Assembly: GCA_021824565.1 (NCBI GenBank)
Contig: JAKAKL010000116.1
Coordinates: 1-64,000 of the forward strand
Length of the DNA: 64,000 bases
Reading direction: 5' to 3'
Origin: Bacteroidota bacterium
GTDB lineage: Bacteria > Bacteroidota > Ignavibacteria > Ignavibacteriales > Ignavibacteriaceae
A model generated the notes under the pieces. That model did no database searches, was not told the origin of the DNA, and saw nothing but the letters and a program-made list of their open reading frames with translations. Position 1 is the stretch's first letter. The number at the start of each line of letters is the position of its first letter. This document shows positions 1 to 64,000 of the stretch, piece after piece. The translations under genes were made by a program, and so were the position numbers.

Positions 1-51
1 GCCGAACAGCTAAGACTTAATTACTGGAAAGAAAAAAATCAAGCAGCTTAA
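1..51 (+). CDS. 3' end of a gene cut by the window edge (unidentified)
   Basis: Frame 1 is open from the first base and ends at a TAA at 49-51, giving the tail AEQLRLNYWKEKNQAA. The lysine/glutamate-rich, low-complexity tail looks like a protein C-terminus. Seventeen codons can stay open by chance, so this is only a possible partial gene. No family can be assigned. It would converge on the lipoprotein gene that ends 1 bp away on the other strand. Confidence 0.33.
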   Translation, partial: AEQLRLNYWKEKNQAA

Positions 52-52
52 T

Positions 53-994
53 TTATGAATGATTTTTTCCACAATCTTTTTTTATTAAAAGTATCTTTTC
101 CCTTGAAGCATTACAATTATCTCCAAGTATTTCATTATTTGATCCATCTTCTTGTTGATGATATCCACTTATACCTGAGGATTCTTTGTCATTCTGAAAT
201 TTTAAAGGAATTATTAATGAAACATTATGAGCATTTATTGTTGCTGTGGCAGTAATATTTACGTTTTTAATTTCATTACCTATTGAAGTAGTATATCCAC
301 TTGAATATGGAGAAGCTAACCCATCAATTCCAAACATTGTGTAGCTCGTTGCTTGTGTTGTAACTGATAAGTATGGGTCAGAACTAGTAAAATTTATTTG
401 AACATTGTTTATTGGTTTATTATTTCCATCTAAAACTTGTATTGATATTGGATAAGCATAATAATATGGTGTTCCGCCCAAAGATCCAATTACTTCATTA
501 GAATTAAAAGTCGATAAATTACCGCTCCAAACTATTATTCTAGGGGTACCACTTATTACTGTTATATAGTATTTGGGAGTATGCATATCTGGATTACTTG
601 GTACATTGTCCTTTTTTGTAGCCTCAGCCCAGACTGTATAGGTACCTTCCTGTGAGAAATTGTAACTAAAATTAAAATTTTGATCTGATGGATAAGAACT
701 ATTTATCTCTTGGTTTGGTTGGTCTGTTACACCACTTGGCGTGGTAATCTCCAACCATACATACCCAGAAACGAAATCGCTGCAAATTGTAGTGTTAACT
801 GTTATTGTTTGGGAACCAATATTAATAATATCAGGTGGGGATTGAAGGTTAATAGATGCTGTAATATTACTGCAACTGTTTTTATCAATAATTTGTGTAG
901 AACAACCCCCAAAATTACAAGCTAAAAGAATGATAAAAATAAAAACAATAAAAAAAGCATTCATAGAATAATTTTTGTACATAGCTATACCCAT
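53..994 (-). CDS. Putative secreted lipoprotein with Ig-like beta-sandwich character
   Basis: A 313-residue protein. The N-terminus has a charged stretch, a strong hydrophobic core (FFIVFIFIILLAC) and two closely spaced Cys candidates for lipidation (LLAC and, four residues later, FGGC), so it is probably a lipoprotein. The mature part is rich in Ser, Thr, Asn, Val and Ile in alternating patterns. Phrases such as GTYTVWAEATKK and PINNVQINFTSSDPYLSV are typical of bacterial Ig-like domains. No enzyme motif is visible. The start is uncertain: MYKNYSM, four residues downstream, is equally good. The gene is alone; the LuxR-type gene lies upstream on the same strand. Function unknown. Confidence 0.6.
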   Translation of the reverse strand: MGIAMYKNYSMNAFFIVFIFIILLACNFGGCSTQIIDKNSCSNITASINLQSPPDIINIGSQTITVNTTICSDFVSGYVWLEITTPSGVTDQPNQEINSSYPSDQNFNFSYNFSQEGTYTVWAEATKKDNVPSNPDMHTPKYYITVISGTPRIIVWSGNLSTFNSNEVIGSLGGTPYYYAYPISIQVLDGNNKPINNVQINFTSSDPYLSVTTQATSYTMFGIDGLASPYSSGYTTSIGNEIKNVNITATATINAHNVSLIIPLKFQNDKESSGISGYHQQEDGSNNEILGDNCNASREKILLIKKDCGKNHS

Positions 995-1065
995 ATTTTC
1001 GTTTTAGAAAGTTTTTAAATATTTTTCTTCCTAAGTAAAGTTTAAGCGTTACACCCTCATAATAC

Positions 1066-1109
1066 AATAAGGGAATTCCCTTATTTTTTCTAAGGGAGTA
1101 TTTAAGGGA
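1066..1109. promoter_or_regulatory. Cluster of TAAGGGA boxes, including a 20-bp palindrome
   Basis: Between the LuxR-type gene and the lipoprotein gene lie three direct copies of TAAGGGA (1068, 1091, 1103) and one inverted copy. The first copy and the inverted copy form a perfect 20-bp palindrome at 1066-1085. The cluster is 70-115 bp upstream of the lipoprotein start, as expected for an activator site. Binding by the neighbouring LuxR-type protein is a guess. Confidence 0.3.
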
Positions 1110-1119
1110 GATGTGTTTA

Positions 1120-1707
1120 CTAACATAAAATTTCTATTATATCATTTCGTCCTAATTTTATTTTTATATTTTGCTTGTGCACTTCCACTGTCTTAACGCT
1201 AATACAAAGCATATCTGCAATTTGCTTATTTTGTATCCCTGCTTCCGTAAGATTATAGATTTCTTTTTGCCGCTTTGTAAGAGTTTCTATTTTATTTCCC
1301 TCTTCTTTGGTAATCATTTCAATAACATTCTCGCAATAATATTTGCCGCCGTTATTAACAGTTATCATTGCTTCTCTTAATTTTTCTATGCCGGTCTTTT
1401 TGCTTACTATCCCCCGAGCTTCTCCGTGTATCAAAGTCTTAAGCTCACTTTTTTCAATTTTACTTGTGTAAATAATTTTATTTATTTCACTGCCAAGAAG
1501 ATCATTGGCTCTTTTTATTTCTTCATCGTACAGGCATCCGTCATTCACTACAACTACCTCATACTTTCTCTTGCCATCGGATAAATTGTTCAAGTCAGTA
1601 TAATCATTAAAGGATCGTTTGTAAAGAAACTCATAAATGCGGTTAAAACTGCGGGCTGCGCTGATAAAAATAACGCTCTTATTTTTTTCATAATAAAGTA
1701 CCTCCAT
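1120..1707 (-). CDS. LuxR-family transcriptional regulator with degenerate N-terminal domain
   Basis: A 195-residue protein. The last 65 residues form a LuxR/FixJ-type helix-turn-helix: LTKRQKEIYNLTEAG, then the recognition helix region ISVKTVEVHKQNIKIKLG. The N-terminal 120 residues have the size of a receiver domain but lack the acidic pocket and a clear phospho-acceptor Asp, so the input may not be phosphorylation. The ATG at 1707 has no Shine-Dalgarno in front. A GGAGG follows immediately inside the coding start, but the ATG it would serve is out of frame. A 13-base poly-C tract lies 36-48 bp upstream. Target genes unknown; the adjacent lipoprotein is a candidate. Confidence 0.75.
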   Translation of the reverse strand: MEVLYYEKNKSVIFISAARSFNRIYEFLYKRSFNDYTDLNNLSDGKRKYEVVVVNDGCLYDEEIKRANDLLGSEINKIIYTSKIEKSELKTLIHGEARGIVSKKTGIEKLREAMITVNNGGKYYCENVIEMITKEEGNKIETLTKRQKEIYNLTEAGIQNKQIADMLCISVKTVEVHKQNIKIKLGRNDIIEILC

Positions 1708-1742
1708 TATAATAATGCTGCTTTATTCTTTTTGTAAAATGC

Positions 1743-1755
1743 GGGGGGGGGGGGG
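1743..1755. repeat. 13-base poly-G/poly-C homopolymer tract
   Basis: Thirteen consecutive G on the plus strand, in otherwise AT-rich DNA. It lies between the LuxR-type gene (start 1707, minus strand) and pckG. Read on the LuxR strand it is poly-C placed 36-48 bp before the start codon, where promoter spacing could be affected. Such tracts slip easily in replication and in sequencing. Confidence 0.85.
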
Positions 1756-1975
1756 TAAATATGTTTAAGTACCCTTTTCTGCTTTCTTATTTTTATAACT
1801 TCCATTTCTCACCCAAAATAAAATTATTAGATAGTTCTAACTTCGGGAATTATTTTATCTAACGCAAAAGAAATTTTGAGAATAACTTAAAACTATTCCT
1901 CCAATTGCAAAACCATGCAATCTTTTTTTTAACCGGTTGTGTGAATTAATTAATCGTCAAGTTAATAAATTAAAA

Positions 1976-2006
1976 TTGAAAGCCCATCCGATTTTCTTTA
2001 TCTTTG
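1976..2006 (+). promoter_or_regulatory. Bacteroidota-type promoter for pckG
   Basis: TTG at 1976-1978, a 20-nt spacer, then TATCTTTG at 1999-2006. This fits the -33 TTG and -7 TAnnTTTG pattern of the Bacteroidota primary sigma factor. Transcription would begin near 2013, leaving a leader of about 150 nt before the pckG ATG at 2163. No recognised riboswitch is seen in the leader. Confidence 0.6.
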
Positions 2007-2162
2007 CACCGGTAAAAATCCATTTTGTCGCGGACGCTTCCGGCTCTTGCTTTTCAGATGGATACAACTTTTTTAATTAAACACTGTTTTAGAAACAGCA
2101 AGGATATTATAATCTTTTTTAGAATTATTAAAACTAAATAACTTACGAAAGGGTTATTTTTA

Positions 2163-3944
2163 ATGATAAGGAATAAAAAATTAATTGCCTGGGTTGAAGA
2201 AATGGCGGCGCTTTGCAAGCCCGATTCAATCTATTGGTGCAATGGCTCTGAAGATGAGTTTCAAAAATTAGCTGATGAATTGATAGCAAATGGTACTTTC
2301 ATAAAATTAAATGAATCAAAAAGACCAAACAGTTTTTACTGCCATTCCGACCCGGAAGATGTAGCCCGTGTTGAGAATAGAACTTTTATATGTTCGGTAA
2401 AAGAGGAAGATGCGGGACCGACAAACAACTGGGTTGATCCGAAAGAAATGAAAGATACTTTGACTAAAAAATTTGACGGATCGATGAAAGGAAGAACAAT
2501 GTACGTTATTCCTTACAGCATGGGTCCGATCGGATCGAAGATTTCCCAAATTGGAGTTGAGTTGACAGATTCCCGCTACGTGGTTTGTAATATGAAAATC
2601 ATGACCCGGATGGGGAAAGAAGTTTTGGACGCTCTTGGAGAAAATGATTTTGTTCATTGTCTTCATTCTGTAGGAGCGCCTTTAAAGCCGGGAGAAAAAG
2701 ATTCAACGTGGGCATGCAGCAAAGAAAAATATATTGTGCATTTCCCTGAAGAAAGACTGATCTGGTCATACGGCAGCGGATACGGCGGTAATGCTCTGCT
2801 TGGCAAGAAATGTTTTGCTTTAAGAATCGCTTCGAGCATGGCTCGCAATGAAGGCTGGCTTGCCGAACACATGCTGATTGTCGGTATTACTTCTCCCGAA
2901 GGAGTGAAGAAATATTTTGCAGCAGCTTTTCCAAGCGCATGCGGAAAAACTAATCTCGCAATGCTCACACCAACTCTTCCGGGATGGAAAGTTGAAACAG
3001 TCGGAGATGATATTGCATGGATGAAATTCGGAGAGGATGGAAGGCTGTATGCAATAAACCCCGAGGCAGGATTTTTCGGAGTAGCTCCGGGTACATCCAT
3101 GGAAACAAATCCAAATGCGCTGTTGTCTATGGATAAGAACTCCATCTTTACTAACACTGCGCTGACACCGGACGGAGATATTTGGTGGGAAGGATTGACG
3201 GACACAAAGCCGGAAAAATTAACCGACTGGCTTGGAAAAGAATGGACGCCAAAGTCAAAATCTAAAGCCGCACATCCAAACGCAAGATTTACAGCACCAT
3301 CCAAGCAATGCCCGGTAATGGATCCCGCGTGGGAAAGCCCGGTAGGAGTTCCAATTTCCGCGATATTATTTGGAGGAAGGCGCGCGAAAGTAGTTCCATT
3401 GGTTTATGAAGCATTAAGCTGGGAGCATGGAACTTTTATGGGTTCGATAGTATCTTCGGAAACAACGGCGGCAGCGACCGGCGATGTTGGAACAGTTCGG
3501 CACGACCCGTTCGCTATGCTTCCTTTCTGCGGATATAATATGGGCGACTATTTTGCACACTGGATCAGTATAGGTAAAAAATCTTCCTTGAATAAACTTC
3601 CGAAAATATTTTATGTTAATTGGTTTAGAAAAGACAATGAAGGAAATTTCTTATGGCCAGGCTACGGAGAAAATATCAGAGTACTAAAATGGATTTTTGA
3701 CCGTACGGAGGGGAAGGATTCTTCTGTTAAAACGCCGATTGGCTTTGTTCCTAAAAAAGAAGGAATCGATCTTGACGGTATGAATTTCAGGAAAGAAAAT
3801 CTGGATCAGCTTTTAAACGTTGACAGAGATGAATGGCTTAGAGAAGTAAAGAATATTAGGAATTATTATAAAATATTCGGAAATAAACTTCCAGCAGAAT
3901 TACGCAGCGAAGTCGACCAGCTTGAACAAAGACTTAACTCATAA
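2163..3944 (+). CDS. pckG: Phosphoenolpyruvate carboxykinase (GTP)
   Basis: A 593-residue protein of the GTP-dependent PEPCK family, not the ATP type (which is about 530 residues with different motifs). It interconverts oxaloacetate + GTP and phosphoenolpyruvate + CO2 + GDP in the cytosol, linking the TCA cycle to gluconeogenesis or anaplerosis. Visible signatures are the P-loop [11 protein letters not shown] near residue 257, the metal-binding GDDIAWM near 281, and the N-terminal substrate region [19 protein letters not shown]. Length is normal and all key motifs are intact. It is monocistronic behind a Bacteroidota-type promoter. Codon use is less AT-rich than the flanking spacer, as expected for a well-expressed central-metabolism gene. 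Confidence 0.97.
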
Positions 3945-4246
3945 ATCCGCGTACATTTTATTGACAGGACCATTGCTTTTTGTTTAAATAACAATCAGCA
4001 ATGGTTCCGGTCTGAAAATCTGGCCGAAATGATACACTTTATCACTAAATTTTCCTGTGATGCTTAATAATTCTTTCCTAAACTTAATGTTCTTCCCTAC
4101 TTTTTCTTTTTATAATGCCTAAATTTTTAGATATTTAAGCAGTGGAGAAGATTTTAGCCGGATAATTTTTCAGAAAGGCAGCACTAATAAATCTTTAGCA
4201 TTATAATTGATATTGGAACAAAGATTATAATAATATTTTTCATTTT
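3945..4246. other. Intergenic region with one weak hairpin
   Basis: 302 bp between pckG and the histidine kinase gene. It holds an inverted repeat ACCATTGCT / AGCAATGGT (3969-4005) with a 19-nt loop and no T-run, so it may be a pckG 3' structure rather than an intrinsic terminator. The rest is AT-rich; no ORF or RNA gene is apparent. Confidence 0.4.
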
Positions 4247-7200
4247 ATGGGAAAAATTACTGAAGAACTTAAAATATTGAACCGCGACGAATTTATTTCA
4301 AAGTTCCTCGTTCAGGCGCCTATTGGCATCTTGACTTTCAATAAAGATTGGAAAGTTGATTTCGCCAACGAGAATTTTTTTAAATACGCGCTGCTTTATA
4401 AATTCGAGCATGATTCGGTTCTTGGTCAAAATATTTTGGAACTTGATTTATTCCCCGGCATTGATATAAAAAATGATCTGAAGATTCTACACGAAAAACT
4501 TTCATTTGAAAAAGAAATCAAATCGATAAAAACACTTGACCGCAAACAGCTTTCCGTAATCATTAAAGCTTACCCGATATTTCACAACGATATTTTCTTC
4601 GGCGGCATTTTAATAATAGAAGATATAAAATTCAGCCTGGACAAAACTACCGATCTTAGGTTTGAGCATATTGAAAATGTCGTAAATAATATCAGCGATT
4701 TTATTTTTATCTGCGATACCGATGGAAGGATAAAATATTCTTACGGGAAAAAGATTAATAGACTGATTGATGAAGGGAAAATTTTTGAGAACAGCAAGGT
4801 TGGTTCTCTGTTCACGAAAGATTTTAACGACAAGTTTGAAGAAGCATATAAGAAATCAACAACTGAAAACAAGCCGGTTAAATTTAAAGCTGAGATAAAT
4901 ATTCAAAATGAAATATTTATCTACCAATGCTTGATAGAGCCGCAGCTAAATTGGCGCGGACAGATCCGTTTCATGTTCGTTTTCTTTTTTGATATTACCG
5001 AGCTAGAAAGCGATACCAATATCCTTTCAAATAAAATTTCAGAGCTAAAGCAATACCAGCTAATTGCTGAAACAATTACGGATGCTGTATTCGCAATTGA
5101 CAATGAAGGCAAAATTCTTTTCTGGAATAAAACTTCGGAAATACTTTTCGGTTATTCACGGAGCGAGGTCTATGGAAAATTCCTGGGCAAGATTCTCGAC
5201 GTGTTTGATCAAAAATATTTTAATGAGCTGAAAGAAGAACTAAAAGTCTCAGGGTTCTGGAAAGTCAATCTAACAGTTTACAAAAAGAACGGTCAGAAGG
5301 AAATTGTCGAAGCAAAGTTTTCGATTCCTCCGGAAGAAGGCGATATGATAATCGTACTTTGTTCCGACATGACGGAAAGAACTATTGCCGAGCAGCAGCT
5401 TCGCGCTTCAGAAGAAAAGTACAGATCAATTGTAGAATCTTCTTCCGATCTTATTTGCAGCATGGATGCAAGCGGGAAAATTATCTTTGCTAATTCAAAA
5501 TTCTGCGACCTGCTAAAATTTACTTCCGACGAGATTTCTGCAAAGAACATTAAAGATATTATCGAGCAGGATTTTGTACGCGAAAAAAATTTTGACCCAA
5601 AAGAAAATATTTCCTCGCTTGAAATACCTTTCGTCTCAAAGACCGGCGAAAAGATTTATCTAAGCGGCGCTTTCTCATATGTGCATCAGAATAATCTGAT
5701 CAAATCAATAAACGTTTCATTCAAGAATGTTTCGTTGGAAAAAGACATCCACAGGAAGCTGAATACTTTTATGTCGGCTTATCATGCTTTCCAGGACGGA
5801 ATGGCAGTTATGGACGGCACTAAAATAATTCTGGCAAACAATTCCTTCGCTCAAATTTTCGGATATAAAAACGACAAGGAAATTTTAGAAAAAAATATTC
5901 TGGATTTTATTTCCGATGCGGACGTAAAAAAAATCAGTGGATACTTTGATCTAATAAACAATAAAAAAGATTTCCCTTCCCGCTTTGATTTTCTCGGTAA
6001 GAAGAAAGACAGCGGGCTCTTTTATGCTGAAGCAACTGTCGGAACTTTCGAAAATGAAGGAAAAAATTACGCCGTCCTTACTTTCAGAGATATAAGCGAA
6101 AGGAAAAGAGCGCAGCAAATAATAAAAGAATCCGAAGAAAAATACCGCAGCATTACCGAAAATATCGACGACTTCCTTTTCACTTACGAAAAAATAGACC
6201 GTGTTATCCGTCCTGTATTTTACACTTCATCAGTAGAAAAAATAACGGGCTATACTCAATCGGATTTCCTTGGCGATTCCAGGCTCTTTATTAAAATTAT
6301 TTACCCAGACGATTTCAGCAAAATAAAATTGAAGCTGAAGAATTTTATTTCAAGCAAAATCCAGCTTTCGGGCGAGTTTGAATTTCGTATTATAAACAAG
6401 CATGGAAACATAGTTTGGGTGAGAACAAAACTTAATTTGATCCGGGATAATGCCGGCAAAGTGCAAAAGATATACGGACTCGTAAGCGATGTTACGCTTC
6501 GCAAAAAAGCTGAAGAGGAATTGCAGAAGTCAACGGAAAACCTTGTTAAGCTGAACGAAACAAAAGACAGATTTATCTCCATTATTTCGCACGACCTTCG
6601 CACTCCATTTAGTTCAATACTCGGATTTACGGATTTGCTTTTAAGCGACAGTGAATTAAGTCCTACCGAAAGAAGACAATATGTCGAGTTCATCCAGGAA
6701 TCTTCCAAGTCGATGCTGTCACTTGTAAATTCTTTGCTAGACTGGACGCGTCTCCAGACCGGCAGGATAAGATTTGAGCCGGATAGAGTTGAAGCATTCA
6801 AGATAATTGAAAAATCTTTTAATGCTCTTTCAGGTGTCGCTTTTCAAAAGAATATTTCTCTCGTTTCAACTGTTGCAGAAGATGTTTTTGTTTTTGTTGA
6901 TCAAGATTTGATATTTCAAGTTTTTAATAATCTGATTTCAAACGCGATAAAATTTACACACGAGGATGGAACTATAAGAATATCCTGCGCTCCGACATCA
7001 AGAGCAAGATTTATTGAGTTTTCGGTTAAAGATAATGGAGTCGGAATAAAGCCTGAAAATCTTAAAAAATTATTTACTGTAGACACAAAATTTACTTCCG
7101 AAGGAACTGCCGGCGAAAAAGGAACCGGGCTTGGCTTGTCTCTAGTAAAAGAAATTGTAGAAAAACACGGCGGTACGATTTGGGTAGAAAGCGAAGTAGA

Positions 7201-7621
7201 TGAAGGTTCGGATTTCAAATTTACATTACCAATCGGCTCTGCAAATATCCTTCTAGTCGATGACAGCAAAACCGACCGGCTGCTTTATTCAAAGATCATA
7301 AAAAATATTTCTCCTGATTATAATATCGATGTCGCATCGAACGGACAGGAAGCTCTTGAAATGATAATGAAGCATTCGCCCGCTCTGGTTATTACAGATC
7401 ATTTGATGCCCGTAATGAACGGATATAATTTTGTTATTGAGTTAAAAAAGTCCGATCTAAAAGGAAAGCCGCCGGTGATAATTCTCAGCAGCGACATTGA
7501 CCGCCACGCAATCCAGGATTATAATGATCTTGGCATCGAATATGTCTTTCATAAGCCGGTAAACTTAAGCAACTTCAAACAAGCTGTTGAAAAATCTCTT
7601 AAGAAAGGATTACTAAGTTAG
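4247..7621 (+). CDS. Multi-PAS hybrid sensor histidine kinase with C-terminal receiver
   Basis: A 1124-residue cytosolic-looking kinase with no transmembrane segments. About six successive PAS-like domains fill residues 10-765, with repeated PAS/PAC phrases such as SEEKYRSIVESSSDLI, SEEKYRSITENIDDFL and ITEL/DMTER linkers. The dimerisation/phospho-acceptor box FISIISHDLRTPFSSILGF follows (His near 783), then the ATPase domain with N-box NLISNAIKFT, DNGVGI and GTGLGLS. The last 120 residues form a receiver (NILLVDDS, acceptor Asp in VITDHLMPVMNG, Lys in FHKPV). It senses an unknown internal signal, perhaps redox or a small ligand. It converges with the hydrogenase operon whose last gene is a receiver, but functional linkage is only suggested by proximity. 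Confidence 0.93.
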   Translation: MGKITEELKILNRDEFISKFLVQAPIGILTFNKDWKVDFANENFFKYALLYKFEHDSVLGQNILELDLFPGIDIKNDLKILHEKLSFEKEIKSIKTLDRKQLSVIIKAYPIFHNDIFFGGILIIEDIKFSLDKTTDLRFEHIENVVNNISDFIFICDTDGRIKYSYGKKINRLIDEGKIFENSKVGSLFTKDFNDKFEEAYKKSTTENKPVKFKAEINIQNEIFIYQCLIEPQLNWRGQIRFMFVFFFDITELESDTNILSNKISELKQYQLIAETITDAVFAIDNEGKILFWNKTSEILFGYSRSEVYGKFLGKILDVFDQKYFNELKEELKVSGFWKVNLTVYKKNGQKEIVEAKFSIPPEEGDMIIVLCSDMTERTIAEQQLRASEEKYRSIVESSSDLICSMDASGKIIFANSKFCDLLKFTSDEISAKNIKDIIEQDFVREKNFDPKENISSLEIPFVSKTGEKIYLSGAFSYVHQNNLIKSINVSFKNVSLEKDIHRKLNTFMSAYHAFQDGMAVMDGTKIILANNSFAQIFGYKNDKEILEKNILDFISDADVKKISGYFDLINNKKDFPSRFDFLGKKKDSGLFYAEATVGTFENEGKNYAVLTFRDISERKRAQQIIKESEEKYRSITENIDDFLFTYEKIDRVIRPVFYTSSVEKITGYTQSDFLGDSRLFIKIIYPDDFSKIKLKLKNFISSKIQLSGEFEFRIINKHGNIVWVRTKLNLIRDNAGKVQKIYGLVSDVTLRKKAEEELQKSTENLVKLNETKDRFISIISHDLRTPFSSILGFTDLLLSDSELSPTERRQYVEFIQESSKSMLSLVNSLLDWTRLQTGRIRFEPDRVEAFKIIEKSFNALSGVAFQKNISLVSTVAEDVFVFVDQDLIFQVFNNLISNAIKFTHEDGTIRISCAPTSRARFIEFSVKDNGVGIKPENLKKLFTVDTKFTSEGTAGEKGTGLGLSLVKEIVEKHGGTIWVESEVDEGSDFKFTLPIGSANILLVDDSKTDRLLYSKIIKNISPDYNIDVASNGQEALEMIMKHSPALVITDHLMPVMNGYNFVIELKKSDLKGKPPVIILSSDIDRHAIQDYNDLGIEYVFHKPVNLSNFKQAVEKSLKKGLLS

Positions 7622-7677
7622 TAAAATGATTTTACTGCAAAAGGAAAAGACATAATTATTTTTATTTGACGACAGTT

Positions 7678-8079
7678 TTACATTAAGTAACCATCAAGCT
7701 TTTCAATAAGTTCCTCAATGGCAACGGGCTTATTCATAATTTCATCGCATTTAATCCAGTCTTTTTCCTCCTCTGTTGTAGTGCCGAATTTAAAACCGGT
7801 ATTAAATGTCGTTGAAGTTAGTATAATTACAGGAATATTTTTTCCGAAATTATCTTTTTTTATTCTATAGCTTAAAACAAAACCTGAATCATATTCTTCC
7901 ATCATTAGACCAATTAAAGCCGCGTCCGGTTTTTCCGCTTTAAAAACATTCCATCCATCCTCGCCATTTTCAGCAGTAAAAACAATATAACCTTTATTTT
8001 CTAATTGAATTTTTGTTTGCTCCAAAAGATCGATGTCGTTATCAACTAGCAGTATTTTTTTCTTTTCCTCAATATTCAT
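7678..8079 (-). CDS. Receiver-like protein of the hydrogenase operon, lacking the phospho-acceptor Asp
   Basis: A 133-residue stand-alone CheY-like protein, last gene of hydCBA, starting 14 bp after the hydA stop. The beta-1 acidic pair is partly kept (LLVDNDID), as is the beta-5 Lys (MNKPV). The segment PDAALIGLMMEEYDSGF aligns with the usual xxxDLMMxxxDGF, and Gly sits where the phosphorylated Asp should be. Receivers with the SGFVLSYRIKK phrase are familiar partners of NAD-linked [FeFe]-hydrogenases. It probably acts as a phosphorylation-independent partner or scaffold rather than a classical output regulator. The Gly substitution is read directly from the translation; the role is inference. 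Confidence 0.85.
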   Translation of the reverse strand: MNIEEKKKILLVDNDIDLLEQTKIQLENKGYIVFTAENGEDGWNVFKAEKPDAALIGLMMEEYDSGFVLSYRIKKDNFGKNIPVIILTSTTFNTGFKFGTTTEEEKDWIKCDEIMNKPVAIEELIEKLDGYLM

Positions 8080-8093
8080 TTTACCGGCTCAAT

Positions 8094-9827
8094 TCAAATT
8101 TGAGTTTTTCTTTTAATTTTTCTATCAAAATATTTTGTATGCAGAATTTCATGAGCACAATAAGAATTGGGCTCGGTAAAAAATTCTTCATATAAAATTT
8201 TTACAGATTCATTCTCGTGCGATCTTCTATACGTCATATTGCTGTCTATTTGATAAAGCGCTTTCATTCGTTTCTGAATTTTATCATTTTTCTGGTGAAT
8301 AGGCTGTCCACCCCCGTTTACACATCCCCCGGGGCAGGTCATTACTTCTATAAAATGATATTTGGATGTTCCATTCTGAATGTCATCTATAATTGGTTTT
8401 ATATTTCCTATTCCATTCACGACAGCAAAATTTAATTCCATGTCGCTAATCTTAATCGAAATCTCTTTTATATTTTTATCGCCTCTAACCGGTTCAAGCT
8501 CAAGAGTTTCTAATTCTTTGCCGGTCAATTTATAATAAGCAGTTCTCAATGCCGCTTCCATTACGCCGCCGCTCGTACCAAATATTGCTGCAGCGCCGGT
8601 GGACTCACCCAAAGGATCGTCAAAATTGTCTTCCGGCAAATCATTAAATTCAATTCCCGCAAGCTTAAAAAATCTTGTAAGTTCTCTTGTGGTTAATACT
8701 GCATCTACATCTGCATAACTTTCTTCTTTCAATTCGCTTCTGCTCGATTCATATTTTTTAACGGTGCACGGCATTATTGAAACTACGAAAATATCTTTGG
8801 GATCAATTTCCATTTTTTTTGCATAATAAGTTTTTAGCACTGCTCCTTCCATTTCATGCGGCGATTTGCAGGTCGAAATATGCTCAAGGATTTCCGGTTT
8901 ATTATGCTCGGCATATTTTACCCAGCCGGGGCAGCAGCTTGTAAACATAGGCAGCTTTCCATTATTATTTATTCTATGGATTAACTCGGTTGCCTCTTCC
9001 ATAATTGTTAAATCAGCGGAGAAGTTAGTATCGAATACTTTATTAAATCCTAAACGCCTTAACCCTGTTATTAATTTACCTGTTACTTCTGTTCCCGGAG
9101 GCATATTATATTCTTCTCCCAAAGTTGCGCGCACTGCCGGAGCTATTTGAACTACAGTGAATTTCCTTTTGTCGTTCAAAGCAGCAGCAACTTCTTTCAT
9201 AGAGCTTTTTTCACGCAGCGCTGCTGTTGGACAAACTAAAATACACTGCCCGCACAAAATGCAGTCGCTGATATTAATTCCCTTATTATATGGAGTTGTA
9301 ACGGTGCTTAAAAAGCCGCGCTTTGTAAAATCTATTGCGCCTACCTTTTGTACTTCATGACATACGCGCACGCATCTTCCGCACAAAATACATTTTGCCG
9401 GATCTCTTTCGATTGATGCGCTTGAAATATCTATTGCATGATCTTTTTTTTCGCCTACATATCTATGTTCTCTCACACTGTATTTGTCGGATAAATCCTG
9501 CAGCTCGCAATTTTTATTTCTAACACAGACCAAACAGTCCTGAGGATGGTTCTCCACAAGAAGCTCAACTATCGTTTTTCTTGCGCGTCTTACGCGTGCA
9601 GAATTTGTTTCGACAGACATACCTTTAAAAACCGGATATGCACATGACGGAACTAAATTTCTTTGTCCTTCAACTTCTACAACACAAATTCTGCATGCTC
9701 CCGTTGGTGTTAAATCTTTTAGATGACACAACGTGGGAATATGAATTCCAACTGACTTCGCCGCGTCAAGAACCGACATTCCTTCTTCTGCTTTTATTGC
9801 GACATTATTTATTTTTAACTGAATCAT
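8094..9827 (-). CDS. hydA: [FeFe]-hydrogenase catalytic subunit (HydA of a HydABC-type complex)
   Basis: About 577 residues from the preferred start. N-terminal [2Fe-2S] ferredoxin domain (CHLKDLTPTGACRICVVEV), a His/Cys cluster site (HPQDCLVCVRNKNC), two [4Fe-4S] motifs (CILCGRCVRVC and CILCGQCILVC), then the H-cluster domain. All three H-cluster signatures are present: L1 TSCCPGW, L2 MPCTVKK, L3 CPGGCVNGGGQ. It reduces protons or oxidises H2, and with HydB/HydC probably couples this to NAD(H) and ferredoxin by flavin-based bifurcation. The track starts at 9875. I prefer the ATG at 9827 (MIQLKINN), which matches the family N-terminus, follows an AAAGGA, and avoids overlap with hydB. The maturases HydE, HydF and HydG are not in the window. 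Confidence 0.95.
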   Translation of the reverse strand: MIQLKINNVAIKAEEGMSVLDAAKSVGIHIPTLCHLKDLTPTGACRICVVEVEGQRNLVPSCAYPVFKGMSVETNSARVRRARKTIVELLVENHPQDCLVCVRNKNCELQDLSDKYSVREHRYVGEKKDHAIDISSASIERDPAKCILCGRCVRVCHEVQKVGAIDFTKRGFLSTVTTPYNKGINISDCILCGQCILVCPTAALREKSSMKEVAAALNDKRKFTVVQIAPAVRATLGEEYNMPPGTEVTGKLITGLRRLGFNKVFDTNFSADLTIMEEATELIHRINNNGKLPMFTSCCPGWVKYAEHNKPEILEHISTCKSPHEMEGAVLKTYYAKKMEIDPKDIFVVSIMPCTVKKYESSRSELKEESYADVDAVLTTRELTRFFKLAGIEFNDLPEDNFDDPLGESTGAAAIFGTSGGVMEAALRTAYYKLTGKELETLELEPVRGDKNIKEISIKISDMELNFAVVNGIGNIKPIIDDIQNGTSKYHFIEVMTCPGGCVNGGGQPIHQKNDKIQKRMKALYQIDSNMTYRRSHENESVKILYEEFFTEPNSYCAHEILHTKYFDRKIKRKTQI

Positions 9828-9852
9828 CTTTTCAGAATTTCCTTTTAAAACT

Positions 9853-11838
9853 TTAATTGACATTGATAGCTTCAAAGCGGCAGGACTCTACGCACATTCC
9901 GCATTTAATACATTTTTCTTCAACTATATAATGAGCTTGTCCTTTTTCACCAACAATTGCTCCCGAAGAACATTTTTTCAAACAAACGCCGCAGCCTGTA
10001 CAAACTCTATTGTCAATCGAGAACGTTAATAATTCTTTACAAACTCCCGAAGAACATTTTCTTTCATAAAGATGCTCTTCATATTCTTCTTTAAAGTATC
10101 TTAACCCGGAAAGAACTGGATTGGGAGCAGACTGCCCAAGACCGCAAAGTGAAGTATCGCGAATTACATCAGCTAATCTTTTTAAATGAATAATTCCTTT
10201 AAATCTTTGAAGTTGATCCAGCTTGTTTGCCGTTCTTTTATAGCTGTGTGGAATTCGTTCAATTATTTCGAGCATGCGTTTTGTCCCTTCCCTGCATGGA
10301 ACGCATTTGCCGCATGATTCATTCTGAATAAACGTAAGAAAAAATTTTGCCACGTCTACCATGCATGTTTCTTCATCCATAACAACGAAGCCGCCTGAAC
10401 CCATCATAGCTCCGGCATTTTTTAATGATTCATAATCTACTTGTGTCGACATAACACTGTACGGCAGACATCCGCCTGATGGACCCCCAATTTGAACAGC
10501 CTTAAACTTTTTGTTGTTGGGAATGCCGCCGCCAATATTAAACACAACATCTTCCAGTTTAATTCCCATCGGGACCTCAATTAAACCGGCGTTTTTAATA
10601 TTTCCGCTTAACGCAAAAACTTTTGTGCCTTTGCTTGATGCTGTTCCGATTGACGCAAACTTTTTCGAGCCGTTCAAGATTATGGAGGAAATATTAGCTA
10701 GAGTTTCGACATTATTAATTACAGTCGGCTTCCCCCACAAACCTGATATCGCAGGAAACGGCGGTCGGGGCTTAGGCATTCCTCTTTTTCCTTCTATCGA
10801 CGCGATCAAAGCTGTCTCTTCGCCGCATACAAAAGCGCCGGCTCCTTTTTTAATTTTTATTTCTAAACTGAAGCCGCTGTTGAGAATATTATTTCCAAGC
10901 AAACCATATTTTTTACATTGATCAATAGTATTTTGAAGTCGGCTGATCGCCAGCGGATATTCGGCTCTGCAATAAATATATGCTTTTGAAGCTCCAATCG
11001 CATACGCCGCGATAAGCATTCCTTCGACGACTCTGAACGGATCGCTTTCAAGCACAGAACGATCCATAAATGCTCCCGGGTCTCCTTCATCAGCATTACA
11101 TATTAAATATTTTTGTTCGGCTTTTTGATTGAAAGCAAGTTCCCACTTCTTGCCCGTCGGAAAGCCGGCGCCTCCTCTTCCTCTTAAACCGCTTTCTAAA
11201 ATTTCTCTAATTACGTCTTCGGATCTCAAAGCGCTAAAGACTTTAATCAAAGCTCTGAATCCTTTGTTTGAAATGTATGAGTCAATTGAGGTTGGATTAA
11301 TAACGCCGCAGTTTTCAAGAACTATTTTAAGCTGATGTTTGAAGAACGGTTCATTATGTATTGACGGAACCTCTTCCGAAGGTTCGCCGAATGTTCCAAG
11401 CAATTTCTCTTTATATATTTCTTTTTCAACCAGAGTCTTTTGAATCAGCTTTGGTACAATCTTAGGTGTTACTTCGCAATAAGAAATTCTATCTTTACCC
11501 GGAAGTTTAATATCTACTATAACCTCTCTTGCACAAAATCCGATACATCCGGTCGGTTCTATTATAGCTTTTAAATTTAATCTCTTTAATTCTTCATTGA
11601 CGGCATCTTCAACCTTTTGCGCGCCTGCAGCCAAGCCGCATGTTCCTTTCCCTACAAAGATGACCGGCAGATCATGGATCTCAAATTTTAATTCTTTATT
11701 GTAAGTCTTAATCTTTTCTTTACAGCTATCATTGTTGTGGCACTGCGCCCCCTCTGTACAGCATTTTATAAAAAGTTCGCAAGGTTTTTCAACAGTATGC
11801 CAGCACTCATTGCAGCATTTTTCAATAAAGCTGTTCAT
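9853..11838 (-). CDS. hydB: NAD(H)-binding flavoprotein subunit of the hydrogenase (HydB, NuoF-like)
   Basis: A 661-residue subunit. Residues 8-39 hold eight Cys in a zinc-finger-like cluster (CCNECW...PC...CC...C...C). A thioredoxin-like [2Fe-2S] domain follows (GTCGLAAGA, CIGFCARE). Then come the NuoF core with NADH/FMN sites (GRGGAGFPTGKKW, NADEGDPGAFMDR), the SLBB region and the NuoF [4Fe-4S] motif ESCGKCVPCREG. The C-terminus is a 2[4Fe-4S] ferredoxin domain (CTGCGVCLKKC, CIKCGMCVESC). It is the electron hub where NADH and ferredoxin meet the hydrogenase. It overlaps hydC by the ATGA junction and ends just before hydA, so the three are one operon. Confidence 0.95.
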   Translation of the reverse strand: MNSFIEKCCNECWHTVEKPCELFIKCCTEGAQCHNNDSCKEKIKTYNKELKFEIHDLPVIFVGKGTCGLAAGAQKVEDAVNEELKRLNLKAIIEPTGCIGFCAREVIVDIKLPGKDRISYCEVTPKIVPKLIQKTLVEKEIYKEKLLGTFGEPSEEVPSIHNEPFFKHQLKIVLENCGVINPTSIDSYISNKGFRALIKVFSALRSEDVIREILESGLRGRGGAGFPTGKKWELAFNQKAEQKYLICNADEGDPGAFMDRSVLESDPFRVVEGMLIAAYAIGASKAYIYCRAEYPLAISRLQNTIDQCKKYGLLGNNILNSGFSLEIKIKKGAGAFVCGEETALIASIEGKRGMPKPRPPFPAISGLWGKPTVINNVETLANISSIILNGSKKFASIGTASSKGTKVFALSGNIKNAGLIEVPMGIKLEDVVFNIGGGIPNNKKFKAVQIGGPSGGCLPYSVMSTQVDYESLKNAGAMMGSGGFVVMDEETCMVDVAKFFLTFIQNESCGKCVPCREGTKRMLEIIERIPHSYKRTANKLDQLQRFKGIIHLKRLADVIRDTSLCGLGQSAPNPVLSGLRYFKEEYEEHLYERKCSSGVCKELLTFSIDNRVCTGCGVCLKKCSSGAIVGEKGQAHYIVEEKCIKCGMCVESCRFEAINVN

Positions 11839-12359
11839 GCTAAATTCACCTCCGGCTGAGGTAAATTATCTTTTTTAGAAACTTTAGAATATTTTTTCAA
11901 AATATTAGGAATATCCTTTACAGAAATTCTGCCGTAATAATCCTCATTTACGGTGACGACAGGAGCGATGCTGCAAGCTCCGATGCAGTTAACTATTTCA
12001 ATTGTAAATTTTTTATCCCTTGTAGTTTCACCCGCTTTAATATTTAGCGCTGTTTCAATCGCAAATAGAATATTGGACGAGTTTTTTACATGACACGCTG
12101 TTCCTCTGCAAACCCGGATTATATTTTCACCCAGAGGAGTTAATCTAAATTGATTATAAAACGTTGCTACACCATAAATTCTGCTTAAAGGCATATCAAC
12201 AAAATCGGAAATATCCTGCAAAGCTGCTTCCGGCAAATATCCATATATAGATTGTATGTCTTGCAGCAAAGGTATTAAACTGCTTTTGTCTTTAGCTTCA
12301 TAATTCTTAAAAATATGTTCGTGCATCTTCTTCTCAAAATATCCATTCTTAATATTCAT
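11835..12359 (-). CDS. hydC: NuoE-like thioredoxin-fold [2Fe-2S] subunit (HydC)
   Basis: A 174-residue subunit of the hydrogenase, homologous to the 24-kDa NuoE subunit of complex I. An N-terminal helical bundle (LIPLLQDIQSIYGYLPEAAL) is followed by a thioredoxin-like fold with the four cluster ligands in CRGTACH and CIGACSIAP. It passes electrons to HydB. It is the first gene of the operon hydC-hydB-hydA-receiver and overlaps hydB by 4 nt (ATGA). The 144 bp upstream hold no clear TAnnTTTG promoter. Length and cysteine spacing are normal. Confidence 0.94.
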   Translation of the reverse strand: MNIKNGYFEKKMHEHIFKNYEAKDKSSLIPLLQDIQSIYGYLPEAALQDISDFVDMPLSRIYGVATFYNQFRLTPLGENIIRVCRGTACHVKNSSNILFAIETALNIKAGETTRDKKFTIEIVNCIGACSIAPVVTVNEDYYGRISVKDIPNILKKYSKVSKKDNLPQPEVNLA

Positions 12360-12503
12360 ATTAAATGCCAGAACAATGAAATGTTTATTTTGTCACAATT
12401 TCGAAGCGGAATAGTTTAAGGTTGAAATGGGTTCTTAATATTTAGAAGTTTTCTTATCAAAAAAGGAATTTAGTTGCTTTTTGTGAACAGAATTTGTAGG
12501 ATT

Positions 12504-13232
12504 TTAAGCGTTTCTTTGGCGCAATATTTCAAACAGCATTACACCGGCTGCGACAGAAACATTCAGCGATTGAATTTTCCCCTTCATTGGAATCCGGACA
12601 AGTATATCACAACTATCTCCCGTCAGCTTGCGAATACCTTTTTCTTCATTACCGACAATCAGAGCAACAGGGATCCTATAATCAACATCAGTGTAACTAC
12701 GGGAGTTGTCTATCGAGGAACCTATTACCCAGAATCCATTATCTTTTAATTCCTTAATCGTTAAAGAGAGATTATTAACCGGGCAAATTTTCAAATGAGA
12801 AGCCGCCCCTGCCGATGTTTTAATAACAGTTTCATTAACAGGCGCGCTGCCATGTTTTGTAATTATCACACCGCCTACTCCGGCGCATTCGGCGGAACGA
12901 AACAACGCACCAAGATTGTGTGTATCCTGAATAGAATCTAGAATAAGTATTAGCGGGAAGGCAGATTTTTTAGATGAAGAAATTATTTCATCGATAGAAA
13001 AATATTTTTGGTTTGTTTTTACTGCAATAACGCCTTGAGAATTCTGATGCGTCGTAAGCGCTTTAAATTTTTGTGAAGAGATCTCGGTGCATTTTACGCC
13101 GTGCTTTTTTGCCGCAATGCGGATCGCTGTAATTATCGGTCCCTGCTGACCGAATAAAATATAAATTTGCTCAAGAACTTCGCCGGAGTTTATTGCTTCG
13201 AGCACCGGCTTGCGTCCAATAATTAAATTCAT
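12504..13232 (-). CDS. rlmB: 23S rRNA (guanosine-2'-O-)-methyltransferase, SpoU/TrmH family
   Basis: A 242-residue SPOUT methyltransferase. The N-terminal substrate-binding domain opens with the typical IIGRKPVLEAI. The C-terminal knot has the three SpoU motifs: motif 1 LDSIQDTHNLGALFRSAE, motif 2 LIVGNEEKGI, and motif 3 IPMKGKIQSLNVSVAAGVML. It transfers a methyl from SAM to a ribose 2'-OH, most likely G2251 of 23S rRNA as in RlmB. Some members modify tRNA, so the exact target is inferred. Its start overlaps the lgt stop by 4 nt (ATGA), so it is translated from the lgt message. Confidence 0.9.
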   Translation of the reverse strand: MNLIIGRKPVLEAINSGEVLEQIYILFGQQGPIITAIRIAAKKHGVKCTEISSQKFKALTTHQNSQGVIAVKTNQKYFSIDEIISSSKKSAFPLILILDSIQDTHNLGALFRSAECAGVGGVIITKHGSAPVNETVIKTSAGAASHLKICPVNNLSLTIKELKDNGFWVIGSSIDNSRSYTDVDYRIPVALIVGNEEKGIRKLTGDSCDILVRIPMKGKIQSLNVSVAAGVMLFEILRQRNA

Positions 13233-14185
13233 GAATTCTTAGCTTTAGATTTTTTATCACCGGCGGCGTTAAGCGGAGGCGGTATAAATTTAACAAGCTT
13301 GTCATTGTTGATTGTAAAATAATTAAAGCCTATTGCGCCGACAACGATAAGTACAATTGAAATTAGCTGAGCCTCCGAAAGTCCAAAAAGCAACCTTGGA
13401 TTTAATCTTATAAATTCTATAGATATTCTCTCAACTCCGGCAAATAATAAATAGAGCATAAACAATTTGCCGTCAGCCCAGCGCTGATCGCTGCCGGAGA
13501 CATCTTTCTTCTGAAAATATCTTAATATAAAAAAGATAATTAGGCATGCGAAAAATTCATAGATAGGCGCCGGATGAAGCCGGATAGTTTCATCAAACTT
13601 GGTTATCGTACCATAAGCGTCGGTTCTAACAATTTCGGAGGAAAGCTGGTAAAACTTATCGTGCAGGGCTGCCGCCGGATGATCCTGATAATATTGCATT
13701 AATGCATAATGCGGTTTTACGGTTCCGTTAGCGAAATTAGTTCCCCAGGGAAGCGAGGTAGGAATTCCATAATCGCCGTCGCCGGCAAGCTGACAGCCTA
13801 TCCTTCCAATACCGTAAGCTAAAATCAACGAAGGCGACGCTGCGTCTGCAACTACAAGAAAAGGAATTTTTTTCCTTCTTATATAAATCCAAATTGCAGC
13901 CGAGGCTAAAATAAGTCCGCCGTAAAAAGTTAATCCGCCGGGCGAGAAAGCAATTAAAGGATTGGCTATGAAGTCGCTCCAATTCTCAATCAAATCTAAT
14001 ATCTTGCTTCCAGCTATTCCGAATATAATAGCGAGCAAAGTTATTTCGGTTGCTATGGCAGGACTCATTTTTTTTCGTTCATATTCCTTAGTCATCACAT
14101 AGCTGGAAATTATAAATGCCACTCCGAGCATCAATCCATAGCTGTATATTGTGAAAGGACCTATCTTAAAAAGTTCCGGGTACAT
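13229..14185 (-). CDS. lgt: Prolipoprotein diacylglyceryl transferase
   Basis: A 318-residue inner-membrane protein with about seven hydrophobic segments. It attaches diacylglycerol from phosphatidylglycerol to the lipobox Cys of prolipoproteins, the first step of lipoprotein maturation. Visible signatures are the N-terminal FKIGPFTIYSYGLMLG, the GGLTFYGGLI segment and the catalytic-loop signature YGIGRIGCQLAGDGDYGIPT. The polar stretch at about 155-210 is longer than in short Lgt proteins. It supplies the processing needed by the lipoproteins seen here (the first gene, the RND adaptor, the second small cytochrome). Operon with rlmB. Confidence 0.92.
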   Translation of the reverse strand: MYPELFKIGPFTIYSYGLMLGVAFIISSYVMTKEYERKKMSPAIATEITLLAIIFGIAGSKILDLIENWSDFIANPLIAFSPGGLTFYGGLILASAAIWIYIRRKKIPFLVVADAASPSLILAYGIGRIGCQLAGDGDYGIPTSLPWGTNFANGTVKPHYALMQYYQDHPAAALHDKFYQLSSEIVRTDAYGTITKFDETIRLHPAPIYEFFACLIIFFILRYFQKKDVSGSDQRWADGKLFMLYLLFAGVERISIEFIRLNPRLLFGLSEAQLISIVLIVVGAIGFNYFTINNDKLVKFIPPPLNAAGDKKSKAKNS

Positions 14186-14271
14186 GAAAAATCTCTAATT
14201 TAAAAATGAAATTTGTTCTTTCTTCGAAGCAAAGATACAAAAGGTTTGGTTATTTTTATATGAGGGAAGAT

Positions 14272-15543
14272 TTATATGGAAATGTTTTGCAGGATAAAAC
14301 TCTTAATCTCCCCTGCGTTATCTACCGGATAATCTTTTTGCTCTCCGGTTTTCATAAACTTCAAATTGAATTTATTTGATTTATATTCTTCTCCGCCGAC
14401 GAACAATACAAATTGCGCATTCAGCTTATTCGCCTCGCGCATCTGAGCCTTTACGCTTCTATCAAGATAATCAATCTCAACCTTAAGAGATTCTTTTCTA
14501 AAATACGAAGCCAGTTCAAAAGTTTTCTGCGTCAGCTCTGAATCCATCCGTACTATATATAAATCTATTCTCTCTTCAGGAAGCAGTAATGTTTTTTCAT
14601 TCTCGCAAGCCAGGAGTATTCGTTCAATGCCTGCGGCGAATCCAACGCCCGGCGTCGGCGCGCCTCCAAGCTGCTCAATTAAAAGATCATATCTGCCGCC
14701 GCCGCATAGTGCGCTCTGCGAGCCAACTTTCCCGCTTATTATTTCAAACGTGGTCTTCGTGTAATAGTCCAGCCCGCGCACAAGCTTAGCGTCGACTTCA
14801 AAGGGAATATTATTTTTAGAAAGAAGTTCTTTTACAATTTCAAAATCTTTCCGGCTTTCCTCGTCAATATAATCGATCAGCTTCGGCGCGTTATCAATTA
14901 TCTCCTGATCAGACTCAACTTTGCTGTCGAATATTCTTAAAATATTTTTATCAAACCGTTTCCTGCTGTCTTCAGAAAGAAGATGCTTCTTTACTTCGAG
15001 ATGTCGCTTCAAGATATTCTTATAAGCTTCTCTTGATTCAGGAACTCCCAGAGAATTAATTTTAACTTTTAGATCTTTTAAATTAAGTCTATTTAGAATC
15101 TCATAGGCGGCGATTATAATTTCAGCATCAAGCAGCGGCGAAGTACTTCCCAAAGCCTCGCAGCCGAACTGATGGAACTGCCGCTGTCTGCCGGCTTGCG
15201 GTCGCTCCTGCCTGAACATCGGGGAAATGTAATAAAACTTATTCAACGGCTGCTGCTTGCCAAGAGAATGTTCGATAAATGCGCGCACAACCGATGCGGT
15301 CATCTCCGGCTTCAGAGTAAGGCTGGTATTGCTCTTATCGTTGAAGGTGTACATTTCTTTTCCGACGATGTCGGTTTCTTCTCCAATACCGCGCGCAAAA
15401 AGGATCGTTTCCTCAAAGACAGGCGTTCTAATTTCTTTGTAATTAAAACTCGAAAATATTTGACGAACTAAATCCTCGAGATATTTCCAGCGTGAAATTT
15501 CCTGCGGAAGAATATCTTTTGTTCCTGTTACGGCTTTAATCAT
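14272..15543 (-). CDS. hisS: Histidyl-tRNA synthetase
   Basis: A 423-residue class II aminoacyl-tRNA synthetase of normal bacterial length. It begins with the typical KAVTGTKDILPQEISRWKYLE. Motif 2 is FRQERPQAGRQRQFHQFG, the histidine-binding HisA motif is LVRGLDYYTKTTFEI, and motif 3 is GVGFAAGIERILL. The C-terminal 95 residues form the anticodon-binding alpha/beta domain. It charges tRNA-His in the cytosol. It stands between lgt and ptsN on the same strand with short gaps and may be cotranscribed with ptsN. Confidence 0.96.
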   Translation of the reverse strand: MIKAVTGTKDILPQEISRWKYLEDLVRQIFSSFNYKEIRTPVFEETILFARGIGEETDIVGKEMYTFNDKSNTSLTLKPEMTASVVRAFIEHSLGKQQPLNKFYYISPMFRQERPQAGRQRQFHQFGCEALGSTSPLLDAEIIIAAYEILNRLNLKDLKVKINSLGVPESREAYKNILKRHLEVKKHLLSEDSRKRFDKNILRIFDSKVESDQEIIDNAPKLIDYIDEESRKDFEIVKELLSKNNIPFEVDAKLVRGLDYYTKTTFEIISGKVGSQSALCGGGRYDLLIEQLGGAPTPGVGFAAGIERILLACENEKTLLLPEERIDLYIVRMDSELTQKTFELASYFRKESLKVEIDYLDRSVKAQMREANKLNAQFVLFVGGEEYKSNKFNLKFMKTGEQKDYPVDNAGEIKSFILQNISI

Positions 15544-15609
15544 GGTTTGATTCGGAAAGAGATATGGATTGCGGGCTTTAAGTGAATTACTTGTCCTGCG
15601 GAAAAAGAT

Positions 15610-16080
15610 TTATACATCAAAATAGTTTTCTTCTTCTTTTCTATAAATCTCTAATACTTCATCCGCGGTTTTTGCTTTCATTAATTTTTCGCGGAATTCA
15701 TCTTTGTTCATCATGCGTGAAATGCGGCTGAGCAGCTTAATGTGGTTGCTGACTAAATTATCCTTCCCGACGAGAAGAAAAACAAGATAGACAGGATGAC
15801 CGTCGAGAGCGTCATATTCTATCGGCTGATTTGATTTTCCAAACGCAGCTAAAATATCGTTAACCGCATTGGTCTTGCCGTGAGGTATTGCAAAGCCTTT
15901 TCCTACACCGGTAGACATGATCTTTTCTCTCTCTAATACTGCATCCCTTACTTTTTCAATATCAATTACACGCGGATCATTTTCAAATAAGCTTATCAGT
16001 TCGTTAATAACATCCTGCTTTGAATTTGATTTAAGATCGGCTATTATAAAATTCTTGCTTAGTAAATCTAAAACTTTCAT
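15610..16080 (-). CDS. ptsN: PTS EIIA domain protein, PtsN-like
   Basis: A 156-residue protein made of one fructose/mannitol-type EIIA domain. The phosphorylated His lies in GVGKGFAIPHGKT, the classic GxAIPH motif, and the fold is complete through LLSRISRMMNKDEF. No EIIB/EIIC permease genes are nearby, so it is more likely a regulatory nitrogen-PTS type protein than a sugar transporter part. Its phosphodonor (EI/HPr-like) is not in the window. The upstream 300 bp toward array A hold only AT-rich sequence. Confidence 0.88.
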   Translation of the reverse strand: MKVLDLLSKNFIIADLKSNSKQDVINELISLFENDPRVIDIEKVRDAVLEREKIMSTGVGKGFAIPHGKTNAVNDILAAFGKSNQPIEYDALDGHPVYLVFLLVGKDNLVSNHIKLLSRISRMMNKDEFREKLMKAKTADEVLEIYRKEEENYFDV

Positions 16081-16390
16081 TAATTACTGCTCTGTTTCTA
16101 ATAAAATATTTTTTTTACGTTTCAAATTTAACAATACGATTAGTGTTAAGCAACGGAAATAGAATTATAAAAATCTCTTATATATTTTTTAGTTCTTTTA
16201 TCATTTCTGATGCATTTATTGAAGCCCATCAATTTCATTTTAGATATGTACAAATCTACTCTAAAGCTTATCTGCAGGAAAATTAGCAATATAAATTTTA
16301 CCGCCATGCAGAGCTTTTTATTTCTTATGATTGACATGTAATTGCAGCACTGCATAGTTCTTAAAAAATAGTCCGTCTTTTAATTGCGCA

Positions 16391-16770
16391 GGGTTATAGT
16401 TTTTATAAAAAGGATAGCCTTACGCATGCAACAAGGCATGGTTTTTATAAAAAGCATAGCCTTACGCATGCAACAGGGCATGGTTTTTATAAAAAGGATA
16501 GCCTTACGCATGCAGCAGGGCATGGTTTTTATAAAAAGGATAGCCTTACGCATGCAACAGGGTATGGTTTTTAAAAAAAGGATAGGCTCACACATGCGGA
16601 AGGGTATGGTTTATATAAAAAGTAAGCCTTACACACTGCGGAAGGATATGGTTTTTATAAAAAGTATAGCCTTACGCATGCGACAGGGCATGGTTTTTAT
16701 AAAAAGGACAGCCTTACGCACTGCGACAGGGCATGGTTTTTATAAAAAGGATAGCCTTACGCAGTGTAAA
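16391..16770. repeat. Tandem array A: 42-bp near-palindromic units on a 21-bp quantum
   Basis: About nine head-to-tail copies of a 42-bp unit. Each holds two palindromes, TTTTTATAAAAA and GCATGC, whose centres are exactly 21 bp apart all along the array. The two 21-bp halves are imperfect reverse complements of each other (14 of 21 positions), so the array reads nearly the same on both strands and both carry spurious ORFs (136 and 71 aa). Copies 2-4 and 7 are almost identical, copies 5 and 6 diverged, and copy 8 has a 1-bp insertion. It lies between ptsN and the T9SS protein gene. No unique spacers, so not CRISPR. Confidence 0.9.
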
Positions 16771-16946
16771 AACAGCATTTTTGTACAATTTTAGAGGTTT
16801 TAAACTGTTATTAGATATAATTCTTAAAAATACATCATCTGTCACGTATTGCCGCCTGAAGAAACAATGCAGGGGACACAGGTTAAAGCGTCAAATACTT
16901 TAGAACAAAATTACACTCCAGACTTAGCGATTATATCTAAAAGTAG

Positions 16947-16967
16947 AGACGCCCCGGCGGGGCGTCT
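16947..16967 (-). terminator. GC-rich hairpin, terminator of the T9SS protein gene
   Basis: AGACGCCCC / GGGGCGTCT with a 3-nt loop, a perfect 9-bp GC-rich stem 22 bp beyond the stop codon of the minus-strand gene. On that strand it is followed by CTACTTTTAG, a weak U-tract. It may work in both directions. Confidence 0.7.
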
Positions 16968-16989
16968 AAAAGTTTAGCCGGCTATAAGT

Positions 16990-18633
16990 TTATTTTAGCA
17001 GAACCATCTTTTTAATTGAAATGTAATCGCCCGAACGAAGCAGGTAGAAATATACACCGCTTGAAAATTGTCTATGGTTAGTAGTTTGTTGTTTGTCGTC
17101 CGCAGAGAATTGAACCGAATGCTCTCCGGCAGTCTGGTATTCATTTACAAGCGTTGCTGCATCTCTTCCCAGAATATCATAAACCTTTAACTGCACTAAT
17201 CCGGGCTTAGGAATCTGATACCTGATTATAGTTGAGGGGTTGAATGGGTTGGGATAGTTCTGGTAAAGATTATAAGATGTTAAGGCAGGTTGATCTCTGT
17301 TAATATCATCAACATTTAAATTATAAGTAACACTTATTTTAATTCCAGTTAAATTGAGATTATCTGCACCGGAGTTGTACTCTAGATTAATAGAATAATT
17401 ACCCTGAGCTTTTTGCCATACATTATTTGCACAAGTAAATACTTCTCCAGTTATTGCATTACCGTTGCCATCATAAGTATAATTAACTTTTGTCTGCCCC
17501 TGCCAAGTATTATTTGCCCACCCCTCTTGAGATAAAAAAGATAATACTTCATTGTAGTCATTATAAGTGTAAGAGTACGCTAAATTATTTATCCATGCAT
17601 TGTTTGTCCATGTTTCATATAAATAAGTCAGTTCATTTCGGTAACTGTTATAAGTATAGGTTTCTTTTCCATTATTCAGCCAAGCATTATTTGCCCAATA
17701 TTCGCCAAGAGAAGTTAATTCATTTCCATTATTGTCATAGGTATAAGTTTCCCTATATTTGTTGGTCCATACACTGTCTGCCCATGTTTCTTCAAAGTTT
17801 GTTAGCATATTCCCGCTGCTGTCATAAGTCCATGTATCGCTTGAATTATTCAGCCAGCTATTATTCGTCCATGATTCGCCTAACATTCCTACTCTTTTAT
17901 TATTATCGTAAGTAGCAGTATATCTTGCATTGTTCACCCAAATATCTGTAGTCTTTATTTCGATTATATCTGTATGAATGTTTCCGTTATTGTCGTAAGT
18001 ATAGGTATCTCTTTGACCATTTGTCCATACATTATTCTCATAATGTTCAAACATACTAGTAAGCATTCTATTGTTAACATCATATGTAGTAGTATCTGTC
18101 CATAAATTTGTCCATGTATTATTTACCAAGCCTTCCGAAAAATCAGTAAGTATCTTTCCGCTACTGTTATATGAAAATGTTTCTTTAAAAACATTCATCC
18201 ACGCATTATTAGTCCATGTTTGGTATATATAAGTCAGTTCATCCCCATTATTGTCGTAAGTATAATTAAATCGGCAGTAGTTTGTCCATACATTATTATT
18301 TAATATCTCTTGTAACTCAGTAAGCAGATTTCCATTATTATCGTATGCATAGCTATTACGAAGTGTATCATTAATAATAGCGGTTGCAGGATAATATAAC
18401 CTACTCTTTAATTTCAAAGAAGCTTTACTTTTATTTTTTTGCATAACATTTGCAAGAAGCTGGCTTTCAACTTCCCCTTTACTCAAATTTGCCTGATGTA
18501 TTTGAGCATTAAGGTTTGATATTAATAATATATCCCGATTATTTACAAAGGGATGAATTTTAACGTTTTGCCCGTTAGCTAAAGCTGATAATAAAGAAAA
18601 GAACATGATAGTAGCAGAGAAAAAATATTTCAT
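16990..18633 (-). CDS. T9SS-exported protein with about ten 29-residue W/Y/N-rich repeats
   Basis: A 547-residue protein. An N-terminal signal peptide (FFSATIMFFSLLSALANG) is followed by a short linker. Residues 90-400 then form about ten repeats of 29 residues built on W-x-N-N-x-W, YTYDNNGNELT and an acidic tail, related in style to YD/RHS repeats. The last 90 residues are a type A sorting domain of the Por/type IX system (NLYQNYPNPFNPSTIIRYQI, LKVYDILGR, SSGVYFYLL, KKMVLLK). It is exported to the periplasm and then across the outer membrane, and probably displayed or released. An insertion (KQQTTNHRQ) interrupts the usual FDAS-LSSG part of the sorting domain. No catalytic motif; adhesin-like or carbohydrate-binding function is a guess. 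Confidence 0.88.
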   Translation of the reverse strand: MKYFFSATIMFFSLLSALANGQNVKIHPFVNNRDILLISNLNAQIHQANLSKGEVESQLLANVMQKNKSKASLKLKSRLYYPATAIINDTLRNSYAYDNNGNLLTELQEILNNNVWTNYCRFNYTYDNNGDELTYIYQTWTNNAWMNVFKETFSYNSSGKILTDFSEGLVNNTWTNLWTDTTTYDVNNRMLTSMFEHYENNVWTNGQRDTYTYDNNGNIHTDIIEIKTTDIWVNNARYTATYDNNKRVGMLGESWTNNSWLNNSSDTWTYDSSGNMLTNFEETWADSVWTNKYRETYTYDNNGNELTSLGEYWANNAWLNNGKETYTYNSYRNELTYLYETWTNNAWINNLAYSYTYNDYNEVLSFLSQEGWANNTWQGQTKVNYTYDGNGNAITGEVFTCANNVWQKAQGNYSINLEYNSGADNLNLTGIKISVTYNLNVDDINRDQPALTSYNLYQNYPNPFNPSTIIRYQIPKPGLVQLKVYDILGRDAATLVNEYQTAGEHSVQFSADDKQQTTNHRQFSSGVYFYLLRSGDYISIKKMVLLK

Positions 18634-18708
18634 ATTGACACTCTCCTTATTTTAAATAAACTATCTTCTTATTTGTTTAATATATTTCAGTTCTGCATCG
18701 ACATTTTC

Positions 18709-18971
18709 TTACGTAATCTGTCTGTAAACATTATCGTAAAAAGATATACTCCTGTTTATATCAAACATTAATTTCTCATTAATTACAAGATTTAAGTTGT
18801 TTACAAAGTCGCAGGCAAGGGAAAAAACCTCTTTATCAAAGATTGCAGGAGCACTAAATATAAGTTTATCACTTCCGTCATTAAGTATCTCATATCTGAT
18901 TTGATAGAATATTTTTCAGACTCTTCAATAGTGTTCAATATATCCTTTAACCGTTCTTTCTGATGCCTCAT
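18709..18971 (-). pseudogene. Degraded HEPN-like (HepT) partner, frameshifted
   Basis: An ATG overlapping the nucleotidyltransferase stop (TTATGAGG) opens MRHQKERLKDILNTIEESEKYS, which resembles the start of HepT/DUF86 HEPN toxins. The frame then runs into unrelated sequence and stops after about 57 codons. In another frame, coding-like sequence continues (DGSDKLIFSAPAIFDKE, SISFYDNVYRQIT) to a TAA at 18709. The mixture of frames suggests a decayed gene or two joined remnants. The HEPN assignment rests on about 20 residues and the gene order. Confidence 0.4.
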
Positions 18972-19192
18972 AACTCAACAGCATCTTTTATAACATCATG
19001 TTTAATTTGTTCCCTTGACATGTATATAACAACATCAACTTCATGTCCTAATAGCTGCTGCAAATCCTGCATCAATGCAATCCTATTTAAGACAGTTTTC
19101 CCTCTTTCCATTCCTACCACAAAATCTATATCACTGTTTGGATTTTCTTCATCTCTTGCAAAAAGGAGAGTTCCTAAGTTTATCGCATTAAA
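18968..19192 (-). pseudogene. Truncated MntA-like nucleotidyltransferase (antitoxin) fragment
   Basis: Not in the ORF track as a minus-strand gene because it has no start codon: the frame opens after a TAA at 19193-19195. It encodes about 74 residues with the minimal-nucleotidyltransferase core ARDEENPNSDIDFVVGMERG (DxD metal ligands kept), then DLQQLLGHEVDVVIYMS, ending in EAVEL-like AVEL. The usual GSxxRGE loop appears altered (GTLLFARDEE) and the N-terminal helix is missing. These proteins AMPylate and neutralise a HEPN RNase encoded just downstream, and a HEPN-like start indeed overlaps the stop codon. Here the pair looks dead. Confidence 0.6.
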
Positions 19193-19295
19193 TTATCGTT
19201 TACTGATAATTAGTCAAACAGAAATGCGATAGTTCCTTTTGCATAATTCTTTTCGGCAATAGAAGACTTTCGCAAAGACCAGTTCGGGCGGAAGG

Positions 19296-19778
19296 TTAGT
19301 TCATAAGAGCTGCAAGCCTTAACATTGAGTCTTGGGCTTCGTCGTAATCGGGATAATAAGTTAATGCGCGGCTGTAACAGCGTATGGCTGAATTCAGTTC
19401 CCACTTCTTTTCATAAATTCTTCCGAGATTGTAAAAAGCTTCGTACTTCATTTCAAATTCTTCGCAAGCTATGGCTTTTTCAAACCACAAAATCGCTTCT
19501 TCATCTTTACCGAGGCTTAATAAATAGCTACCGACATTATTGTAAGCAACGCCGCATTCGGGATCAATAGTTAGGGCAATTCTGCATTCCTTAATAGCCT
19601 TTTCATAATTCCCCTGGAGGCTGTAGGCGACACCTAAATAAAGATGCGTCTGCGCAGTAGGAAAGATCTTTAGAGAGTTTATGTAATGCTTTATTGCAGC
19701 ATCTATTTTGCCGTCGACCTGAGACTTCACGGCTTTGTCAAAATATTCTGCTGCAAGAGTAACTTTTTCTGCTGCCAT
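19296..19778 (-). CDS. TPR repeat protein
   Basis: A 160-residue protein with about four consecutive tetratricopeptide repeats covering nearly its whole length (e.g. AQTHLYLGVAYSLQGNYEKA, CGVAYNNVGSYLLSLGKDEE, KYEAFYNLGRIYEKKWELNS). No signal peptide or membrane segment, so it is probably cytosolic. It would act as a protein-protein interaction scaffold; partner unknown. Monocistronic, divergent from the large Rossmann protein gene. Confidence 0.82.
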   Translation of the reverse strand: MAAEKVTLAAEYFDKAVKSQVDGKIDAAIKHYINSLKIFPTAQTHLYLGVAYSLQGNYEKAIKECRIALTIDPECGVAYNNVGSYLLSLGKDEEAILWFEKAIACEEFEMKYEAFYNLGRIYEKKWELNSAIRCYSRALTYYPDYDEAQDSMLRLAALMN

Positions 19779-19928
19779 TAAAAATCGTCCTGGAAATTTT
19801 TATCAATTATAATTTTTTCCGTGCGATAAATAAATATTCCTTTTAAATCTTTCAACAATCTTTCGCTTAATGGTATTTATTTAGAAAGATTCGGCAGATA
19901 TATCAGATAAAAAATCATTTTAAATAGA

Positions 19929-19959
19929 TTGCCTTATGTGCGGAATAATTATAATTTTG
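19929..19959 (+). promoter_or_regulatory. Bacteroidota-type promoter of the Rossmann protein gene
   Basis: TTG at 19929-19931, 20-nt spacer, TAATTTTG at 19952-19959, matching TTG/N20/TAnnTTTG exactly. Transcription would start about 25 nt before the ATG at 19991. An AAGGGAT lies between. Confidence 0.6.
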
Positions 19960-19990
19960 GTCATTATTAAAAAATTATCAAAGGGATTTT

Positions 19991-21691
19991 ATGAATATCC
20001 AAAACAAAACTGTTCTTGTATTAGGCGGCTGGGGTCTGGTAGGCAACGCTGTCTCCAGAAAATTAGTCGATGAAAATCCCCGCCGAATAATTATAACTTC
20101 TCTTAAGCTATCCGAAGCACAGGATGCTGTAGAAAAGCTACGCAAAGAATTTCCGCATAAAGGCGAAGATTACTTTGTACCATGGGGCGGAGACGTCTTT
20201 GTTCGAAATGAATTTAAAGACCTTAACAGGATGTCGCTGCTTGCAGACAAAGAGAAAAGAAGCATCCTTATGCAGGATGTAATGGAAGAGCTTACTGAAA
20301 AGATCTTGAAAAGCTCTGCCCTTTATAATCTCCTTTCTACTTACAAGCCTGAAATAATTATAGACTGCATCAACACCGCAACTGCGATTGCTTACCAGGA
20401 TGTTTATTCAACATATAGAAGCATCTTCAAGGCGATTAAGACGAACGCAGGCTATGATGAACTTGTAAGCGAGGCTGAAAAGCTTCTTTGCACTCTTTAT
20501 ATTCCCCAGCTTATACGGCACGTTCAGATTTTATACTCAAGCATGAGCGAGGTGAAATCTGAAATCTATATTAAGATCGGGACAAGCGGAACCGGAGGAA
20601 TGGGATTAAATATTCCATATACTCACAGCGAAGAAAAACCGTCGCGGGTTCTGCTAAGCAAATCTTCCATCGCGGGAGCGCATACTCTACTTCTTTTCCT
20701 TATGGCTCGAACTCCGAACGGACCAATAACAAAAGAAATAAAACCCACGGCAGCCATCGCATGGAAGAAGATCGAATACGGCGAAATTAAAAAAAGAGGT
20801 CAGCCGATTGAGCTTGTTGATGTGCCGGTAACAGAAGCCGTTCCGCTTAAAGATAAATTTGTTCTCTGCTCCGATAAACAATACCGGACTACGGGACAAA
20901 CTTTAAAATCTGTTTTTATAGACACAGGTGAAAACGGGATTTTCTCCAAAGGAGAATTTGAAACTATAACGGCTCAGAAGCAGATGGAGTTTGTTACTCC
21001 GGAAGAAATTTCCGATGTAGTTATTTATGAAATCAAAGGCGGGAATACCGGTCATGACATAGTTAGCTCGCTTGACCACGCAACGATGGAGCCGACTTAC
21101 CGCGCCGGTTATCTTCAGCATATGGCTGTTAAAAAGCTTGCACAGCTTGAAAAAGAGAACAACGTTTCAAGCGTCGCTTTCGAGCTTTTAGGACCGCCAA
21201 GGCTTTCAAAGCTTTTGTATGAAATTCATCTCATAAGTTTGTTCTGCAAAACGATGAAAGATATTTTGATTTCTTCGCCGGATGATTTATCTGAAAAATG
21301 CTTTGAAGCTGTTTCGGAAAATTCAAAGCTGCGAAGTGAAATAATTTCTATCGGCATTCCTATTCTTCTGCCTGATGGCGGATCGTTGCTTAGAAGCGGA
21401 ACGATTAAAATTCCTGCTTTCCGCGGAGAAAATATTCTCGACATTACAAAAGAGAATATCGAGAAATGGTCCAATGAAGGATGGATTGATTTGCGCCCAT
21501 CTAACATGGCTAAATGGCAAACGCGCATCAAAGAGCTGATTGCCGAAGCCGAAAAAATTCCGGCGTCCGAAACAAGTTCAATGCATGTAAGGACAAAAGA
21601 ATACTGGAATAATTTTGATGAAATAAATATCGGGAAAATCTGCAGCTGGCTTTTCATCCACGAAGAGCAAGGCACAAGAATGAAGGCTTAA
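19991..21691 (+). CDS. Large NAD(P)-binding Rossmann protein, SDR/epimerase-like, function unknown
   Basis: A 566-residue protein. It opens with a Rossmann dinucleotide-binding loop, KTVLVLGGWGLVGNAVSRKL, and continues with an SDR-like core (EIIIDCINTATAIAY). A segment KIGTSGTGGMGLNIPYTHSE follows, with VLLSKSSIAGAH about 10 residues later. This could provide a Ser/Tyr/Lys-type active site, but the standard YxxxK spacing is not clear. The remaining 330 residues are not recognisable and have no transmembrane segments. It is twice the length of ordinary extended SDR proteins. Start chosen at the ATG behind AAGGGAT. Likely an oxidoreductase or epimerase; substrate unknown. Confidence 0.75.
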   Translation: MNIQNKTVLVLGGWGLVGNAVSRKLVDENPRRIIITSLKLSEAQDAVEKLRKEFPHKGEDYFVPWGGDVFVRNEFKDLNRMSLLADKEKRSILMQDVMEELTEKILKSSALYNLLSTYKPEIIIDCINTATAIAYQDVYSTYRSIFKAIKTNAGYDELVSEAEKLLCTLYIPQLIRHVQILYSSMSEVKSEIYIKIGTSGTGGMGLNIPYTHSEEKPSRVLLSKSSIAGAHTLLLFLMARTPNGPITKEIKPTAAIAWKKIEYGEIKKRGQPIELVDVPVTEAVPLKDKFVLCSDKQYRTTGQTLKSVFIDTGENGIFSKGEFETITAQKQMEFVTPEEISDVVIYEIKGGNTGHDIVSSLDHATMEPTYRAGYLQHMAVKKLAQLEKENNVSSVAFELLGPPRLSKLLYEIHLISLFCKTMKDILISSPDDLSEKCFEAVSENSKLRSEIISIGIPILLPDGGSLLRSGTIKIPAFRGENILDITKENIEKWSNEGWIDLRPSNMAKWQTRIKELIAEAEKIPASETSSMHVRTKEYWNNFDEINIGKICSWLFIHEEQGTRMKA

Positions 21692-21695
21692 AATG

Positions 21696-21735
21696 AAGAG
21701 ATGGTTCGCTGGTTCTGTTCCGCGGATCATCTCTT
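21696..21735 (+). terminator. Intrinsic terminator after the Rossmann protein gene
   Basis: AAGAGATGGTTC pairs with GGATCATCTCTT (with G-U pairs), about 12 bp of stem followed by AAATTTTTC. It lies 5 bp after the stop and also faces the convergent amidotransferase gene. Confidence 0.65.
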
Positions 21736-21748
21736 AAATTTTTCTTCT

Positions 21749-22453
21749 TTAAGATTTAAAAAATTCTTCTTCCAGTCTATTTAATAAATGCTTAAGCAAA
21801 GTATTGTTTTGCCTGCAGAACCTAATGCCGTTTAATAGCTGCTCTTCTGTTTGTATATATTTGTCTTCGACCAGCTCATCCAATCCGTTTGCAGCCATAC
21901 TTCTTAATAAACTTTCCGTAGCTTCGATATGAAATTGCAGACCGATCACTTTATCCTTGTAAACAAAGGCTTGATTTCGGCAGCCCTGGCTTGCGGCAAT
22001 ATGAGTGGCATTATCCGGCAGATCAAAAGTGTCGCCGTGCCAGTGAAAAACATTTGTTTCGTTGGGAAAGAAATCAAACAGCTTATTTCCTTTTGCTTCC
22101 GGAGTAAGCGTTATTTCAAACCAGCCGATCTCCTTATAAAGATTTGGGAAAACTTTTTTTCCTAAAGACGATGCAATCAATTGAGCGCCGAGACAAATAC
22201 CGAGAACGATTTTCCCGTTTTCAATCGCGCTCTTAATAAACTGTTTCTCTTGCTTCAGCCAGGGAAATCTCTGCTCATCATTCACGCTCATCGAGCCGCC
22301 CATAATTATAAGAAAATCAAAACCGTCGCTGGCGGGCAGTTCACTATTTTCATAAAATCTGGTATAAGTCAATTCATGATTCTTTCCTCTAATCCAGTCT
22401 TCAATGTAACCCGGACCTTCAAATTTTTCATGCTGAAGTATATGAATTCTCAT
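21749..22453 (-). CDS. Class I glutamine amidotransferase domain protein
   Basis: About 234 residues from the preferred start. A stand-alone type 1 GATase fold of the GMP-synthase-like group. The nucleophile Cys lies in GICLGAQLIA and the catalytic His in GLQFHIEATE. The oxyanion region is MGGSMSVNDEQRFPWL. It would hydrolyse glutamine (or a gamma-glutamyl compound) and pass ammonia or a gamma-glutamyl group to an unknown acceptor. No synthetase domain is adjacent. The track begins at 22516, but the ATG at 22453 (MRIHILQHEKFEGPG) follows AGGAAAG and matches family N-termini. Convergent with the Rossmann protein gene. Confidence 0.85.
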   Translation of the reverse strand: MRIHILQHEKFEGPGYIEDWIRGKNHELTYTRFYENSELPASDGFDFLIIMGGSMSVNDEQRFPWLKQEKQFIKSAIENGKIVLGICLGAQLIASSLGKKVFPNLYKEIGWFEITLTPEAKGNKLFDFFPNETNVFHWHGDTFDLPDNATHIAASQGCRNQAFVYKDKVIGLQFHIEATESLLRSMAANGLDELVEDKYIQTEEQLLNGIRFCRQNNTLLKHLLNRLEEEFFKS

Positions 22454-22567
22454 AATCTTTCCTGAATATGTTAATGGAAAAATTTTTAATACAAGCCAAC
22501 ATAATAAAAATAACAATTATTCAATGTGAACCGTAAAAGCAAATTTCTTACGAAAATTTTTAATTCT

Positions 22568-22575
22568 TATATTTG
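22568..22575 (+). promoter_or_regulatory. -7 box of the purL promoter
   Basis: TATATTTG matches TAnnTTTG 41 bp before the purL ATG. The -33 position 20 nt upstream reads TTC rather than TTG, so the promoter is likely but not perfect. Confidence 0.45.
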
Positions 22576-22616
22576 CGGGGCAAATCAATTTTATTTCATA
22601 ATTCGGACAGCAATAG

Positions 22617-24839
22617 ATGCAAGAGCCTGAGATTACATTAAGTTTAGCTTTAGAGCATGGATTAACAGAAGAAGAATTTGAAAAGATAAAAGAAATATTG
22701 GGAAGGACTCCAACTTTTACCGAGCTTGGAATCTTCAGCGTAATGTGGAGCGAACACTGCAGCTATAAAAACTCAATCGCACTTCTAAAAACCTTACCAA
22801 GAAGCGGCAAGAAATTATTAGTAGGGGCGGGCGAAGAGAATGCCGGTCTGGTAGACATTGGCGATGGACTCGCAATAGCTTTTAAAATTGAAAGCCACAA
22901 TCATCCTTCTGCGGTTGAGCCTTACCAGGGTGCGGCGACAGGCGTCGGAGGAATTATGCGGGATATTTTTACAATGGGTGCACGTCCGATAGCTTCGCTC
23001 GATTCTCTGCGATTCGGTACTCTGGACGATCCGCATACGAGATTTTTATTCGATGGTGTTGTTAGAGGAATCGGCGATTATGGAAACAGCTTCGGCGTTC
23101 CGACTGTTGCCGGCGAAGTTTATTTTGATGAGTCTTATCAGGGCAATCCACTGGTCAATGCGATGGCAATCGGCATAGTTAAAACCGAACACGTTGCAAG
23201 CGCAATAGCGAAAGGCGAAGGCAATCCTGTTATGATAGTCGGTTCATCAACGGGAAGAGACGGAATTCACGGCGCCACTTTTGCATCCGAAGAAATTTCT
23301 GAAAAATCAGAATCGAAACGACCTTCCGTTCAAGTCGGCGATCCATTTACTGAAAAACTTTTATTAGAAGCTTCGCTTGAAATAATTAAAAACGGATGGC
23401 TGATTGGTATTCAAGATATGGGAGCCGCCGGGATTTCATGCTCAACAAGCGAGATGAGCGCAAAGGGAAATTCCGGGATGAAAATAAATCTAAGCAAAGT
23501 TCCTCTGCGTGAAAAAGGAATGACCGCTTACGAAATCATGTTGTCTGAAAGTCAGGAGAGAATGCTTTGCGCTGTAAAAAAAGGATTCGAGGACAAGGTA
23601 AAGGAAGTATTTGAGAAATGGGACCTTCATTGTGAAATAATCGGCGAAGTGACTAACGACGGCTTGCTTCACATTGACTATGAAGGATCAAACAAGGCTG
23701 TAATACCGGCTTATGAATTAGTCTTGGGCGGAGGCGCGCCGGTTTATTACCGCGATACCAAAGAGCCGAAATATATCAATGATCTAAGGTCATTTGATTT
23801 TTCTGTTCTGCCGAAGACTGGAAATTTAGAAGAAACATTCTTAAAAATTTTTTCATCTCATAACATAGTTTCTAAAAGATGGGTTTACGAACAGTACGAC
23901 TCAATGGTAAGGACAAATACAATCGTCGGTCCCGGATGCGATGCGGCAGTTATTTATATTAAAGAAAACAATAAAGCATTAGCGGCAAAGACTGACTGTA
24001 ACTCAAGGTACGTTTACTTAAATCCAAAAGAAGGGACAAAAATAGCGGTGGCTGAGTCTGCGAGAAATATTGTATGCTCCGGCGGAGTTCCTTTGGCAAT
24101 TACAAATTGTTTGAACTTCGGTAATCCACATAAACCGGAAATGTACTGGCAATTTAAGGAAGCAATAAACGGCATGGGCGAGGCTTGCAGATTTTTTGAT
24201 ACTCCGGTTACAGGCGGGAATGTAAGTTTTTATAATGAGTCGCCGAACATTGCAGTTTATCCAACGCCGACAATAGGCATGGTTGGTTTGATCGAAAATA
24301 TTGAGGACATTACCACTTCATTTTTTAAAGATGAAAATGATTTAGTATACATTTTAGGCGAAGATTATGAAGAGTTAGGCGGAAGTGAATTCGCAAAAAT
24401 AATTCACGATAAAGTTGCAGGCGATTCTCCTAAGATGGACCTTGCGGTTGAAAAGAAATTGCATGAAGTTGTACTTCAATTGATCGAAAAGAAATTAATT
24501 AAATCGGCGCATGATATATCCGAAGGCGGCGCTGCGGTTGCAATTGCTGAATGCTGTATTATCAACCAGGAAAGATTAGTCGGCGCTGATGTTAATATTC
24601 CAATTAAATCGAGAGAAGATTTTTCGCTCTTTTCGGAAAGTCAATCAAGAATAATAATTTCTATTGCGAAGGAGAATCAAGGGAAAGTTGAAAATATATT
24701 GAGAGATAAAAATCAAAAATTTTATTTAGCAGGAAAGACCGGCGGCAGCAGTATTGTTATCAATAATAAGTTGACTTTTGAATTAGCCAGTCTTGCCGAT
24801 ATATATTACAATACAATTTCTCGAATCATGAATGACTAA
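22617..24839 (+). CDS. purL: Phosphoribosylformylglycinamidine synthase subunit PurL
   Basis: A 740-residue PurL of the small type that works with separate PurQ and PurS. It converts FGAR + ATP + ammonia (from glutamine via PurQ) to FGAM, step 4 of purine synthesis. Visible signatures are [14 protein letters not shown] near the N-terminus, [51 protein letters not shown] and [15 protein letters not shown]. The second half repeats the AIR-synthase fold (DGGSEF-like [11 protein letters not shown]). Neither purQ nor purS is adjacent. The yihY-like gene starts inside its last codons. Confidence 0.96.
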
Positions 24840-25797
24840 AGAATCAATTTTATATAAAATCCAGAGTTCGTATTTGTACAAGGAATTTGGAAGACTAAAA
24901 TTAATTCTTCATCATATCCCGACTTTCAGGAAAATTAAAGAATTTATCGTTCACTATTTCGGCGGATTAATAAAGAGAACCGACGAGCATCATGCATATC
25001 TATTGGCTGGCGGCTTGGCATTTTCTCTTTTTGTTTGCATCATTCCATTTATGCTGATTATTTTTTCAGTGCTTGGCAACGTATTGAACTCGCATAATAT
25101 GCAGTACCAGATAAATGCTTTCATAGATACAATTATTCCTTATGAAAATTACGCCGAGCTTGCAAAGAAAGTAATTTTTTCACGGATAGACGAAGTTATA
25201 AAATATAAAAATATTGCAGGTGTAGTTGGAGGATTTGGTTTGCTGTTTGCTGCGAGCGGATTATTCAGCAGTATGAGGACCATTCTTAACAGAGTTTTCG
25301 GCGCTAGAGGAGACGAGTCTTACCTTTGGGGCAAGCTGAAAGATTTCGCCTTAGTACTGATGGTAATTCTTATTTTTCTTCTTACAACGATTTTAACACC
25401 GCTGGTAGACATAATAAAAGAAATTGCCGGTCAATTTAAAATCTTTAGTTTTTTACAGATTGGAATCTTTGAGCATTTTTTATTCTCAGTGCTTTCGCTG
25501 CTGATAATTTTTATTGTCTTTTCTATTTTATATATCACAGTGCCGGTTATTAAAATTAGGAAGAGTGTCGTTTTCATCAGCGCCTTCTGGGCTGCGCTTC
25601 TCTGGGAGGCTGCAAAGCAAGGCTTCGGGTTTTATTTGAACCACTTCAAAACCTGGGGTGAAATATACGGCACATACACTTTTCTTGTAGTTATCGCCTT
25701 CTGGATTTATTATTCATCAATCGTTTTTATAATCGGAGCAGAGATCGGAAGGCTGTATTCCGAGCGAAAATTTCTTCTATCGCAGCAAAATAATTAA
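24832..25797 (+). CDS. YihY/BrkB-family inner-membrane protein
   Basis: A 321-residue integral membrane protein with about six hydrophobic helices. The family motifs are present: [20 protein letters not shown] in the first helix region, [20 protein letters not shown] in the middle, and [21 protein letters not shown] in the last helices. The family was once called RNase BN by mistake; its real role is unclear, perhaps envelope or transport related. Its start overlaps purL by 8 nt, so it depends on purL translation. It converges with the fmdB-like gene, overlapping it by 4 nt. Confidence 0.88.
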
Positions 25798-26039
25798 TTG
25801 ATATCGCATGAACCTGAACCGCATCCACACGAGCTGCAGGAAGGGCTTTCCGCTGGCTCGTAACCCGAAGATGAATAACCGCCAGATGAATTTACATTTG
25901 CGCTAAAGGTTGATAATAATTTCTTGTTGTTTTGGGATCCGCATTTTGGACAACTTACTGTATCAGAATCATTTAAAGTTTTGTGGAAAATATCAAACTT
26001 CGTTTTGCATTCCGAACATTTATATTCGTAAACCGGCAT
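25794..26039 (-). CDS. FmdB-family zinc-ribbon protein
   Basis: An 81-residue protein. The N-terminal zinc ribbon has paired Cys in MPVYEYKCSEC and SCPKCGSQN, typical of FmdB/CxxC_CxxC_SSSS regulatory proteins. A Ser/Gly-rich linker leads to a Cys-rich tail (CSSCGCGSGSC) that could bind another metal. Presumed cytosolic; a regulatory or metal-handling role is only inferred from the family. Its stop overlaps the yihY-like stop. Confidence 0.88.
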   Translation of the reverse strand: MPVYEYKCSECKTKFDIFHKTLNDSDTVSCPKCGSQNNKKLLSTFSANVNSSGGYSSSGYEPAESPSCSSCGCGSGSCDIN

Positions 26040-26162
26040 TTCTTCTCCATTAAATTAAAAAAAAGAAAATTCTATCTTGTTAATAGATAATCACAAAAAG
26101 TTCGATGTCAAATTTAAAAATAAGATTCAGTTAAAAAAAACTCGCTTCATTAAAGATATAAC

Positions 26163-26216
26163 TTGACAAAGATATATTTTGTAGTTATGTTTAATCAGAT
26201 AATTTAATCTGATTAA
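26163..26216 (+). promoter_or_regulatory. Promoter and palindromic operator of the NsrR-like gene
   Basis: TTGACA at 26163-26168, 17-nt spacer, TATGTT at 26186-26191, a sigma-70-like arrangement. Directly on the predicted start site is a perfect inverted repeat TTAATCAGAT-N6-ATCTGATTAA (26191-26200 and 26207-26216), 4 bp before the ATG. Position and symmetry suggest autorepression by the Rrf2 protein encoded next. Confidence 0.65.
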
Positions 26217-26220
26217 GAAA

Positions 26221-26661
26221 ATGACAGTAATTTTTTCTAAAAAATGTGAATACGGATTGCAGGCTGTTCTTTATTTGGCAGCTAAAGAAGACTCAGAAGT
26301 AACTTCGGCAGATGAGATTTCAAAGAAGCTGAAAATACCGCGCGAGTTTGTTTCAAAGATCCTGCAAAGCTTAACTGAAAGCGGAATCGTAAATTCCAAG
26401 AAAGGAAAATCCGGCGGTTTTTCCCTGGCGAAGAAGCCAGAAAAGATCAGATTAATAGATGTTGTAGCGGCAATTGACGGACTTGAAATATTTAAAAGCT
26501 GCGTCTTAGGATTTCCTCAATGTTCGCCGGAACATCCTTGTCCACTGCACGATAAATGGGGAGTTCTAAGAACAAACGCTTACAATATGCTTACCGATGA
26601 AACTCTGGATATGCTTAAAGACAAGACGTTAAAAAAAGTTCGTCATATTTCTAAGACTTAA
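26221..26661 (+). CDS. nsrR: Rrf2-family [Fe-S] transcriptional regulator, NsrR-like
   Basis: A 146-residue Rrf2 protein. The winged helix-turn-helix covers residues 1-80 (KKCEYGLQAVLYLA, ADEISKKLKIPREFVSKIL, SGGFSLAKKP). Three Cys in SCVLGFPQCSPEHPC (C-x6-C-x5-C) can hold an Fe-S cluster, as in NsrR and IscR. It heads a run of genes for nitrosative/oxidative damage (NapH-like ferredoxin, RIC repair protein, hemerythrin), which favours an NO-sensing NsrR role over IscR; no isc/suf genes are present. A palindrome overlaps its own promoter. Confidence 0.82.
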   Translation: MTVIFSKKCEYGLQAVLYLAAKEDSEVTSADEISKKLKIPREFVSKILQSLTESGIVNSKKGKSGGFSLAKKPEKIRLIDVVAAIDGLEIFKSCVLGFPQCSPEHPCPLHDKWGVLRTNAYNMLTDETLDMLKDKTLKKVRHISKT

Positions 26662-26670
26662 AAATTTTTG

Positions 26671-27810
26671 ATGCTAAATCGGACTAAAATATCTGATATG
26701 AAAGAGAAGAAAAAAATAATTCGCAACGGGGAAAGCAAAATTCAAAAAATTAGGTTCATCGTTCAAAGTGCGTTTATACTGCTTTGTGTTTGGATCGGGA
26801 TAGAATTTTACCTGTTTACGCGTTACCTCGAATCGAATGGCACAACTGCCTTTTATCATCGTCCGCCCGGCGTAGACGGATTTTTGCCGATAAGTTCAAT
26901 GATGAGTTTTTATTATTTTATTTCTACCGGCACAATTCATCAGGCGCATCCGGCAGGCTTATTTATTTTTGCCGCTATTTTACTTCTCTCCCTTGTTTTT
27001 GGAAAAGCATTTTGCAGCTGGCTTTGCCCGGTTGGTTTTATTTCGGAGTTAATAGGAGATTTCGGTGAAAAAGTTTTTAAAAATAAAATCAAGATTCCTA
27101 AATGGCTCGACTACCCTCTCAGAAGTTTAAAATATCTAATGCTCGGATTTTTATTTTACGCAGTGTTTGCTTTGATGGATTTAGCTTCTATTAAAGCTTT
27201 CCTCGACAGTCCTTATAACCAGGTTGCAGATTTGAAAATGTATTATTTCTTCGCAAATATTTCCAGAGCGGCATTGATCATTTTAGCTTCACTTTTTGTT
27301 CTGTCAATATTAATAAGAAATTTTTGGTGCAGGTATTTATGCCCTTACGGCGCGCTTCTTGGCTTGGTTTCTTTTTTAAGTCCGCATAAAATTAAAAGGA
27401 ATCCGGTTAGCTGCATCGATTGCGGTTTATGTGCAAAAGCTTGTCCATCAAGAATTAAAGTCGACAAAGTGATTACAGTTTTATCTGATGAATGCAACAC
27501 TTGCCTAAGCTGCGTAGACGCATGTCCTGTTGCAGACACTCTGGATTTAAAATCTATTTATACAAAAAAGAAAATTTCAAAAAAGGCGGCTGCAATCGGC
27601 ATAGTTTCAATTTTCATGGCAGTAACGGGCATCGGAATGCTTACAGGGCATTGGCAAAATAATATTTCAAAAGAAGAATATTTAGTTCATTACAGATTGA
27701 TGGACACTTACGGACATCCAACAGGAACTGCAGCGGTAAAAGAGTTCAACGCTGAATCAAACAAAAACCATTTCCCGGATGACAGTAAATCTTTAAAAAC
27801 TAAAAATTAA
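26671..27810 (+). CDS. Membrane polyferredoxin, NapH/RdxA-type
   Basis: About 379 residues. Five hydrophobic helices, two CxxxCP-type cytosolic motifs (FCSWLCPVGF and WCRYLCPYGA) and two [4Fe-4S] ferredoxin motifs (CIDCGLCAKACP, CNTCLSCVDACP) define the NapH/MauN family, which moves electrons between quinol and periplasmic or cytosolic partners. Between NsrR-like and RIC genes it may feed electrons to NO or Fe-S repair chemistry; this is inference. The track starts at a TTG; I use the adjacent ATG at 26671. Another in-frame ATG (MKEKKK) lies 27 nt on. Spacing of 9 nt from the regulator gene suggests an operon. Confidence 0.85.
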   Translation: MLNRTKISDMKEKKKIIRNGESKIQKIRFIVQSAFILLCVWIGIEFYLFTRYLESNGTTAFYHRPPGVDGFLPISSMMSFYYFISTGTIHQAHPAGLFIFAAILLLSLVFGKAFCSWLCPVGFISELIGDFGEKVFKNKIKIPKWLDYPLRSLKYLMLGFLFYAVFALMDLASIKAFLDSPYNQVADLKMYYFFANISRAALIILASLFVLSILIRNFWCRYLCPYGALLGLVSFLSPHKIKRNPVSCIDCGLCAKACPSRIKVDKVITVLSDECNTCLSCVDACPVADTLDLKSIYTKKKISKKAAAIGIVSIFMAVTGIGMLTGHWQNNISKEEYLVHYRLMDTYGHPTGTAAVKEFNAESNKNHFPDDSKSLKTKN

Positions 27811-27882
27811 CGAACAAATTTCCCTCTAAGCAATCAGAGATAGAAATGAAAAATCAATTATAATATTAGAAAGGCAAAGCAA

Positions 27883-28629
27883 ATGAGCGAACTGCAATAT
27901 AATAACACAGACAACTTAACCTTATCACAGATTGTGAGAGATGATTTTCATGCGGCAAAAGTTTTAGAAAAATATCATCTGGATTTTTGCTGTAAAGGCA
28001 ACCGCCTGTTTGGCGAAGCTTGTAAAGAAAAAGGATTGAGTAGTAATGAGATTCTCGCCGAGATAGAAAATCAAAAGAGTGCTATCAAAAATGGAATTAA
28101 GTTTGATCAGTGGGAACTGGACTTCTTGGTGGAATATATAATTAATAGTCATCATAAATATATTAAAGAAAACGGACCGGGGATCGGAGCCCACATTGAA
28201 AAAGTAGCCATTGTCCACGGCAAAAATCATCCTGAGACTATTGATATTGCAAAATTATATTCAATCATACACAAAGATTTAAAACAGCATTTGATGAAAG
28301 AAGAAGAAATTCTTTTTCCTTACATAAAATATCTTGTAAAAGTAAAAACCGGGAATGCACCTCTGGAAACACCGTACTTTAGAACAATTGCGAATCCGAT
28401 TAAGATGATAGAAGCTGAGCATCAATCAGCAGGCGATATCTTCGAGCAAATTAGAAACATTACGAATAATTACGCTATCCCCGAAGACGCGTGCAATACC
28501 TATAGGCTTTCTTATAACGAGTTAAATGAATTTGAGCTTGATCTTCATCAGCATGTTCATCTGGAAAATAATATTTTATTTCCTAAAGCAATAGAATTAG
28601 AAAAAAAACTTTTCAGCAAAGACATGTAA
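27883..28629 (+). CDS. ric: Iron-sulfur cluster repair di-iron protein (RIC; ScdA/YtfE)
   Basis: A 248-residue protein. The N-terminal ScdA_N domain has the signature VLEKYHLDFCCKGNR. The hemerythrin-like domain supplies the di-iron ligands in HHKYIKENGPGIGAHIEKV, HLMKEEEILFPYI, EHQSAGDIF and HVHLENNILFP. It repairs Fe-S clusters damaged by NO or peroxide and may reduce NO itself. It follows the NapH-like gene by 72 bp and is closed by a strong terminator, consistent with an NsrR-controlled unit. Confidence 0.93.
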   Translation: MSELQYNNTDNLTLSQIVRDDFHAAKVLEKYHLDFCCKGNRLFGEACKEKGLSSNEILAEIENQKSAIKNGIKFDQWELDFLVEYIINSHHKYIKENGPGIGAHIEKVAIVHGKNHPETIDIAKLYSIIHKDLKQHLMKEEEILFPYIKYLVKVKTGNAPLETPYFRTIANPIKMIEAEHQSAGDIFEQIRNITNNYAIPEDACNTYRLSYNELNEFELDLHQHVHLENNILFPKAIELEKKLFSKDM

Positions 28630-28642
28630 CCCAGCAGCCTTT

Positions 28643-28689
28643 CAAATGCCGTTTGTGGGCACCGGCATTTGTTAGGCTTTTTATTTTTT
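28643..28689 (+). terminator. Intrinsic terminator after ric
   Basis: Perfect 9-bp stem CAAATGCCG / CGGCATTTG with an 11-nt loop, followed by a T-rich tract TTAGGCTTTTTATTTTTT. The track start of the following hemerythrin ORF (28669) lies inside this hairpin, which argues for its downstream start. Confidence 0.85.
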
Positions 28690-28740
28690 ATGATCTTTTT
28701 TGTTTCCGGTCGTCTTGATATTTTTGCTGAAAAAAATATA

Positions 28741-29208
28741 ATGGAACACGAAAAAAGTCTGCTCTCAATTTCTCACGATCATTTTCACATTATGATGGTT
28801 GCACAAATCATAAAGAAAGACAGTGCTGCTGCCAACGGCTTCCTAAAAAATCTGGATGAGAAAGTAAAATACGCCGTTCATTTTTTTGATCAGGAATTAG
28901 CAAATCATTTTTATCTTGAAGAACATATTTTCCAGCCTTTAACTAAAGGAATTTCAGAAGAAATAGATGAGTTGCTTGAAAAGATGAAAGCCGAACACAA
29001 AAATATCGAACTGCTTGTTCGCTCATTAAAAAATAAAACCGATCTTGAAAATAAATTAAACTTAATCTCCAGTGCACTTGAAAATCATATCCAGCTTGAA
29101 GAAAGAATACTTTTTCCGAAAATTAAAGAATCTCTTTCAGAAGAAGAATTAGAAGCGCTTGCAGCCAAGCTTAATGATAAAGGTTATGAAAATATCTATA
29201 AAAATTAA
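28741..29208 (+). CDS. Hemerythrin HHE-domain protein
   Basis: About 155 residues from the preferred ATG. One four-helix hemerythrin-like domain: LLSISHDHFHIMMV, HFYLEEHIFQPL, MKAEHKNIELLV and HIQLEERILFPKI supply the His/Glu di-iron ligands. It probably binds O2 or NO or senses iron. The track start at 28669 is a TTG within the ric terminator hairpin, and its extra 24 hydrophobic residues would be translated terminator sequence, so I use 28741. The context continues the NO/iron-repair theme, though the terminator implies separate transcription. Confidence 0.85.
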   Translation: MEHEKSLLSISHDHFHIMMVAQIIKKDSAAANGFLKNLDEKVKYAVHFFDQELANHFYLEEHIFQPLTKGISEEIDELLEKMKAEHKNIELLVRSLKNKTDLENKLNLISSALENHIQLEERILFPKIKESLSEEELEALAAKLNDKGYENIYKN

Positions 29209-29369
29209 TCTCAGTTTCTTTCTGAAAAACGTTTGAAAAAATTTATAATTTGGGACAAATAGAGGGCTTTAAAATTTGAAAAAGCTTTTTTACCGCATTT
29301 TTATTGACTTACCAAAGTGATTTATATATATTTCGCATCTATTTTTTCAAAGATATTAGAATACGTAAT

Positions 29370-30317
29370 ATGGCTGTAAATGGTTATAAAATTTTTTCCG
29401 GCAGTTCAAACCTACCTCTTGCTGAAAAAATTGCTGAAAAATTGGGAAAATCGTTAGGCTATATTGAATTAAAAAGATTCAGCGACGGAGAAATTTGGAG
29501 CAAATACGGTGAAAATATTCGCGGCTCCGAAGTTTTTATAATTCAGTCTACCAATCCCCCTGCTGAAAATCTTTTAGAACTTTTGATAATGATTGATGCC
29601 GCAAAAAGAGCATCTGCAAAAAGAATCACCGCCGTTATTCCCTATTTCGGTTATTCGAGGCAGGATAGAAAAGATCAGCCGAGAGTTTCTATTACGGCAA
29701 AGCTTGTTGCAAATTTAATTACTGTTGCCGGAGCCGATAGAATAATGACGATGGATTTGCACGCGGCTCAGATTCAAGGTTTTTTTGATATTCCGTTTGA
29801 TCATCTTTACGGCTCAACTATTTTCAGCGGAATCTTTGACAAGATAAATGATAACCTTGTCGTTGTCTCGCCTGATGTTGGCGGCATTAAGATGGCGAGA
29901 TCTTATGCAAAAAGACTACATGCAGATTTGGTTGTAATAGACAAAAGGCGACCAAAGCAAAATCTCGCAGAGGTTGTTCATATAATTGGAAGCGTCGAGA
30001 ATAAAGACGTTTTGCTGGTTGACGACATGATTGATACGGCTGGCACGTTTGTTGGCGCCGTAGAAGCACTTAAAAATAAGGGCGCAAAGAAAATTTATGG
30101 AGCAATAACGCATCCACTTTTATCTGGTAAAGCAATCGAAAGAATTCGGGATTCACAATTGACAAAATTATTTGTCTCTGATACTATCCCGTTAAGCAAG
30201 GATGCAGATATGGAAAAAATTTCAGTAATATCGGCGGCGGATATTTTTGCCGAGGCGATCAGACGAACTTATCATAATGAATCTATAAGTTCACTTTTTG
30301 ATATTGATAAAGGATAA
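29370..30317 (+). CDS. prs: Ribose-phosphate pyrophosphokinase
   Basis: A 315-residue class I PRPP synthetase, matching the usual length once the ATG at 29370 (MAVNGYKIFSGSSN) is used instead of the track start. It makes PRPP from ribose 5-phosphate and ATP for purine, pyrimidine, His and NAD synthesis. Signatures are KRFSDGEIWSKYGENIRG, the flexible-loop YFGYSRQDRKDQPR, the metal/His site MDLHAAQIQGFFDIP, and the PRPP-binding loop DVLLVDDMIDTAGTF. It heads the cluster prs-rplY-pth, a common bacterial order. Confidence 0.96.
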   Translation: MAVNGYKIFSGSSNLPLAEKIAEKLGKSLGYIELKRFSDGEIWSKYGENIRGSEVFIIQSTNPPAENLLELLIMIDAAKRASAKRITAVIPYFGYSRQDRKDQPRVSITAKLVANLITVAGADRIMTMDLHAAQIQGFFDIPFDHLYGSTIFSGIFDKINDNLVVVSPDVGGIKMARSYAKRLHADLVVIDKRRPKQNLAEVVHIIGSVENKDVLLVDDMIDTAGTFVGAVEALKNKGAKKIYGAITHPLLSGKAIERIRDSQLTKLFVSDTIPLSKDADMEKISVISAADIFAEAIRRTYHNESISSLFDIDKG

Positions 30318-30335
30318 TTTAGATTTGGAGTTATA

Positions 30336-30977
30336 ATGGAAAAAGTTGTATTAAAAGCAAACGTAAGAAATTCGATTAGCAAAGCATCGCGAAGCAGTTT
30401 AAGAAGAAACGGTCGTGTTCCCGGAATTTTTTATTCTAAACATGAGAAGCCGATTTCTATCGACGTTACGGAAAAATCAATTAAGCCTCTTGTTTTTACT
30501 TCGGAAACTCATTTAATTTCTCTTGAACTTGACGGAAAACAGGAACATGATTGTGTAATTAAGGACATTCAATTTGATCCTGTTAGCGACCGGGTAGTCC
30601 ATTTTGATTTATTAGGTTTAACAGTCGGCGAAAAATTTCAATTAGAAGTTCCGATTCAATATCATGGAAGCCCTGCCGGTGTAAAAGAAGGCGGCGTATT
30701 GCAGCAGTTCATGCATAAGTTGGAAATAGAGTGTCTGCCCAAAGATATTCCTCAGCATCTTGATATTAATATTCAAGATTTAAAACTTGGCGATGCAATA
30801 CATGTGAAAGATTTAAATTTTGAAAACATTACTATCTTGAATCTGGAAGACAGCGTGGTTGTTGCAGTAACACATCCTAAGGTGGAGAAAGAATCTACGC
30901 CGGAAGAACTTGCTGCTCAAGCAGAAGCGCAGCCAGAAGTAATTGGTAAAGAAAAGACTGAAGAAGAAGAAAAATAA
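30336..30977 (+). CDS. rplY: 50S ribosomal protein bL25 (Ctc form)
   Basis: A 213-residue long-form L25/Ctc. The N-terminal 5S-rRNA-binding domain has RRNGRVPGIFYSKHEKPISI. The C-terminal beta domain has HVDLL-like VVHFDLLGLTVGEKFQLEVP and VKEGGVLQQFMHKLEIECLP. An acidic, Glu-rich tail (EKTEEEEK) extends it. It binds 5S rRNA in the large subunit. It lies 18 bp after prs and 9 bp before pth, so translation of the three is probably coupled. Confidence 0.95.
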   Translation: MEKVVLKANVRNSISKASRSSLRRNGRVPGIFYSKHEKPISIDVTEKSIKPLVFTSETHLISLELDGKQEHDCVIKDIQFDPVSDRVVHFDLLGLTVGEKFQLEVPIQYHGSPAGVKEGGVLQQFMHKLEIECLPKDIPQHLDINIQDLKLGDAIHVKDLNFENITILNLEDSVVVAVTHPKVEKESTPEELAAQAEAQPEVIGKEKTEEEEK

Positions 30978-30986
30978 GAATTTGCT

Positions 30987-31622
30987 GTGCGAGTTATATT
31001 AGGTATTGGGAATCCCGGGAGTCGGTATCACAACAACAGACATAATGTCGGGTTCATGTTTTTAGATTATCTTGCTAAAAATTATGACCTTGAATTCATC
31101 TCTTCAAAAAAGCAATATCTTTATGCCCAAGGAAATTTAGGCGACGATCCGTTCGTTCTCGTCAAGCCGTCAACTTTTGTAAATAACAGCGGTATTGCTG
31201 CTGCCGATTGTCTTACAAGCTTTAATGCTAAGCATGAAGACATTCTTGTAATTTTTGACGACTTAAATCTTAGCCCTGCAAGAATAAGAATCAAAGCATA
31301 TGGCGGAGGTTCCGGGCACAACGGTGTTTTGTCAATTATCCATCATCTCAACTCTGAAAAATTTCCCCGTCTTAGAATAGGTATCGGAAGAAATTTTGAA
31401 CGTGGTCGTATGGCAGAATATGTTCTATCTGATCTTGATGATGAGGAAAAGAAATCATTTTATGATTCTTTTCAAGGAGGTAAAATTTTAGCTGAAGAAT
31501 TTATTAAGGGTGGTTTGCAAAAGATGCTGGATTTAAACAGTAAAATAATAAATGAGATGAAATCGCTAAGCGCTACTGATGTAACTGAAGACGAAGGAGA
31601 AAGCCATAACTCTGAAGATTAA
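30987..31622 (+). CDS. pth: Peptidyl-tRNA hydrolase
   Basis: A 211-residue Pth with GTG start. It releases peptides from prematurely dropped peptidyl-tRNAs. Active-site signatures are GIGNPGSRYHNNRHNVGFMF (catalytic His in RHNVG), KPSTFVNNSG, DDLNLSPARIRIKAYGGGSG and HNGVLSIIHHL. The C-terminal 25 residues form a Ser/Glu-rich tail absent from E. coli Pth. Follows rplY in one operon. Confidence 0.95.
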   Translation: MRVILGIGNPGSRYHNNRHNVGFMFLDYLAKNYDLEFISSKKQYLYAQGNLGDDPFVLVKPSTFVNNSGIAAADCLTSFNAKHEDILVIFDDLNLSPARIRIKAYGGGSGHNGVLSIIHHLNSEKFPRLRIGIGRNFERGRMAEYVLSDLDDEEKKSFYDSFQGGKILAEEFIKGGLQKMLDLNSKIINEMKSLSATDVTEDEGESHNSED

Positions 31623-31668
31623 GGATTGTATAATTTTAAAAAACTTTTAATTAACTAAATATAATAAT

Positions 31669-31715
31669 CCCTGCTCTCATTTTATTTGAGGGCTATAATA
31701 TCCATAGGGAGGTGA
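31669..31715 (+). promoter_or_regulatory. rpsF leader hairpin with exceptionally strong Shine-Dalgarno
   Basis: GCTCTCA (31673-31679) pairs with TGAGGGC (31687-31693), and the flanking CCCT (31669-31672) can pair with AGGG (31706-31709), part of the SD GGGAGGTGA (31707-31715) that sits 6 nt before the ATG. The fold would hide the ribosome binding site. The operon carries S6 and S18, whose complex autoregulates rpsF leaders in other bacteria. Confidence 0.45.
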
Positions 31716-31721
31716 CAAAGG

Positions 31722-32135
31722 ATGAAAACAAACGTATACGAAAGTGCAGTTATGATAAATGCTGCGCTGGATGATGAACAAATTGAAGTTGTAATTTCAC
31801 GCATAAAAGAAGCAATATCAAATAACGGCGGTGAAATTAGAGAAATGGAAAACTGGGGACGGAAAAGGTTAGCCTACGTTGTAAAGAAAAGCAAAGTAGG
31901 TTACTATGTTATCTTTAGAATTGATGCTCCATCAAGTATTGTTGCAAAGCTTGAGAGATTTTATTCTCTCGACGAGCATATACTTCGTTTCCTTACAATT
32001 AAGCTTGATAGCGATGCTATAGAACATCTTGAAAAGCAAAAGAGCAAATCTCTGCTTGAGAACGATAATGCCGAAGCTAAACAGGATGCTCCCGCAGCAG
32101 AATTTGATGAAAGCCCGAGAGAATTTGATAAATAG
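31722..32135 (+). CDS. rpsF: 30S ribosomal protein bS6
   Basis: A 137-residue S6, the usual 95-residue core plus a C-terminal extension. The core runs VYESAVMINAALDDEQIEVV to FYSLDEHILRFLTIKLD and includes the family phrase WGRKRLAYVVKKSKVGYYVI. The tail is rich in Ala, Asp and Glu. It binds 16S rRNA with S18. First gene of rpsF-ssb-rpsR-rplI, behind the strongest SD in the window. Confidence 0.96.
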   Translation: MKTNVYESAVMINAALDDEQIEVVISRIKEAISNNGGEIREMENWGRKRLAYVVKKSKVGYYVIFRIDAPSSIVAKLERFYSLDEHILRFLTIKLDSDAIEHLEKQKSKSLLENDNAEAKQDAPAAEFDESPREFDK

Positions 32136-32167
32136 AATAACATATGAAATAATGCGGAGGATTATCA

Positions 32168-32653
32168 ATGGCTGATTTGAAGATGCCCGAAGTTAATTAT
32201 GTAGTTGTAGCCGGAAATCTTACAAAGGATCCTGTTTACAGGCAAACAACAAATAGTACGCCTGTTGTAAATTTTTCTATTGCATCAAATAGGAAATATA
32301 AAGACAGTTTCAATCAGTGGCAGGAGGATGTTTGCTATGTAGGCATTGTTGCCTGGAATAGACTTGCTGAAAGCTGCCGCGATAGATTAAAAAAAGGCTC
32401 AGCCGTATTAGTTGACGGCGAACTTCAAAGCAGGAATTGGAAATCTGAAGAGGGTTTTAACAGAAGCATTGTTGAAATAAAGGCGAGACGAATTCAGTTT
32501 CTGAATAAGCTTCCAAGATCAAACGGCTCGGATAACGGCTTTGAAAATTCGGTTGTTGTTGACGAAGTGTTTTCTGAAGACAAAAGTTTAGATTACACCG
32601 AGGATTCATTTGATAAATTTTTATCACGCGAAGAATCGGATTTAATTAAGTAA
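32168..32653 (+). CDS. ssb: Single-stranded DNA-binding protein
   Basis: A 161-residue SSB with one OB fold: VNYVVVAGNLTKDPVYR, TPVVNFSIASNRKYKD, CYVGIVAWNRLAESC, LKKGSAVLVDGELQSRNWKS. It coats single-stranded DNA in replication and repair. The C-terminal third is acidic, but the protein ends in SREESDLIK and lacks the conserved DDxPF tip that recruits partner proteins. Its place between rpsF and rpsR is the ancestral bacterial arrangement. Confidence 0.92.
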   Translation: MADLKMPEVNYVVVAGNLTKDPVYRQTTNSTPVVNFSIASNRKYKDSFNQWQEDVCYVGIVAWNRLAESCRDRLKKGSAVLVDGELQSRNWKSEEGFNRSIVEIKARRIQFLNKLPRSNGSDNGFENSVVVDEVFSEDKSLDYTEDSFDKFLSREESDLIK

Positions 32654-32665
32654 GTAGGTATTAAA

Positions 32666-32896
32666 ATGAAAAAAGAAATTAAAACAAAAAAAGTTTGCAG
32701 GTTTACTCAGAACAAAATAAAGTATATCGATTATAAAGATGTAAAGCTGCTTCAAAGATATATTACCGAACAAGGCAAAGTAATTCCTAAAAGAATTACC
32801 GGAACAAGTTCGAAATATCAAAGAGAATTGTCAATCGCTATCAAACGTGCAAGACACATGGCTTTGCTGCCTTATGTATCTGATACGATTCGATAG
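32666..32896 (+). CDS. rpsR: 30S ribosomal protein bS18
   Basis: A 76-residue S18. Core: [51 protein letters not shown]. The N-terminus has a single Cys ([10 protein letters not shown]) where zinc-binding S18 forms have more, so this is the zinc-independent form. It pairs with S6 on the small-subunit platform. Spacing of 12 bp from ssb and 18 bp to rplI. Confidence 0.96.
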
Positions 32897-32914
32897 ATTA
32901 ATGAAGGAGTTCAA

Positions 32915-33358
32915 ATGAAAGTTATACTAAGACAAAATTATGAAAAACTCGGAGAGATCGGCGACATTGTTGTTGTAAAAGACGGCTTTGCGAGGAATTT
33001 TTTGATCCCGAGAAAAATCGCATACGCTGCTGTAAAAGGAAATATTCTTGCACTTGAAGAAGAGAAAAAAATCTTAGCTAAGAAAAAAGAGCAAGAAATG
33101 CACGCTGCGGAAAAAGTTGCAGTTGAATTGGAAAAGGTATCTGTTACTATTCCGGTTCAAGTCGGTGAAGAAGATAAAATTTTCGGATCAGTAACAACTC
33201 AGATGATAGCCGATTCACTTAAAGAAAAAGGACATGAAATCGATAAAAGAAAAATTGAGATAGACGAGCCGATAAAATCTTTAGGTATTTACAGCGTTTC
33301 CGTAAAACTTCATCCGAACGTTTCAGCTAAGGTTAAAGTTTGGGTAGTTCGCGAATAG
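32915..33358 (+). CDS. rplI: 50S ribosomal protein bL9
   Basis: A 147-residue L9. The N-terminal rRNA-binding domain has MKVILRQNYEKLGEIGDIVV and KDGFARNFLIPRKIAYAA, followed by the long connecting helix rich in Lys/Glu and the C-terminal domain (KIFGSVTTQMIADSLKEKG, SLGIYSVSVKLHPNV). Normal length. Last gene of the rpsF operon, closed by a bidirectional terminator. Confidence 0.96.
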   Translation: MKVILRQNYEKLGEIGDIVVVKDGFARNFLIPRKIAYAAVKGNILALEEEKKILAKKKEQEMHAAEKVAVELEKVSVTIPVQVGEEDKIFGSVTTQMIADSLKEKGHEIDKRKIEIDEPIKSLGIYSVSVKLHPNVSAKVKVWVVRE

Positions 33359-33386
33359 CAGCGATTGAATAAAGTGTGGATATAAA

Positions 33387-33414
33387 AAAAAGGAAAGCAA
33401 ATGCTTTCCTTTTT
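33387..33414. terminator. Bidirectional terminator between rplI and rpmB
   Basis: Perfect 12-bp stem AAAAAGGAAAGC / GCTTTCCTTTTT with an AAAT loop. A-run on one side and T-run on the other, placed between the convergent rplI and rpmB stops; it should work for both. Confidence 0.88.
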
Positions 33415-33439
33415 AATTTTAAACTCTCAGAAAAAATTA

Positions 33440-33670
33440 TTACAGTTGGTTTGATCTAACAAGTCGTGCTATTTCTGCGGTCCCGTTTTTAGAAATATTT
33501 TTAATAGCTTCTGTAGATAATTTTAGAGTAACGAACTTATTAAGTTCTTGAACCCATATTCTTTTCTTTTGAAGATTTGGCAAAAATCTTCTTTTTGTCC
33601 TATTATGCGCATGAGATACACTATTACCAGTCATTGGACTTTTTCCGGTCATTTGGCATTTTCTAGACAT
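33440..33670 (-). CDS. rpmB: 50S ribosomal protein bL28
   Basis: A 76-residue L28. N-terminus MSRKCQMTGKSPMTGNSVSH, basic middle NRTKRRFLPNLQKKRIWV, and C-terminal VTLKLSTEAIKNISKNGTAE are all standard. Only one Cys remains of the possible zinc motif, so it is the zinc-independent form. Monocistronic, divergent from greA. Confidence 0.95.
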   Translation of the reverse strand: MSRKCQMTGKSPMTGNSVSHAHNRTKRRFLPNLQKKRIWVQELNKFVTLKLSTEAIKNISKNGTAEIARLVRSNQL

Positions 33671-33790
33671 TTAGCTCTCCTAAATCATTCTCACATATTA
33701 TTTTTTTGAATGACAAATATAATAAAATTAATCCGAAAAATAGTGTCTTTTAAAAAATAATTTTTTAAGCAGTTCATGTTACTAATCTTC

Positions 33791-33858
33791 TTGACATCAT
33801 TATTTTAATTTCATAATTTTCGATTGCCACTGCCGGACGGGCGGTGGCAATTTTTTTT
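33791..33858 (+). promoter_or_regulatory. greA leader: promoter followed at once by a terminator-like hairpin
   Basis: TTGACA at 33791-33796 and ATAATT at 33813-33818 (16-nt spacer) make a plausible promoter, with its start near the base of a hairpin ATTGCCACTGCC / GGCGGTGGCAAT (33823-33834 and 33840-33851, one G-U pair). The hairpin is followed by eight T (33851-33858), a full intrinsic terminator only 30 bp before the greA ATG. No upstream plus-strand gene needs it, because rplI has its own terminator 430 bp earlier. Confidence 0.65.
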
Positions 33859-33887
33859 AAATCTTTTCAACAAACTGAGTTGTAAAT

Positions 33888-34364
33888 ATGTCTGATACAA
33901 ATTTTGTATACCTAACCAAAGAACGGCTTGTAGAGCTTGAAAAAGAATTGCAGGACATGAAAACCAGCGGGAGAAAATCCATCGCGGCTAAAATCGCTGA
34001 AGCGAGGGCGCACGGCGATCTTTCGGAAAACGCCGAGTACGATGCGGCAAAAGAAGAGCAGGGCTTGTTTGAACTTCGGATAAGCAAGCTTGAAAGCATA
34101 CTTGCGCGTGCCCGCGTAATTGACACTTCTCAGTTCCCTCAGGATGAGGTACATATTTTATCTACTGTTTTAGTAAAAAATATAAATAACCAAAAAACAT
34201 TTACCTACTTACTTGTGTCTCCGGAAGAAGCGGATTTTCAGTCTGGTAAAATTTCTATAACTTCGCCCGTAGGTCATGGTCTGCTCGGTAAAAAAGTTGG
34301 TGAAAAGGTAAAAGTTAAAGCACCGGCAGGTATGCTGGATTTCGAAATCTTATCAATTAAATAA
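33888..34364 (+). CDS. greA: Transcript cleavage factor GreA
   Basis: A 158-residue Gre factor. The N-terminal coiled coil (YLTKERLVELEKELQDMKTS) carries the acidic tip region HGDLSENAEYDAAKEEQ, with the two acidic residues that reach the RNA polymerase active site. The C-terminal FKBP-like domain has ISITSPVGHGLLGKKVGEKV and KAPAGMLDFEILSI. It rescues backtracked RNA polymerase. A terminator-like hairpin in its leader suggests attenuation. ribD follows after 5 bp. Confidence 0.96.
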   Translation: MSDTNFVYLTKERLVELEKELQDMKTSGRKSIAAKIAEARAHGDLSENAEYDAAKEEQGLFELRISKLESILARARVIDTSQFPQDEVHILSTVLVKNINNQKTFTYLLVSPEEADFQSGKISITSPVGHGLLGKKVGEKVKVKAPAGMLDFEILSIK

Positions 34365-34369
34365 ATAAT

Positions 34370-35458
34370 TTGACAGACGAATCTTACATACAACTTGCAA
34401 TTGAAATTGCAAAAAAGGGATACGGTAACGTTAGCCCAAACCCACTGGTCGGCTGTATAATAATTAAAGATGGAAAAATCATAGGCGCAGGCTACCACGA
34501 AAAGTACGGTAAAAATCATGCTGAGATAAATGCGATTGAATCTTCAAACGAGAGCGTGGAAGGTTCTACATTATATGTTAATCTAGAACCATGCAGTCAT
34601 TACGGGCAGACACCGCCGTGTGTAGAAAAAATTATTGAAAAAAGAATAAAGCGTGTTGTAATCGGTACGCTTGATATGAACCCAATCGTCAGCGGGCGCG
34701 GGATAAAAAAATTGAAGGCTGCGGGAATTGATGTAAAAGTGGGCGTTCTTGAAAAAGAATGTATTGATCTGAATAAATTTTTCTTTAAATATATTACAAA
34801 GAAACTCCCTTATGTAACTTTAAAAGCCGCCCAAACTATTGATGGAAAGATTGCCGACTTCGATGGAGATTCAAAATGGATTTCGTCTACTGCTTCAAGA
34901 AAAATTGTTCACCGGATGAGATCAAAATATGATGCAATACTCATTGGCTCAGGCACGGTCGCTAAAGATGATCCAAAGCTTACTGTAAGGCTTGCGGAAG
35001 GGAGAAATCCTAAAAGAATTATTCTCGACACTCATCTTAAATTAAAATTAAGCCACAAGATTTTTCACAATAATACGGACGGTAACTTAATAGTAATCAC
35101 TTCAATAAATAACGGGAAGAAGAAATCCAAAGTTGCCAAGTTAAAATCTCTCGGTGTAAATATTCTTTATGCGAGAGAAAACAAAAAAGGCTTGATTGAT
35201 CTGCGCAGCGCTTTAATAGAAATTGGAAAGATCAACATATCTTCTGTGCTTGTTGAAGGAGGCAGCGCTTTGCTTTCTAATTTCATAAAAGAAAATTTGT
35301 ATGACGACATTTCTCTTTTCATCGCGCCAAAGATTTTAGGCGCCGGAATCGACTCTTTCGGGAATCTTGGAATCAAAACCATTCGCCAGGCTTACAAGTT
35401 GAAAATAGACAGCGTAGAAAAAACCGGTGACGACATTATGATCCAGTTGTCAAAATAG
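34370..35458 (+). CDS. ribD: Bifunctional riboflavin biosynthesis deaminase/reductase
   Basis: A 362-residue RibD. The N-terminal deaminase has zinc ligands in HAEINAIE and the EPCSHYGQTPPC motif. The C-terminal reductase begins at VTLKAAQTIDGKIADFDGDS and includes SKYDAILIGSGTVAKDDP and VLVEGGSALLSNFI. It performs the second and third steps of riboflavin synthesis. The start is a TTG 5 bp after greA; no ATG is available and the sequence from MTDESYIQLAIE matches the family. No FMN riboswitch was recognised upstream of ribD or ribE. Confidence 0.95.
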   Translation: MTDESYIQLAIEIAKKGYGNVSPNPLVGCIIIKDGKIIGAGYHEKYGKNHAEINAIESSNESVEGSTLYVNLEPCSHYGQTPPCVEKIIEKRIKRVVIGTLDMNPIVSGRGIKKLKAAGIDVKVGVLEKECIDLNKFFFKYITKKLPYVTLKAAQTIDGKIADFDGDSKWISSTASRKIVHRMRSKYDAILIGSGTVAKDDPKLTVRLAEGRNPKRIILDTHLKLKLSHKIFHNNTDGNLIVITSINNGKKKSKVAKLKSLGVNILYARENKKGLIDLRSALIEIGKINISSVLVEGGSALLSNFIKENLYDDISLFIAPKILGAGIDSFGNLGIKTIRQAYKLKIDSVEKTGDDIMIQLSK

Positions 35459-35468
35459 ATTTATTTTC

Positions 35469-35502
35469 TTGCCGAATTTCTAAATCAAATTTCTTATTTT
35501 TG
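35469..35502 (+). promoter_or_regulatory. Bacteroidota-type promoter of ribE
   Basis: TTG at 35469-35471, 23-nt spacer, TATTTTTG at 35495-35502 (TAnnTTTG). It would start ribE transcription about 38 nt before the ATG. The spacer is at the long end of the accepted range. Confidence 0.45.
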
Positions 35503-35545
35503 TTACGCAAATTATATAATATCCATTACTTTTTTAAGTAGAACT

Positions 35546-36142
35546 ATGTTTACAGGTATAGTTGAAGAAACCGGAATTTTAAAAAATAAAATCCCCGAAG
35601 GCAACGGCTATCAGCTTATTGTAAGCGCGCAGAAAGTTGTTGAAGATCTTTCTATTGGCGCAAGCATAAGTGTTAACGGCGCTTGTCTTACAGTTGTAAA
35701 GAAGGGAAAAAATTCTTTTTATGTCGATACGATAGAAGAAACTTTAAAAAAAACAAACCTCGGCGAACTTAAGATTGGCAGCAAGGTGAACCTTGAACGC
35801 TCGTTAAAAATCGATGCTCGCCTTGGAGGACATTTTGTTCTTGGTCATGTTGACACGGTTGGAAAAATAGTCGAGGTTAAAGAATTATCCAACAGTCATT
35901 TCATTACGATTTCTTTTCCGGAGAAGTTTAAAAAATATTTAATCTATGTCGGCTCAATTGCAATTGACGGCGTAAGTATGACTGTTGCTGAGCTAAATAA
36001 AAATACTTTCTCTGTCGGAGTTATTCCGCATACTTGGGAAGAAACAATTTTTTCGACTAAAGGCGCGGGCGATTCTGTAAATTTAGAATTTGATGTTCTC
36101 GGAAAATATGTCGAAAAAATTATGAACGATAAAGGCAATTGA
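35546..36142 (+). CDS. ribE: Riboflavin synthase alpha subunit
   Basis: A 198-residue RibE made of two lumazine-binding halves. The first starts MFTGIVEETGILKN with SIGASISVNGACLTV, and the second runs LGHVDTVGKIVEV to YVGSIAIDGVSMTVAEL. It converts two 6,7-dimethyl-8-ribityllumazine molecules to riboflavin plus a pyrimidine. Length is normal. ribD is 87 bp upstream; ribBA and ribH are not in the window. Confidence 0.95.
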   Translation: MFTGIVEETGILKNKIPEGNGYQLIVSAQKVVEDLSIGASISVNGACLTVVKKGKNSFYVDTIEETLKKTNLGELKIGSKVNLERSLKIDARLGGHFVLGHVDTVGKIVEVKELSNSHFITISFPEKFKKYLIYVGSIAIDGVSMTVAELNKNTFSVGVIPHTWEETIFSTKGAGDSVNLEFDVLGKYVEKIMNDKGN

Positions 36143-36148
36143 TTCCTG

Positions 36149-37513
36149 ATGCAAAAAATCGAACAGAAGGCAATAAAGTTTATCGACGAAAAAAAATTGA
36201 TTGCGCCGGGCGATAAAATCTTAGTCGCTTTAAGCGGAGGACCCGATTCTGTTTTTCTTCTCAATCTTCTCATCAAGCACAAAAGAAGATTTAAAATTGA
36301 AATTGCCTTAATTCATATCAACCATAAGCTGCGCGGCAAAGATTCAACTGAGGATGAAAAGTTTTGTAAGTTATTAGCGGAAAGCTTATCTATTCCAATT
36401 CACATATATCGAAAAGACATTAAAGCCTTTTCAAAAAAAAATAAAATTTCAATCGAAGAAGCCGGAAGAGAGATTCGTTATTCATTATTTGAATCGACGG
36501 CAAATAAATTCGGTTATACAAAGATTGCGACCGCTCATAATTGCAGTGATAATGCGGAAACAGTTTTCCTTAATTTAATCAAAGGCACCGGGTTAAAAGG
36601 TATCTCCGGTATACCCGAAGCCAGAGGTAATATTATCAGACCGATACTAAACGTTTCAAAGGAAGATATAATTAGTTATCTCAATAAGAATGAGATTAAG
36701 TATAGAATCGATAAGTCAAATTATGAAAACGATTATGAAAGAAATTTTATACGCAACGAAATTTTTCCGTTACTAAAAAAAAGACTTAATCCGGCGCTGG
36801 AAAATTCTATTTTCATATCTTCGGAAGTCTTTAAAGAAATTTATTTGTTTGTGCAAAAAGAAATGGAAAATTTTCCAGAATTTTCTCCGAAGTTTTTTAA
36901 GGACAAATTGATTTTTTCTGTTAAAGCATTATTATCAGTTAAAAAAGAAATTCGTTCCGAATTTCTTAAGAGGCATTTCGAAAAGCATTTTGGTTTTCGA
37001 CCGTCTTTTCGTGATCTTAAAAAAATCCTTTCGATTGCAGATAAAGATACGAACGAGAGAGAAGAACTTTCTCAAAATTTTTCTGTTATAAAAGACCGGG
37101 ACGAAATTATAATATTAAGCAAGAGTTATTCTAAGGCAAAAAATCCTTCCGGCAGTGAATTAGAGATTTTACCAGACGACAAAAATAAAATTCTCAGCAT
37201 CACGGAAATTAATTCGGTTCCCCCAAAATATGCCTCGAATAAAATGACTGAATATATTTCGGGAGATAAAGCTTCGGACAAATTTATTCTTCGCAAGTGG
37301 AAATACGGCGATAGATTTTTTCCGCTCGGCTTAAAAGGCTCGAAAAAAATTTCCGATTTCTTAAATGAGCAAAAAATCTCTCCGCTAAAAAAGAAAGATC
37401 AGTTTGTACTTACAAACAAAGGGAAAATTGTATGGGTTGTAGGCATCAGAATTGACGACAGATTTAAAATTACAAACAGCACGAAAAAGGTATACATGTT
37501 ATGCATGAATTAA
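36149..37513 (+). CDS. tilS: tRNA(Ile)-lysidine synthetase
   Basis: A 454-residue N-type ATP pyrophosphatase. The PP-loop is LVALSGGPDSVFLLNLL, followed by HINHKLRGKDSTEDE, ATAHNCSDNAETVFLNL and the GIPEARGNIIRP segment. The C-terminal domain (KWKYGDRFFPLGLKGSKKIS) is kept. It modifies C34 of tRNA-Ile(CAU) to lysidine so that it reads AUA. It overlaps hpt by 13 nt, the common tilS-hpt-ftsH order. Confidence 0.95.
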   Translation: MQKIEQKAIKFIDEKKLIAPGDKILVALSGGPDSVFLLNLLIKHKRRFKIEIALIHINHKLRGKDSTEDEKFCKLLAESLSIPIHIYRKDIKAFSKKNKISIEEAGREIRYSLFESTANKFGYTKIATAHNCSDNAETVFLNLIKGTGLKGISGIPEARGNIIRPILNVSKEDIISYLNKNEIKYRIDKSNYENDYERNFIRNEIFPLLKKRLNPALENSIFISSEVFKEIYLFVQKEMENFPEFSPKFFKDKLIFSVKALLSVKKEIRSEFLKRHFEKHFGFRPSFRDLKKILSIADKDTNEREELSQNFSVIKDRDEIIILSKSYSKAKNPSGSELEILPDDKNKILSITEINSVPPKYASNKMTEYISGDKASDKFILRKWKYGDRFFPLGLKGSKKISDFLNEQKISPLKKKDQFVLTNKGKIVWVVGIRIDDRFKITNSTKKVYMLCMN

Positions 37514-38070
37514 AGAACAAAGAAAAATTAATTATTGGCAGCGATACTTTCGTTCCGATGCTTAACGAGGAAGTTCTGCAAAACAGAATCCGCGAGCTTG
37601 GCGAAATAATTTCAAATGATTATAAAGATAAGGTTCCGGTGTTTATAGGCGTGCTCAACGGCGCCTTCCTTTTCCTTTCCGATCTGATAAAAAATATTTC
37701 CATAGATTGCGAAGTGGACTTCTTCAAGCTATCAAGTTACGGCGACGAAAAAATCTCCTCGGGCAAAGTTAAGCTTCTGAAAGAGTTGAATTGCGACGTG
37801 ACCGGCAGAGACATTATCATAGTTGAAGACATCGTTGATTCCGGCTTATCAATGAAATATATTGAAGAACTTATTGCACCTCACAAACCAAATAGCATGC
37901 GGATTGCCTCACTGCTAATTAAGCCAAATAGCCTTAGATATAATATAAAAATTGATTATATTGGCTTCCAAATTGAAAGTAAATTCGTAATTGGATATGG
38001 ATTGGACTATGCCCAAAAATATAGAAACCTTCGGTCCATTTACGTTTTAAGTGAAGATGGAGAAAAATAA
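37501..38070 (+). CDS. hpt: Hypoxanthine phosphoribosyltransferase
   Basis: A 189-residue type I PRTase. The PRPP loop is [18 protein letters not shown]; upstream are [19 protein letters not shown] and [18 protein letters not shown]. It salvages hypoxanthine (and probably guanine) with PRPP. It starts inside the end of tilS and is followed at once by ftsH. Confidence 0.94.
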
Positions 38071-38074
38071 ATTA

Positions 38075-40159
38075 ATGAATATCAACAATAGAAAATTTTA
38101 TATGGCTGATGATAACAATGACAACAAGCCGTCGCAAAAAACTCCTAAAGGCGGCGGCCCGAATAAGCCTGATGATAATTTCGATTGGTCAAAAGTAATA
38201 AGAATGGTATTTGGCTGGGGAGCCGTAATAGTGGCAGCGGTTATAATAATGCAGTTGTTCAAAACGAACACCACAAATTACACTGAAGTCCCATACGGCG
38301 AATATGTAAAACTTGTTGACTCCAATCAAATCCTATCGGCAAAAATAATCAAATCTGATGTTAACGATTATTATTTCAAAGCGACACTGAAATCTGAAGA
38401 CACATTAAATGTAAATAACCACGAAACAATATTTAAACACATTTCGGTTTACCTGCCCGAACCAATGATACGAGATCAAGAAGCCGTTTGGAAAGCTAAA
38501 AATATTAATTATTCTTTTGACAAAGAATCAAATGAATGGATGAATATTCTAATCGGTTTCTTGCCGTGGATTGCAATCGTTGCTGTTTGGCTGATCATTA
38601 TGAGAAGAATGCAGGGAGGTGCAGGCGGTACACGCGGTATTTTTTCTTTTGGAAAAAGTAAAGCTAAAATGATTACGCAGGCAAATCAAAAAATTACTTT
38701 TAGAGATGTTGCCGGCGCTGATGAAGCAAAGCTTGAGTTGCACGAAATAATTGAATTTCTGAAAGAACCTTCTAAATTCCAAAAGCTGGGTGGAAAAATT
38801 CCCCGAGGCGTTTTATTATTAGGACCTCCCGGAACCGGTAAGACTTTACTTGCTCGCGCTGTTGCCGGTGAAGCAGGAGTTCCTTTCTTTTCTATTAGCG
38901 GTGCGGACTTCGTTGAGATGTTTGTCGGTGTTGGTGCAAGCCGTGTTCGCGATCTGTTTGATCAAGGGAAGAAAAATGCGCCGTGTATTATCTTTATCGA
39001 TGAAATTGATGCTGTTGGAAGACACCGCGGAGCAGGTCTCGGCGGCGGGCACGATGAAAGAGAGCAAACTCTTAATCAGCTTCTTGTTGAAATGGACGGC
39101 TTTGAACAAAACAGCGGCGTTATTATAATCGCGGCTACCAACCGTCCCGATGTCCTTGATCCGGCGCTTCTTAGACCTGGAAGATTTGATCGCCAAGTTG
39201 TAGTTGATCGACCTGATGTTAAAGGAAGAGAAGGAATTTTAAAAGTTCACACAAGAAATATTCCGCTTGAACCCAATGTTAATCTTGAAGTTCTTGCAAA
39301 AGGAACACCAGGACTTGCAGGCGCTGAGCTTGCAAACCTTGTTAATGAAGCGGCTCTGCTCGCAGCGAGAAAAAATAAAAAGAAAGTCGAGATGGTCGAC
39401 TTTGAAGAAGCTAAAGACAAGGTTATGATGGGCATGGAAAGAAAAAGTATGATCATTTCTGAAGAAGAAAAGAAAACCACTGCTTACCATGAAATTGGTC
39501 ATGTGCTTGTCGCAAGAATGCTTCCCGAAGCAGATCCGGTGCACAAAGTAACTATCATTCCCCGCGGAAGAGCGCTCGGTGTTACTAGTTATTTACCAAT
39601 AGATGAAAAACATACTTACTCAAAAGAATATCTTGAATCAGTAATTACTTATGCACTCGGCGGACGGGCTGCTGAAAAATTAATTTTCAATCATTACACA
39701 ACCGGTGCAGGCAATGATATTGAAAAAGCTACAAACATTGCTCGCAAAATGGTCTGCGAATGGGGAATGAGCGATAAGCTCGGACCTCTTAGCTACGGCG
39801 CTAAAGAAGAAGAAATATTTTTAGGCAGAGAAATCCAGCGCCACAGAGACTACAGTGAAAGGACAGCAATCGAAATAGATGATGAGGTCAGAGATATTGT
39901 AAATACATCGATGAAGAGGGCTGAAAAAATCCTTACAGATAATATTGATCTACTTCATAAAATGTCGAAGGAACTGCTTGAAAGAGAAATCCTCGACGGA
40001 GATGAAATAGATAAATTAATGAGAGGCGAAGAATTGCCGCCGCCTGCAAAAAACAACAACGGCAATAATTTGGCGCCGGAAGAAATTCCCGACCATGTAA
40101 AGAAATTACTGGAACAGAGAAAACCGAAAGAATCTACTCCAACCAATGACGCCAATTGA
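38075..40159 (+). CDS. ftsH: ATP-dependent zinc metalloprotease FtsH
   Basis: About 694 residues. Two transmembrane helices ([18 protein letters not shown] and [19 protein letters not shown]) flank a short periplasmic domain. The AAA domain has Walker [12 protein letters not shown], Walker [13 protein letters not shown] and SRH region [19 protein letters not shown]. The protease site is HEIGH near residue 471. It degrades misfolded membrane proteins and short-lived regulators. The track starts inside hpt; I prefer the ATG at 38075, which follows GGAG at a 12-nt distance, though MADDN at 38102 is also possible. The C-terminal tail is Asn/Pro-rich. Confidence 0.95.
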
Positions 40160-40814
40160 CAATGGAACTATTAACTACAGAGATGAAGTAGTAAGAAAGC
40201 TAATTCATCTCTGTTCTCTATCCATACCTGTCGTTTATTATTTTATCCCGCGTTCGAGCGCAATAATCATATTAAGCGTTTTAACATTTTTCGCGGTTGC
40301 ACTTGATCTATCAAGATATTTTTATCCTAACGTTGGAAAAATATTCTATAAGCTGTTTGGATTTTTACTACGCAGACACGAAGTAGATCATAAGAAGAAA
40401 AATCTTAACGGAGCAACTTACGTCTTAATTTCTTCAGTAATATGTGCGGTAGTTTTCCCAAAAGTTTTTTTTATAACAGCGTTCAGCATTTTGATAATTA
40501 GTGATTCTGTTGCCGCTCTGATCGGCAGGAAATGGGGCAAGCACAAATTCTTATCAAAAAGTCTTGAAGGGACACTGGCATTTTTTATCAGCGCGATTTT
40601 AGTAGTATTCTTCACTCCTAAAATTGACGGAACACCGGTAGAATATCTGATTGGGATAATCTCTGCAGCAATTGGCGCAATTGTAGAGAACGTTTCCTTT
40701 GGATTTGCTGATGATAATCTTTCGATACCGATCTCAATAGGCTTATCAATGTGGGCTTTATATTTATTGCTGCTACCCAATGTTCAACTTATACTTCCCC
40801 ATTCTCCTTTATAA
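40146..40814 (+). CDS. Polyprenol/phytol/dolichol-kinase-like membrane protein (SEC59/DGK1/VTE5 type)
   Basis: A 222-residue membrane protein with six to seven hydrophobic segments. It has the family's [20 protein letters not shown] start, an [15 protein letters not shown] segment and the conserved [20 protein letters not shown]...[10 protein letters not shown] region, which in eukaryotic relatives binds CTP. It probably phosphorylates a lipid alcohol or diacylglycerol with CTP; the substrate is unknown. It overlaps ftsH by 14 nt and ends that operon. Confidence 0.85.
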
Positions 40815-40907
40815 CTTCTCTCAGAATAACTAAATTTTGCTTGCAATAATTTTTTGCAAAAAAGTTTATTAATTTTATTTTCAAGAAATTAAATTAGCAG
40901 GCAAACT

Positions 40908-42455
40908 ATGTTAAAGAAATTCAACCAGAATATAAGCGAAGGAATATTGTTTACCGATCATTACCAGCTGATGATGGCGCAGCTATATTATCGAATCGGA
41001 ACGCACGAAACACTTGCGCAATTTGATCACTTCTTCAGATACTATCCTGATTATGGTCCGCACAAAGCAGGCTTTTGCATAAACGCTGGTCTCGAATGGC
41101 TTATTGATTGGATGCAAAATAGTTTTTTCGGAAATGGTGAAATAGAGATTCTGCGTTCACTTAAATCAAGCAGCGGTAAACAGCTTTTTGAAGATAGCTT
41201 TTTATTATGGCTTAAGAAAAGCGGTTCATTTGATCAGATAAGTTTACGCGCCATTCCGGAAGGAAGAGTAGTTCATCCAAATGAACCGCTGACAATTATT
41301 GAAGGTCCGCTGGCAATGGCTCAAATCTTAGAAACAGCCTTATTGAACCAGCTAAATTATCAAACTTTAATTGCGACAAAGGCAGCGCGTATCAAAGAGA
41401 TGGGGCAAAATCAACTCTTGCTTGAGTTCGGTGCAAGACGCGCCCAAGACAGAGGAGCCATAGCCGGCGTTCGCGGCGCTTTGATCGGCGGCGCAGATTT
41501 TTCCTCTAATGTCGGCATTTCAAATTTACTTGGACTGCCGCCGAAAGGCACCCACGCTCATAGCATGGTTCAGCTTTTTATTGCTATGGGAATGACCGAG
41601 CATGAAGCATTTCAAACTTTTGCCGATTTGTATCCCGATGATTGTATCCTTCTCGTCGATACGATCAATACTTTAGAAAGTGGAATTCCAAGTGCCATAA
41701 AAGTCTTTGAGAACTTAAAAAAGAAAGGACATAAGCCGGTAGGAATCAGACTTGATTCGGGAGATCTTGCTTACTTAAGTTTGCAAGCCGCCAAGATGCT
41801 GAATGAAGCCGGCTTTGAAGATGTAAAAATTGTTCTGTCAAATGAGTTAGATGAAATGAACATCTGGCAAATTACTACGCAGATAATGGAAGAAGCGCGG
41901 CATTACAATATCGATCCCGACAGAATTATCAAAAGATTAGTATACGGAGTCGGAACAAAATTAATAACTTCTGCGGGAGACTCCTCGCTTGGCGGTGTTT
42001 ATAAACTTGTCGCGATTCATGATAAGAAAAATTGGATCCCAATATTGAAAATTTCGGAGACACCGGAGAAAACTCCGAATCCAGGAAATAAACAAGTATT
42101 TAGAATCTACGGCTCTAATATGCTTGCAACTGCAGATCTTGTTACTTTAAAAGAAGAAGACCCAAGTTCCTCAGAACTGATCGTGCTTCAACATCCGTCC
42201 GATGAGTTGAAGAAGCGTACATTGAAAAAAGAAAATACATCTGAAATTGAGCCGCTGCTTAAAAATATTTTAAGTGATGGAAAATTAGTTTATGAGTTCC
42301 CTACCTTGCAGCAAATTAGAAGTGCCAGAGATAATGATCTGGAGAAAATGGATTCCGGTGTGAAGAGATTGCTGAACCCTCATCGTTATCATGTTTCTCT
42401 ATCTCCAAAACTATTTGAACTAAAAAAGAAGCTTGTAATGAACATGAAGGCGTAG
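40908..42455 (+). CDS. pncB: Nicotinate phosphoribosyltransferase
   Basis: A 515-residue NAPRTase. Signatures are [17 protein letters not shown] at the N-terminus, [31 protein letters not shown] with the His that is phosphorylated in this family, and [20 protein letters not shown]. It makes nicotinate mononucleotide from nicotinate and PRPP in NAD salvage. Length matches the long bacterial form. It is followed by tandem array B. Confidence 0.95.
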
Positions 42456-42515
42456 ACACCGGCGTGACTAATCTCCGCATGTGTGGATTAATAAATTCGT
42501 TGAACAAAGGAAAGT

Positions 42516-42977
42516 TTTGCCATTAGCAATGTGAGGTTAGCAGAAGGGATAATGCCGCTTGATATTGCCCACGGCAAGTCTGCACACCGCAGGATGTGAC
42601 TTGCACTCACACTAAAGACACTTGCACATCACCGAAGAAGACTTGCAGTAAACCGCATCACAATCGCACAACACCGAACGTGACTTGCACTCACACTAAG
42701 GACACTTGCACTTCACCGAAGAGCACTTGCAGTAAACCGCATCACAATCGCACAACACCGAACGTGACTTGCACTCACACTAAAGACACTTGCACATCAC
42801 CGAAGAACAATCGCAGTAAACCGCATCACAATCGCACAACACCGAACGTGACTTGCACTCACACTAAGGACGCTTGCACTTCATCGCAGAAGACTTGCAG
42901 CAGACAGCATCATATTCGTACATCACAAATTGTGACTTTCAATCACAGAATGAGGGTTTGTTAAGCAGCTACAGGGT
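42516..42977. repeat. Tandem array B: 84-bp higher-order units made of four 21-bp repeats
   Basis: The core (42600-42935) is four copies of an 84-bp unit. Each unit is four 21-bp subunits starting CTTGCA, CTTGCA, CTTGCA and ATCGCA, so the basic period is 21 bp with a higher-order period of 84. Degenerate 21-mers in the same register extend left to about 42516 and right to about 42977. A plus-strand ORF (122 aa, TCTHTKDTCTSPKK repeats) is a by-product of the 3-divisible period. It lies just after pncB. No spacers and no coding support. Confidence 0.9.
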
Positions 42978-42994
42978 GTTGTGTGTTAGTATGG

Positions 42995-43012
42995 CACACA
43001 CTGAAGTGTGTG
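42995..43012. repeat. REP-like hairpin 1
   Basis: CACACACT-GA-AGTGTGTG, perfect 8-bp arms, preceded by G. One of three similar palindromes of the form GCACAnACTnnAGTnTGTG within 105 bp downstream of array B. Confidence 0.65.
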
Positions 43013-43039
43013 GTACGAGGGATCGTCAGATTATTGTAG

Positions 43040-43057
43040 CACAGACTTTAGTCTGTG
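43040..43057. repeat. REP-like hairpin 2
   Basis: CACAGACT-TT-AGTCTGTG, perfect 8-bp arms, preceded by GTAG. Same family as hairpins 1 and 3; resembles dispersed GCACAGnCT-type extragenic palindromes known from many bacteria. Confidence 0.7.
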
Positions 43058-43080
43058 TGTGTTATGAATTTCCGGAAAGG

Positions 43081-43098
43081 CACATACTGAAGTATGGG
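43081..43098. repeat. REP-like hairpin 3
   Basis: CACATACT-GA-AGTATGGG, six perfect bp with a degraded outer stem, preceded by AGG. Third and most diverged copy; it lies 20 bp before the next gene's stop codon. Confidence 0.6.
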
Positions 43099-43118
43099 CT
43101 ACGGATGTGCTGCGGTAT

Positions 43119-43577
43119 TTAAAATCCAAGACGGATCATGATAAATGAATTAATAAGGAAGAGAGAATGAAGTATAACAAGTAAGGCATTTGGGCGCGGG
43201 TTATCTCTATGGACAGGTAATATCTGATAAGTATCTTTAAACTCGGTTTCAATAATTTCTTTTTTCGTTTCAGTTGTTCCCCATAAATAAGGCGCATACC
43301 AATTAAGGAAAATCAAAGTCAAAGAGGTTCCGAAATAAAATATAAAGAAAATAACAACGCCAAGAGGTTTTGATTCGCCGAAATAAATTAAAGAAAGTGT
43401 CAGCGTCATTAAAGAAGGAAGCGCATGTAAAAATGAAAGGAATAATCTTTCTTTGAATGTACGTACCTGAATAATGTTTTGAATATTATTGAGCGGGAAA
43501 ATATCTATAAAATCATAGAACATCTGGAAGAATATATGGATCAGCAATAAGTCTATAAAAATAAATTCTAAATACAT
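43119..43577 (-). CDS. Hypothetical membrane protein with about four transmembrane helices
   Basis: A 152-residue protein. Hydrophobic stretches at about 3-25, 45-65, 70-92 and 130-150 suggest four membrane helices. A charged loop (TETKKEIIETEFKDTYQ) and HRDNPRPN lie before the last helix. No family recognised. Its start is 31 bp from the stop of the next membrane gene on the same strand, so the two may be one operon. Confidence 0.6.
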   Translation of the reverse strand: MYLEFIFIDLLLIHIFFQMFYDFIDIFPLNNIQNIIQVRTFKERLFLSFLHALPSLMTLTLSLIYFGESKPLGVVIFFIFYFGTSLTLIFLNWYAPYLWGTTETKKEIIETEFKDTYQILPVHRDNPRPNALLVILHSLFLINSFIMIRLGF

Positions 43578-43607
43578 GCATCAAAATTAAGACTAATAAC
43601 CTCATTA

Positions 43608-44069
43608 TCAAAAGCCGATTAAGCCAATCATAACGCCGACTAATAATCCATAAACTAAGTGTCCTACCCAATGAGCGACTGCGACAGAAAATCCAGCCTG
43701 GCGAAATTCAGGCAGCGGATGGTTTTCCGCAACGGCGGCGACTAATATAAATCCGACCACAGCGCCGTGAATAAATCCGAGTAAAACGCCGGCGCCAACG
43801 CAGCTTAAAAAACCCTTCACATCAAACAGAACAAATGCAAGCGTATAAATAAAGGCGAAGATAATCCCTGAAAAAGTCTGAAGTACTAATCCAATTCTGT
43901 AAGAGTTAGTTAAAGATTTTGTAAAAATGCTTCCAACAGCCCGGGTCATATCAGCGTTAGCAATACCAGATTTTGTAATACCCTGGAGAATAATTTCCAT
44001 ACCGATAGTGCCAACAATACCAGCCCACAGAGCTACCCAAATGATGTGTCCAAAGGTTATGTTTTCCAT
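43608..44069 (-). CDS. Hypothetical glycine-rich membrane protein
   Basis: About 153 residues from the ATG at 44069, which follows GGAAA; the track's TTG start adds five polar residues. Four hydrophobic, Gly-rich helices: IIWVALWAGIVGTIGMEIIL, GLVLQTFSGIIFAFIYTLAF, GAGVLLGFIHGAVVGFILVA and HWVGHLVYGLLVGVMIGL. The pattern recalls small Gly-rich membrane proteins, but I do not recognise the family. Probably cotranscribed with the following 152-residue membrane protein. Confidence 0.65.
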   Translation of the reverse strand: MENITFGHIIWVALWAGIVGTIGMEIILQGITKSGIANADMTRAVGSIFTKSLTNSYRIGLVLQTFSGIIFAFIYTLAFVLFDVKGFLSCVGAGVLLGFIHGAVVGFILVAAVAENHPLPEFRQAGFSVAVAHWVGHLVYGLLVGVMIGLIGF

Positions 44070-44137
44070 ATTTGTTTTCCGCAAAAAAATTAGAAAGAAT
44101 ATAACATCGGGAATGAAAGTATTATTTAAAATAAAAA

Positions 44138-44174
44138 ACTGGTGTGACGTATCTTAAAATAACTTCACACCAGT
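44138..44174 (-). terminator. Intrinsic terminator of the secreted lumazine-binding-like gene
   Basis: Perfect 10-bp inverted repeat ACTGGTGTGA / TCACACCAGT with a 17-nt loop. On the minus strand it is followed by TTTTTTATTTT. It lies 20 bp after the stop of the 44194 gene. Confidence 0.8.
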
Positions 44175-44193
44175 ATTAGAAATTTAGTTCTGA

Positions 44194-44640
44194 TTATTTA
44201 TTTAATCCGAGAGTGGAAACTTCCCCGGCAATTTTCCAAGTGCCGTTATCTTTTATCAACGTTACGTAACCTGATTCTTTAATTCGCGGATCGGTAATAT
44301 CGATTTTTGCAATGGCAGTATTTCCGTTTACATCAACCGAGCCAAAATTTATCTGTCTTTCCCAGCCGCCTTTTTGTCCGCCTTTTACAAGATCAACAAA
44401 TTGACCGGCAGTGTAATGTTCAACTTTGTTTGAAAACGAATTATAAGTAATAATAGTCCCTTCGGCATAAAGAGTTTTCTGAAGATCAGAAGCATTTCTA
44501 GAATCAACGCTTTTTACAAAATTAGTAACAGCCTGTTCAATATCGCTTTGATCAGTAACCGCCGAATTGGTACCGGCAAACGCTGATAGTGGAAGGAGCA
44601 AAAATGTTACGGCAATGAATAAAGTTTTTATGGTTTTCAT
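44194..44640 (-). CDS. Secreted NTF2-like protein (putative lumazine-binding family)
   Basis: About 148 residues from the ATG at 44640, which has AAAGG upstream; the track adds 18 residues. A clear signal peptide (MKTIKTLFIAVTFLLLPLSAFAG) precedes an NTF2-like domain: IEQAVTNFVKSVDSRNASDL, YTAGQFVDLVKGG, INFGSVDVNGNTAIAKIDI, YVTLIKDNGTWKIAGEVST. This matches the family called putative lumazine-binding, also seen as SnoaL-like. Periplasmic; ligand unknown. Monocistronic with its own terminator. Confidence 0.8.
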   Translation of the reverse strand: MKTIKTLFIAVTFLLLPLSAFAGTNSAVTDQSDIEQAVTNFVKSVDSRNASDLQKTLYAEGTIITYNSFSNKVEHYTAGQFVDLVKGGQKGGWERQINFGSVDVNGNTAIAKIDITDPRIKESGYVTLIKDNGTWKIAGEVSTLGLNK

Positions 44641-44979
44641 GATAATACCTTTAATAATTTGTTTACAAAAAAATATTCCTTTTTTGAGGAGCAATTCACT
44701 AATCTTTTTTAAAACTAGTTGAATTATTTTTACGTTCTAAAAATAGGTATCAATCAAAGAGGGGCAAAAGTAATTATGAGAAGCGGTTCTTAATTTATTT
44801 GTACGGCGTTTCTTTTTTAGGAAGAAATTCTTTCAGCCAGCTCATATTAAACTAAATTGAAAATTTATAATTTATATAAACCGCTCTTCACTTTTCTATA
44901 CGTTTTTTAAGTTGAAAATATCTATTTTTCGTCCCAATAAGATTAATTAATTATGTTTAACTAAAAAGCAGGTAAAAAC
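44641..44979. other. Divergent intergenic region with a minus-strand -7 box
   Basis: 339 bp between the NTF2-like gene and the M13 peptidase gene. On the minus strand TACTTTTG (44765-44772) matches TAnnTTTG, but no TTG lies at the matching -33 position; it would give the NTF2-like gene a leader of about 120 nt. No convincing promoter for the peptidase was found. No ORF or RNA gene. Confidence 0.35.
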
Positions 44980-47028
44980 ATGCCTTCAATTAAAAACAAT
45001 TTTCTATTGATGCTAACATCGCTTCTCTTTCTGTGCGGAATTATTTCGGTTTCTTATTGCCAGGAACAAGGTAATGACGAAATTGTAAAAAAAGATATGG
45101 ATACTACCGTCAGTCCGGCTGTAGATTTCTTTGAATACGCCGATGGCAATTGGCTGAAAAACACAGAAATACCGGCTGCATACTCCGGCTGGGGATCGTT
45201 TTATATTTTAGGAGATGAAAATCTTCATAAACTAAAAGACATTTTATCCAGCGTTGAAAAAGAGACCAATGTAAAAAAAGGCAGCAGCGAACAACTCGTC
45301 GGCGACTTTTATTATACAGGTATGGACAGCGCCGGCATTGAACAGCAAGGCTTTAAGCCGATTGAAAAAGATCTTGACGCTGTAAGTTCAATGAAAAATA
45401 TAAATGATTTTTATAAAGAACTTGTAAAAATTCAGATGGGTTATTCAAATCCTTTATTTGCATTCGGTTCTGGTCCGGACGCTAAAAACAGCAAGATGAA
45501 TATTGGACAATTGTTCCAGAGCGGGCTTGGCTTGCCGGACCGCGACTATTACCTTAAAGACGATGAAAACTCAAAAACAATACGCGAAGATTATCTTCAG
45601 CTTATCAAACATTCTTTTATGCTTGTTGGCTACGATTCAAATAAAGCCGCCAACTCTGCCGAAACAATATTAGCTCTCGAAACACAGCTTGCTAAGGCTT
45701 CTATGCCGCGCGTTGAAGAACGCGATCCGCATAAGATTTACCATAAGATGACTGTTAAAGAAATTATTGATCTCGCTCCGGATTTTAATTGGAACGAATA
45801 TTTCAAAATAAATGGCATCGCTAAACCTGGAGATATAAACGTTGCTCAGCCAGACTTTTTCAAAGAAGTGAATAACGTTATTAAAACTACTCCGCTAGAG
45901 ACTCTTAAAGAATATTTGAAGTGGAATATAATACGTACTGCTTCACCTTACCTAAGCACGCCTTTCGTTGAAGCTAATTTTAATTTCTACGGTAAAGTTC
46001 TTAACGGAACTAAAGAGATGCAGCCGAGATGGAAAAGAGTAATGGGAACTATCGACGGTCAAATCGGTATGGAACTTGGGAAACTTTTCGTTAAAAAATA
46101 TTTTCCGCCTTACGCAAAAAAGCGCGCGCTTGAATTAGTCCACAACTTAATGGCAGCTCTTAAAAATAGAATTGAAAAACTTGAGTGGATGAGTCCTGAA
46201 ACTAAAAAAGCAGCTTTAATAAAATTAGCTGCTTTCACTGTTAAAATCGGTTACCCGGATAAATGGAAAAGTTATAAAGGTCTTGACTTAAACAGAGAAT
46301 CATACTTTGGCAACGTACTAAATGCATCTATATTCAATACAAAAAAAGATTTGGCAAAGATTGGGAAACCAGTTGATAAAACCGAATGGGGCATGACTCC
46401 TCAAACTGTTAATGCTTATTATAATCCGCCTAACAATGAAATAGTTTTCCCGGCAGGTATTTTGCAGCCGCCTTTCTTTGATCCTAAGGCTGATGATGCA
46501 ATCAACTATGGCGGAATTGGCGCTGTTATCGGGCATGAAATGACCCACGGCTTTGATGATGAAGGCAGGCAATATGATGCCCAGGGAAACATGAAAGACT
46601 GGTGGACAAAACAGGATGGCGAAAATTTTAATAAGCGAGCAGAGAAAATAGTAGATCAGTTTAATAATTATGTCGCAGTCGATACTCTACATGTTAATGG
46701 AAAGTTAACGGAAGGAGAAAACATTGCTGATCTTGGCGGTATAAACATCTCTTTTGATGCATTTGAAAAAACCGCTGAGTACAAAAGCGGCAAGCCGATA
46801 AACGGATTTACTCCTGCGCAGAGATTTTTTCTATCGTTTGCAAACATCTGGAAAATAAAAAATCGCCCTGAAAGGTTAAGACTGCGTGTTAAAATCGATC
46901 CGCATTCTCCTGAACATTACCGGGTAGACGGTCCTTTAAGTAATACTCCGGCTTTTTGGAAAGCTTTTAATGTTAAACCTGGCGATCCAATGGAAATGCC
47001 AAAAGATAAAATGGTAAAAATCTGGTAA
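44980..47028 (+). CDS. M13-family zinc endopeptidase (neprilysin/PepO type)
   Basis: A 682-residue secreted metallopeptidase. A signal peptide (LLMLTSLLFLCGIISVSYC) with a possible lipobox-like SYC precedes the M13_N domain (DTTVSPAVDFFEYADGNWLK). The catalytic domain has HEMTH in VIGHEMTHGFDDEGRQYD and the third ligand in GENIADLGG, and ends with the family PEHYRVDGPLSNTPAFWKAF. It cleaves oligopeptides in the periplasm or at the surface. Normal length; monocistronic, with a strong terminator. Confidence 0.95.
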   Translation: MPSIKNNFLLMLTSLLFLCGIISVSYCQEQGNDEIVKKDMDTTVSPAVDFFEYADGNWLKNTEIPAAYSGWGSFYILGDENLHKLKDILSSVEKETNVKKGSSEQLVGDFYYTGMDSAGIEQQGFKPIEKDLDAVSSMKNINDFYKELVKIQMGYSNPLFAFGSGPDAKNSKMNIGQLFQSGLGLPDRDYYLKDDENSKTIREDYLQLIKHSFMLVGYDSNKAANSAETILALETQLAKASMPRVEERDPHKIYHKMTVKEIIDLAPDFNWNEYFKINGIAKPGDINVAQPDFFKEVNNVIKTTPLETLKEYLKWNIIRTASPYLSTPFVEANFNFYGKVLNGTKEMQPRWKRVMGTIDGQIGMELGKLFVKKYFPPYAKKRALELVHNLMAALKNRIEKLEWMSPETKKAALIKLAAFTVKIGYPDKWKSYKGLDLNRESYFGNVLNASIFNTKKDLAKIGKPVDKTEWGMTPQTVNAYYNPPNNEIVFPAGILQPPFFDPKADDAINYGGIGAVIGHEMTHGFDDEGRQYDAQGNMKDWWTKQDGENFNKRAEKIVDQFNNYVAVDTLHVNGKLTEGENIADLGGINISFDAFEKTAEYKSGKPINGFTPAQRFFLSFANIWKIKNRPERLRLRVKIDPHSPEHYRVDGPLSNTPAFWKAFNVKPGDPMEMPKDKMVKIW

Positions 47029-47050
47029 GATTTAGAATCAATTTTTAAGG

Positions 47051-47080
47051 AAAGAGGCAGTTTAAGCTGCCTCTTTTTTT
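47051..47080 (+). terminator. Intrinsic terminator after the M13 peptidase gene
   Basis: AAAGAGGCAG / CTGCCTCTTT, 10-bp stem, 6-nt loop TTTAAG, followed by a T-run to 47080. It lies 22 bp after the stop codon. Confidence 0.9.
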
Positions 47081-47489
47081 ATCATTCCTAAATTTGAAAA
47101 GGGCTTTCTTTTATACTCCCGAAATAAGGAACTCGCGATAAAAATTTATTCTTTTTGAAGAGCTTTATAATGGAATGAGAATTGCATAGAATAGTTCACA
47201 ATTAGCAATTATCTACATTTGTCAAATTTTCACATTTTTCAGACAATTGTTTTGCCCGTAATATTAGCTTGTTACTGAAGAGTTCAGTTAAGATTCCGGG
47301 GTTTTTGCTAAAACTTCAATCGGCGGATACATTTTTTTCTAATTAATAGATTTACATATTAATATCGTGATTAGTGCAATTTTATAGTTGCAGTTTTCTA
47401 ATTATAATTACTCAGCAATTAAAATAATATTAATTAATTGTTAAGAGAATGTATTTTTTTTATTCTTATAATTTATATCTGGAGGTCTC
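47081..47489. other. AT-rich leader/promoter region of the cytochrome-porin gene
   Basis: About 410 bp with no ORF. Strongly AT-rich near the gene, ending in TCTGGAGGTCTC just before the ATG, one of the best Shine-Dalgarno matches in the window (GGAGG, 6 nt spacing). No clear TTG/TAnnTTTG promoter or palindromic operator could be fixed. Confidence 0.35.
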
Positions 47490-48821
47490 ATGACATCACT
47501 TAAAGTAATACGGTTAAATGTTATTACACTTTTTGCTGGGGTTTTTATTATACTGTTAAGCAATACAGGTTATTCTATACCAAGTTTTGCGAGACAGACA
47601 AATTTAGCTTGCAGCGCTTGTCATTATGTTTATCCCGAACTGACTCCGTTCGGCAGATTGTTCAAATTAAACGGTTATACAATGACAGGAATCGCTACGA
47701 TAAAATCGACATACAAAGAAGATAATACTAATCTTCAATTACTTAATTTTCTTCCTATTTCGGCAATGATTCAAGGCTCTCACAATTTAATTGCGAAGAC
47801 AGTTCCGGGCACACAAAATGATGTAACCGAATTCCCCCAGCAGTTTAGTCTTTTCGTTGCCGGGGCTATCAGCCCAAATTTCGGCTCATTTATTCAAGTA
47901 ACATATGATGACCAGTCCGGCGCATTTGGCTTGGACAATACCGATTTAAGGTTTGCCGATCATACAACTTTGTTTACGAATGATTTGCTATACGGAATTA
48001 GCTTAAATAATAATCCTACCGTTCAGGATGTTTGGAATACAACACCAGCCTGGGGATTTCCTTATGTCGGATCGGCGGTAGCACCTACGCCATCAGCTTC
48101 ACCGATGATTGCAGGTTTAGGCGGAAGCGTTTCAGGTCTCGGCGCTTATGCGTTGTATAATAATTTAGTGTATGGTGAATTCAGTTTGTACCATGTTACT
48201 AAACAAGGCGGACCTATTCCCGAGACTACATCTGATTCTACTATGACACTTGCAGGGTATGCACCGTATTGGAGGCTTGCTATTCAGCAGCAATGGGAAT
48301 CTGATTATCTTGAAATAGGAACATACGGAATGGCTTCACAATTTTATCCAACGGGCATTAGCGACAATGCTACAGATAAATATACGGACATTGGCTTTGA
48401 TGCTCAATATGAAAAAACATTTGACAGCGGAACACTTATTGCCCACACTACATATTTAACTGAGAAGCAAAATCTTGATGCTACTTATGCCGCAGGCGGT
48501 TCTGCAAATCCATCTTTAAAATTAAATTCGTTTAAGGTTGACGCAAGCTATAACCTTCCGGTTGGCGTCGCATTTTCTTTAGGTTATTTTACAACAAACG
48601 GCGATAACGATCCTATTATTTATGCTGCGAATACCAGCTTATCACCAAACAGCAGCGGTTTAACTGCTCAGGTAACGTATTTGCCATGGCTAAATACTCA
48701 ATTTGCCGTTCAGTACGTTGCTTACAATAAGTTCAACGGCAGCAGCAGCAATTACGACGGTACAGGCAGAAATGCTTCGGACAATAATACTTTGTATGTA
48801 GTGGGCTGGGTAGTATTTTAA
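47490..48821 (+). CDS. Cyc2-like fused monoheme cytochrome-porin (outer membrane)
   Basis: A 443-residue protein. A signal peptide is followed directly by IPSFARQTNLACSACHYVYP with one CxxCH haem site, then ELTPFGRLFKLNGYTMTG. This is the arrangement of Cyc2-type proteins, in which a small N-terminal cytochrome plugs an outer-membrane beta-barrel. The remaining 380 residues are rich in alternating aromatic/polar strands, Gly and Asn, and end in an aromatic residue (YVVGWVVF), as outer-membrane barrels do. Cyc2 carries electrons from extracellular Fe(II) inward; related proteins of unknown substrate are widespread, so iron oxidation is only one possibility. Two small monoheme cytochromes follow, likely periplasmic partners. 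Confidence 0.75.
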   Translation: MTSLKVIRLNVITLFAGVFIILLSNTGYSIPSFARQTNLACSACHYVYPELTPFGRLFKLNGYTMTGIATIKSTYKEDNTNLQLLNFLPISAMIQGSHNLIAKTVPGTQNDVTEFPQQFSLFVAGAISPNFGSFIQVTYDDQSGAFGLDNTDLRFADHTTLFTNDLLYGISLNNNPTVQDVWNTTPAWGFPYVGSAVAPTPSASPMIAGLGGSVSGLGAYALYNNLVYGEFSLYHVTKQGGPIPETTSDSTMTLAGYAPYWRLAIQQQWESDYLEIGTYGMASQFYPTGISDNATDKYTDIGFDAQYEKTFDSGTLIAHTTYLTEKQNLDATYAAGGSANPSLKLNSFKVDASYNLPVGVAFSLGYFTTNGDNDPIIYAANTSLSPNSSGLTAQVTYLPWLNTQFAVQYVAYNKFNGSSSNYDGTGRNASDNNTLYVVGWVVF

Positions 48822-48887
48822 TTGATATTGAAAAATATTTTAGTATATGATTAATTAAATAATTCAAAAACAACTTATGGAGAAATA

Positions 48888-49328
48888 ATGAAATCAACTT
48901 CAAGCTTAATTATTATTTTTGCGATAGGTCTTTTTGCTTTCCTTGGATTGACAGTTAATGTTCAAACAAGCGCCGCAAAGGGTTTATTGCAGGATTCTGT
49001 TAAAACTGAAAAGAAAGAAGTCAAAACAGAAACAACTGAAATCGATAAAAAACTTGCTAATGAAGGCAAAGGAATATTTAACAGCAAATGTTTTGCATGC
49101 CATAAACTCGATTCAAGATTAGTAGGTCCGCCTTTGAGAAATATTACTAAGACTCTCACACAGGAATATTTAACAAAGTACTTGCTTCACACGGCAGAAA
49201 TGCAGAAGACCGATCCTAAATTAAAAAAGTTAATAAAAGAATATAATGGCATACTAATGCCGGATCAAGGTCTGAATAAGAAACAGGCAAGCGCTGTAAT
49301 TGAGTACTTGCGCTCTGTTGAAAAATAA
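48888..49328 (+). CDS. Periplasmic monoheme c-type cytochrome
   Basis: A 146-residue protein. A signal peptide (LIIIFAIGLFAFLGLTVNVQ) is followed by a Lys/Glu/Thr-rich linker and a class I cytochrome domain with haem site CFACH in GIFNSKCFACHKLDSRLVG. The distal Met is probably in GILMPDQGLNK. It is paralogous to the next cytochrome (GPPLRNITKT and YLLHTAEMQK shared). It lies 66 bp after the cytochrome-porin gene with a terminator behind it, suggesting a two-gene unit. Confidence 0.88.
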   Translation: MKSTSSLIIIFAIGLFAFLGLTVNVQTSAAKGLLQDSVKTEKKEVKTETTEIDKKLANEGKGIFNSKCFACHKLDSRLVGPPLRNITKTLTQEYLTKYLLHTAEMQKTDPKLKKLIKEYNGILMPDQGLNKKQASAVIEYLRSVEK

Positions 49329-49351
49329 AAATACTTAGCCCTAAAAAAATG

Positions 49352-49377
49352 AAGGCGGCACTCAAAGCCGCCTTTTA
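49352..49377 (+). terminator. Intrinsic terminator after the first small cytochrome gene
   Basis: AAGGCGGC / GCCGCCTT, 8-bp GC-rich stem, 7-nt loop, followed by TTTATTAT. It lies 24 bp after the stop. Confidence 0.8.
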
Positions 49378-49588
49378 TTATCCATAGTCCTCTCTAACTT
49401 CATATTGAGTAATCTCACACCGTAACTTTTAACACAAATAAATTCTTGCCAAGCTAATTTGAAATTTTTATAATTGGCGGGCAAAAAACTTAGGTTTTGT
49501 CTTTATACTCTAGCATAAAAGAAGAATTGCACTACTAATTATGTAATTGTCAAATTCAAATTTCCTGCGGCAATTACTTGGAGAAAAA

Positions 49589-50092
49589 ATGAAAAAGATT
49601 TTTACAGTATTTATTTTGTTAGCGCTGACAAGTATTTCCTGCTCGCGCAAAAAATATGATGTATACCAGCCGGCACCCGAACAAGATCAGTCAACACAGC
49701 AGGTACAGCAAAGCAGTACAAATCAGACAGTTCAACAAACAATCGCTGCGTACAAATATCCTGACGATAATGGCATTGGACCTATCAGTAATTTTTCTCC
49801 AGGTCCTCTCGATCCGAAATTAGTAAGTGAAGGTAAAAATATTTTCAACACAAAATGTATCGCATGCCATGATTTGGATCAGAAGAAAATTGGTCCGCCA
49901 TTAAGAAACATCACGAAGACCAACACTCCCGCTTTTATAATGAATTATCTTTTAAACACTACAGAAATGCAAAAGAAAGACCCGATCCTCGAGAAGTTAG
50001 TTGCACAATATAAAATCCTTATGCCGGATCAGCAACTAACAAAAGAAGACGCTATGGCAGCGTTAGATTATTTCCGTTCTGTAGAAAAATAG
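49589..50092 (+). CDS. Lipoprotein monoheme c-type cytochrome
   Basis: About 167 residues from the ATG at 49589, which has GGAG 7 nt upstream; the track's earlier start adds 14 residues. The signal peptide ends in a lipobox-like TSISC, so the protein is probably lipid-anchored. A Gln/Thr/Ser-rich linker of about 50 residues leads to the cytochrome domain with haem site CIACH in IFNTKCIACHDLDQKKIGPP and likely Met ligand in KILMPDQQL. It is a paralogue of the cytochrome upstream. The flexible linker would let the haem reach across the periplasm. Confidence 0.87.
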   Translation: MKKIFTVFILLALTSISCSRKKYDVYQPAPEQDQSTQQVQQSSTNQTVQQTIAAYKYPDDNGIGPISNFSPGPLDPKLVSEGKNIFNTKCIACHDLDQKKIGPPLRNITKTNTPAFIMNYLLNTTEMQKKDPILEKLVAQYKILMPDQQLTKEDAMAALDYFRSVEK

Positions 50093-50213
50093 ATTTGGGT
50101 GATAGAAAGAAGAGAGACGTAGAAAAGGATCATAATATTTTTGATGCGGATCGAAATATTTTGATTTCTTTTCTACTATCTTTTTATAATTCTTACTCCT
50201 TCCGATAATTAGC

Positions 50214-50513
50214 TTAAAGGCGTTCTACCTTTTTCTTGATAATCAGTCCCTCTTTTACTACTTCTTTTAGGTGAGGAAGAATGGGATTTATTTTTTCTTC
50301 CTCATCAACGAATAGAATCATTATTGGACCTTCATCAACATTGCCGATCTTCCGCGGATGATGCAGATGATGCTTATGCCCGTAGCCTTCGATTGCCGCA
50401 AACATCGAAGCTCCATTAATATTATGATGCATTAAATATCTCATTATATATTCATGCATAGATTCTTCATTAAAAAGATCGCCCTCGTCAAGAAAAATTT
50501 GTACTTCGAGCAT
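50214..50513 (-). CDS. DUF190 protein (PII-like fold)
   Basis: A 99-residue protein of the DUF190 family, which has a ferredoxin-like/PII-like fold. The family core is HEYIMRYLMHHNINGASMFA followed by GYGHKHHLHH, with a later IMILFVDEEEKINPILPHL. The His-rich loop could bind metal. Often found beside CrcB fluoride channels or transporters, but no crcB is here; the cytochromes and CusABC-type pump flank it. Function unproven. Confidence 0.85.
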   Translation of the reverse strand: MLEVQIFLDEGDLFNEESMHEYIMRYLMHHNINGASMFAAIEGYGHKHHLHHPRKIGNVDEGPIMILFVDEEEKINPILPHLKEVVKEGLIIKKKVERL

Positions 50514-50567
50514 AAAACCTCTATACTTTTTTTTAATAAATTATTATCTACTGATTTTTTCCGTGCA

Positions 50568-51497
50568 TTAAAAATTATAGCTTAAATTTAATGAAGGCGT
50601 TAGTTCATAATAGCCAGCCGCGTTAGAATCCTGGACTCTTACATTCAGCGCTAATGAGTTATTGTACGAATCTGTACTCCAAATTGCGTCGAAGATACTT
50701 AAAAAATGGTTCACAAAAATCGCAATGATTGCAGTATTGCCGGTGGTATAGTAGCTGTTCGCTAGCCCTCTTGCATGAGCATAAAGATACATTTCATGCG
50801 GCAAAGAATTATAATCGGAATTGAAATCAGATGTTGACCAGCCGTGACTGAATTGCGGATACTTACCAATAATTTCATAATAATCCTGCGTCCCGAATTT
50901 TGCCAATTCATGAGAGTAGCCTCCGCTAATATCACCCTCAAGCCTGTTTAATTCGCTTTTATTCACATGGCTGTTTAATTGGCTCCAATCTGTGCTGCTA
51001 TTAAATTTGGTCCAGTCATCATTAGGAAATACATTATAATCATGCGGATTTATTTGCGGGTTTGTTTCATACGGAATTTTTGAAATATTCTGTAAAGTCC
51101 ATGCCGCATACTTAGCAATGCTCCAGTTATGATTTGCATAGTTCTCAAATGACGCGGTTTGATTATCTCCCTTACGCGTATAAATCATAGCAGTCGCTAT
51201 TGCGGCAGCTTCGACCGTTACCAATATTCCTGCTTTCAAATATCTTTGCGAATAGAATTCTCCGGCGCCCGGAAGAATGCCAGACATTATTGCTGCCAGC
51301 AAGGGAGATTTTTTTTCACCTGCGTTAAAATTTATTTCACTAATTTTAGTCTGTGTATATCCCGGGGCTTGAATCTCCGAATCTATATCTAAATTCCCGC
51401 TTAGTTTTGTTGAAGCTACCTCCTGAGCATTAATATTTAAATATGCAGATACAAAAAATAATGCTGTTAGTATTAAGGAATATTTGTTTCGTTTCAT
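50568..51497 (-). CDS. DUF5683-like secreted/membrane protein
   Basis: A 309-residue protein with a signal peptide (YSLILTALFFVSAYLNINAQ). The core phrase KSPLLAAIMSGILPGAGEFYSQRYLKAGI, followed by a hydrophobic helix, is typical of DUF5683 proteins of Bacteroidota and Ignavibacteria. A second helix region (AIIAIFVNHFLSIFDAIWST) and a C-terminal beta-type end (YELTPSLNLSYNF, final Phe) hint at outer-membrane association. Between these lies a long polar region rich in Asn, Tyr and His. Function unknown. It follows the RND gene by 20 bp on the same strand and may share its transcript. Confidence 0.7.
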   Translation of the reverse strand: MKRNKYSLILTALFFVSAYLNINAQEVASTKLSGNLDIDSEIQAPGYTQTKISEINFNAGEKKSPLLAAIMSGILPGAGEFYSQRYLKAGILVTVEAAAIATAMIYTRKGDNQTASFENYANHNWSIAKYAAWTLQNISKIPYETNPQINPHDYNVFPNDDWTKFNSSTDWSQLNSHVNKSELNRLEGDISGGYSHELAKFGTQDYYEIIGKYPQFSHGWSTSDFNSDYNSLPHEMYLYAHARGLANSYYTTGNTAIIAIFVNHFLSIFDAIWSTDSYNNSLALNVRVQDSNAAGYYELTPSLNLSYNF

Positions 51498-51517
51498 TTT
51501 TTTCCTGATTATTATAA

Positions 51518-54500
51518 TTAATTTGATAATTGTTGATAGTCGTTATTTATCTTTATTTTCTTTTCAACTAAAATATATATTGAAGGAAGAGTAAGCAAAG
51601 TCAATATAAGTGCCGTGCACAATCCTCCTACAATCACCGTCGCAAGCGGTCTTTGTATATCCGAGCCAATGCCAGTTGCGCGCGCAGCGGGAATTAGACC
51701 GAGCAAAGCTAAAAGCATTGTCATTAAGTTGGGTCGAAGCTGAATCATAGCTGCTTTATGAGCGGCTTCTTTTACACTTAAGCCATCATCTTCAATCAAC
51801 CTGTTAGCTCTTGATACAAATAGAACTCCTGCAATAATCGACACGCCGAACAAAGAAATAAATCCTACGCCGGCAGAAACATTGAAGTTGTAACCGCGAA
51901 TCAGCAAAGCCAGCATTCCTCCAATAAGCGCAAATGGAATGCTCGACATTGCAACCATTACGTGTCTGACATTTTTGTACATCGAAAATAAAATTAAAAA
52001 TATTATTAATATTGTTAAAGGTATAACTACGGCTAATCGTTTGCCTGCGCGCGCTAAATTTTCAAACTGTCCTCCCCATTCAATTGAATATCCTTTAGGC
52101 AAATGAATTGCCGCATCAACCTTTTTCTGAGCTTCAGCAACAAAGCCGCCCTGATCTCTTCCGCGGATATTCGTCCTTACAGAGATTTGCCGCTCGCCGT
52201 TTTCTCTTTGTATTATAGTCGGTCCATCGACAAGACTAACAGAAGCAAGCTGCGACATAGGAATGCGCGCACCGGTTGGAGACGCTACCAGCATTTGCTG
52301 AACGGCTTCAATCGAATTTCGGTACAGCGGAGCATAGCGAACCACAATATCAAATCTTCTACCCTTTCGATCATACAATTGGCTGATCGCTTTCCCTCCG
52401 ATTGCCGCTTCAATCATCTGTTGAATATCGCTTACATTTATTCCAAATCTTGCCGCAGCGTTCCTATTAATTCTAACCGTCAACTGCGCCTGGTCGCCTT
52501 CCTGCTCTATACCTGATTCACTTGAACCAGGAATTTTTCTGATGACTGATAAAACAGTATCCGCTTCCTTCCGCATAAAGTCTAAATCTTCGCCGTTGAT
52601 TAATACAGCAAGATCGGCAACGCTGCCTGTTACTGCTTCCGTTACGTTATCAAGAATCGGCTGTGAAAATGAAAACTCCGCCCCAGGCACGGCTTGCTCA
52701 AGTTCATTTTTCATTTTTAATAACAATTCTTCTTTCGAAGTGTCGCTTATCCAGCTAGAATAATTTTTTAGCCCAACCAATATCTCGAGACGATTCGGAC
52801 CATAAGGATCGGTACCATCATCGTTCCTGCCCAATTGAGTAAGTACAACATTAACCTGTTTATGATTGCTTATAACTTGCCTAATAGTAGTACAATATTT
52901 TGCAGCATCATTTAATGTAATTCCAACCGGGAAAAAGCATCTTATGTTGAAAGCTCCTTCATCAAGTTCAGGTAGAAACTCTGTTCCAATGTTATGAACT
53001 CCGATCAACACTACAATAATTACAATTGCAAATGCGGAAGCTACAGTAGATATTGCATGGCGTGTGAAAAACGAAACTGTCTTTTCATATTTTTTTTCAA
53101 GCCAATGGTAAACAGGGTTGTGCCATTCTATTTTGCCTGGATTTTCAGACTCAAAATATTTTCTGTATATCATAGTCATAAAAACAGGAATAGCAGTTAG
53201 CGCTAAAATCATCGAGCCTAAAATCGCAAACGAAAGCGTATATGCCATCGGTGAAAAAAGTTTTCCTTCGACTCTCTGGAAAGAAAATATCGGAAGATAC
53301 GCAAGAATAATAATTGCGATTGAGAAAAATATTTCGCGTCCGACTTCCTGAGCTGAAGTTAAAGTAAATCGTAATATCCCCTGCTTCTTTTCCTCAGGCG
53401 TAGCATCGCGGTAACGCCGCATAATATTCTCAACCATAACTACCGCACCGTCTACAATTATTCCGAAGTCAATTGCGCCGAGTGATAAAAGGTTAGCGGG
53501 AATTCCAGTCAGCTTCATCATCGAAAAAGCGAAGAGCAGCGAAATTGGGATTGTTGTTGCAACAATAAGCGCCGAACGCACGCTGCCGATAAAAAATATA
53601 AGCACAATAATTACAATCGAAAAACCTTCAAACAAAGTTCTCGACACGGTATCGATTGTATATTTAACAAGCTTGCTGCGGTCGTAGGTAATTGTTAGAT
53701 GAACACCTTCGGGCAGAACATTTTCATTTATTTGCTTTACTTTTTCTTTTAGTGCGTCAATAACATCTGAAGGATTTTCGCCTCGGCGCATTGCAATCAA
53801 TCCTTGTATACTGGAATTTACATCAACTCGAGTAGAATCATTCTGAAGAGTGTATCCTAAAATTCCAGTCGGCTGCGAAGGGATTTCTTCAACCGAAGCA
53901 ACATCCCGTATAAAGATTGGTACGCCGTTGACCGATTTTAATACTATGTTCCCTATATCTTCTTTACTCCGAATAGTGCCAATACCGCGCACCACAAAGC
54001 CCTGCTCGCCTCTTCTAATTATATTGCCGCCGGTATTAATATTGTTTGCGCGGATTGCGTCTATCAGATTTTGCAGCGTTAGATTATATCTGAATAAATT
54101 TTCCGGAGTAGTGATGACTTGATACTGCTTTACAAGTCCGCCAAAGTTTACAACGTCGGCAATGCCCGGAACTTGAAGCAGCCTGGGAATTATTTCCCAG
54201 TCCTGCAGTGTTCTTAGCTGCATCGGTGTATAGCGGTCCGTCGCTTGAATTACATACCTGAAGATTTCATCCACCGGTCCGGTCAATGGACCGAGAGTAG
54301 GCTGAACTCCATCAGGCAGGACTGCATCATTTAATTTTTCAAGCACCTGCTGACGTGCGAAATAATCGTCTGTTCCATCTTCAAAAGTTAGGTCAATTAC
54401 CGAAAGTCCGAAAATAGTTTTTGATCTTCTATCAATAACTCTGGGAACACCGTTCAATGCGCGTTCAAGAGGAAGAGTAACTTGCTGCTCAACGTCCTGC

Positions 54501-54673
54501 GCTGCCTGACCGGGATATGTAGTAATAACTTCCACCTGTGTATCTCCAATATCGGGATACGCTTCTTTTTTAAGCACCGTCCATGACCAAATACCGGTTA
54601 TAACAACAGCTACAACAATTGTTATGGTGGTTAGTCTTTGGCTAAGAGCAAATCCGAGTAATCTGCGAATCAT
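51518..54673 (-). CDS. Heavy-metal efflux RND permease (CusA/CzcA family)
   Basis: A 1051-residue inner-membrane RND pump with twelve transmembrane helices and two large periplasmic loops. It starts [16 protein letters not shown] and has the HME-type TM4 motif [22 protein letters not shown], whose acidic residues relay protons. [14 protein letters not shown] and the late [17 protein letters not shown] are also standard. It exports metal cations (Cu/Ag or Co/Zn/Cd) by proton antiport with the adaptor and outer-membrane factor encoded upstream. Methionine pairs typical of CusA could not be placed with certainty, so the metal is undecided. Confidence 0.94.
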
Positions 54674-54738
54674 ATTTTTTTAATCTCTTTTAAATTTCTT
54701 TTTAGATTTTTACAATTTATTTTTTGTAAAGTGTTTTA

Positions 54739-55734
54739 TTAGTAACCAAAGCTAAGACCTTTCAATAGCATAGCGCCTGAAGTGACAACTTTTTCACCGT
54801 CATGAATACCGCTTAGGACAATCATTTTCTCCGGGTCAGAGTTTGCTATTGTAACAAGTCTTCTTTCAAATACATTTTGAGATGTTTGAACAAAGACATA
54901 GTTATTTCCTTCAACAGTAACGACCGTTGAAAGCGGGAGAATAAATGCCGAAGAGACTGGATTTCCGAAATCAATTTGTGCGAACATTCCCGGTAAAAGT
55001 TTGCCGCCTTTATTTGGAATAACTACCCTAACTTTCACAGTACGTGTTGACGGATCTAAAATATCACCTATTGCGTCGGCGTGTCCGATAAATTTTTGAT
55101 CAGGATAAGCGTCAAAAGTTATATTCACTTTTTCGCCTTTTTTAATTTCATGTAATTGCATTTCAGGAACATCTGCCATTACCCAGGCAGAATTAGATGA
55201 AATAGATTCTATCTCCGCAGGATTAAATCCAACAGCGCGGAGCCGGTTTTCCATCTCAACCATTGATACACGCGCAGTCGCAGCGTCATTTTCCGCCTGG
55301 TTTAAATCCTTTTCTGTAACTGCCTGATTCGAGAACATCTCTTTTGTTCTCTTTAAATTTTTTAAAGCAAGATCATAGTTGGCTTTGTTTTGCTGGTATT
55401 GTGAATACAGCGAAGTTATATCCGGTGAATCGAAGAGAACAATCTTTCCAAGGCTGGAGCTTGCAGATGAAATTGCAGCAACAATCCTCCCGGGCGCCAT
55501 AACGGAAATTACAGCCGAACTTTTTTTGACAAGGATAGACTGGAAGTCATTCAAGCCGGGGCTGTTCTTCTGAAAAGTTATTGTATTACCATCACTGGAA
55601 ACAGTAGGCTTTTGAGAAGTTAGAAATGAGCCTTTATCTTTTCCATCACTGTTAGTGCAGCCGCTGAAAATAAATTGAGCGGAAAGAAATAATAATATTG
55701 TAATGCTTAGAAGTTTTATCTTCGTTGTGTACAT
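54739..55734 (-). CDS. RND efflux periplasmic adaptor (membrane fusion protein, CusB/CzcB type)
   Basis: A 331-residue adaptor. The signal peptide ends in a lipobox FSGC, so it is probably a lipoprotein. The lipoyl-type first half is PGRIVAAISSASSSLGKIV, then a coiled-coil hairpin (YQQNKANYDLALKNLKRTKE, EKDLNQAENDAATARVSM), second half and barrel (VMADVPEMQLHEIKKGEKV), and GHADAIGDILDPSTRTVKVR. It links the pump to the outer-membrane channel. Short for the family; no extra metal-binding N-terminal domain is seen. Between cusC-like and cusA-like genes. Confidence 0.92.
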   Translation of the reverse strand: MYTTKIKLLSITILLFLSAQFIFSGCTNSDGKDKGSFLTSQKPTVSSDGNTITFQKNSPGLNDFQSILVKKSSAVISVMAPGRIVAAISSASSSLGKIVLFDSPDITSLYSQYQQNKANYDLALKNLKRTKEMFSNQAVTEKDLNQAENDAATARVSMVEMENRLRAVGFNPAEIESISSNSAWVMADVPEMQLHEIKKGEKVNITFDAYPDQKFIGHADAIGDILDPSTRTVKVRVVIPNKGGKLLPGMFAQIDFGNPVSSAFILPLSTVVTVEGNNYVFVQTSQNVFERRLVTIANSDPEKMIVLSGIHDGEKVVTSGAMLLKGLSFGY

Positions 55735-55769
55735 TGTTAAAGTCCTTACTTAGTTTTTCATAACAATTT

Positions 55770-57080
55770 TTATTTGTCGAATAAATTCATTCCAGCCGCG
55801 TAGTTTAAATTTTCAAAAGCATTTACGCGGTCATTCTGAAGTTGAATTAGTTGAAGCATAGTTGAACGGTAAGAATCAAAAAAGTCGGTAAACTCAATTA
55901 AAGTCATGTTTCTGTTTTCGTAGCTTTTAATCATTCCGTCTACAAGCTGTTTATATTCGGCGGTAAATTTTTTATCAAAAGTTTTATAAAGATGATCAGT
56001 ATCCTCAGCCTTTTGATAAGCCGAAATAATTTCCTTGCGTATTAGGCTGCGGGTTTGCTCGCGGTTAGCTTTATCCGATTCAAGATTATCTTCAGACGCT
56101 TTTATATTTCCCTGGTTGCGGTTAAATACTGGAAGATCGATTGAAGCATCGAGAGCAAGATAATCCGGTATGTAGCTGCCGTTGCGTGAGTAGCTGACGC
56201 CAAGCGTCAGATCGGGAACAGCCAGAGATTTTTGAAGCGCTATATTTGTTTCATCATACTTTATATTGTCGGAAGCGATCCTTAAATCCGGGCGATCATC
56301 AACTGCTGATTCTAAAACATCATCGAGCGAAATTTTACTGAGGCTAAGACTATCGATAGTATTAGTGTTAACAACAGGAATAAAATAAGAGTTTACCGAT
56401 GTGCTGTCTCTTAAAAGAACATGCAAGTCGTTTTCAACATCCGAGATTTGATTTTTAATATTGAGCCTGTCGCTTTCGAGGGAGAACAAAAGAGACTTCA
56501 GCCGAACGACGTCCGACAGCAGTATAGAGCGGCTTGAGTACAGCAGTTCTGTTGAGGCAACTGTTTTTTTCACTGAAGGAATTGTCTCATCGTAAAACTT
56601 AAGAGAACGCTGTAAATAATAAAGACTGTAAAAATCGGTGTGAAGCTCGTACTTAAGCGCTCGCAGCAATTCATAAAAAGTGTCTTCGGCAATTTGAGTA
56701 TTGATCTCTGCAAGCTTAATTTGATGATCGCGCTTACCTGCTAGAAGAAATAGCTGCTGAATTTGCAGATCCGTGTTTCCCGTTTTTGTAATATCAAAAT
56801 AATGATGCGTGTACTTGTTATAAATATTTTGACCGATTGAAAAGTTCGGATTGCTCCACAGCTTTGCTTGAATAACGGCAGCTCTTGCCGCGCTGATATT
56901 ATATTTAGCAGCTAACAACTGAAGATTATTATCCACAAATCTTGTCTCAGCTTGCGCCAGAGTAATTCTTACGGAATCATACTGCGCCAATCCATGCGCA
57001 GATAATTGTTCCTGACAAAATAAAACCGGAATAATTAAGATGAATATACCTTTCCTTATTCCGCTTAATAAATTTTTCAT
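55770..57080 (-). CDS. TolC-family outer-membrane factor (CusC/CzcC type)
   Basis: About 436 residues. A signal peptide (KGIFILIIPVLFCQEQLSAHG) is followed by two outer-membrane-efflux repeats of coiled-coil character (ITLAQAETRFVDNNLQLLAA, AARAAVIQAKLWSNPNFSI; later DVLESAVDDRPDLRIASDN, DLTLGVSYSRNGS). It forms the trimeric channel for the RND pump. The ATG at 57080 is used rather than the TTG of the track. A perfect inverted repeat lies 44-78 bp upstream. Confidence 0.92.
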   Translation of the reverse strand: MKNLLSGIRKGIFILIIPVLFCQEQLSAHGLAQYDSVRITLAQAETRFVDNNLQLLAAKYNISAARAAVIQAKLWSNPNFSIGQNIYNKYTHHYFDITKTGNTDLQIQQLFLLAGKRDHQIKLAEINTQIAEDTFYELLRALKYELHTDFYSLYYLQRSLKFYDETIPSVKKTVASTELLYSSRSILLSDVVRLKSLLFSLESDRLNIKNQISDVENDLHVLLRDSTSVNSYFIPVVNTNTIDSLSLSKISLDDVLESAVDDRPDLRIASDNIKYDETNIALQKSLAVPDLTLGVSYSRNGSYIPDYLALDASIDLPVFNRNQGNIKASEDNLESDKANREQTRSLIRKEIISAYQKAEDTDHLYKTFDKKFTAEYKQLVDGMIKSYENRNMTLIEFTDFFDSYRSTMLQLIQLQNDRVNAFENLNYAAGMNLFDK

Positions 57081-57123
57081 AAGCAACCATTTCCTAAGTT
57101 GAATAAAAATAATTATTAGCTCG

Positions 57124-57158
57124 CTTAAGGAAACAGATAAAAGCTATTGCTCCTTAAG
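57124..57158. promoter_or_regulatory. Inverted repeat upstream of the efflux operon
   Basis: CTTAAGGA (57124-57131) and TCCTTAAG (57151-57158), perfect 8-bp arms 19 nt apart, upstream of the cusC-like start. A second hairpin TTCATAC/GTATGAA is at 57176-57195. Either may be an operator for a metal sensor or mRNA structure after the 138-residue gene. Confidence 0.4.
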
Positions 57159-57227
57159 ACAATGCAAGGAATACATTCATACTAACTTGTATGAAAGATT
57201 AATAATGCAGGGAAAGGAAAGTAAATT

Positions 57228-57644
57228 TCAAATTAGGAAAGAGCTGTTGCGGAGGTAAATTAATTCGCTGATTGCTGTAAAAGTATAGTTGTCGGTTTCA
57301 TCAAAATGGAAACTTTGTTCAACTACTACTACATCAACAGTAACAGTTTCTGTTGACGGGCTGTCTTCATCCGTAATTATTTTCTTCTCAAAAGAAGAAT
57401 AGCCTACAGGCAGTTTAACTTTAGATTTATTAGAAATTGTATTTGAGGAAAAGTTAGTTTTGTTGAGAAAGGCAGATGATTCATTCGCACATTTTTCAAC
57501 TTCTTCCGGATGCTCAATATCAATGCTGTTATTGTTGCCGAAGAAAATATCAAGCAGGTTTGCCTGGTCTACAAATAACGTGAATATAAAAAAGCACGTT
57601 ATTACCAGGAACAATTTAGAGCTTGACTTTACAAATGAATTCAT
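57228..57644 (-). CDS. Small hypothetical exported protein preceding the efflux operon
   Basis: A 138-residue protein. An uncleaved-looking hydrophobic N-terminal segment (KLFLVITCFFIFTLFVDQ) suggests export or membrane anchoring. The rest is Ser/Asn/Glu/Val-rich (TVTVDVVVVEQSFHFDETDN) with one Cys and two His. No family recognised. Small exported proteins often head Bacteroidota metal-efflux operons, and this position fits, but a metal role is only inferred. Confidence 0.55.
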   Translation of the reverse strand: MNSFVKSSSKLFLVITCFFIFTLFVDQANLLDIFFGNNNSIDIEHPEEVEKCANESSAFLNKTNFSSNTISNKSKVKLPVGYSSFEKKIITDEDSPSTETVTVDVVVVEQSFHFDETDNYTFTAISELIYLRNSSFLI

Positions 57645-57753
57645 GCTAAAGTTTTGAAGTTAAAAAATTTTTCTCTCTTACAAAAAGACGGATGCAATTT
57701 TAGAAAAAGGAAAATTCATAATCAACACCATTAAGCTTTCTGTTTGCTTGTTA

Positions 57754-58167
57754 TCATCGCTTGCCGCTTAGCGCTGACGGTTTGTCTTTTGCAAAATGCT
57801 TTGCTTCTTCTTTTTCTAAATTTTGTTTTAACCGGTACTTTATGATTTTCTTTATCAAATTCAGCGGGATTTGTTTTTCAAACGGAAATTGAATTGCACC
57901 CTTTGACGTTTTGTAGTCTTGCAGCTCTTCGTTGAAAATAGTAATTACGGTCGTACTCCCGGGATAAAATCCCATGTGCTGTTTATGAGCCGCATAATAA
58001 ACAAGCATACCGTGATACTTAAAAGCAGGCATATTGTAACTGATCAACTCTTCCGCTTCCGGTGCGGTTTGCTTAATCGCCTTCCTAACCTCATGCAAAT
58101 TCCTTTTCACCTTCGGAGGTAAAGCGGACATGTATTCATCTACAGTTTTAAATTTTGCAGTTGCCAT
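57754..58167 (-). CDS. DUF1801 (YdhG-like) protein
   Basis: A 137-residue protein of the DUF1801/YdhG family. Core: TVDEYMSALPPKVKRNLHEV, AEELISYNMPAFKYHGMLVY, HMGFYPGSTTVITIFNEEL, SKGAIQFPFEKQIPLNLI. Members have been linked to iron delivery (frataxin-like fold) but the evidence is thin. Cytosolic, with a Lys-rich tail. It lies 19 bp after the DUF4395 gene on the same strand. Confidence 0.87.
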   Translation of the reverse strand: MATAKFKTVDEYMSALPPKVKRNLHEVRKAIKQTAPEAEELISYNMPAFKYHGMLVYYAAHKQHMGFYPGSTTVITIFNEELQDYKTSKGAIQFPFEKQIPLNLIKKIIKYRLKQNLEKEEAKHFAKDKPSALSGKR

Positions 58168-58186
58168 AATAATTTCTTAATCATTT

Positions 58187-58849
58187 TTATTTTGATTGCG
58201 TATTGCTGAAAATTCCGAACATGTCATAAGGCTTTTTACTAAAGTTATTGTTGAATGCAGAAGCTATAAGAATAATGTATATGATAAATCCCGCAACAAT
58301 AAACAATTGGGCTTTGGAAGTTTTTTGAATATCCTGTTTTGATTTTACATCGCAAACTTCACCAGGACAGTATTGAGCTTTTTCTTTATAAATCATCGAA
58401 TATATTTTGCACCCGATACAGATACCAAACGCGGTTTCAAAGAATAAAAATATAAGACATATTAAACAAACTATTCCTGTAATCGGACTGAAAGCATTTA
58501 CTACCACAAGCAGCGCGAAAATGATCGACGACAAACCTATGCCGATTATCCATGCAAATTTCTTTTGTTGAGCGCCAACATATTCGGGCGCCTGGTTCCT
58601 TACGATCAAACGACCAATGATTAAAAACGGAGAAAATTTTGGATTAACAAAAACGCGTATAAGCATATCGGAAAGAAAAATTGTTATAGCATACTTTATC
58701 AATAAGAACTCTCCGTTTACCGCTGCTGCCAATACCGAAATAAATAGAATCAAAAATAATATCCCTGCCGCTGCTCTTATTTCCCGTTCATTAAGAACAG
58801 GTATATTTAAGCCTTCAACATCTTCTCCAAACTTTATTATTCCATTCAT
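58187..58849 (-). CDS. DUF4395 membrane protein
   Basis: A 220-residue membrane protein with four to five helices. The DUF4395 signature is present: FVNPKFSPFLIIGRLIVRNQAPEYVGAQQKKFAW is read in short blocks (NPKFSPFLIIGR, VRNQAPEYVGAQQKKFAW). A Cys-rich cluster follows (CIGCKIYSMIY, YCPGEVC). The C-terminus adds one more helix. Often found with rhodanese or thioredoxin-like genes, but here with DUF1801. Function unknown. Confidence 0.85.
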   Translation of the reverse strand: MNGIIKFGEDVEGLNIPVLNEREIRAAAGILFLILFISVLAAAVNGEFLLIKYAITIFLSDMLIRVFVNPKFSPFLIIGRLIVRNQAPEYVGAQQKKFAWIIGIGLSSIIFALLVVVNAFSPITGIVCLICLIFLFFETAFGICIGCKIYSMIYKEKAQYCPGEVCDVKSKQDIQKTSKAQLFIVAGFIIYIILIASAFNNNFSKKPYDMFGIFSNTQSK

Positions 58850-59042
58850 AGATACTCCTAATGTCGTTCTTATTAATTTATATACTAAGGCGTGTAGTGC
58901 GAAAATATAAACTTATTAATGCATGTCAAATAACTATTTATATAAATACCGCAATCTGTGATGAAAGGTGATTTCTCGTTGTGCACAGTTCAATCCGCAA
59001 CAAACCTGCTGCCTGGCTACCCTTAGAAGATAATACTTTCTA

Positions 59043-59580
59043 AAAAGCAGTATTACTATTATCAAAAGAAAAATTTCTTTAGGTAGAAGCAATATTTCTT
59101 TTTTTAGAAATGACATTTCTTTAATGAGAAGTAGTATCTCTTTCATCGAAAGCAGCGTTTCTTCTTTAAGAAGCATTATCTCTTTCATCAGAAAAAGCAT
59201 TTCTTTAATAAAAAGCAATATTTCTTTCATAAGAAGAAGCATTCCTTCAGCAAGAAGCAATATTTCTTTCATAAGAAGAAGCATTACTTCGGCGAGAAGC
59301 AATATTTCTTTTATAAGAAGAAGCATTTCTTTTGTGAGATGCAGTATCTCTTTCTTTGGAAGCAACATTTTTTTAATGATAAGCAATATCTCTTTCATCA
59401 GAAGCAGCATTTTTTTAATGAAAAACAATATTCCTTTTGAAACAGAAGATGTTTCTTCCAGCAAGAGCAATGTACTTTCCATCCAGAGGATTTATCCTTC
59501 CTTTGTCAGAAATATTTCATCTCTTGAAAGGGAAATTCCTTCTTCGGAAGCAATTTTAGCTTGTTTTCGCATCTTCTGAA
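59043..59580. repeat. Tandem array C: about 25 degenerate 21-bp repeats
   Basis: Successive 21-mers in unbroken register from 59043, of consensus AGAAGCAATATTTCTTTCAT plus one base. Neighbouring repeats alternate between two types in the middle (59211-59340), giving a local 42-bp period. Later copies decay. Both strands are open: the plus strand gives SNISFIRRSI-type ORFs, the minus strand leucine/lysine heptads (LLLMKEI). It fills the space between the DUF4395 and ferredoxin genes. No codon-level constraint or Shine-Dalgarno supports a protein. Confidence 0.88.
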
Positions 59581-59782
59581 GTTATTAAAACAATTCTCAC
59601 ATCTGGCAAATGTTTTCTTTCATAATATGAAAAGCGAACTGTCTAACCGTCAATTTTTATTCTTTGAATAGATTTTTAAATATAAAAAAACGTATTTCAA
59701 TTGGCACAGTATTAGAAACGGTATATTTCAAATTAGAAAATAAGTTTTTTTATAAATCTTAAATGTTCAAGGAGAAAAGAAA

Positions 59783-60115
59783 ATGGCACTAATGATAACA
59801 CAAGAATGCATCAACTGCGGCGCATGCGAACCGGAATGCCCAAACAATGCAATTTACGAAGGCGGCAATAGCTGGGAATTAGCCGGAAAAACTTACGGCG
59901 ACGGTGATGCAGCTCCTTCTGGTGCAGCAGGTTTTTATTCAAACGATTATTTTTACGTGGTTCCCGATAAATGTACAGAATGCGAAGGATTCCACGAGAC
60001 TCCTCAGTGCCAAGCTGTTTGTCCGGTTGATAGCTGCGTTGCTGATCCTAATCATAGTGAAGATAAAGCCGCTTTGACCGCTAAAAAAGAATATCTTGAT
60101 TCGATTGGAAGATAG
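59783..60115 (+). CDS. 2[4Fe-4S] ferredoxin
   Basis: A 110-residue ferredoxin. The first cluster motif is CINCGACEPECPNNAIYEG; the second is CTECEGFHETPQCQAVCPVD with an insertion between Cys, as in Alvin/YfhL-type ferredoxins. The loop between (SYGDGDAAPSG region) is longer than in clostridial forms. A low-potential electron carrier in the cytosol and a plausible partner of the HydABC complex, though the gene is 47 kb away. Strong SD-like AAGGAGAAAAG precedes the ATG; terminator follows. Confidence 0.93.
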   Translation: MALMITQECINCGACEPECPNNAIYEGGNSWELAGKTYGDGDAAPSGAAGFYSNDYFYVVPDKCTECEGFHETPQCQAVCPVDSCVADPNHSEDKAALTAKKEYLDSIGR

Positions 60116-60140
60116 TTAGTTGATGAAAAACGGGGTCTCG

Positions 60141-60171
60141 AAGAGGACATTTTTTGATGTCCTCTTTTTTT
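60141..60171 (+). terminator. Intrinsic terminator after the ferredoxin gene
   Basis: AAGAGGACAT / ATGTCCTCTT, 10-bp stem, 6-nt loop, followed by seven T. It lies 25 bp after the stop. Confidence 0.9.
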
Positions 60172-60310
60172 ATTTTAAATAAGTAATTGAAAAGTGATTT
60201 CCATCTTCATAATAAAACCTTCCGCTCAACTTCCTTTCTTCATTATTAATTCTTCTTTAATTTAGAATAAAAAAAATATCTGTTTTTTAAAATGATTTTA
60301 ACATGAGACT

Positions 60311-61156
60311 ATGAAAATCGGCAAGTATGATATTTCGGTAATTACATCAGGCTATTTTAAACTCGACGGCGGCGCAATGTTCGGAATAATTCCCAAAGCA
60401 CTGTGGGAAAAATCTAATCCAGCTGACAGCGCAAACAGGATTAAGCTTTCTACAAGGAACCTGCTTTTGCAGCATGACAAAAGAAAAATTTTAATTGACA
60501 CTGGCGTCGGTAATAAATGGGACGCAAAGTTCCAGAGCATTTATTCGATTGATCAATCTGAGTATTCTTTAACCAGCGAGTTAAATAAGAAAAAAATTCA
60601 TGCTGATGAAATAACCGACGTAATAATAACACATCTTCATTTTGATCATACAGGCGGCTCGACGAAATATGAAAACGGTAAACTTGTACCAGCTTTTCCA
60701 AATGCAAAATATTATATTCAGAAAAAAAATTATGAATGGGCAATTAATCCATCTGAAAGAGACCGCGGAAGTTATCTAAAAGAAAATTTCGTTCCGCTTA
60801 AAGAAGCAGGCGTCTTAAGCCTGGTTGATTCTGAAAAAATGCTTGATGATGAAATCGAGTTTATTGTAATAAACGGACACACATTCTCGCAGCAGCTTGT
60901 GAAAATTTCGGATACATCTAATACGATTTTATATTGCTGCGATTTGATGCCAACTTCTTCGCATGTTCCGCTCCCTTACGTAATGGGATACGATCTTCAG
61001 CCGCTTGTAACAGTTGGTGAAAAGAAAGACATTCTTACTCATGCAGTTGAAGAAAATTGGAAATTATTTTTCGAGCATGATCCGCAGTATGCCGCCGCTA
61101 CGGTTAAATCAACCGACAAAGGATTCCAGGTAGATGAAAAATTCCAATCAATTTGA
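60311..61156 (+). CDS. MBL-fold metallo-hydrolase
   Basis: A 281-residue metallo-beta-lactamase-fold enzyme. Zinc ligands lie in THLHFDHTGG, with further His in INGHTFSQQL and an acidic ligand in YCCDLMPTSSHVP. It resembles quorum-quenching/AHL-lactonase-like and general MBL hydrolases; the substrate cannot be predicted. Cytosolic, no signal peptide. The Rieske gene starts inside its last codons (23-nt overlap), so the two are translationally linked and may act together. Confidence 0.9.
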   Translation: MKIGKYDISVITSGYFKLDGGAMFGIIPKALWEKSNPADSANRIKLSTRNLLLQHDKRKILIDTGVGNKWDAKFQSIYSIDQSEYSLTSELNKKKIHADEITDVIITHLHFDHTGGSTKYENGKLVPAFPNAKYYIQKKNYEWAINPSERDRGSYLKENFVPLKEAGVLSLVDSEKMLDDEIEFIVINGHTFSQQLVKISDTSNTILYCCDLMPTSSHVPLPYVMGYDLQPLVTVGEKKDILTHAVEENWKLFFEHDPQYAAATVKSTDKGFQVDEKFQSI

Positions 61157-61493
61157 ACAGACAGATATTGAGGGTTTCGCCAGAGTCTGTTCATTACAAG
61201 AGCTGAAAGAAGAAGAGGGCAAAAGGTTCATTGTTGATGATATTGAGATTGCATTATTCAAAATTAACGGGAAAGTTTTTGCTCTGAATAATATTTGCCC
61301 GCACCAGCATTCTGCATTAATATACGATGGTTTTATAGAAGACGGCTGCGTGGTTTGCCCTGCGCACGGCTGGATGTTCAATCTTGAAACCGGAAAGATG
61401 CCTGCAAGCGCTGGCGGTCTTGCAAAGTATCCCGTAATTATCAGCGGCGATGATGTCCTCATAAAAGTTGAGAAGAAAGAGTTGAAATGGTAA
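61134..61493 (+). CDS. Rieske [2Fe-2S] protein, NirD/ferredoxin-like
   Basis: A 119-residue soluble Rieske domain. Cluster ligands are CPHQH and CPAHGW in NNICPHQHSALI and GCVVCPAHGWMFNLETGKMP, the CxH...CxxH pattern. No transmembrane helix, so it is a soluble ferredoxin or small subunit of an oxygenase/nitrite reductase type enzyme rather than of the bc1 complex. No large subunit is nearby. It overlaps the MBL hydrolase gene and is followed by queG after 21 bp. Confidence 0.92.
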   Translation: MKNSNQFEQTDIEGFARVCSLQELKEEEGKRFIVDDIEIALFKINGKVFALNNICPHQHSALIYDGFIEDGCVVCPAHGWMFNLETGKMPASAGGLAKYPVIISGDDVLIKVEKKELKW

Positions 61494-61514
61494 AAACACT
61501 TTTCTTACAACTAA

Positions 61515-62444
61515 ATGAAATTAACTAATGAAATAGTAATTCAGAAAGCTAAGGCTTGCGGGTTTGATCTTGTCGGGTTTGCTGCAGCTTCGGAATTGGG
61601 AGATGAAATTAAGCGCCTCCAAGATTGGCTGGAACGCGGGTATCAAGCCGGCATGTCATACATGGAAAAGAATATCGACAAAAGAAAAGATGTTTTAAAT
61701 GTTCTGCAAAATGCAAGAAGCATAATCTCATTAGGGCTAAATTATTTTCACAACGAAAATTTTTCCGGCAATAATGAAGCCGGAAAAGTTTCTAGATATG
61801 CGTGGGGAAAAGATTATCATTTAATAATCCGGGAAAAGCTTTCGCTTCTGGAAAATGAATTGAAGGAGATCGACGAAACATTTGAATCGAAATCTTATGT
61901 CGATACAGGACCGATAATGGATAAATCTTGGGCTGTAAAATCAGGCGTGGGATGGCTTGGCAAACATTCAAATGTAATTAATAAGGAATTTGGAAGCTGG
62001 TTTTTTATTGCAACCATAATTACTAATTATGAATTTGCATATTCATCACCCATACCGGATTTCTGCGGAAAGTGCACAGCATGTTTAGAGGCTTGTCCAA
62101 CAGATGCAATTGTTAATCCTTATGTGGTGGATGCCAACAAATGTATCTCTTATTTGACAATTGAAAACAAAAAAGAAATCCCGGATGAGTTCAAAGAAAA
62201 GTTTGACAACTGGATTTTCGGATGCGATATTTGTCAGGTTGTTTGTCCATGGAATATTAAATTTGCGCAGGAAACCTCATCTGAAGAATTTCATTCAGTT
62301 GAAAATAAAGAATTGAATTTAAAAGATATTATAAATATGGGTGAGGAAGAATTTAAAATTAGATTTAATAACAGTCCTATAAAAAGAGCCAAGCTTTCCG
62401 GCATAAAAAGGAATGTGATATTCTTAAAGAAAGCAGAAGATTAA
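61515..62444 (+). CDS. queG: Epoxyqueuosine reductase
   Basis: A 309-residue QueG. It performs the last step of queuosine synthesis on tRNA, using cobalamin and two [4Fe-4S] clusters. Signatures are FAAASELGDEIKRLQDWLE, the catalytic YVDTGPIMDKSWAVKSGVGW, the cluster motifs CGKCTACLEACPTDAI and GCDICQVVCPWN, and CISYLTIENK between them. It lacks the C-terminal HEAT repeats of long forms. Likely cotranscribed with the Rieske and MBL genes. Confidence 0.94.
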   Translation: MKLTNEIVIQKAKACGFDLVGFAAASELGDEIKRLQDWLERGYQAGMSYMEKNIDKRKDVLNVLQNARSIISLGLNYFHNENFSGNNEAGKVSRYAWGKDYHLIIREKLSLLENELKEIDETFESKSYVDTGPIMDKSWAVKSGVGWLGKHSNVINKEFGSWFFIATIITNYEFAYSSPIPDFCGKCTACLEACPTDAIVNPYVVDANKCISYLTIENKKEIPDEFKEKFDNWIFGCDICQVVCPWNIKFAQETSSEEFHSVENKELNLKDIINMGEEEFKIRFNNSPIKRAKLSGIKRNVIFLKKAED

Positions 62445-62546
62445 GTCTTTGAAACTTTAGAGGAGGAAATGAATCTAATACAATTGAAATTAGAAAAATA
62501 AAATTGACAGAAAATATTTTTTGAAAGAACAGAAAACGGAGAAATA

Positions 62547-63494
62547 ATGACAGAGAACAATCATTACAAAGTTATAATTATTGGATCGGGACCGGCAGGT
62601 TTTACTGCAGCGCTTTACACAGGGCGGGCAAATCTTAATCCATTGATGTTTGAGGGTATGCAGCCCGGCGGGCAGTTAACTATAACTACCGAAGTAGAAA
62701 ATTATCCCGGCTTTGAGCATGGAATCCAGGGTCCTGAGTTAATGGACATAATGCGAAAGCAAGCTCAAAGATTCGGAGCCAAATCAGTTTATCAGGAAAT
62801 AACTGAAGTTGATTTTTCAAGACGTCCTTTTGTTTTGAAATCGTACGACGAAATTTACACTGCCGACGCAGTTATAGTTTCGACCGGAGCTTCTGCAAGG
62901 CTTTTAGGAATTGAGAGCGAAAATAAATTTATGGGTTACGGAGTTTCAGCATGCGCAACATGCGACGGATTCTTTTTTAAGGGATTGAAGATTCTTGTTG
63001 TCGGAGGAGGAGATACTGCGATGGAAGAAGCGAATTATCTTACAAAGTTTGCCTCAGAAGTTACCGTTGTACACCGCAGAGATGAGTTCCGCGCTTCAAA
63101 GATCATGCTCGACAGAGCCAAGAAAAATCCAAAGATAAAATTCTTGATGAACAAAGTTATCAAGGAAGTTATTGGCAAGGACGAGAATGGAAGAAAATCG
63201 ATGACAGGAGTAATTCTTCGAGATACAAAAGACAATTCTACTTCACAGGTTGAAGCCGACGGTTTATTTATCGCAATAGGTCATAAACCTAACACAGATT
63301 TATTCAAAGGAATTTTGGATATGGATGAAACCGGCTATTTAAAAGTAAAAGCTGGTTCTACATATACAAATATTGAAGGCGTTTTTGCTGCTGGAGATGT
63401 TGCTGATAAAACTTATCGGCAGGCAATTTCAGCGGCTGGCACCGGATGCATGGCAGCAATTGATGCCGAGCGCTGGCTTGAAGCACAAGAATAA
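62547..63494 (+). CDS. trxB: Thioredoxin reductase
   Basis: A 315-residue low-molecular-weight TrxB. FAD site IIGSGPAGFTAALYTGRA, redox disulfide CATCDG, NADPH site VVGGGDTAMEEANYL, and the C-terminal FAD motif GVFAAGDVADKTYRQAISA. It reduces thioredoxin with NADPH. SD AACGGAGAAATAATG precedes the start; a terminator closes the gene. Its partner trxA is not in the window. Confidence 0.96.
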   Translation: MTENNHYKVIIIGSGPAGFTAALYTGRANLNPLMFEGMQPGGQLTITTEVENYPGFEHGIQGPELMDIMRKQAQRFGAKSVYQEITEVDFSRRPFVLKSYDEIYTADAVIVSTGASARLLGIESENKFMGYGVSACATCDGFFFKGLKILVVGGGDTAMEEANYLTKFASEVTVVHRRDEFRASKIMLDRAKKNPKIKFLMNKVIKEVIGKDENGRKSMTGVILRDTKDNSTSQVEADGLFIAIGHKPNTDLFKGILDMDETGYLKVKAGSTYTNIEGVFAAGDVADKTYRQAISAAGTGCMAAIDAERWLEAQE

Positions 63495-63504
63495 AAAAAA
63501 ATTA

Positions 63505-63533
63505 AAGCCGGTTTATTCAACCGGCTTTTTTTA
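63505..63533. terminator. Terminator between trxB and the membrane protein gene
   Basis: AAAGCCGGTT / AACCGGCTTT, 10-bp stem, 5-nt loop, T-run after and A-run before, so it can serve both convergent genes. It overlaps the last codon of the minus-strand gene. Confidence 0.9.
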
Positions 63534-63887
63534 TTTCGTTGTTTCTTTTGAATCGTATTTTTTAGCTATAAGATTTGCCACTACAAAACCGATCCCGGTT
63601 ATAGTGAATAAGGAAAAAGGTACGTAATAATCTCTGCTTAAATAATCCTGCAGCATTAAACCTACACCTAATCCTATTCCGAAAAATATACAAATTATTC
63701 CTGCCTTAAGAAGCCTATGCGGATCTTTCTTTGATTCGAAGAATTGCTTTATTGATTCCGCATCCAGACCTTTTTCTATCAGCATTTGTCTTTCTCTAAA
63801 CCGGAAGTAGTAATAAGCAACGAGCACTAAGCCGGTTATTAGAAACAATATGATTGGAATAAAAACTCCGATTACTCCTGGATTCAT
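63531..63887 (-). CDS. DUF6249-like small membrane protein
   Basis: A 118-residue protein. An N-terminal helix (VIGVFIPIILFLITGLVLVA) is followed by the charged RERQMLIEKGLD, then two more helices (AGIICIFFGIGLGVGLML, VPFSLFTITGIGFVVANLIA). The layout MNP-helix-RxxLIEKG-two helices is that of DUF6249 proteins, often encoded beside sigma factor/anti-sigma genes; those would lie beyond the window edge. Function unknown. Confidence 0.75.
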   Translation of the reverse strand: MNPGVIGVFIPIILFLITGLVLVAYYYFRFRERQMLIEKGLDAESIKQFFESKKDPHRLLKAGIICIFFGIGLGVGLMLQDYLSRDYYVPFSLFTITGIGFVVANLIAKKYDSKETTK

Positions 63888-64000
63888 TTTATTTTCCTTT
63901 CTAATTAATTAATATTTTATTTAACTGATTTTCTTTTTGCACTGAAATTTGTTAATAATTTTTTCTCTCACAACTTTTGACTTGGGCTGTAAAGAATAGG

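Follow-up and report, generated by a model that had tools for sequence, protein, structure and literature searches.

The question raised by this locus is whether three adjoining genes of an uncultured Ignavibacteriales bacterium form an entry point for electrons at the outer membrane and, if so, which donor and which partner proteins would be involved. The genes lie in a 64,000-nucleotide stretch of contig JAKAKL010000116.1, referred to here as the window. An earlier note, made from the sequence alone, had proposed an outer-membrane electron-transfer module composed of a Cyc2-like cytochrome-porin and two monohaem cytochromes. Cyc2 proteins combine a small c domain and a 16-strand barrel in one chain (PMC8406198), and the family itself is well described, whereas the window branch in Ignavibacteriales-type Bacteroidota is largely unstudied. 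All three genes were recovered where the note had located them (47490-48821, 48888-49328 and a third ending at 50092, all on the + strand), and the features of the locus are as follows.

44980..47028, + strand: M13 family peptidase gene, upstream of the module (domain match; synteny)
47490..48821, + strand: cyc2-like gene for a predicted outer-membrane monohaem cytochrome fused to a porin, 443 aa (sequence, homologue alignment, AlphaFold2, Foldseek, profile scores)
47610..47624, + strand: CSACH haem c attachment motif, residues 41-45, in PSFARQT-NLA-CSACH-YVY-PEL (sequence; invariant C41, C44 and H45)
47766..47768, + strand: Met93 codon, start of predicted barrel strand 1 (conservation; strand position from the AlphaFold2 model)
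48888..49328, + strand: monohaem c-type cytochrome, 146 aa, CFACH at 49089-49103, predicted soluble periplasmic (PF00034, E 8.7e-13; same-place orthologues)
49352..49374, no strand assigned: GC-rich hairpin in the gap from gene 2 to gene 3, probably a (bidirectional) terminator (hairpin listing and inspection by eye)
49589..50092, + strand: monohaem c-type cytochrome, 167 aa, CIACH at 49856-49870, probable lipoprotein (PF00034, E 8.6e-10)

The published Cyc2 signature comprises PXFAR[Q/K][T/Y], one CXXCH, PXL 4 residues downstream, a length of >365 aa and a porin domain (PMC8406198); the full motif is AXPXFAR[Q/K][T/Y], 5 residues upstream of CXXCH, of which the shorter form is used for screening. 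In the 443-aa window protein the signal peptide is followed directly by IPSFARQTNLACSACHYVYPEL, and the C-terminus reads ...WVVF, with Phe as the last residue, which is the layout that had been claimed. SIPSFARQT precedes CSACH, so that the first A of the full motif is replaced by S and the screening form is retained, and CSACH-YVY-PEL places PXL at the required distance from the single CXXCH. Structure prediction had been suggested as a check, with a barrel as the expected outcome, and the AlphaFold2 model (57-sequence alignment; mean pLDDT 87.9, pTM 0.84) contained 16 long strands, the first at residues 90-101 and the last at 434-442. Three short N-terminal helices surround the CxxCH (residues 32-60; block pLDDT about 77-92); as in Cyc2, this part would be the putative haem plug of the periplasmic barrel opening. 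Foldseek matched the model best to 16-strand general porins of the PDB (Omp-Pst2, Omp32 and OmpF, E down to 5.5e-9), while the protein had no family match in Pfam or NCBIfam and no PDB sequence match in either single-sequence or profile search. A 16-strand barrel is therefore a confident prediction, and the protein would presumably be located in the outer membrane.

The haem motif was then considered for its conservation. Residues P31, F33, R35, Q36, C41, C44, H45, P49 and L51 were invariant across 57 homologues from several phyla, which rules out the chance occurrence of a CxxCH inside a porin. Met93 was the sole nearly invariant His or Met besides H45 (67 of 68 sequences in the lineage of the window protein); it is absent from both Cluster 1 (Chlorobium-type) and FARKY-type proteins, and may be regarded as a candidate sixth haem ligand. 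Estimates of dN/dS were about 0.04-0.05 where dS, which is close to saturation, could be computed, and these alignments point to strong purifying selection on the porin-cytochrome. The single fused haem and the 16 strands also ruled out a decahaem porin complex of the MtoAB/PioAB/MtrAB kind, which likewise transfers electrons across an outer-membrane barrel but does so with 26 strands and a separate decahaem cytochrome (PMC8406198).

Placement within the family was examined using a profile of the clade of the window protein (A2), which contained neither Cyc2 copy of the gammaproteobacterial genome G469, and which was scored against all collected sequences. Scores were about 570-708 bits for clade members, 477 bits for a Caballeronia plasmid copy and 437 and 435 bits for the two G469 copies, compared to 70-83 bits for Chlorobium-type Cyc2 from seven genomes and 52-67 bits for the FARKY type of other Ignavibacteria. 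The Chlorobium-type sequences served as proxies for Cluster 1, the FMO protein being present in all seven genomes that supplied them, and membership of Cluster 1 was ruled out by these scores. The match of the profile to the G469 rusticyanin-operon Cyc2 extended over the full length (435.5 bits, E 9e-133). This operon was found by searching for rusticyanin (TIGR03095) across 369 Gammaproteobacteria, and G469 was the only one of the four best rusticyanin genomes with a Cyc2 match. On one strand it carries cyc2, a cupredoxin-like gene (by eye, without a Pfam match), coxA, ctaA, ctaB, rusticyanin (136 bits, slightly under the cut-off of 146.7) and two SCO-like genes. The rus contig of genome G413, another of the four, starts at a cupredoxin-like gene, and any cyc2 upstream would therefore be cut off. 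A match on an Acidithiobacillus ferrooxidans plasmid (CP084173.1) duplicates the Acidiphilium cryptum match (NC_009469.1) in query span (36-443), identity and score, and was set aside as a reference for the Cyc2 of A. ferrooxidans.

In the phylogenetic inference the window lineage joined rusticyanin-operon Cyc2, apart from Chlorobium. The joining branch had an SH-aLRT of only 81 and the branches were long, and the bit scores are consequently given more weight than the tree. The phylogeny that had been called for suggests kinship with an electron-transfer family, the rus-operon Cyc2, and a position outside Cluster 1. The window protein appears to group with the lineage that includes rusticyanin-operon Cyc2; as proxies took the place of Acidithiobacillus Cyc2, Mariprofundus Cyc2 (M. 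ferrooxydans) and Leptospirillum Cyt572, the label of Cluster 2 is one that we infer.

Compared with rus-operon Cyc2 (the Acidithiobacillus/Acidiferrobacter/Acidihalobacter type, which we take to be Cluster 2 of McAllister and Keffer), the window protein shows full-length homology, at 36-38% identity to the G469 copies, and has in common the haem motif and the downstream electron carriers, with a barrel that is 16-stranded by prediction. However, these carriers are two monohaem class I cytochromes rather than a dihaem Cyc1, no rusticyanin or cox genes adjoin the window gene, and the host belongs to the Bacteroidota. Cluster 1 Cyc2 (Chlorobium, Zetaproteobacteria and Gallionellaceae) is also a fused cytochrome-porin with FARQT...CxxCH...PxL, but its identity over aligned columns is only about 21%, its CxxCH and PxL are one residue further apart, and it lacks a Met at position 93. 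The cytochrome-porins of the FARKY type in other Ignavibacteria, which may be Cluster 3, have a short CxxCH domain, 380-400 aa and a terminal Phe, yet differ in the FARKY motif itself, in the lack of K59 and Met93, and in lineage.

Two small cytochrome genes follow the porin-cytochrome gene. The first begins 66 bp downstream, and its orthologue holds the same position in same-genus loci. The second is likely to start at ATG 49589, with an alternative TTG at 49547 further upstream and a confirmed end at 50092. Its Cys18 (codon 49640-49642) follows a signal peptide, in TSISC, and is conserved among orthologues, and its linker is rich in Gln, Pro and Thr. The earlier note had described one soluble and one lipid-anchored cytochrome; the 146-aa protein is indeed predicted to be a soluble periplasmic carrier, and the 167-aa protein is a probable lipoprotein, whose residue at -3 before Cys18 departs from the classical lipobox. 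The two proteins, both of which match PF00034, are 60% identical over 95 aa and are accordingly paralogous, as had been stated. The hairpin between their genes was listed on the - strand only (8 pairs, 6 GC); inspection by eye shows a palindrome flanked on each side by a T run, that of the + strand included, and the third gene may therefore be a separate transcription unit. The M13 peptidase gene upstream keeps its synteny in close relatives and does not clearly belong to the electron-transfer module. On the other side, a DUF190 (P-II-like) gene at 50214-50513 lies between the module and a CzcA/CusA-type heavy metal efflux RND gene (51518-54673, - strand).

A scan of a genome collection that covers 84,980 species, with a single genome per species, yielded at least 520 relatives of the porin-cytochrome. 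The best 80 of these came from Bacteroidota (including Ignavibacteriales, Prolixibacteraceae and Flavobacteria), Gemmatimonadota, and Beta- and Gammaproteobacteria, together with single Acidobacteria and Nitrospirae MAGs; the nearest among them include MAGs with the isolate names FK, BP, WY and DBS. Within the phylum, 52 of 198 genomes had some match, mostly short and N-terminal only. A full-length gene was present in 11 of the 12 other same-genus genomes, one of which has only a 58% identical type, and six further genera of the family gave no match or weak partial matches. In two loci (L066 and L084) two Cyc2-like genes stand in direct tandem.

The gene neighbours bear on whether the protein belongs to electron transfer at all. 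It could be an ordinary porin-like protein or a redox sensor, with a structural or signalling haem and cytochromes adjacent by coincidence, and in the same host a PAS/Cache histidine kinase, a sigma-54 response regulator and a receiver protein are encoded upstream of a paralogue (57% identical; within G000 C71:1-4111), as might be expected of a sensor. However, among 58 loci in which the porin-cytochrome gene was called, 31 have a small same-strand CxxCH gene adjoining it, compared with 1 of 157 more distant genes of those loci that served as controls, which is far over background, although about half of the relatives have no cytochrome directly adjoining. The pairing with respiratory complexes is likewise recurrent, and the haem motif is invariant, which makes a porin or sensor role of this kind highly improbable.

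The respiratory complexes are of two kinds. Rieske and cytochrome b-c genes occur at loci L048, L054 and L108 of relatives. In the close relatives L048 and L052 (82-83% identical) the gene for the first cytochrome is followed by those for a Rieske protein and for a fused cytochrome b-c. At L048 the next gene encodes the orthologue of the window lipoprotein cytochrome. The Rieske and b-c genes are absent at L044, L051, L053 and the window. Other relatives have genes in the order of QrcABCD; at L058 QrcB was the best NCBIfam match, at 237 bits and under the cut-off of 440. In some relatives plastocyanin-like (PF00127) or dihaem cytochrome genes adjoin the porin-cytochrome, an arrangement that, by analogy, recalls the order cyc2-cyc1-cup of rus operons (PMC10654088). 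A dihaem protein of the photosynthetic reaction centre cytochrome family is encoded downstream of the module at L048:9324-10514 and L053:8824-9969 (PF02276, tested for the L048 copy).

The second copy in the host genome has a neighbourhood of the Qrc-like kind. Downstream of the paralogue, contig C71 encodes a monohaem cytochrome with 40% identity to the product of gene 2, then a pentahaem protein, and it breaks off after the first part of a molybdopterin protein; contig C119 (C119:9185-14465) ends with the remainder of a molybdopterin protein. The stretch TIPFIVSFSSFVDETSTFAN of this protein is common to both contigs (loci L040 and L132), and C71 and C119 therefore very probably join into one continuous region. 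The genes that come after that of the molybdopterin protein encode FeS and NrfD proteins, a small membrane protein, a four-CxxCH cytochrome and a protein judged by eye to be cupredoxin-like; no Pfam copper domain was found in this last protein, and its L054 counterpart has only a sub-threshold PF00127 match. L058 has the same gene order. From gene content and order the set can be called Qrc-like. Qrc complexes are known for menaquinone reduction. Elsewhere in the genome, a caa3-type oxidase adjoins an ACIII-like cluster on contig C28.

These complexes could also serve a flow of electrons outwards: drawn from the quinone pool by bc, ACIII or Qrc-like complexes, electrons would pass to cytochrome c and on to an external acceptor, for instance Fe(III), humics, minerals or partner cells. 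Quinol:cytochrome c oxidoreductases adjoin the gene in relatives, a quinone-linked complex beside the gene would fit export too, and Ignavibacteriales are reported to carry genes for both iron oxidation and iron reduction (PMC8478452). Nevertheless, characterised Cyc2 proteins oxidise Fe(II) (PMC8406198), one haem in a narrow pore would be poorly suited to solid acceptors, and the direction for which Qrc complexes are recognized is the opposite one. We consider export to be quite unlikely.

From the haem motif, the homology, the gene neighbours and the conservation, all of which can be read in the sequence, we infer the donor, the direction and the partner proteins of the module. That the module is a Cyc2-type entry point for electrons, through which a dissolved donor (most likely Fe(II)) would supply periplasmic cytochromes, is in our estimation fairly probable, and an electron-transfer module with periplasmic cytochrome partners, as originally proposed, is supported by relatives that belong to an electron-transfer family. 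The 16-strand barrel of the porin-cytochrome would span the outer membrane, and its monohaem c domain would lie at the periplasmic end. A dissolved one-electron donor would enter the pore and reduce the haem, and the 146-aa periplasmic cytochrome, probably together with the lipid-anchored one, would take the electron onward, possibly to oxygen through the caa3-type oxidase. At the second copy, the pentahaem, Mo, FeS and NrfD proteins would form a complex of the Qrc/ACIII kind that passes electrons to or from the menaquinone pool. As there are two Cyc2-kind copies, each beside small electron carriers, the host probably takes electrons from external dissolved iron or a similar donor.

The donor need not be iron, and the Keffer paper treats function as uncertain away from the characterised Cyc2 members. 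Uptake from Mn(II), reduced sulfur, organic donors, an electrode or a partner cell would accord with the occurrence of Cyc2 homologues in bacteria that are not known as iron oxidisers and with their proposed role in Mn(II) lithotrophy (PMC9040806). Among the relatives, L069 comes from a Melioribacter MAG whose name refers to a Mn culture. The closest relatives, on the other hand, bear names (FK, BP, WY and DBS) that seem to resemble those of acid-mine-drainage sampling sites, and the protein is related in sequence to the Cyc2 of rusticyanin operons. A donor other than iron is thus unlikely, and Fe(II) uptake is the reading that we retain.

RuBisCO was not found in the genome, and autotrophy by the CBB cycle, the one carbon-fixation route covered, was accordingly rejected. 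The host is therefore more likely to be a heterotroph that would supplement its energy by electron uptake than a CBB autotroph. It had also been remarked that such a module would be notable beside a hydrogenase. The window does encode an [FeFe] hydrogenase trimer of the HydABC type (NADH-linked, possibly bifurcating; 8097-12359, - strand), but this lies 35 kb from the module and is unlinked to it, and a connection between the two was rejected. Three tandem arrays were also observed in the window: a 42-bp unit in 8.7 copies at 16399-16763, with one frame open (LRRVIVFIKRIALRMQQGMVFIK...), an 84-bp unit in 4.2 copies at 42596-42947, encoding a Cys/His/Thr-rich repeat (VTCTHTKDTCTSPKSTCSKPHHNRTTPN), and a third at 59043-59438 with 42-bp periodicity (42/84/126) and one frame open, so that the periods of all three arrays are multiples of 42.

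Cyc2 in Ignavibacteriales had already been reported from a deep mine, using FeGenie (PMC8478452), and the novelty is therefore smaller than the earlier note implied. As far as the literature examined goes, two aspects appear to be new: that the window type seems to sit with the rus-operon lineage and not with the Chlorobium or FARKY type, and that a Cyc2-like gene is found paired with bc and Qrc-like complexes. More tentatively, and with a fair measure of doubt, it is possible that these genes represent a distinct Cyc2 branch of Bacteroidota and Ignavibacteriales, in which monohaem cytochromes would wire the porin to a Qrc-like menaquinone reductase or to Rieske/cytochrome b for regulated Fe(II) uptake in mostly heterotrophic bacteria, the haem being ligated by Met93 of the barrel instead of a residue of the cytochrome domain.

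In summary, the Cyc2-like proteins of Ignavibacteriales comprise at least two very different types, and a marker search that lumps them together would therefore mislead. The near-invariant Met93 offers a single-residue test of haem attachment, and the gene pairs name candidate periplasmic partners, which are the least known step of Cyc2 pathways. If the uptake reading is true, common sediment and mine-water bacteria that are regarded as heterotrophs could use dissolved iron, and iron oxidisers would extend beyond the known neutrophilic and acidophilic groups.
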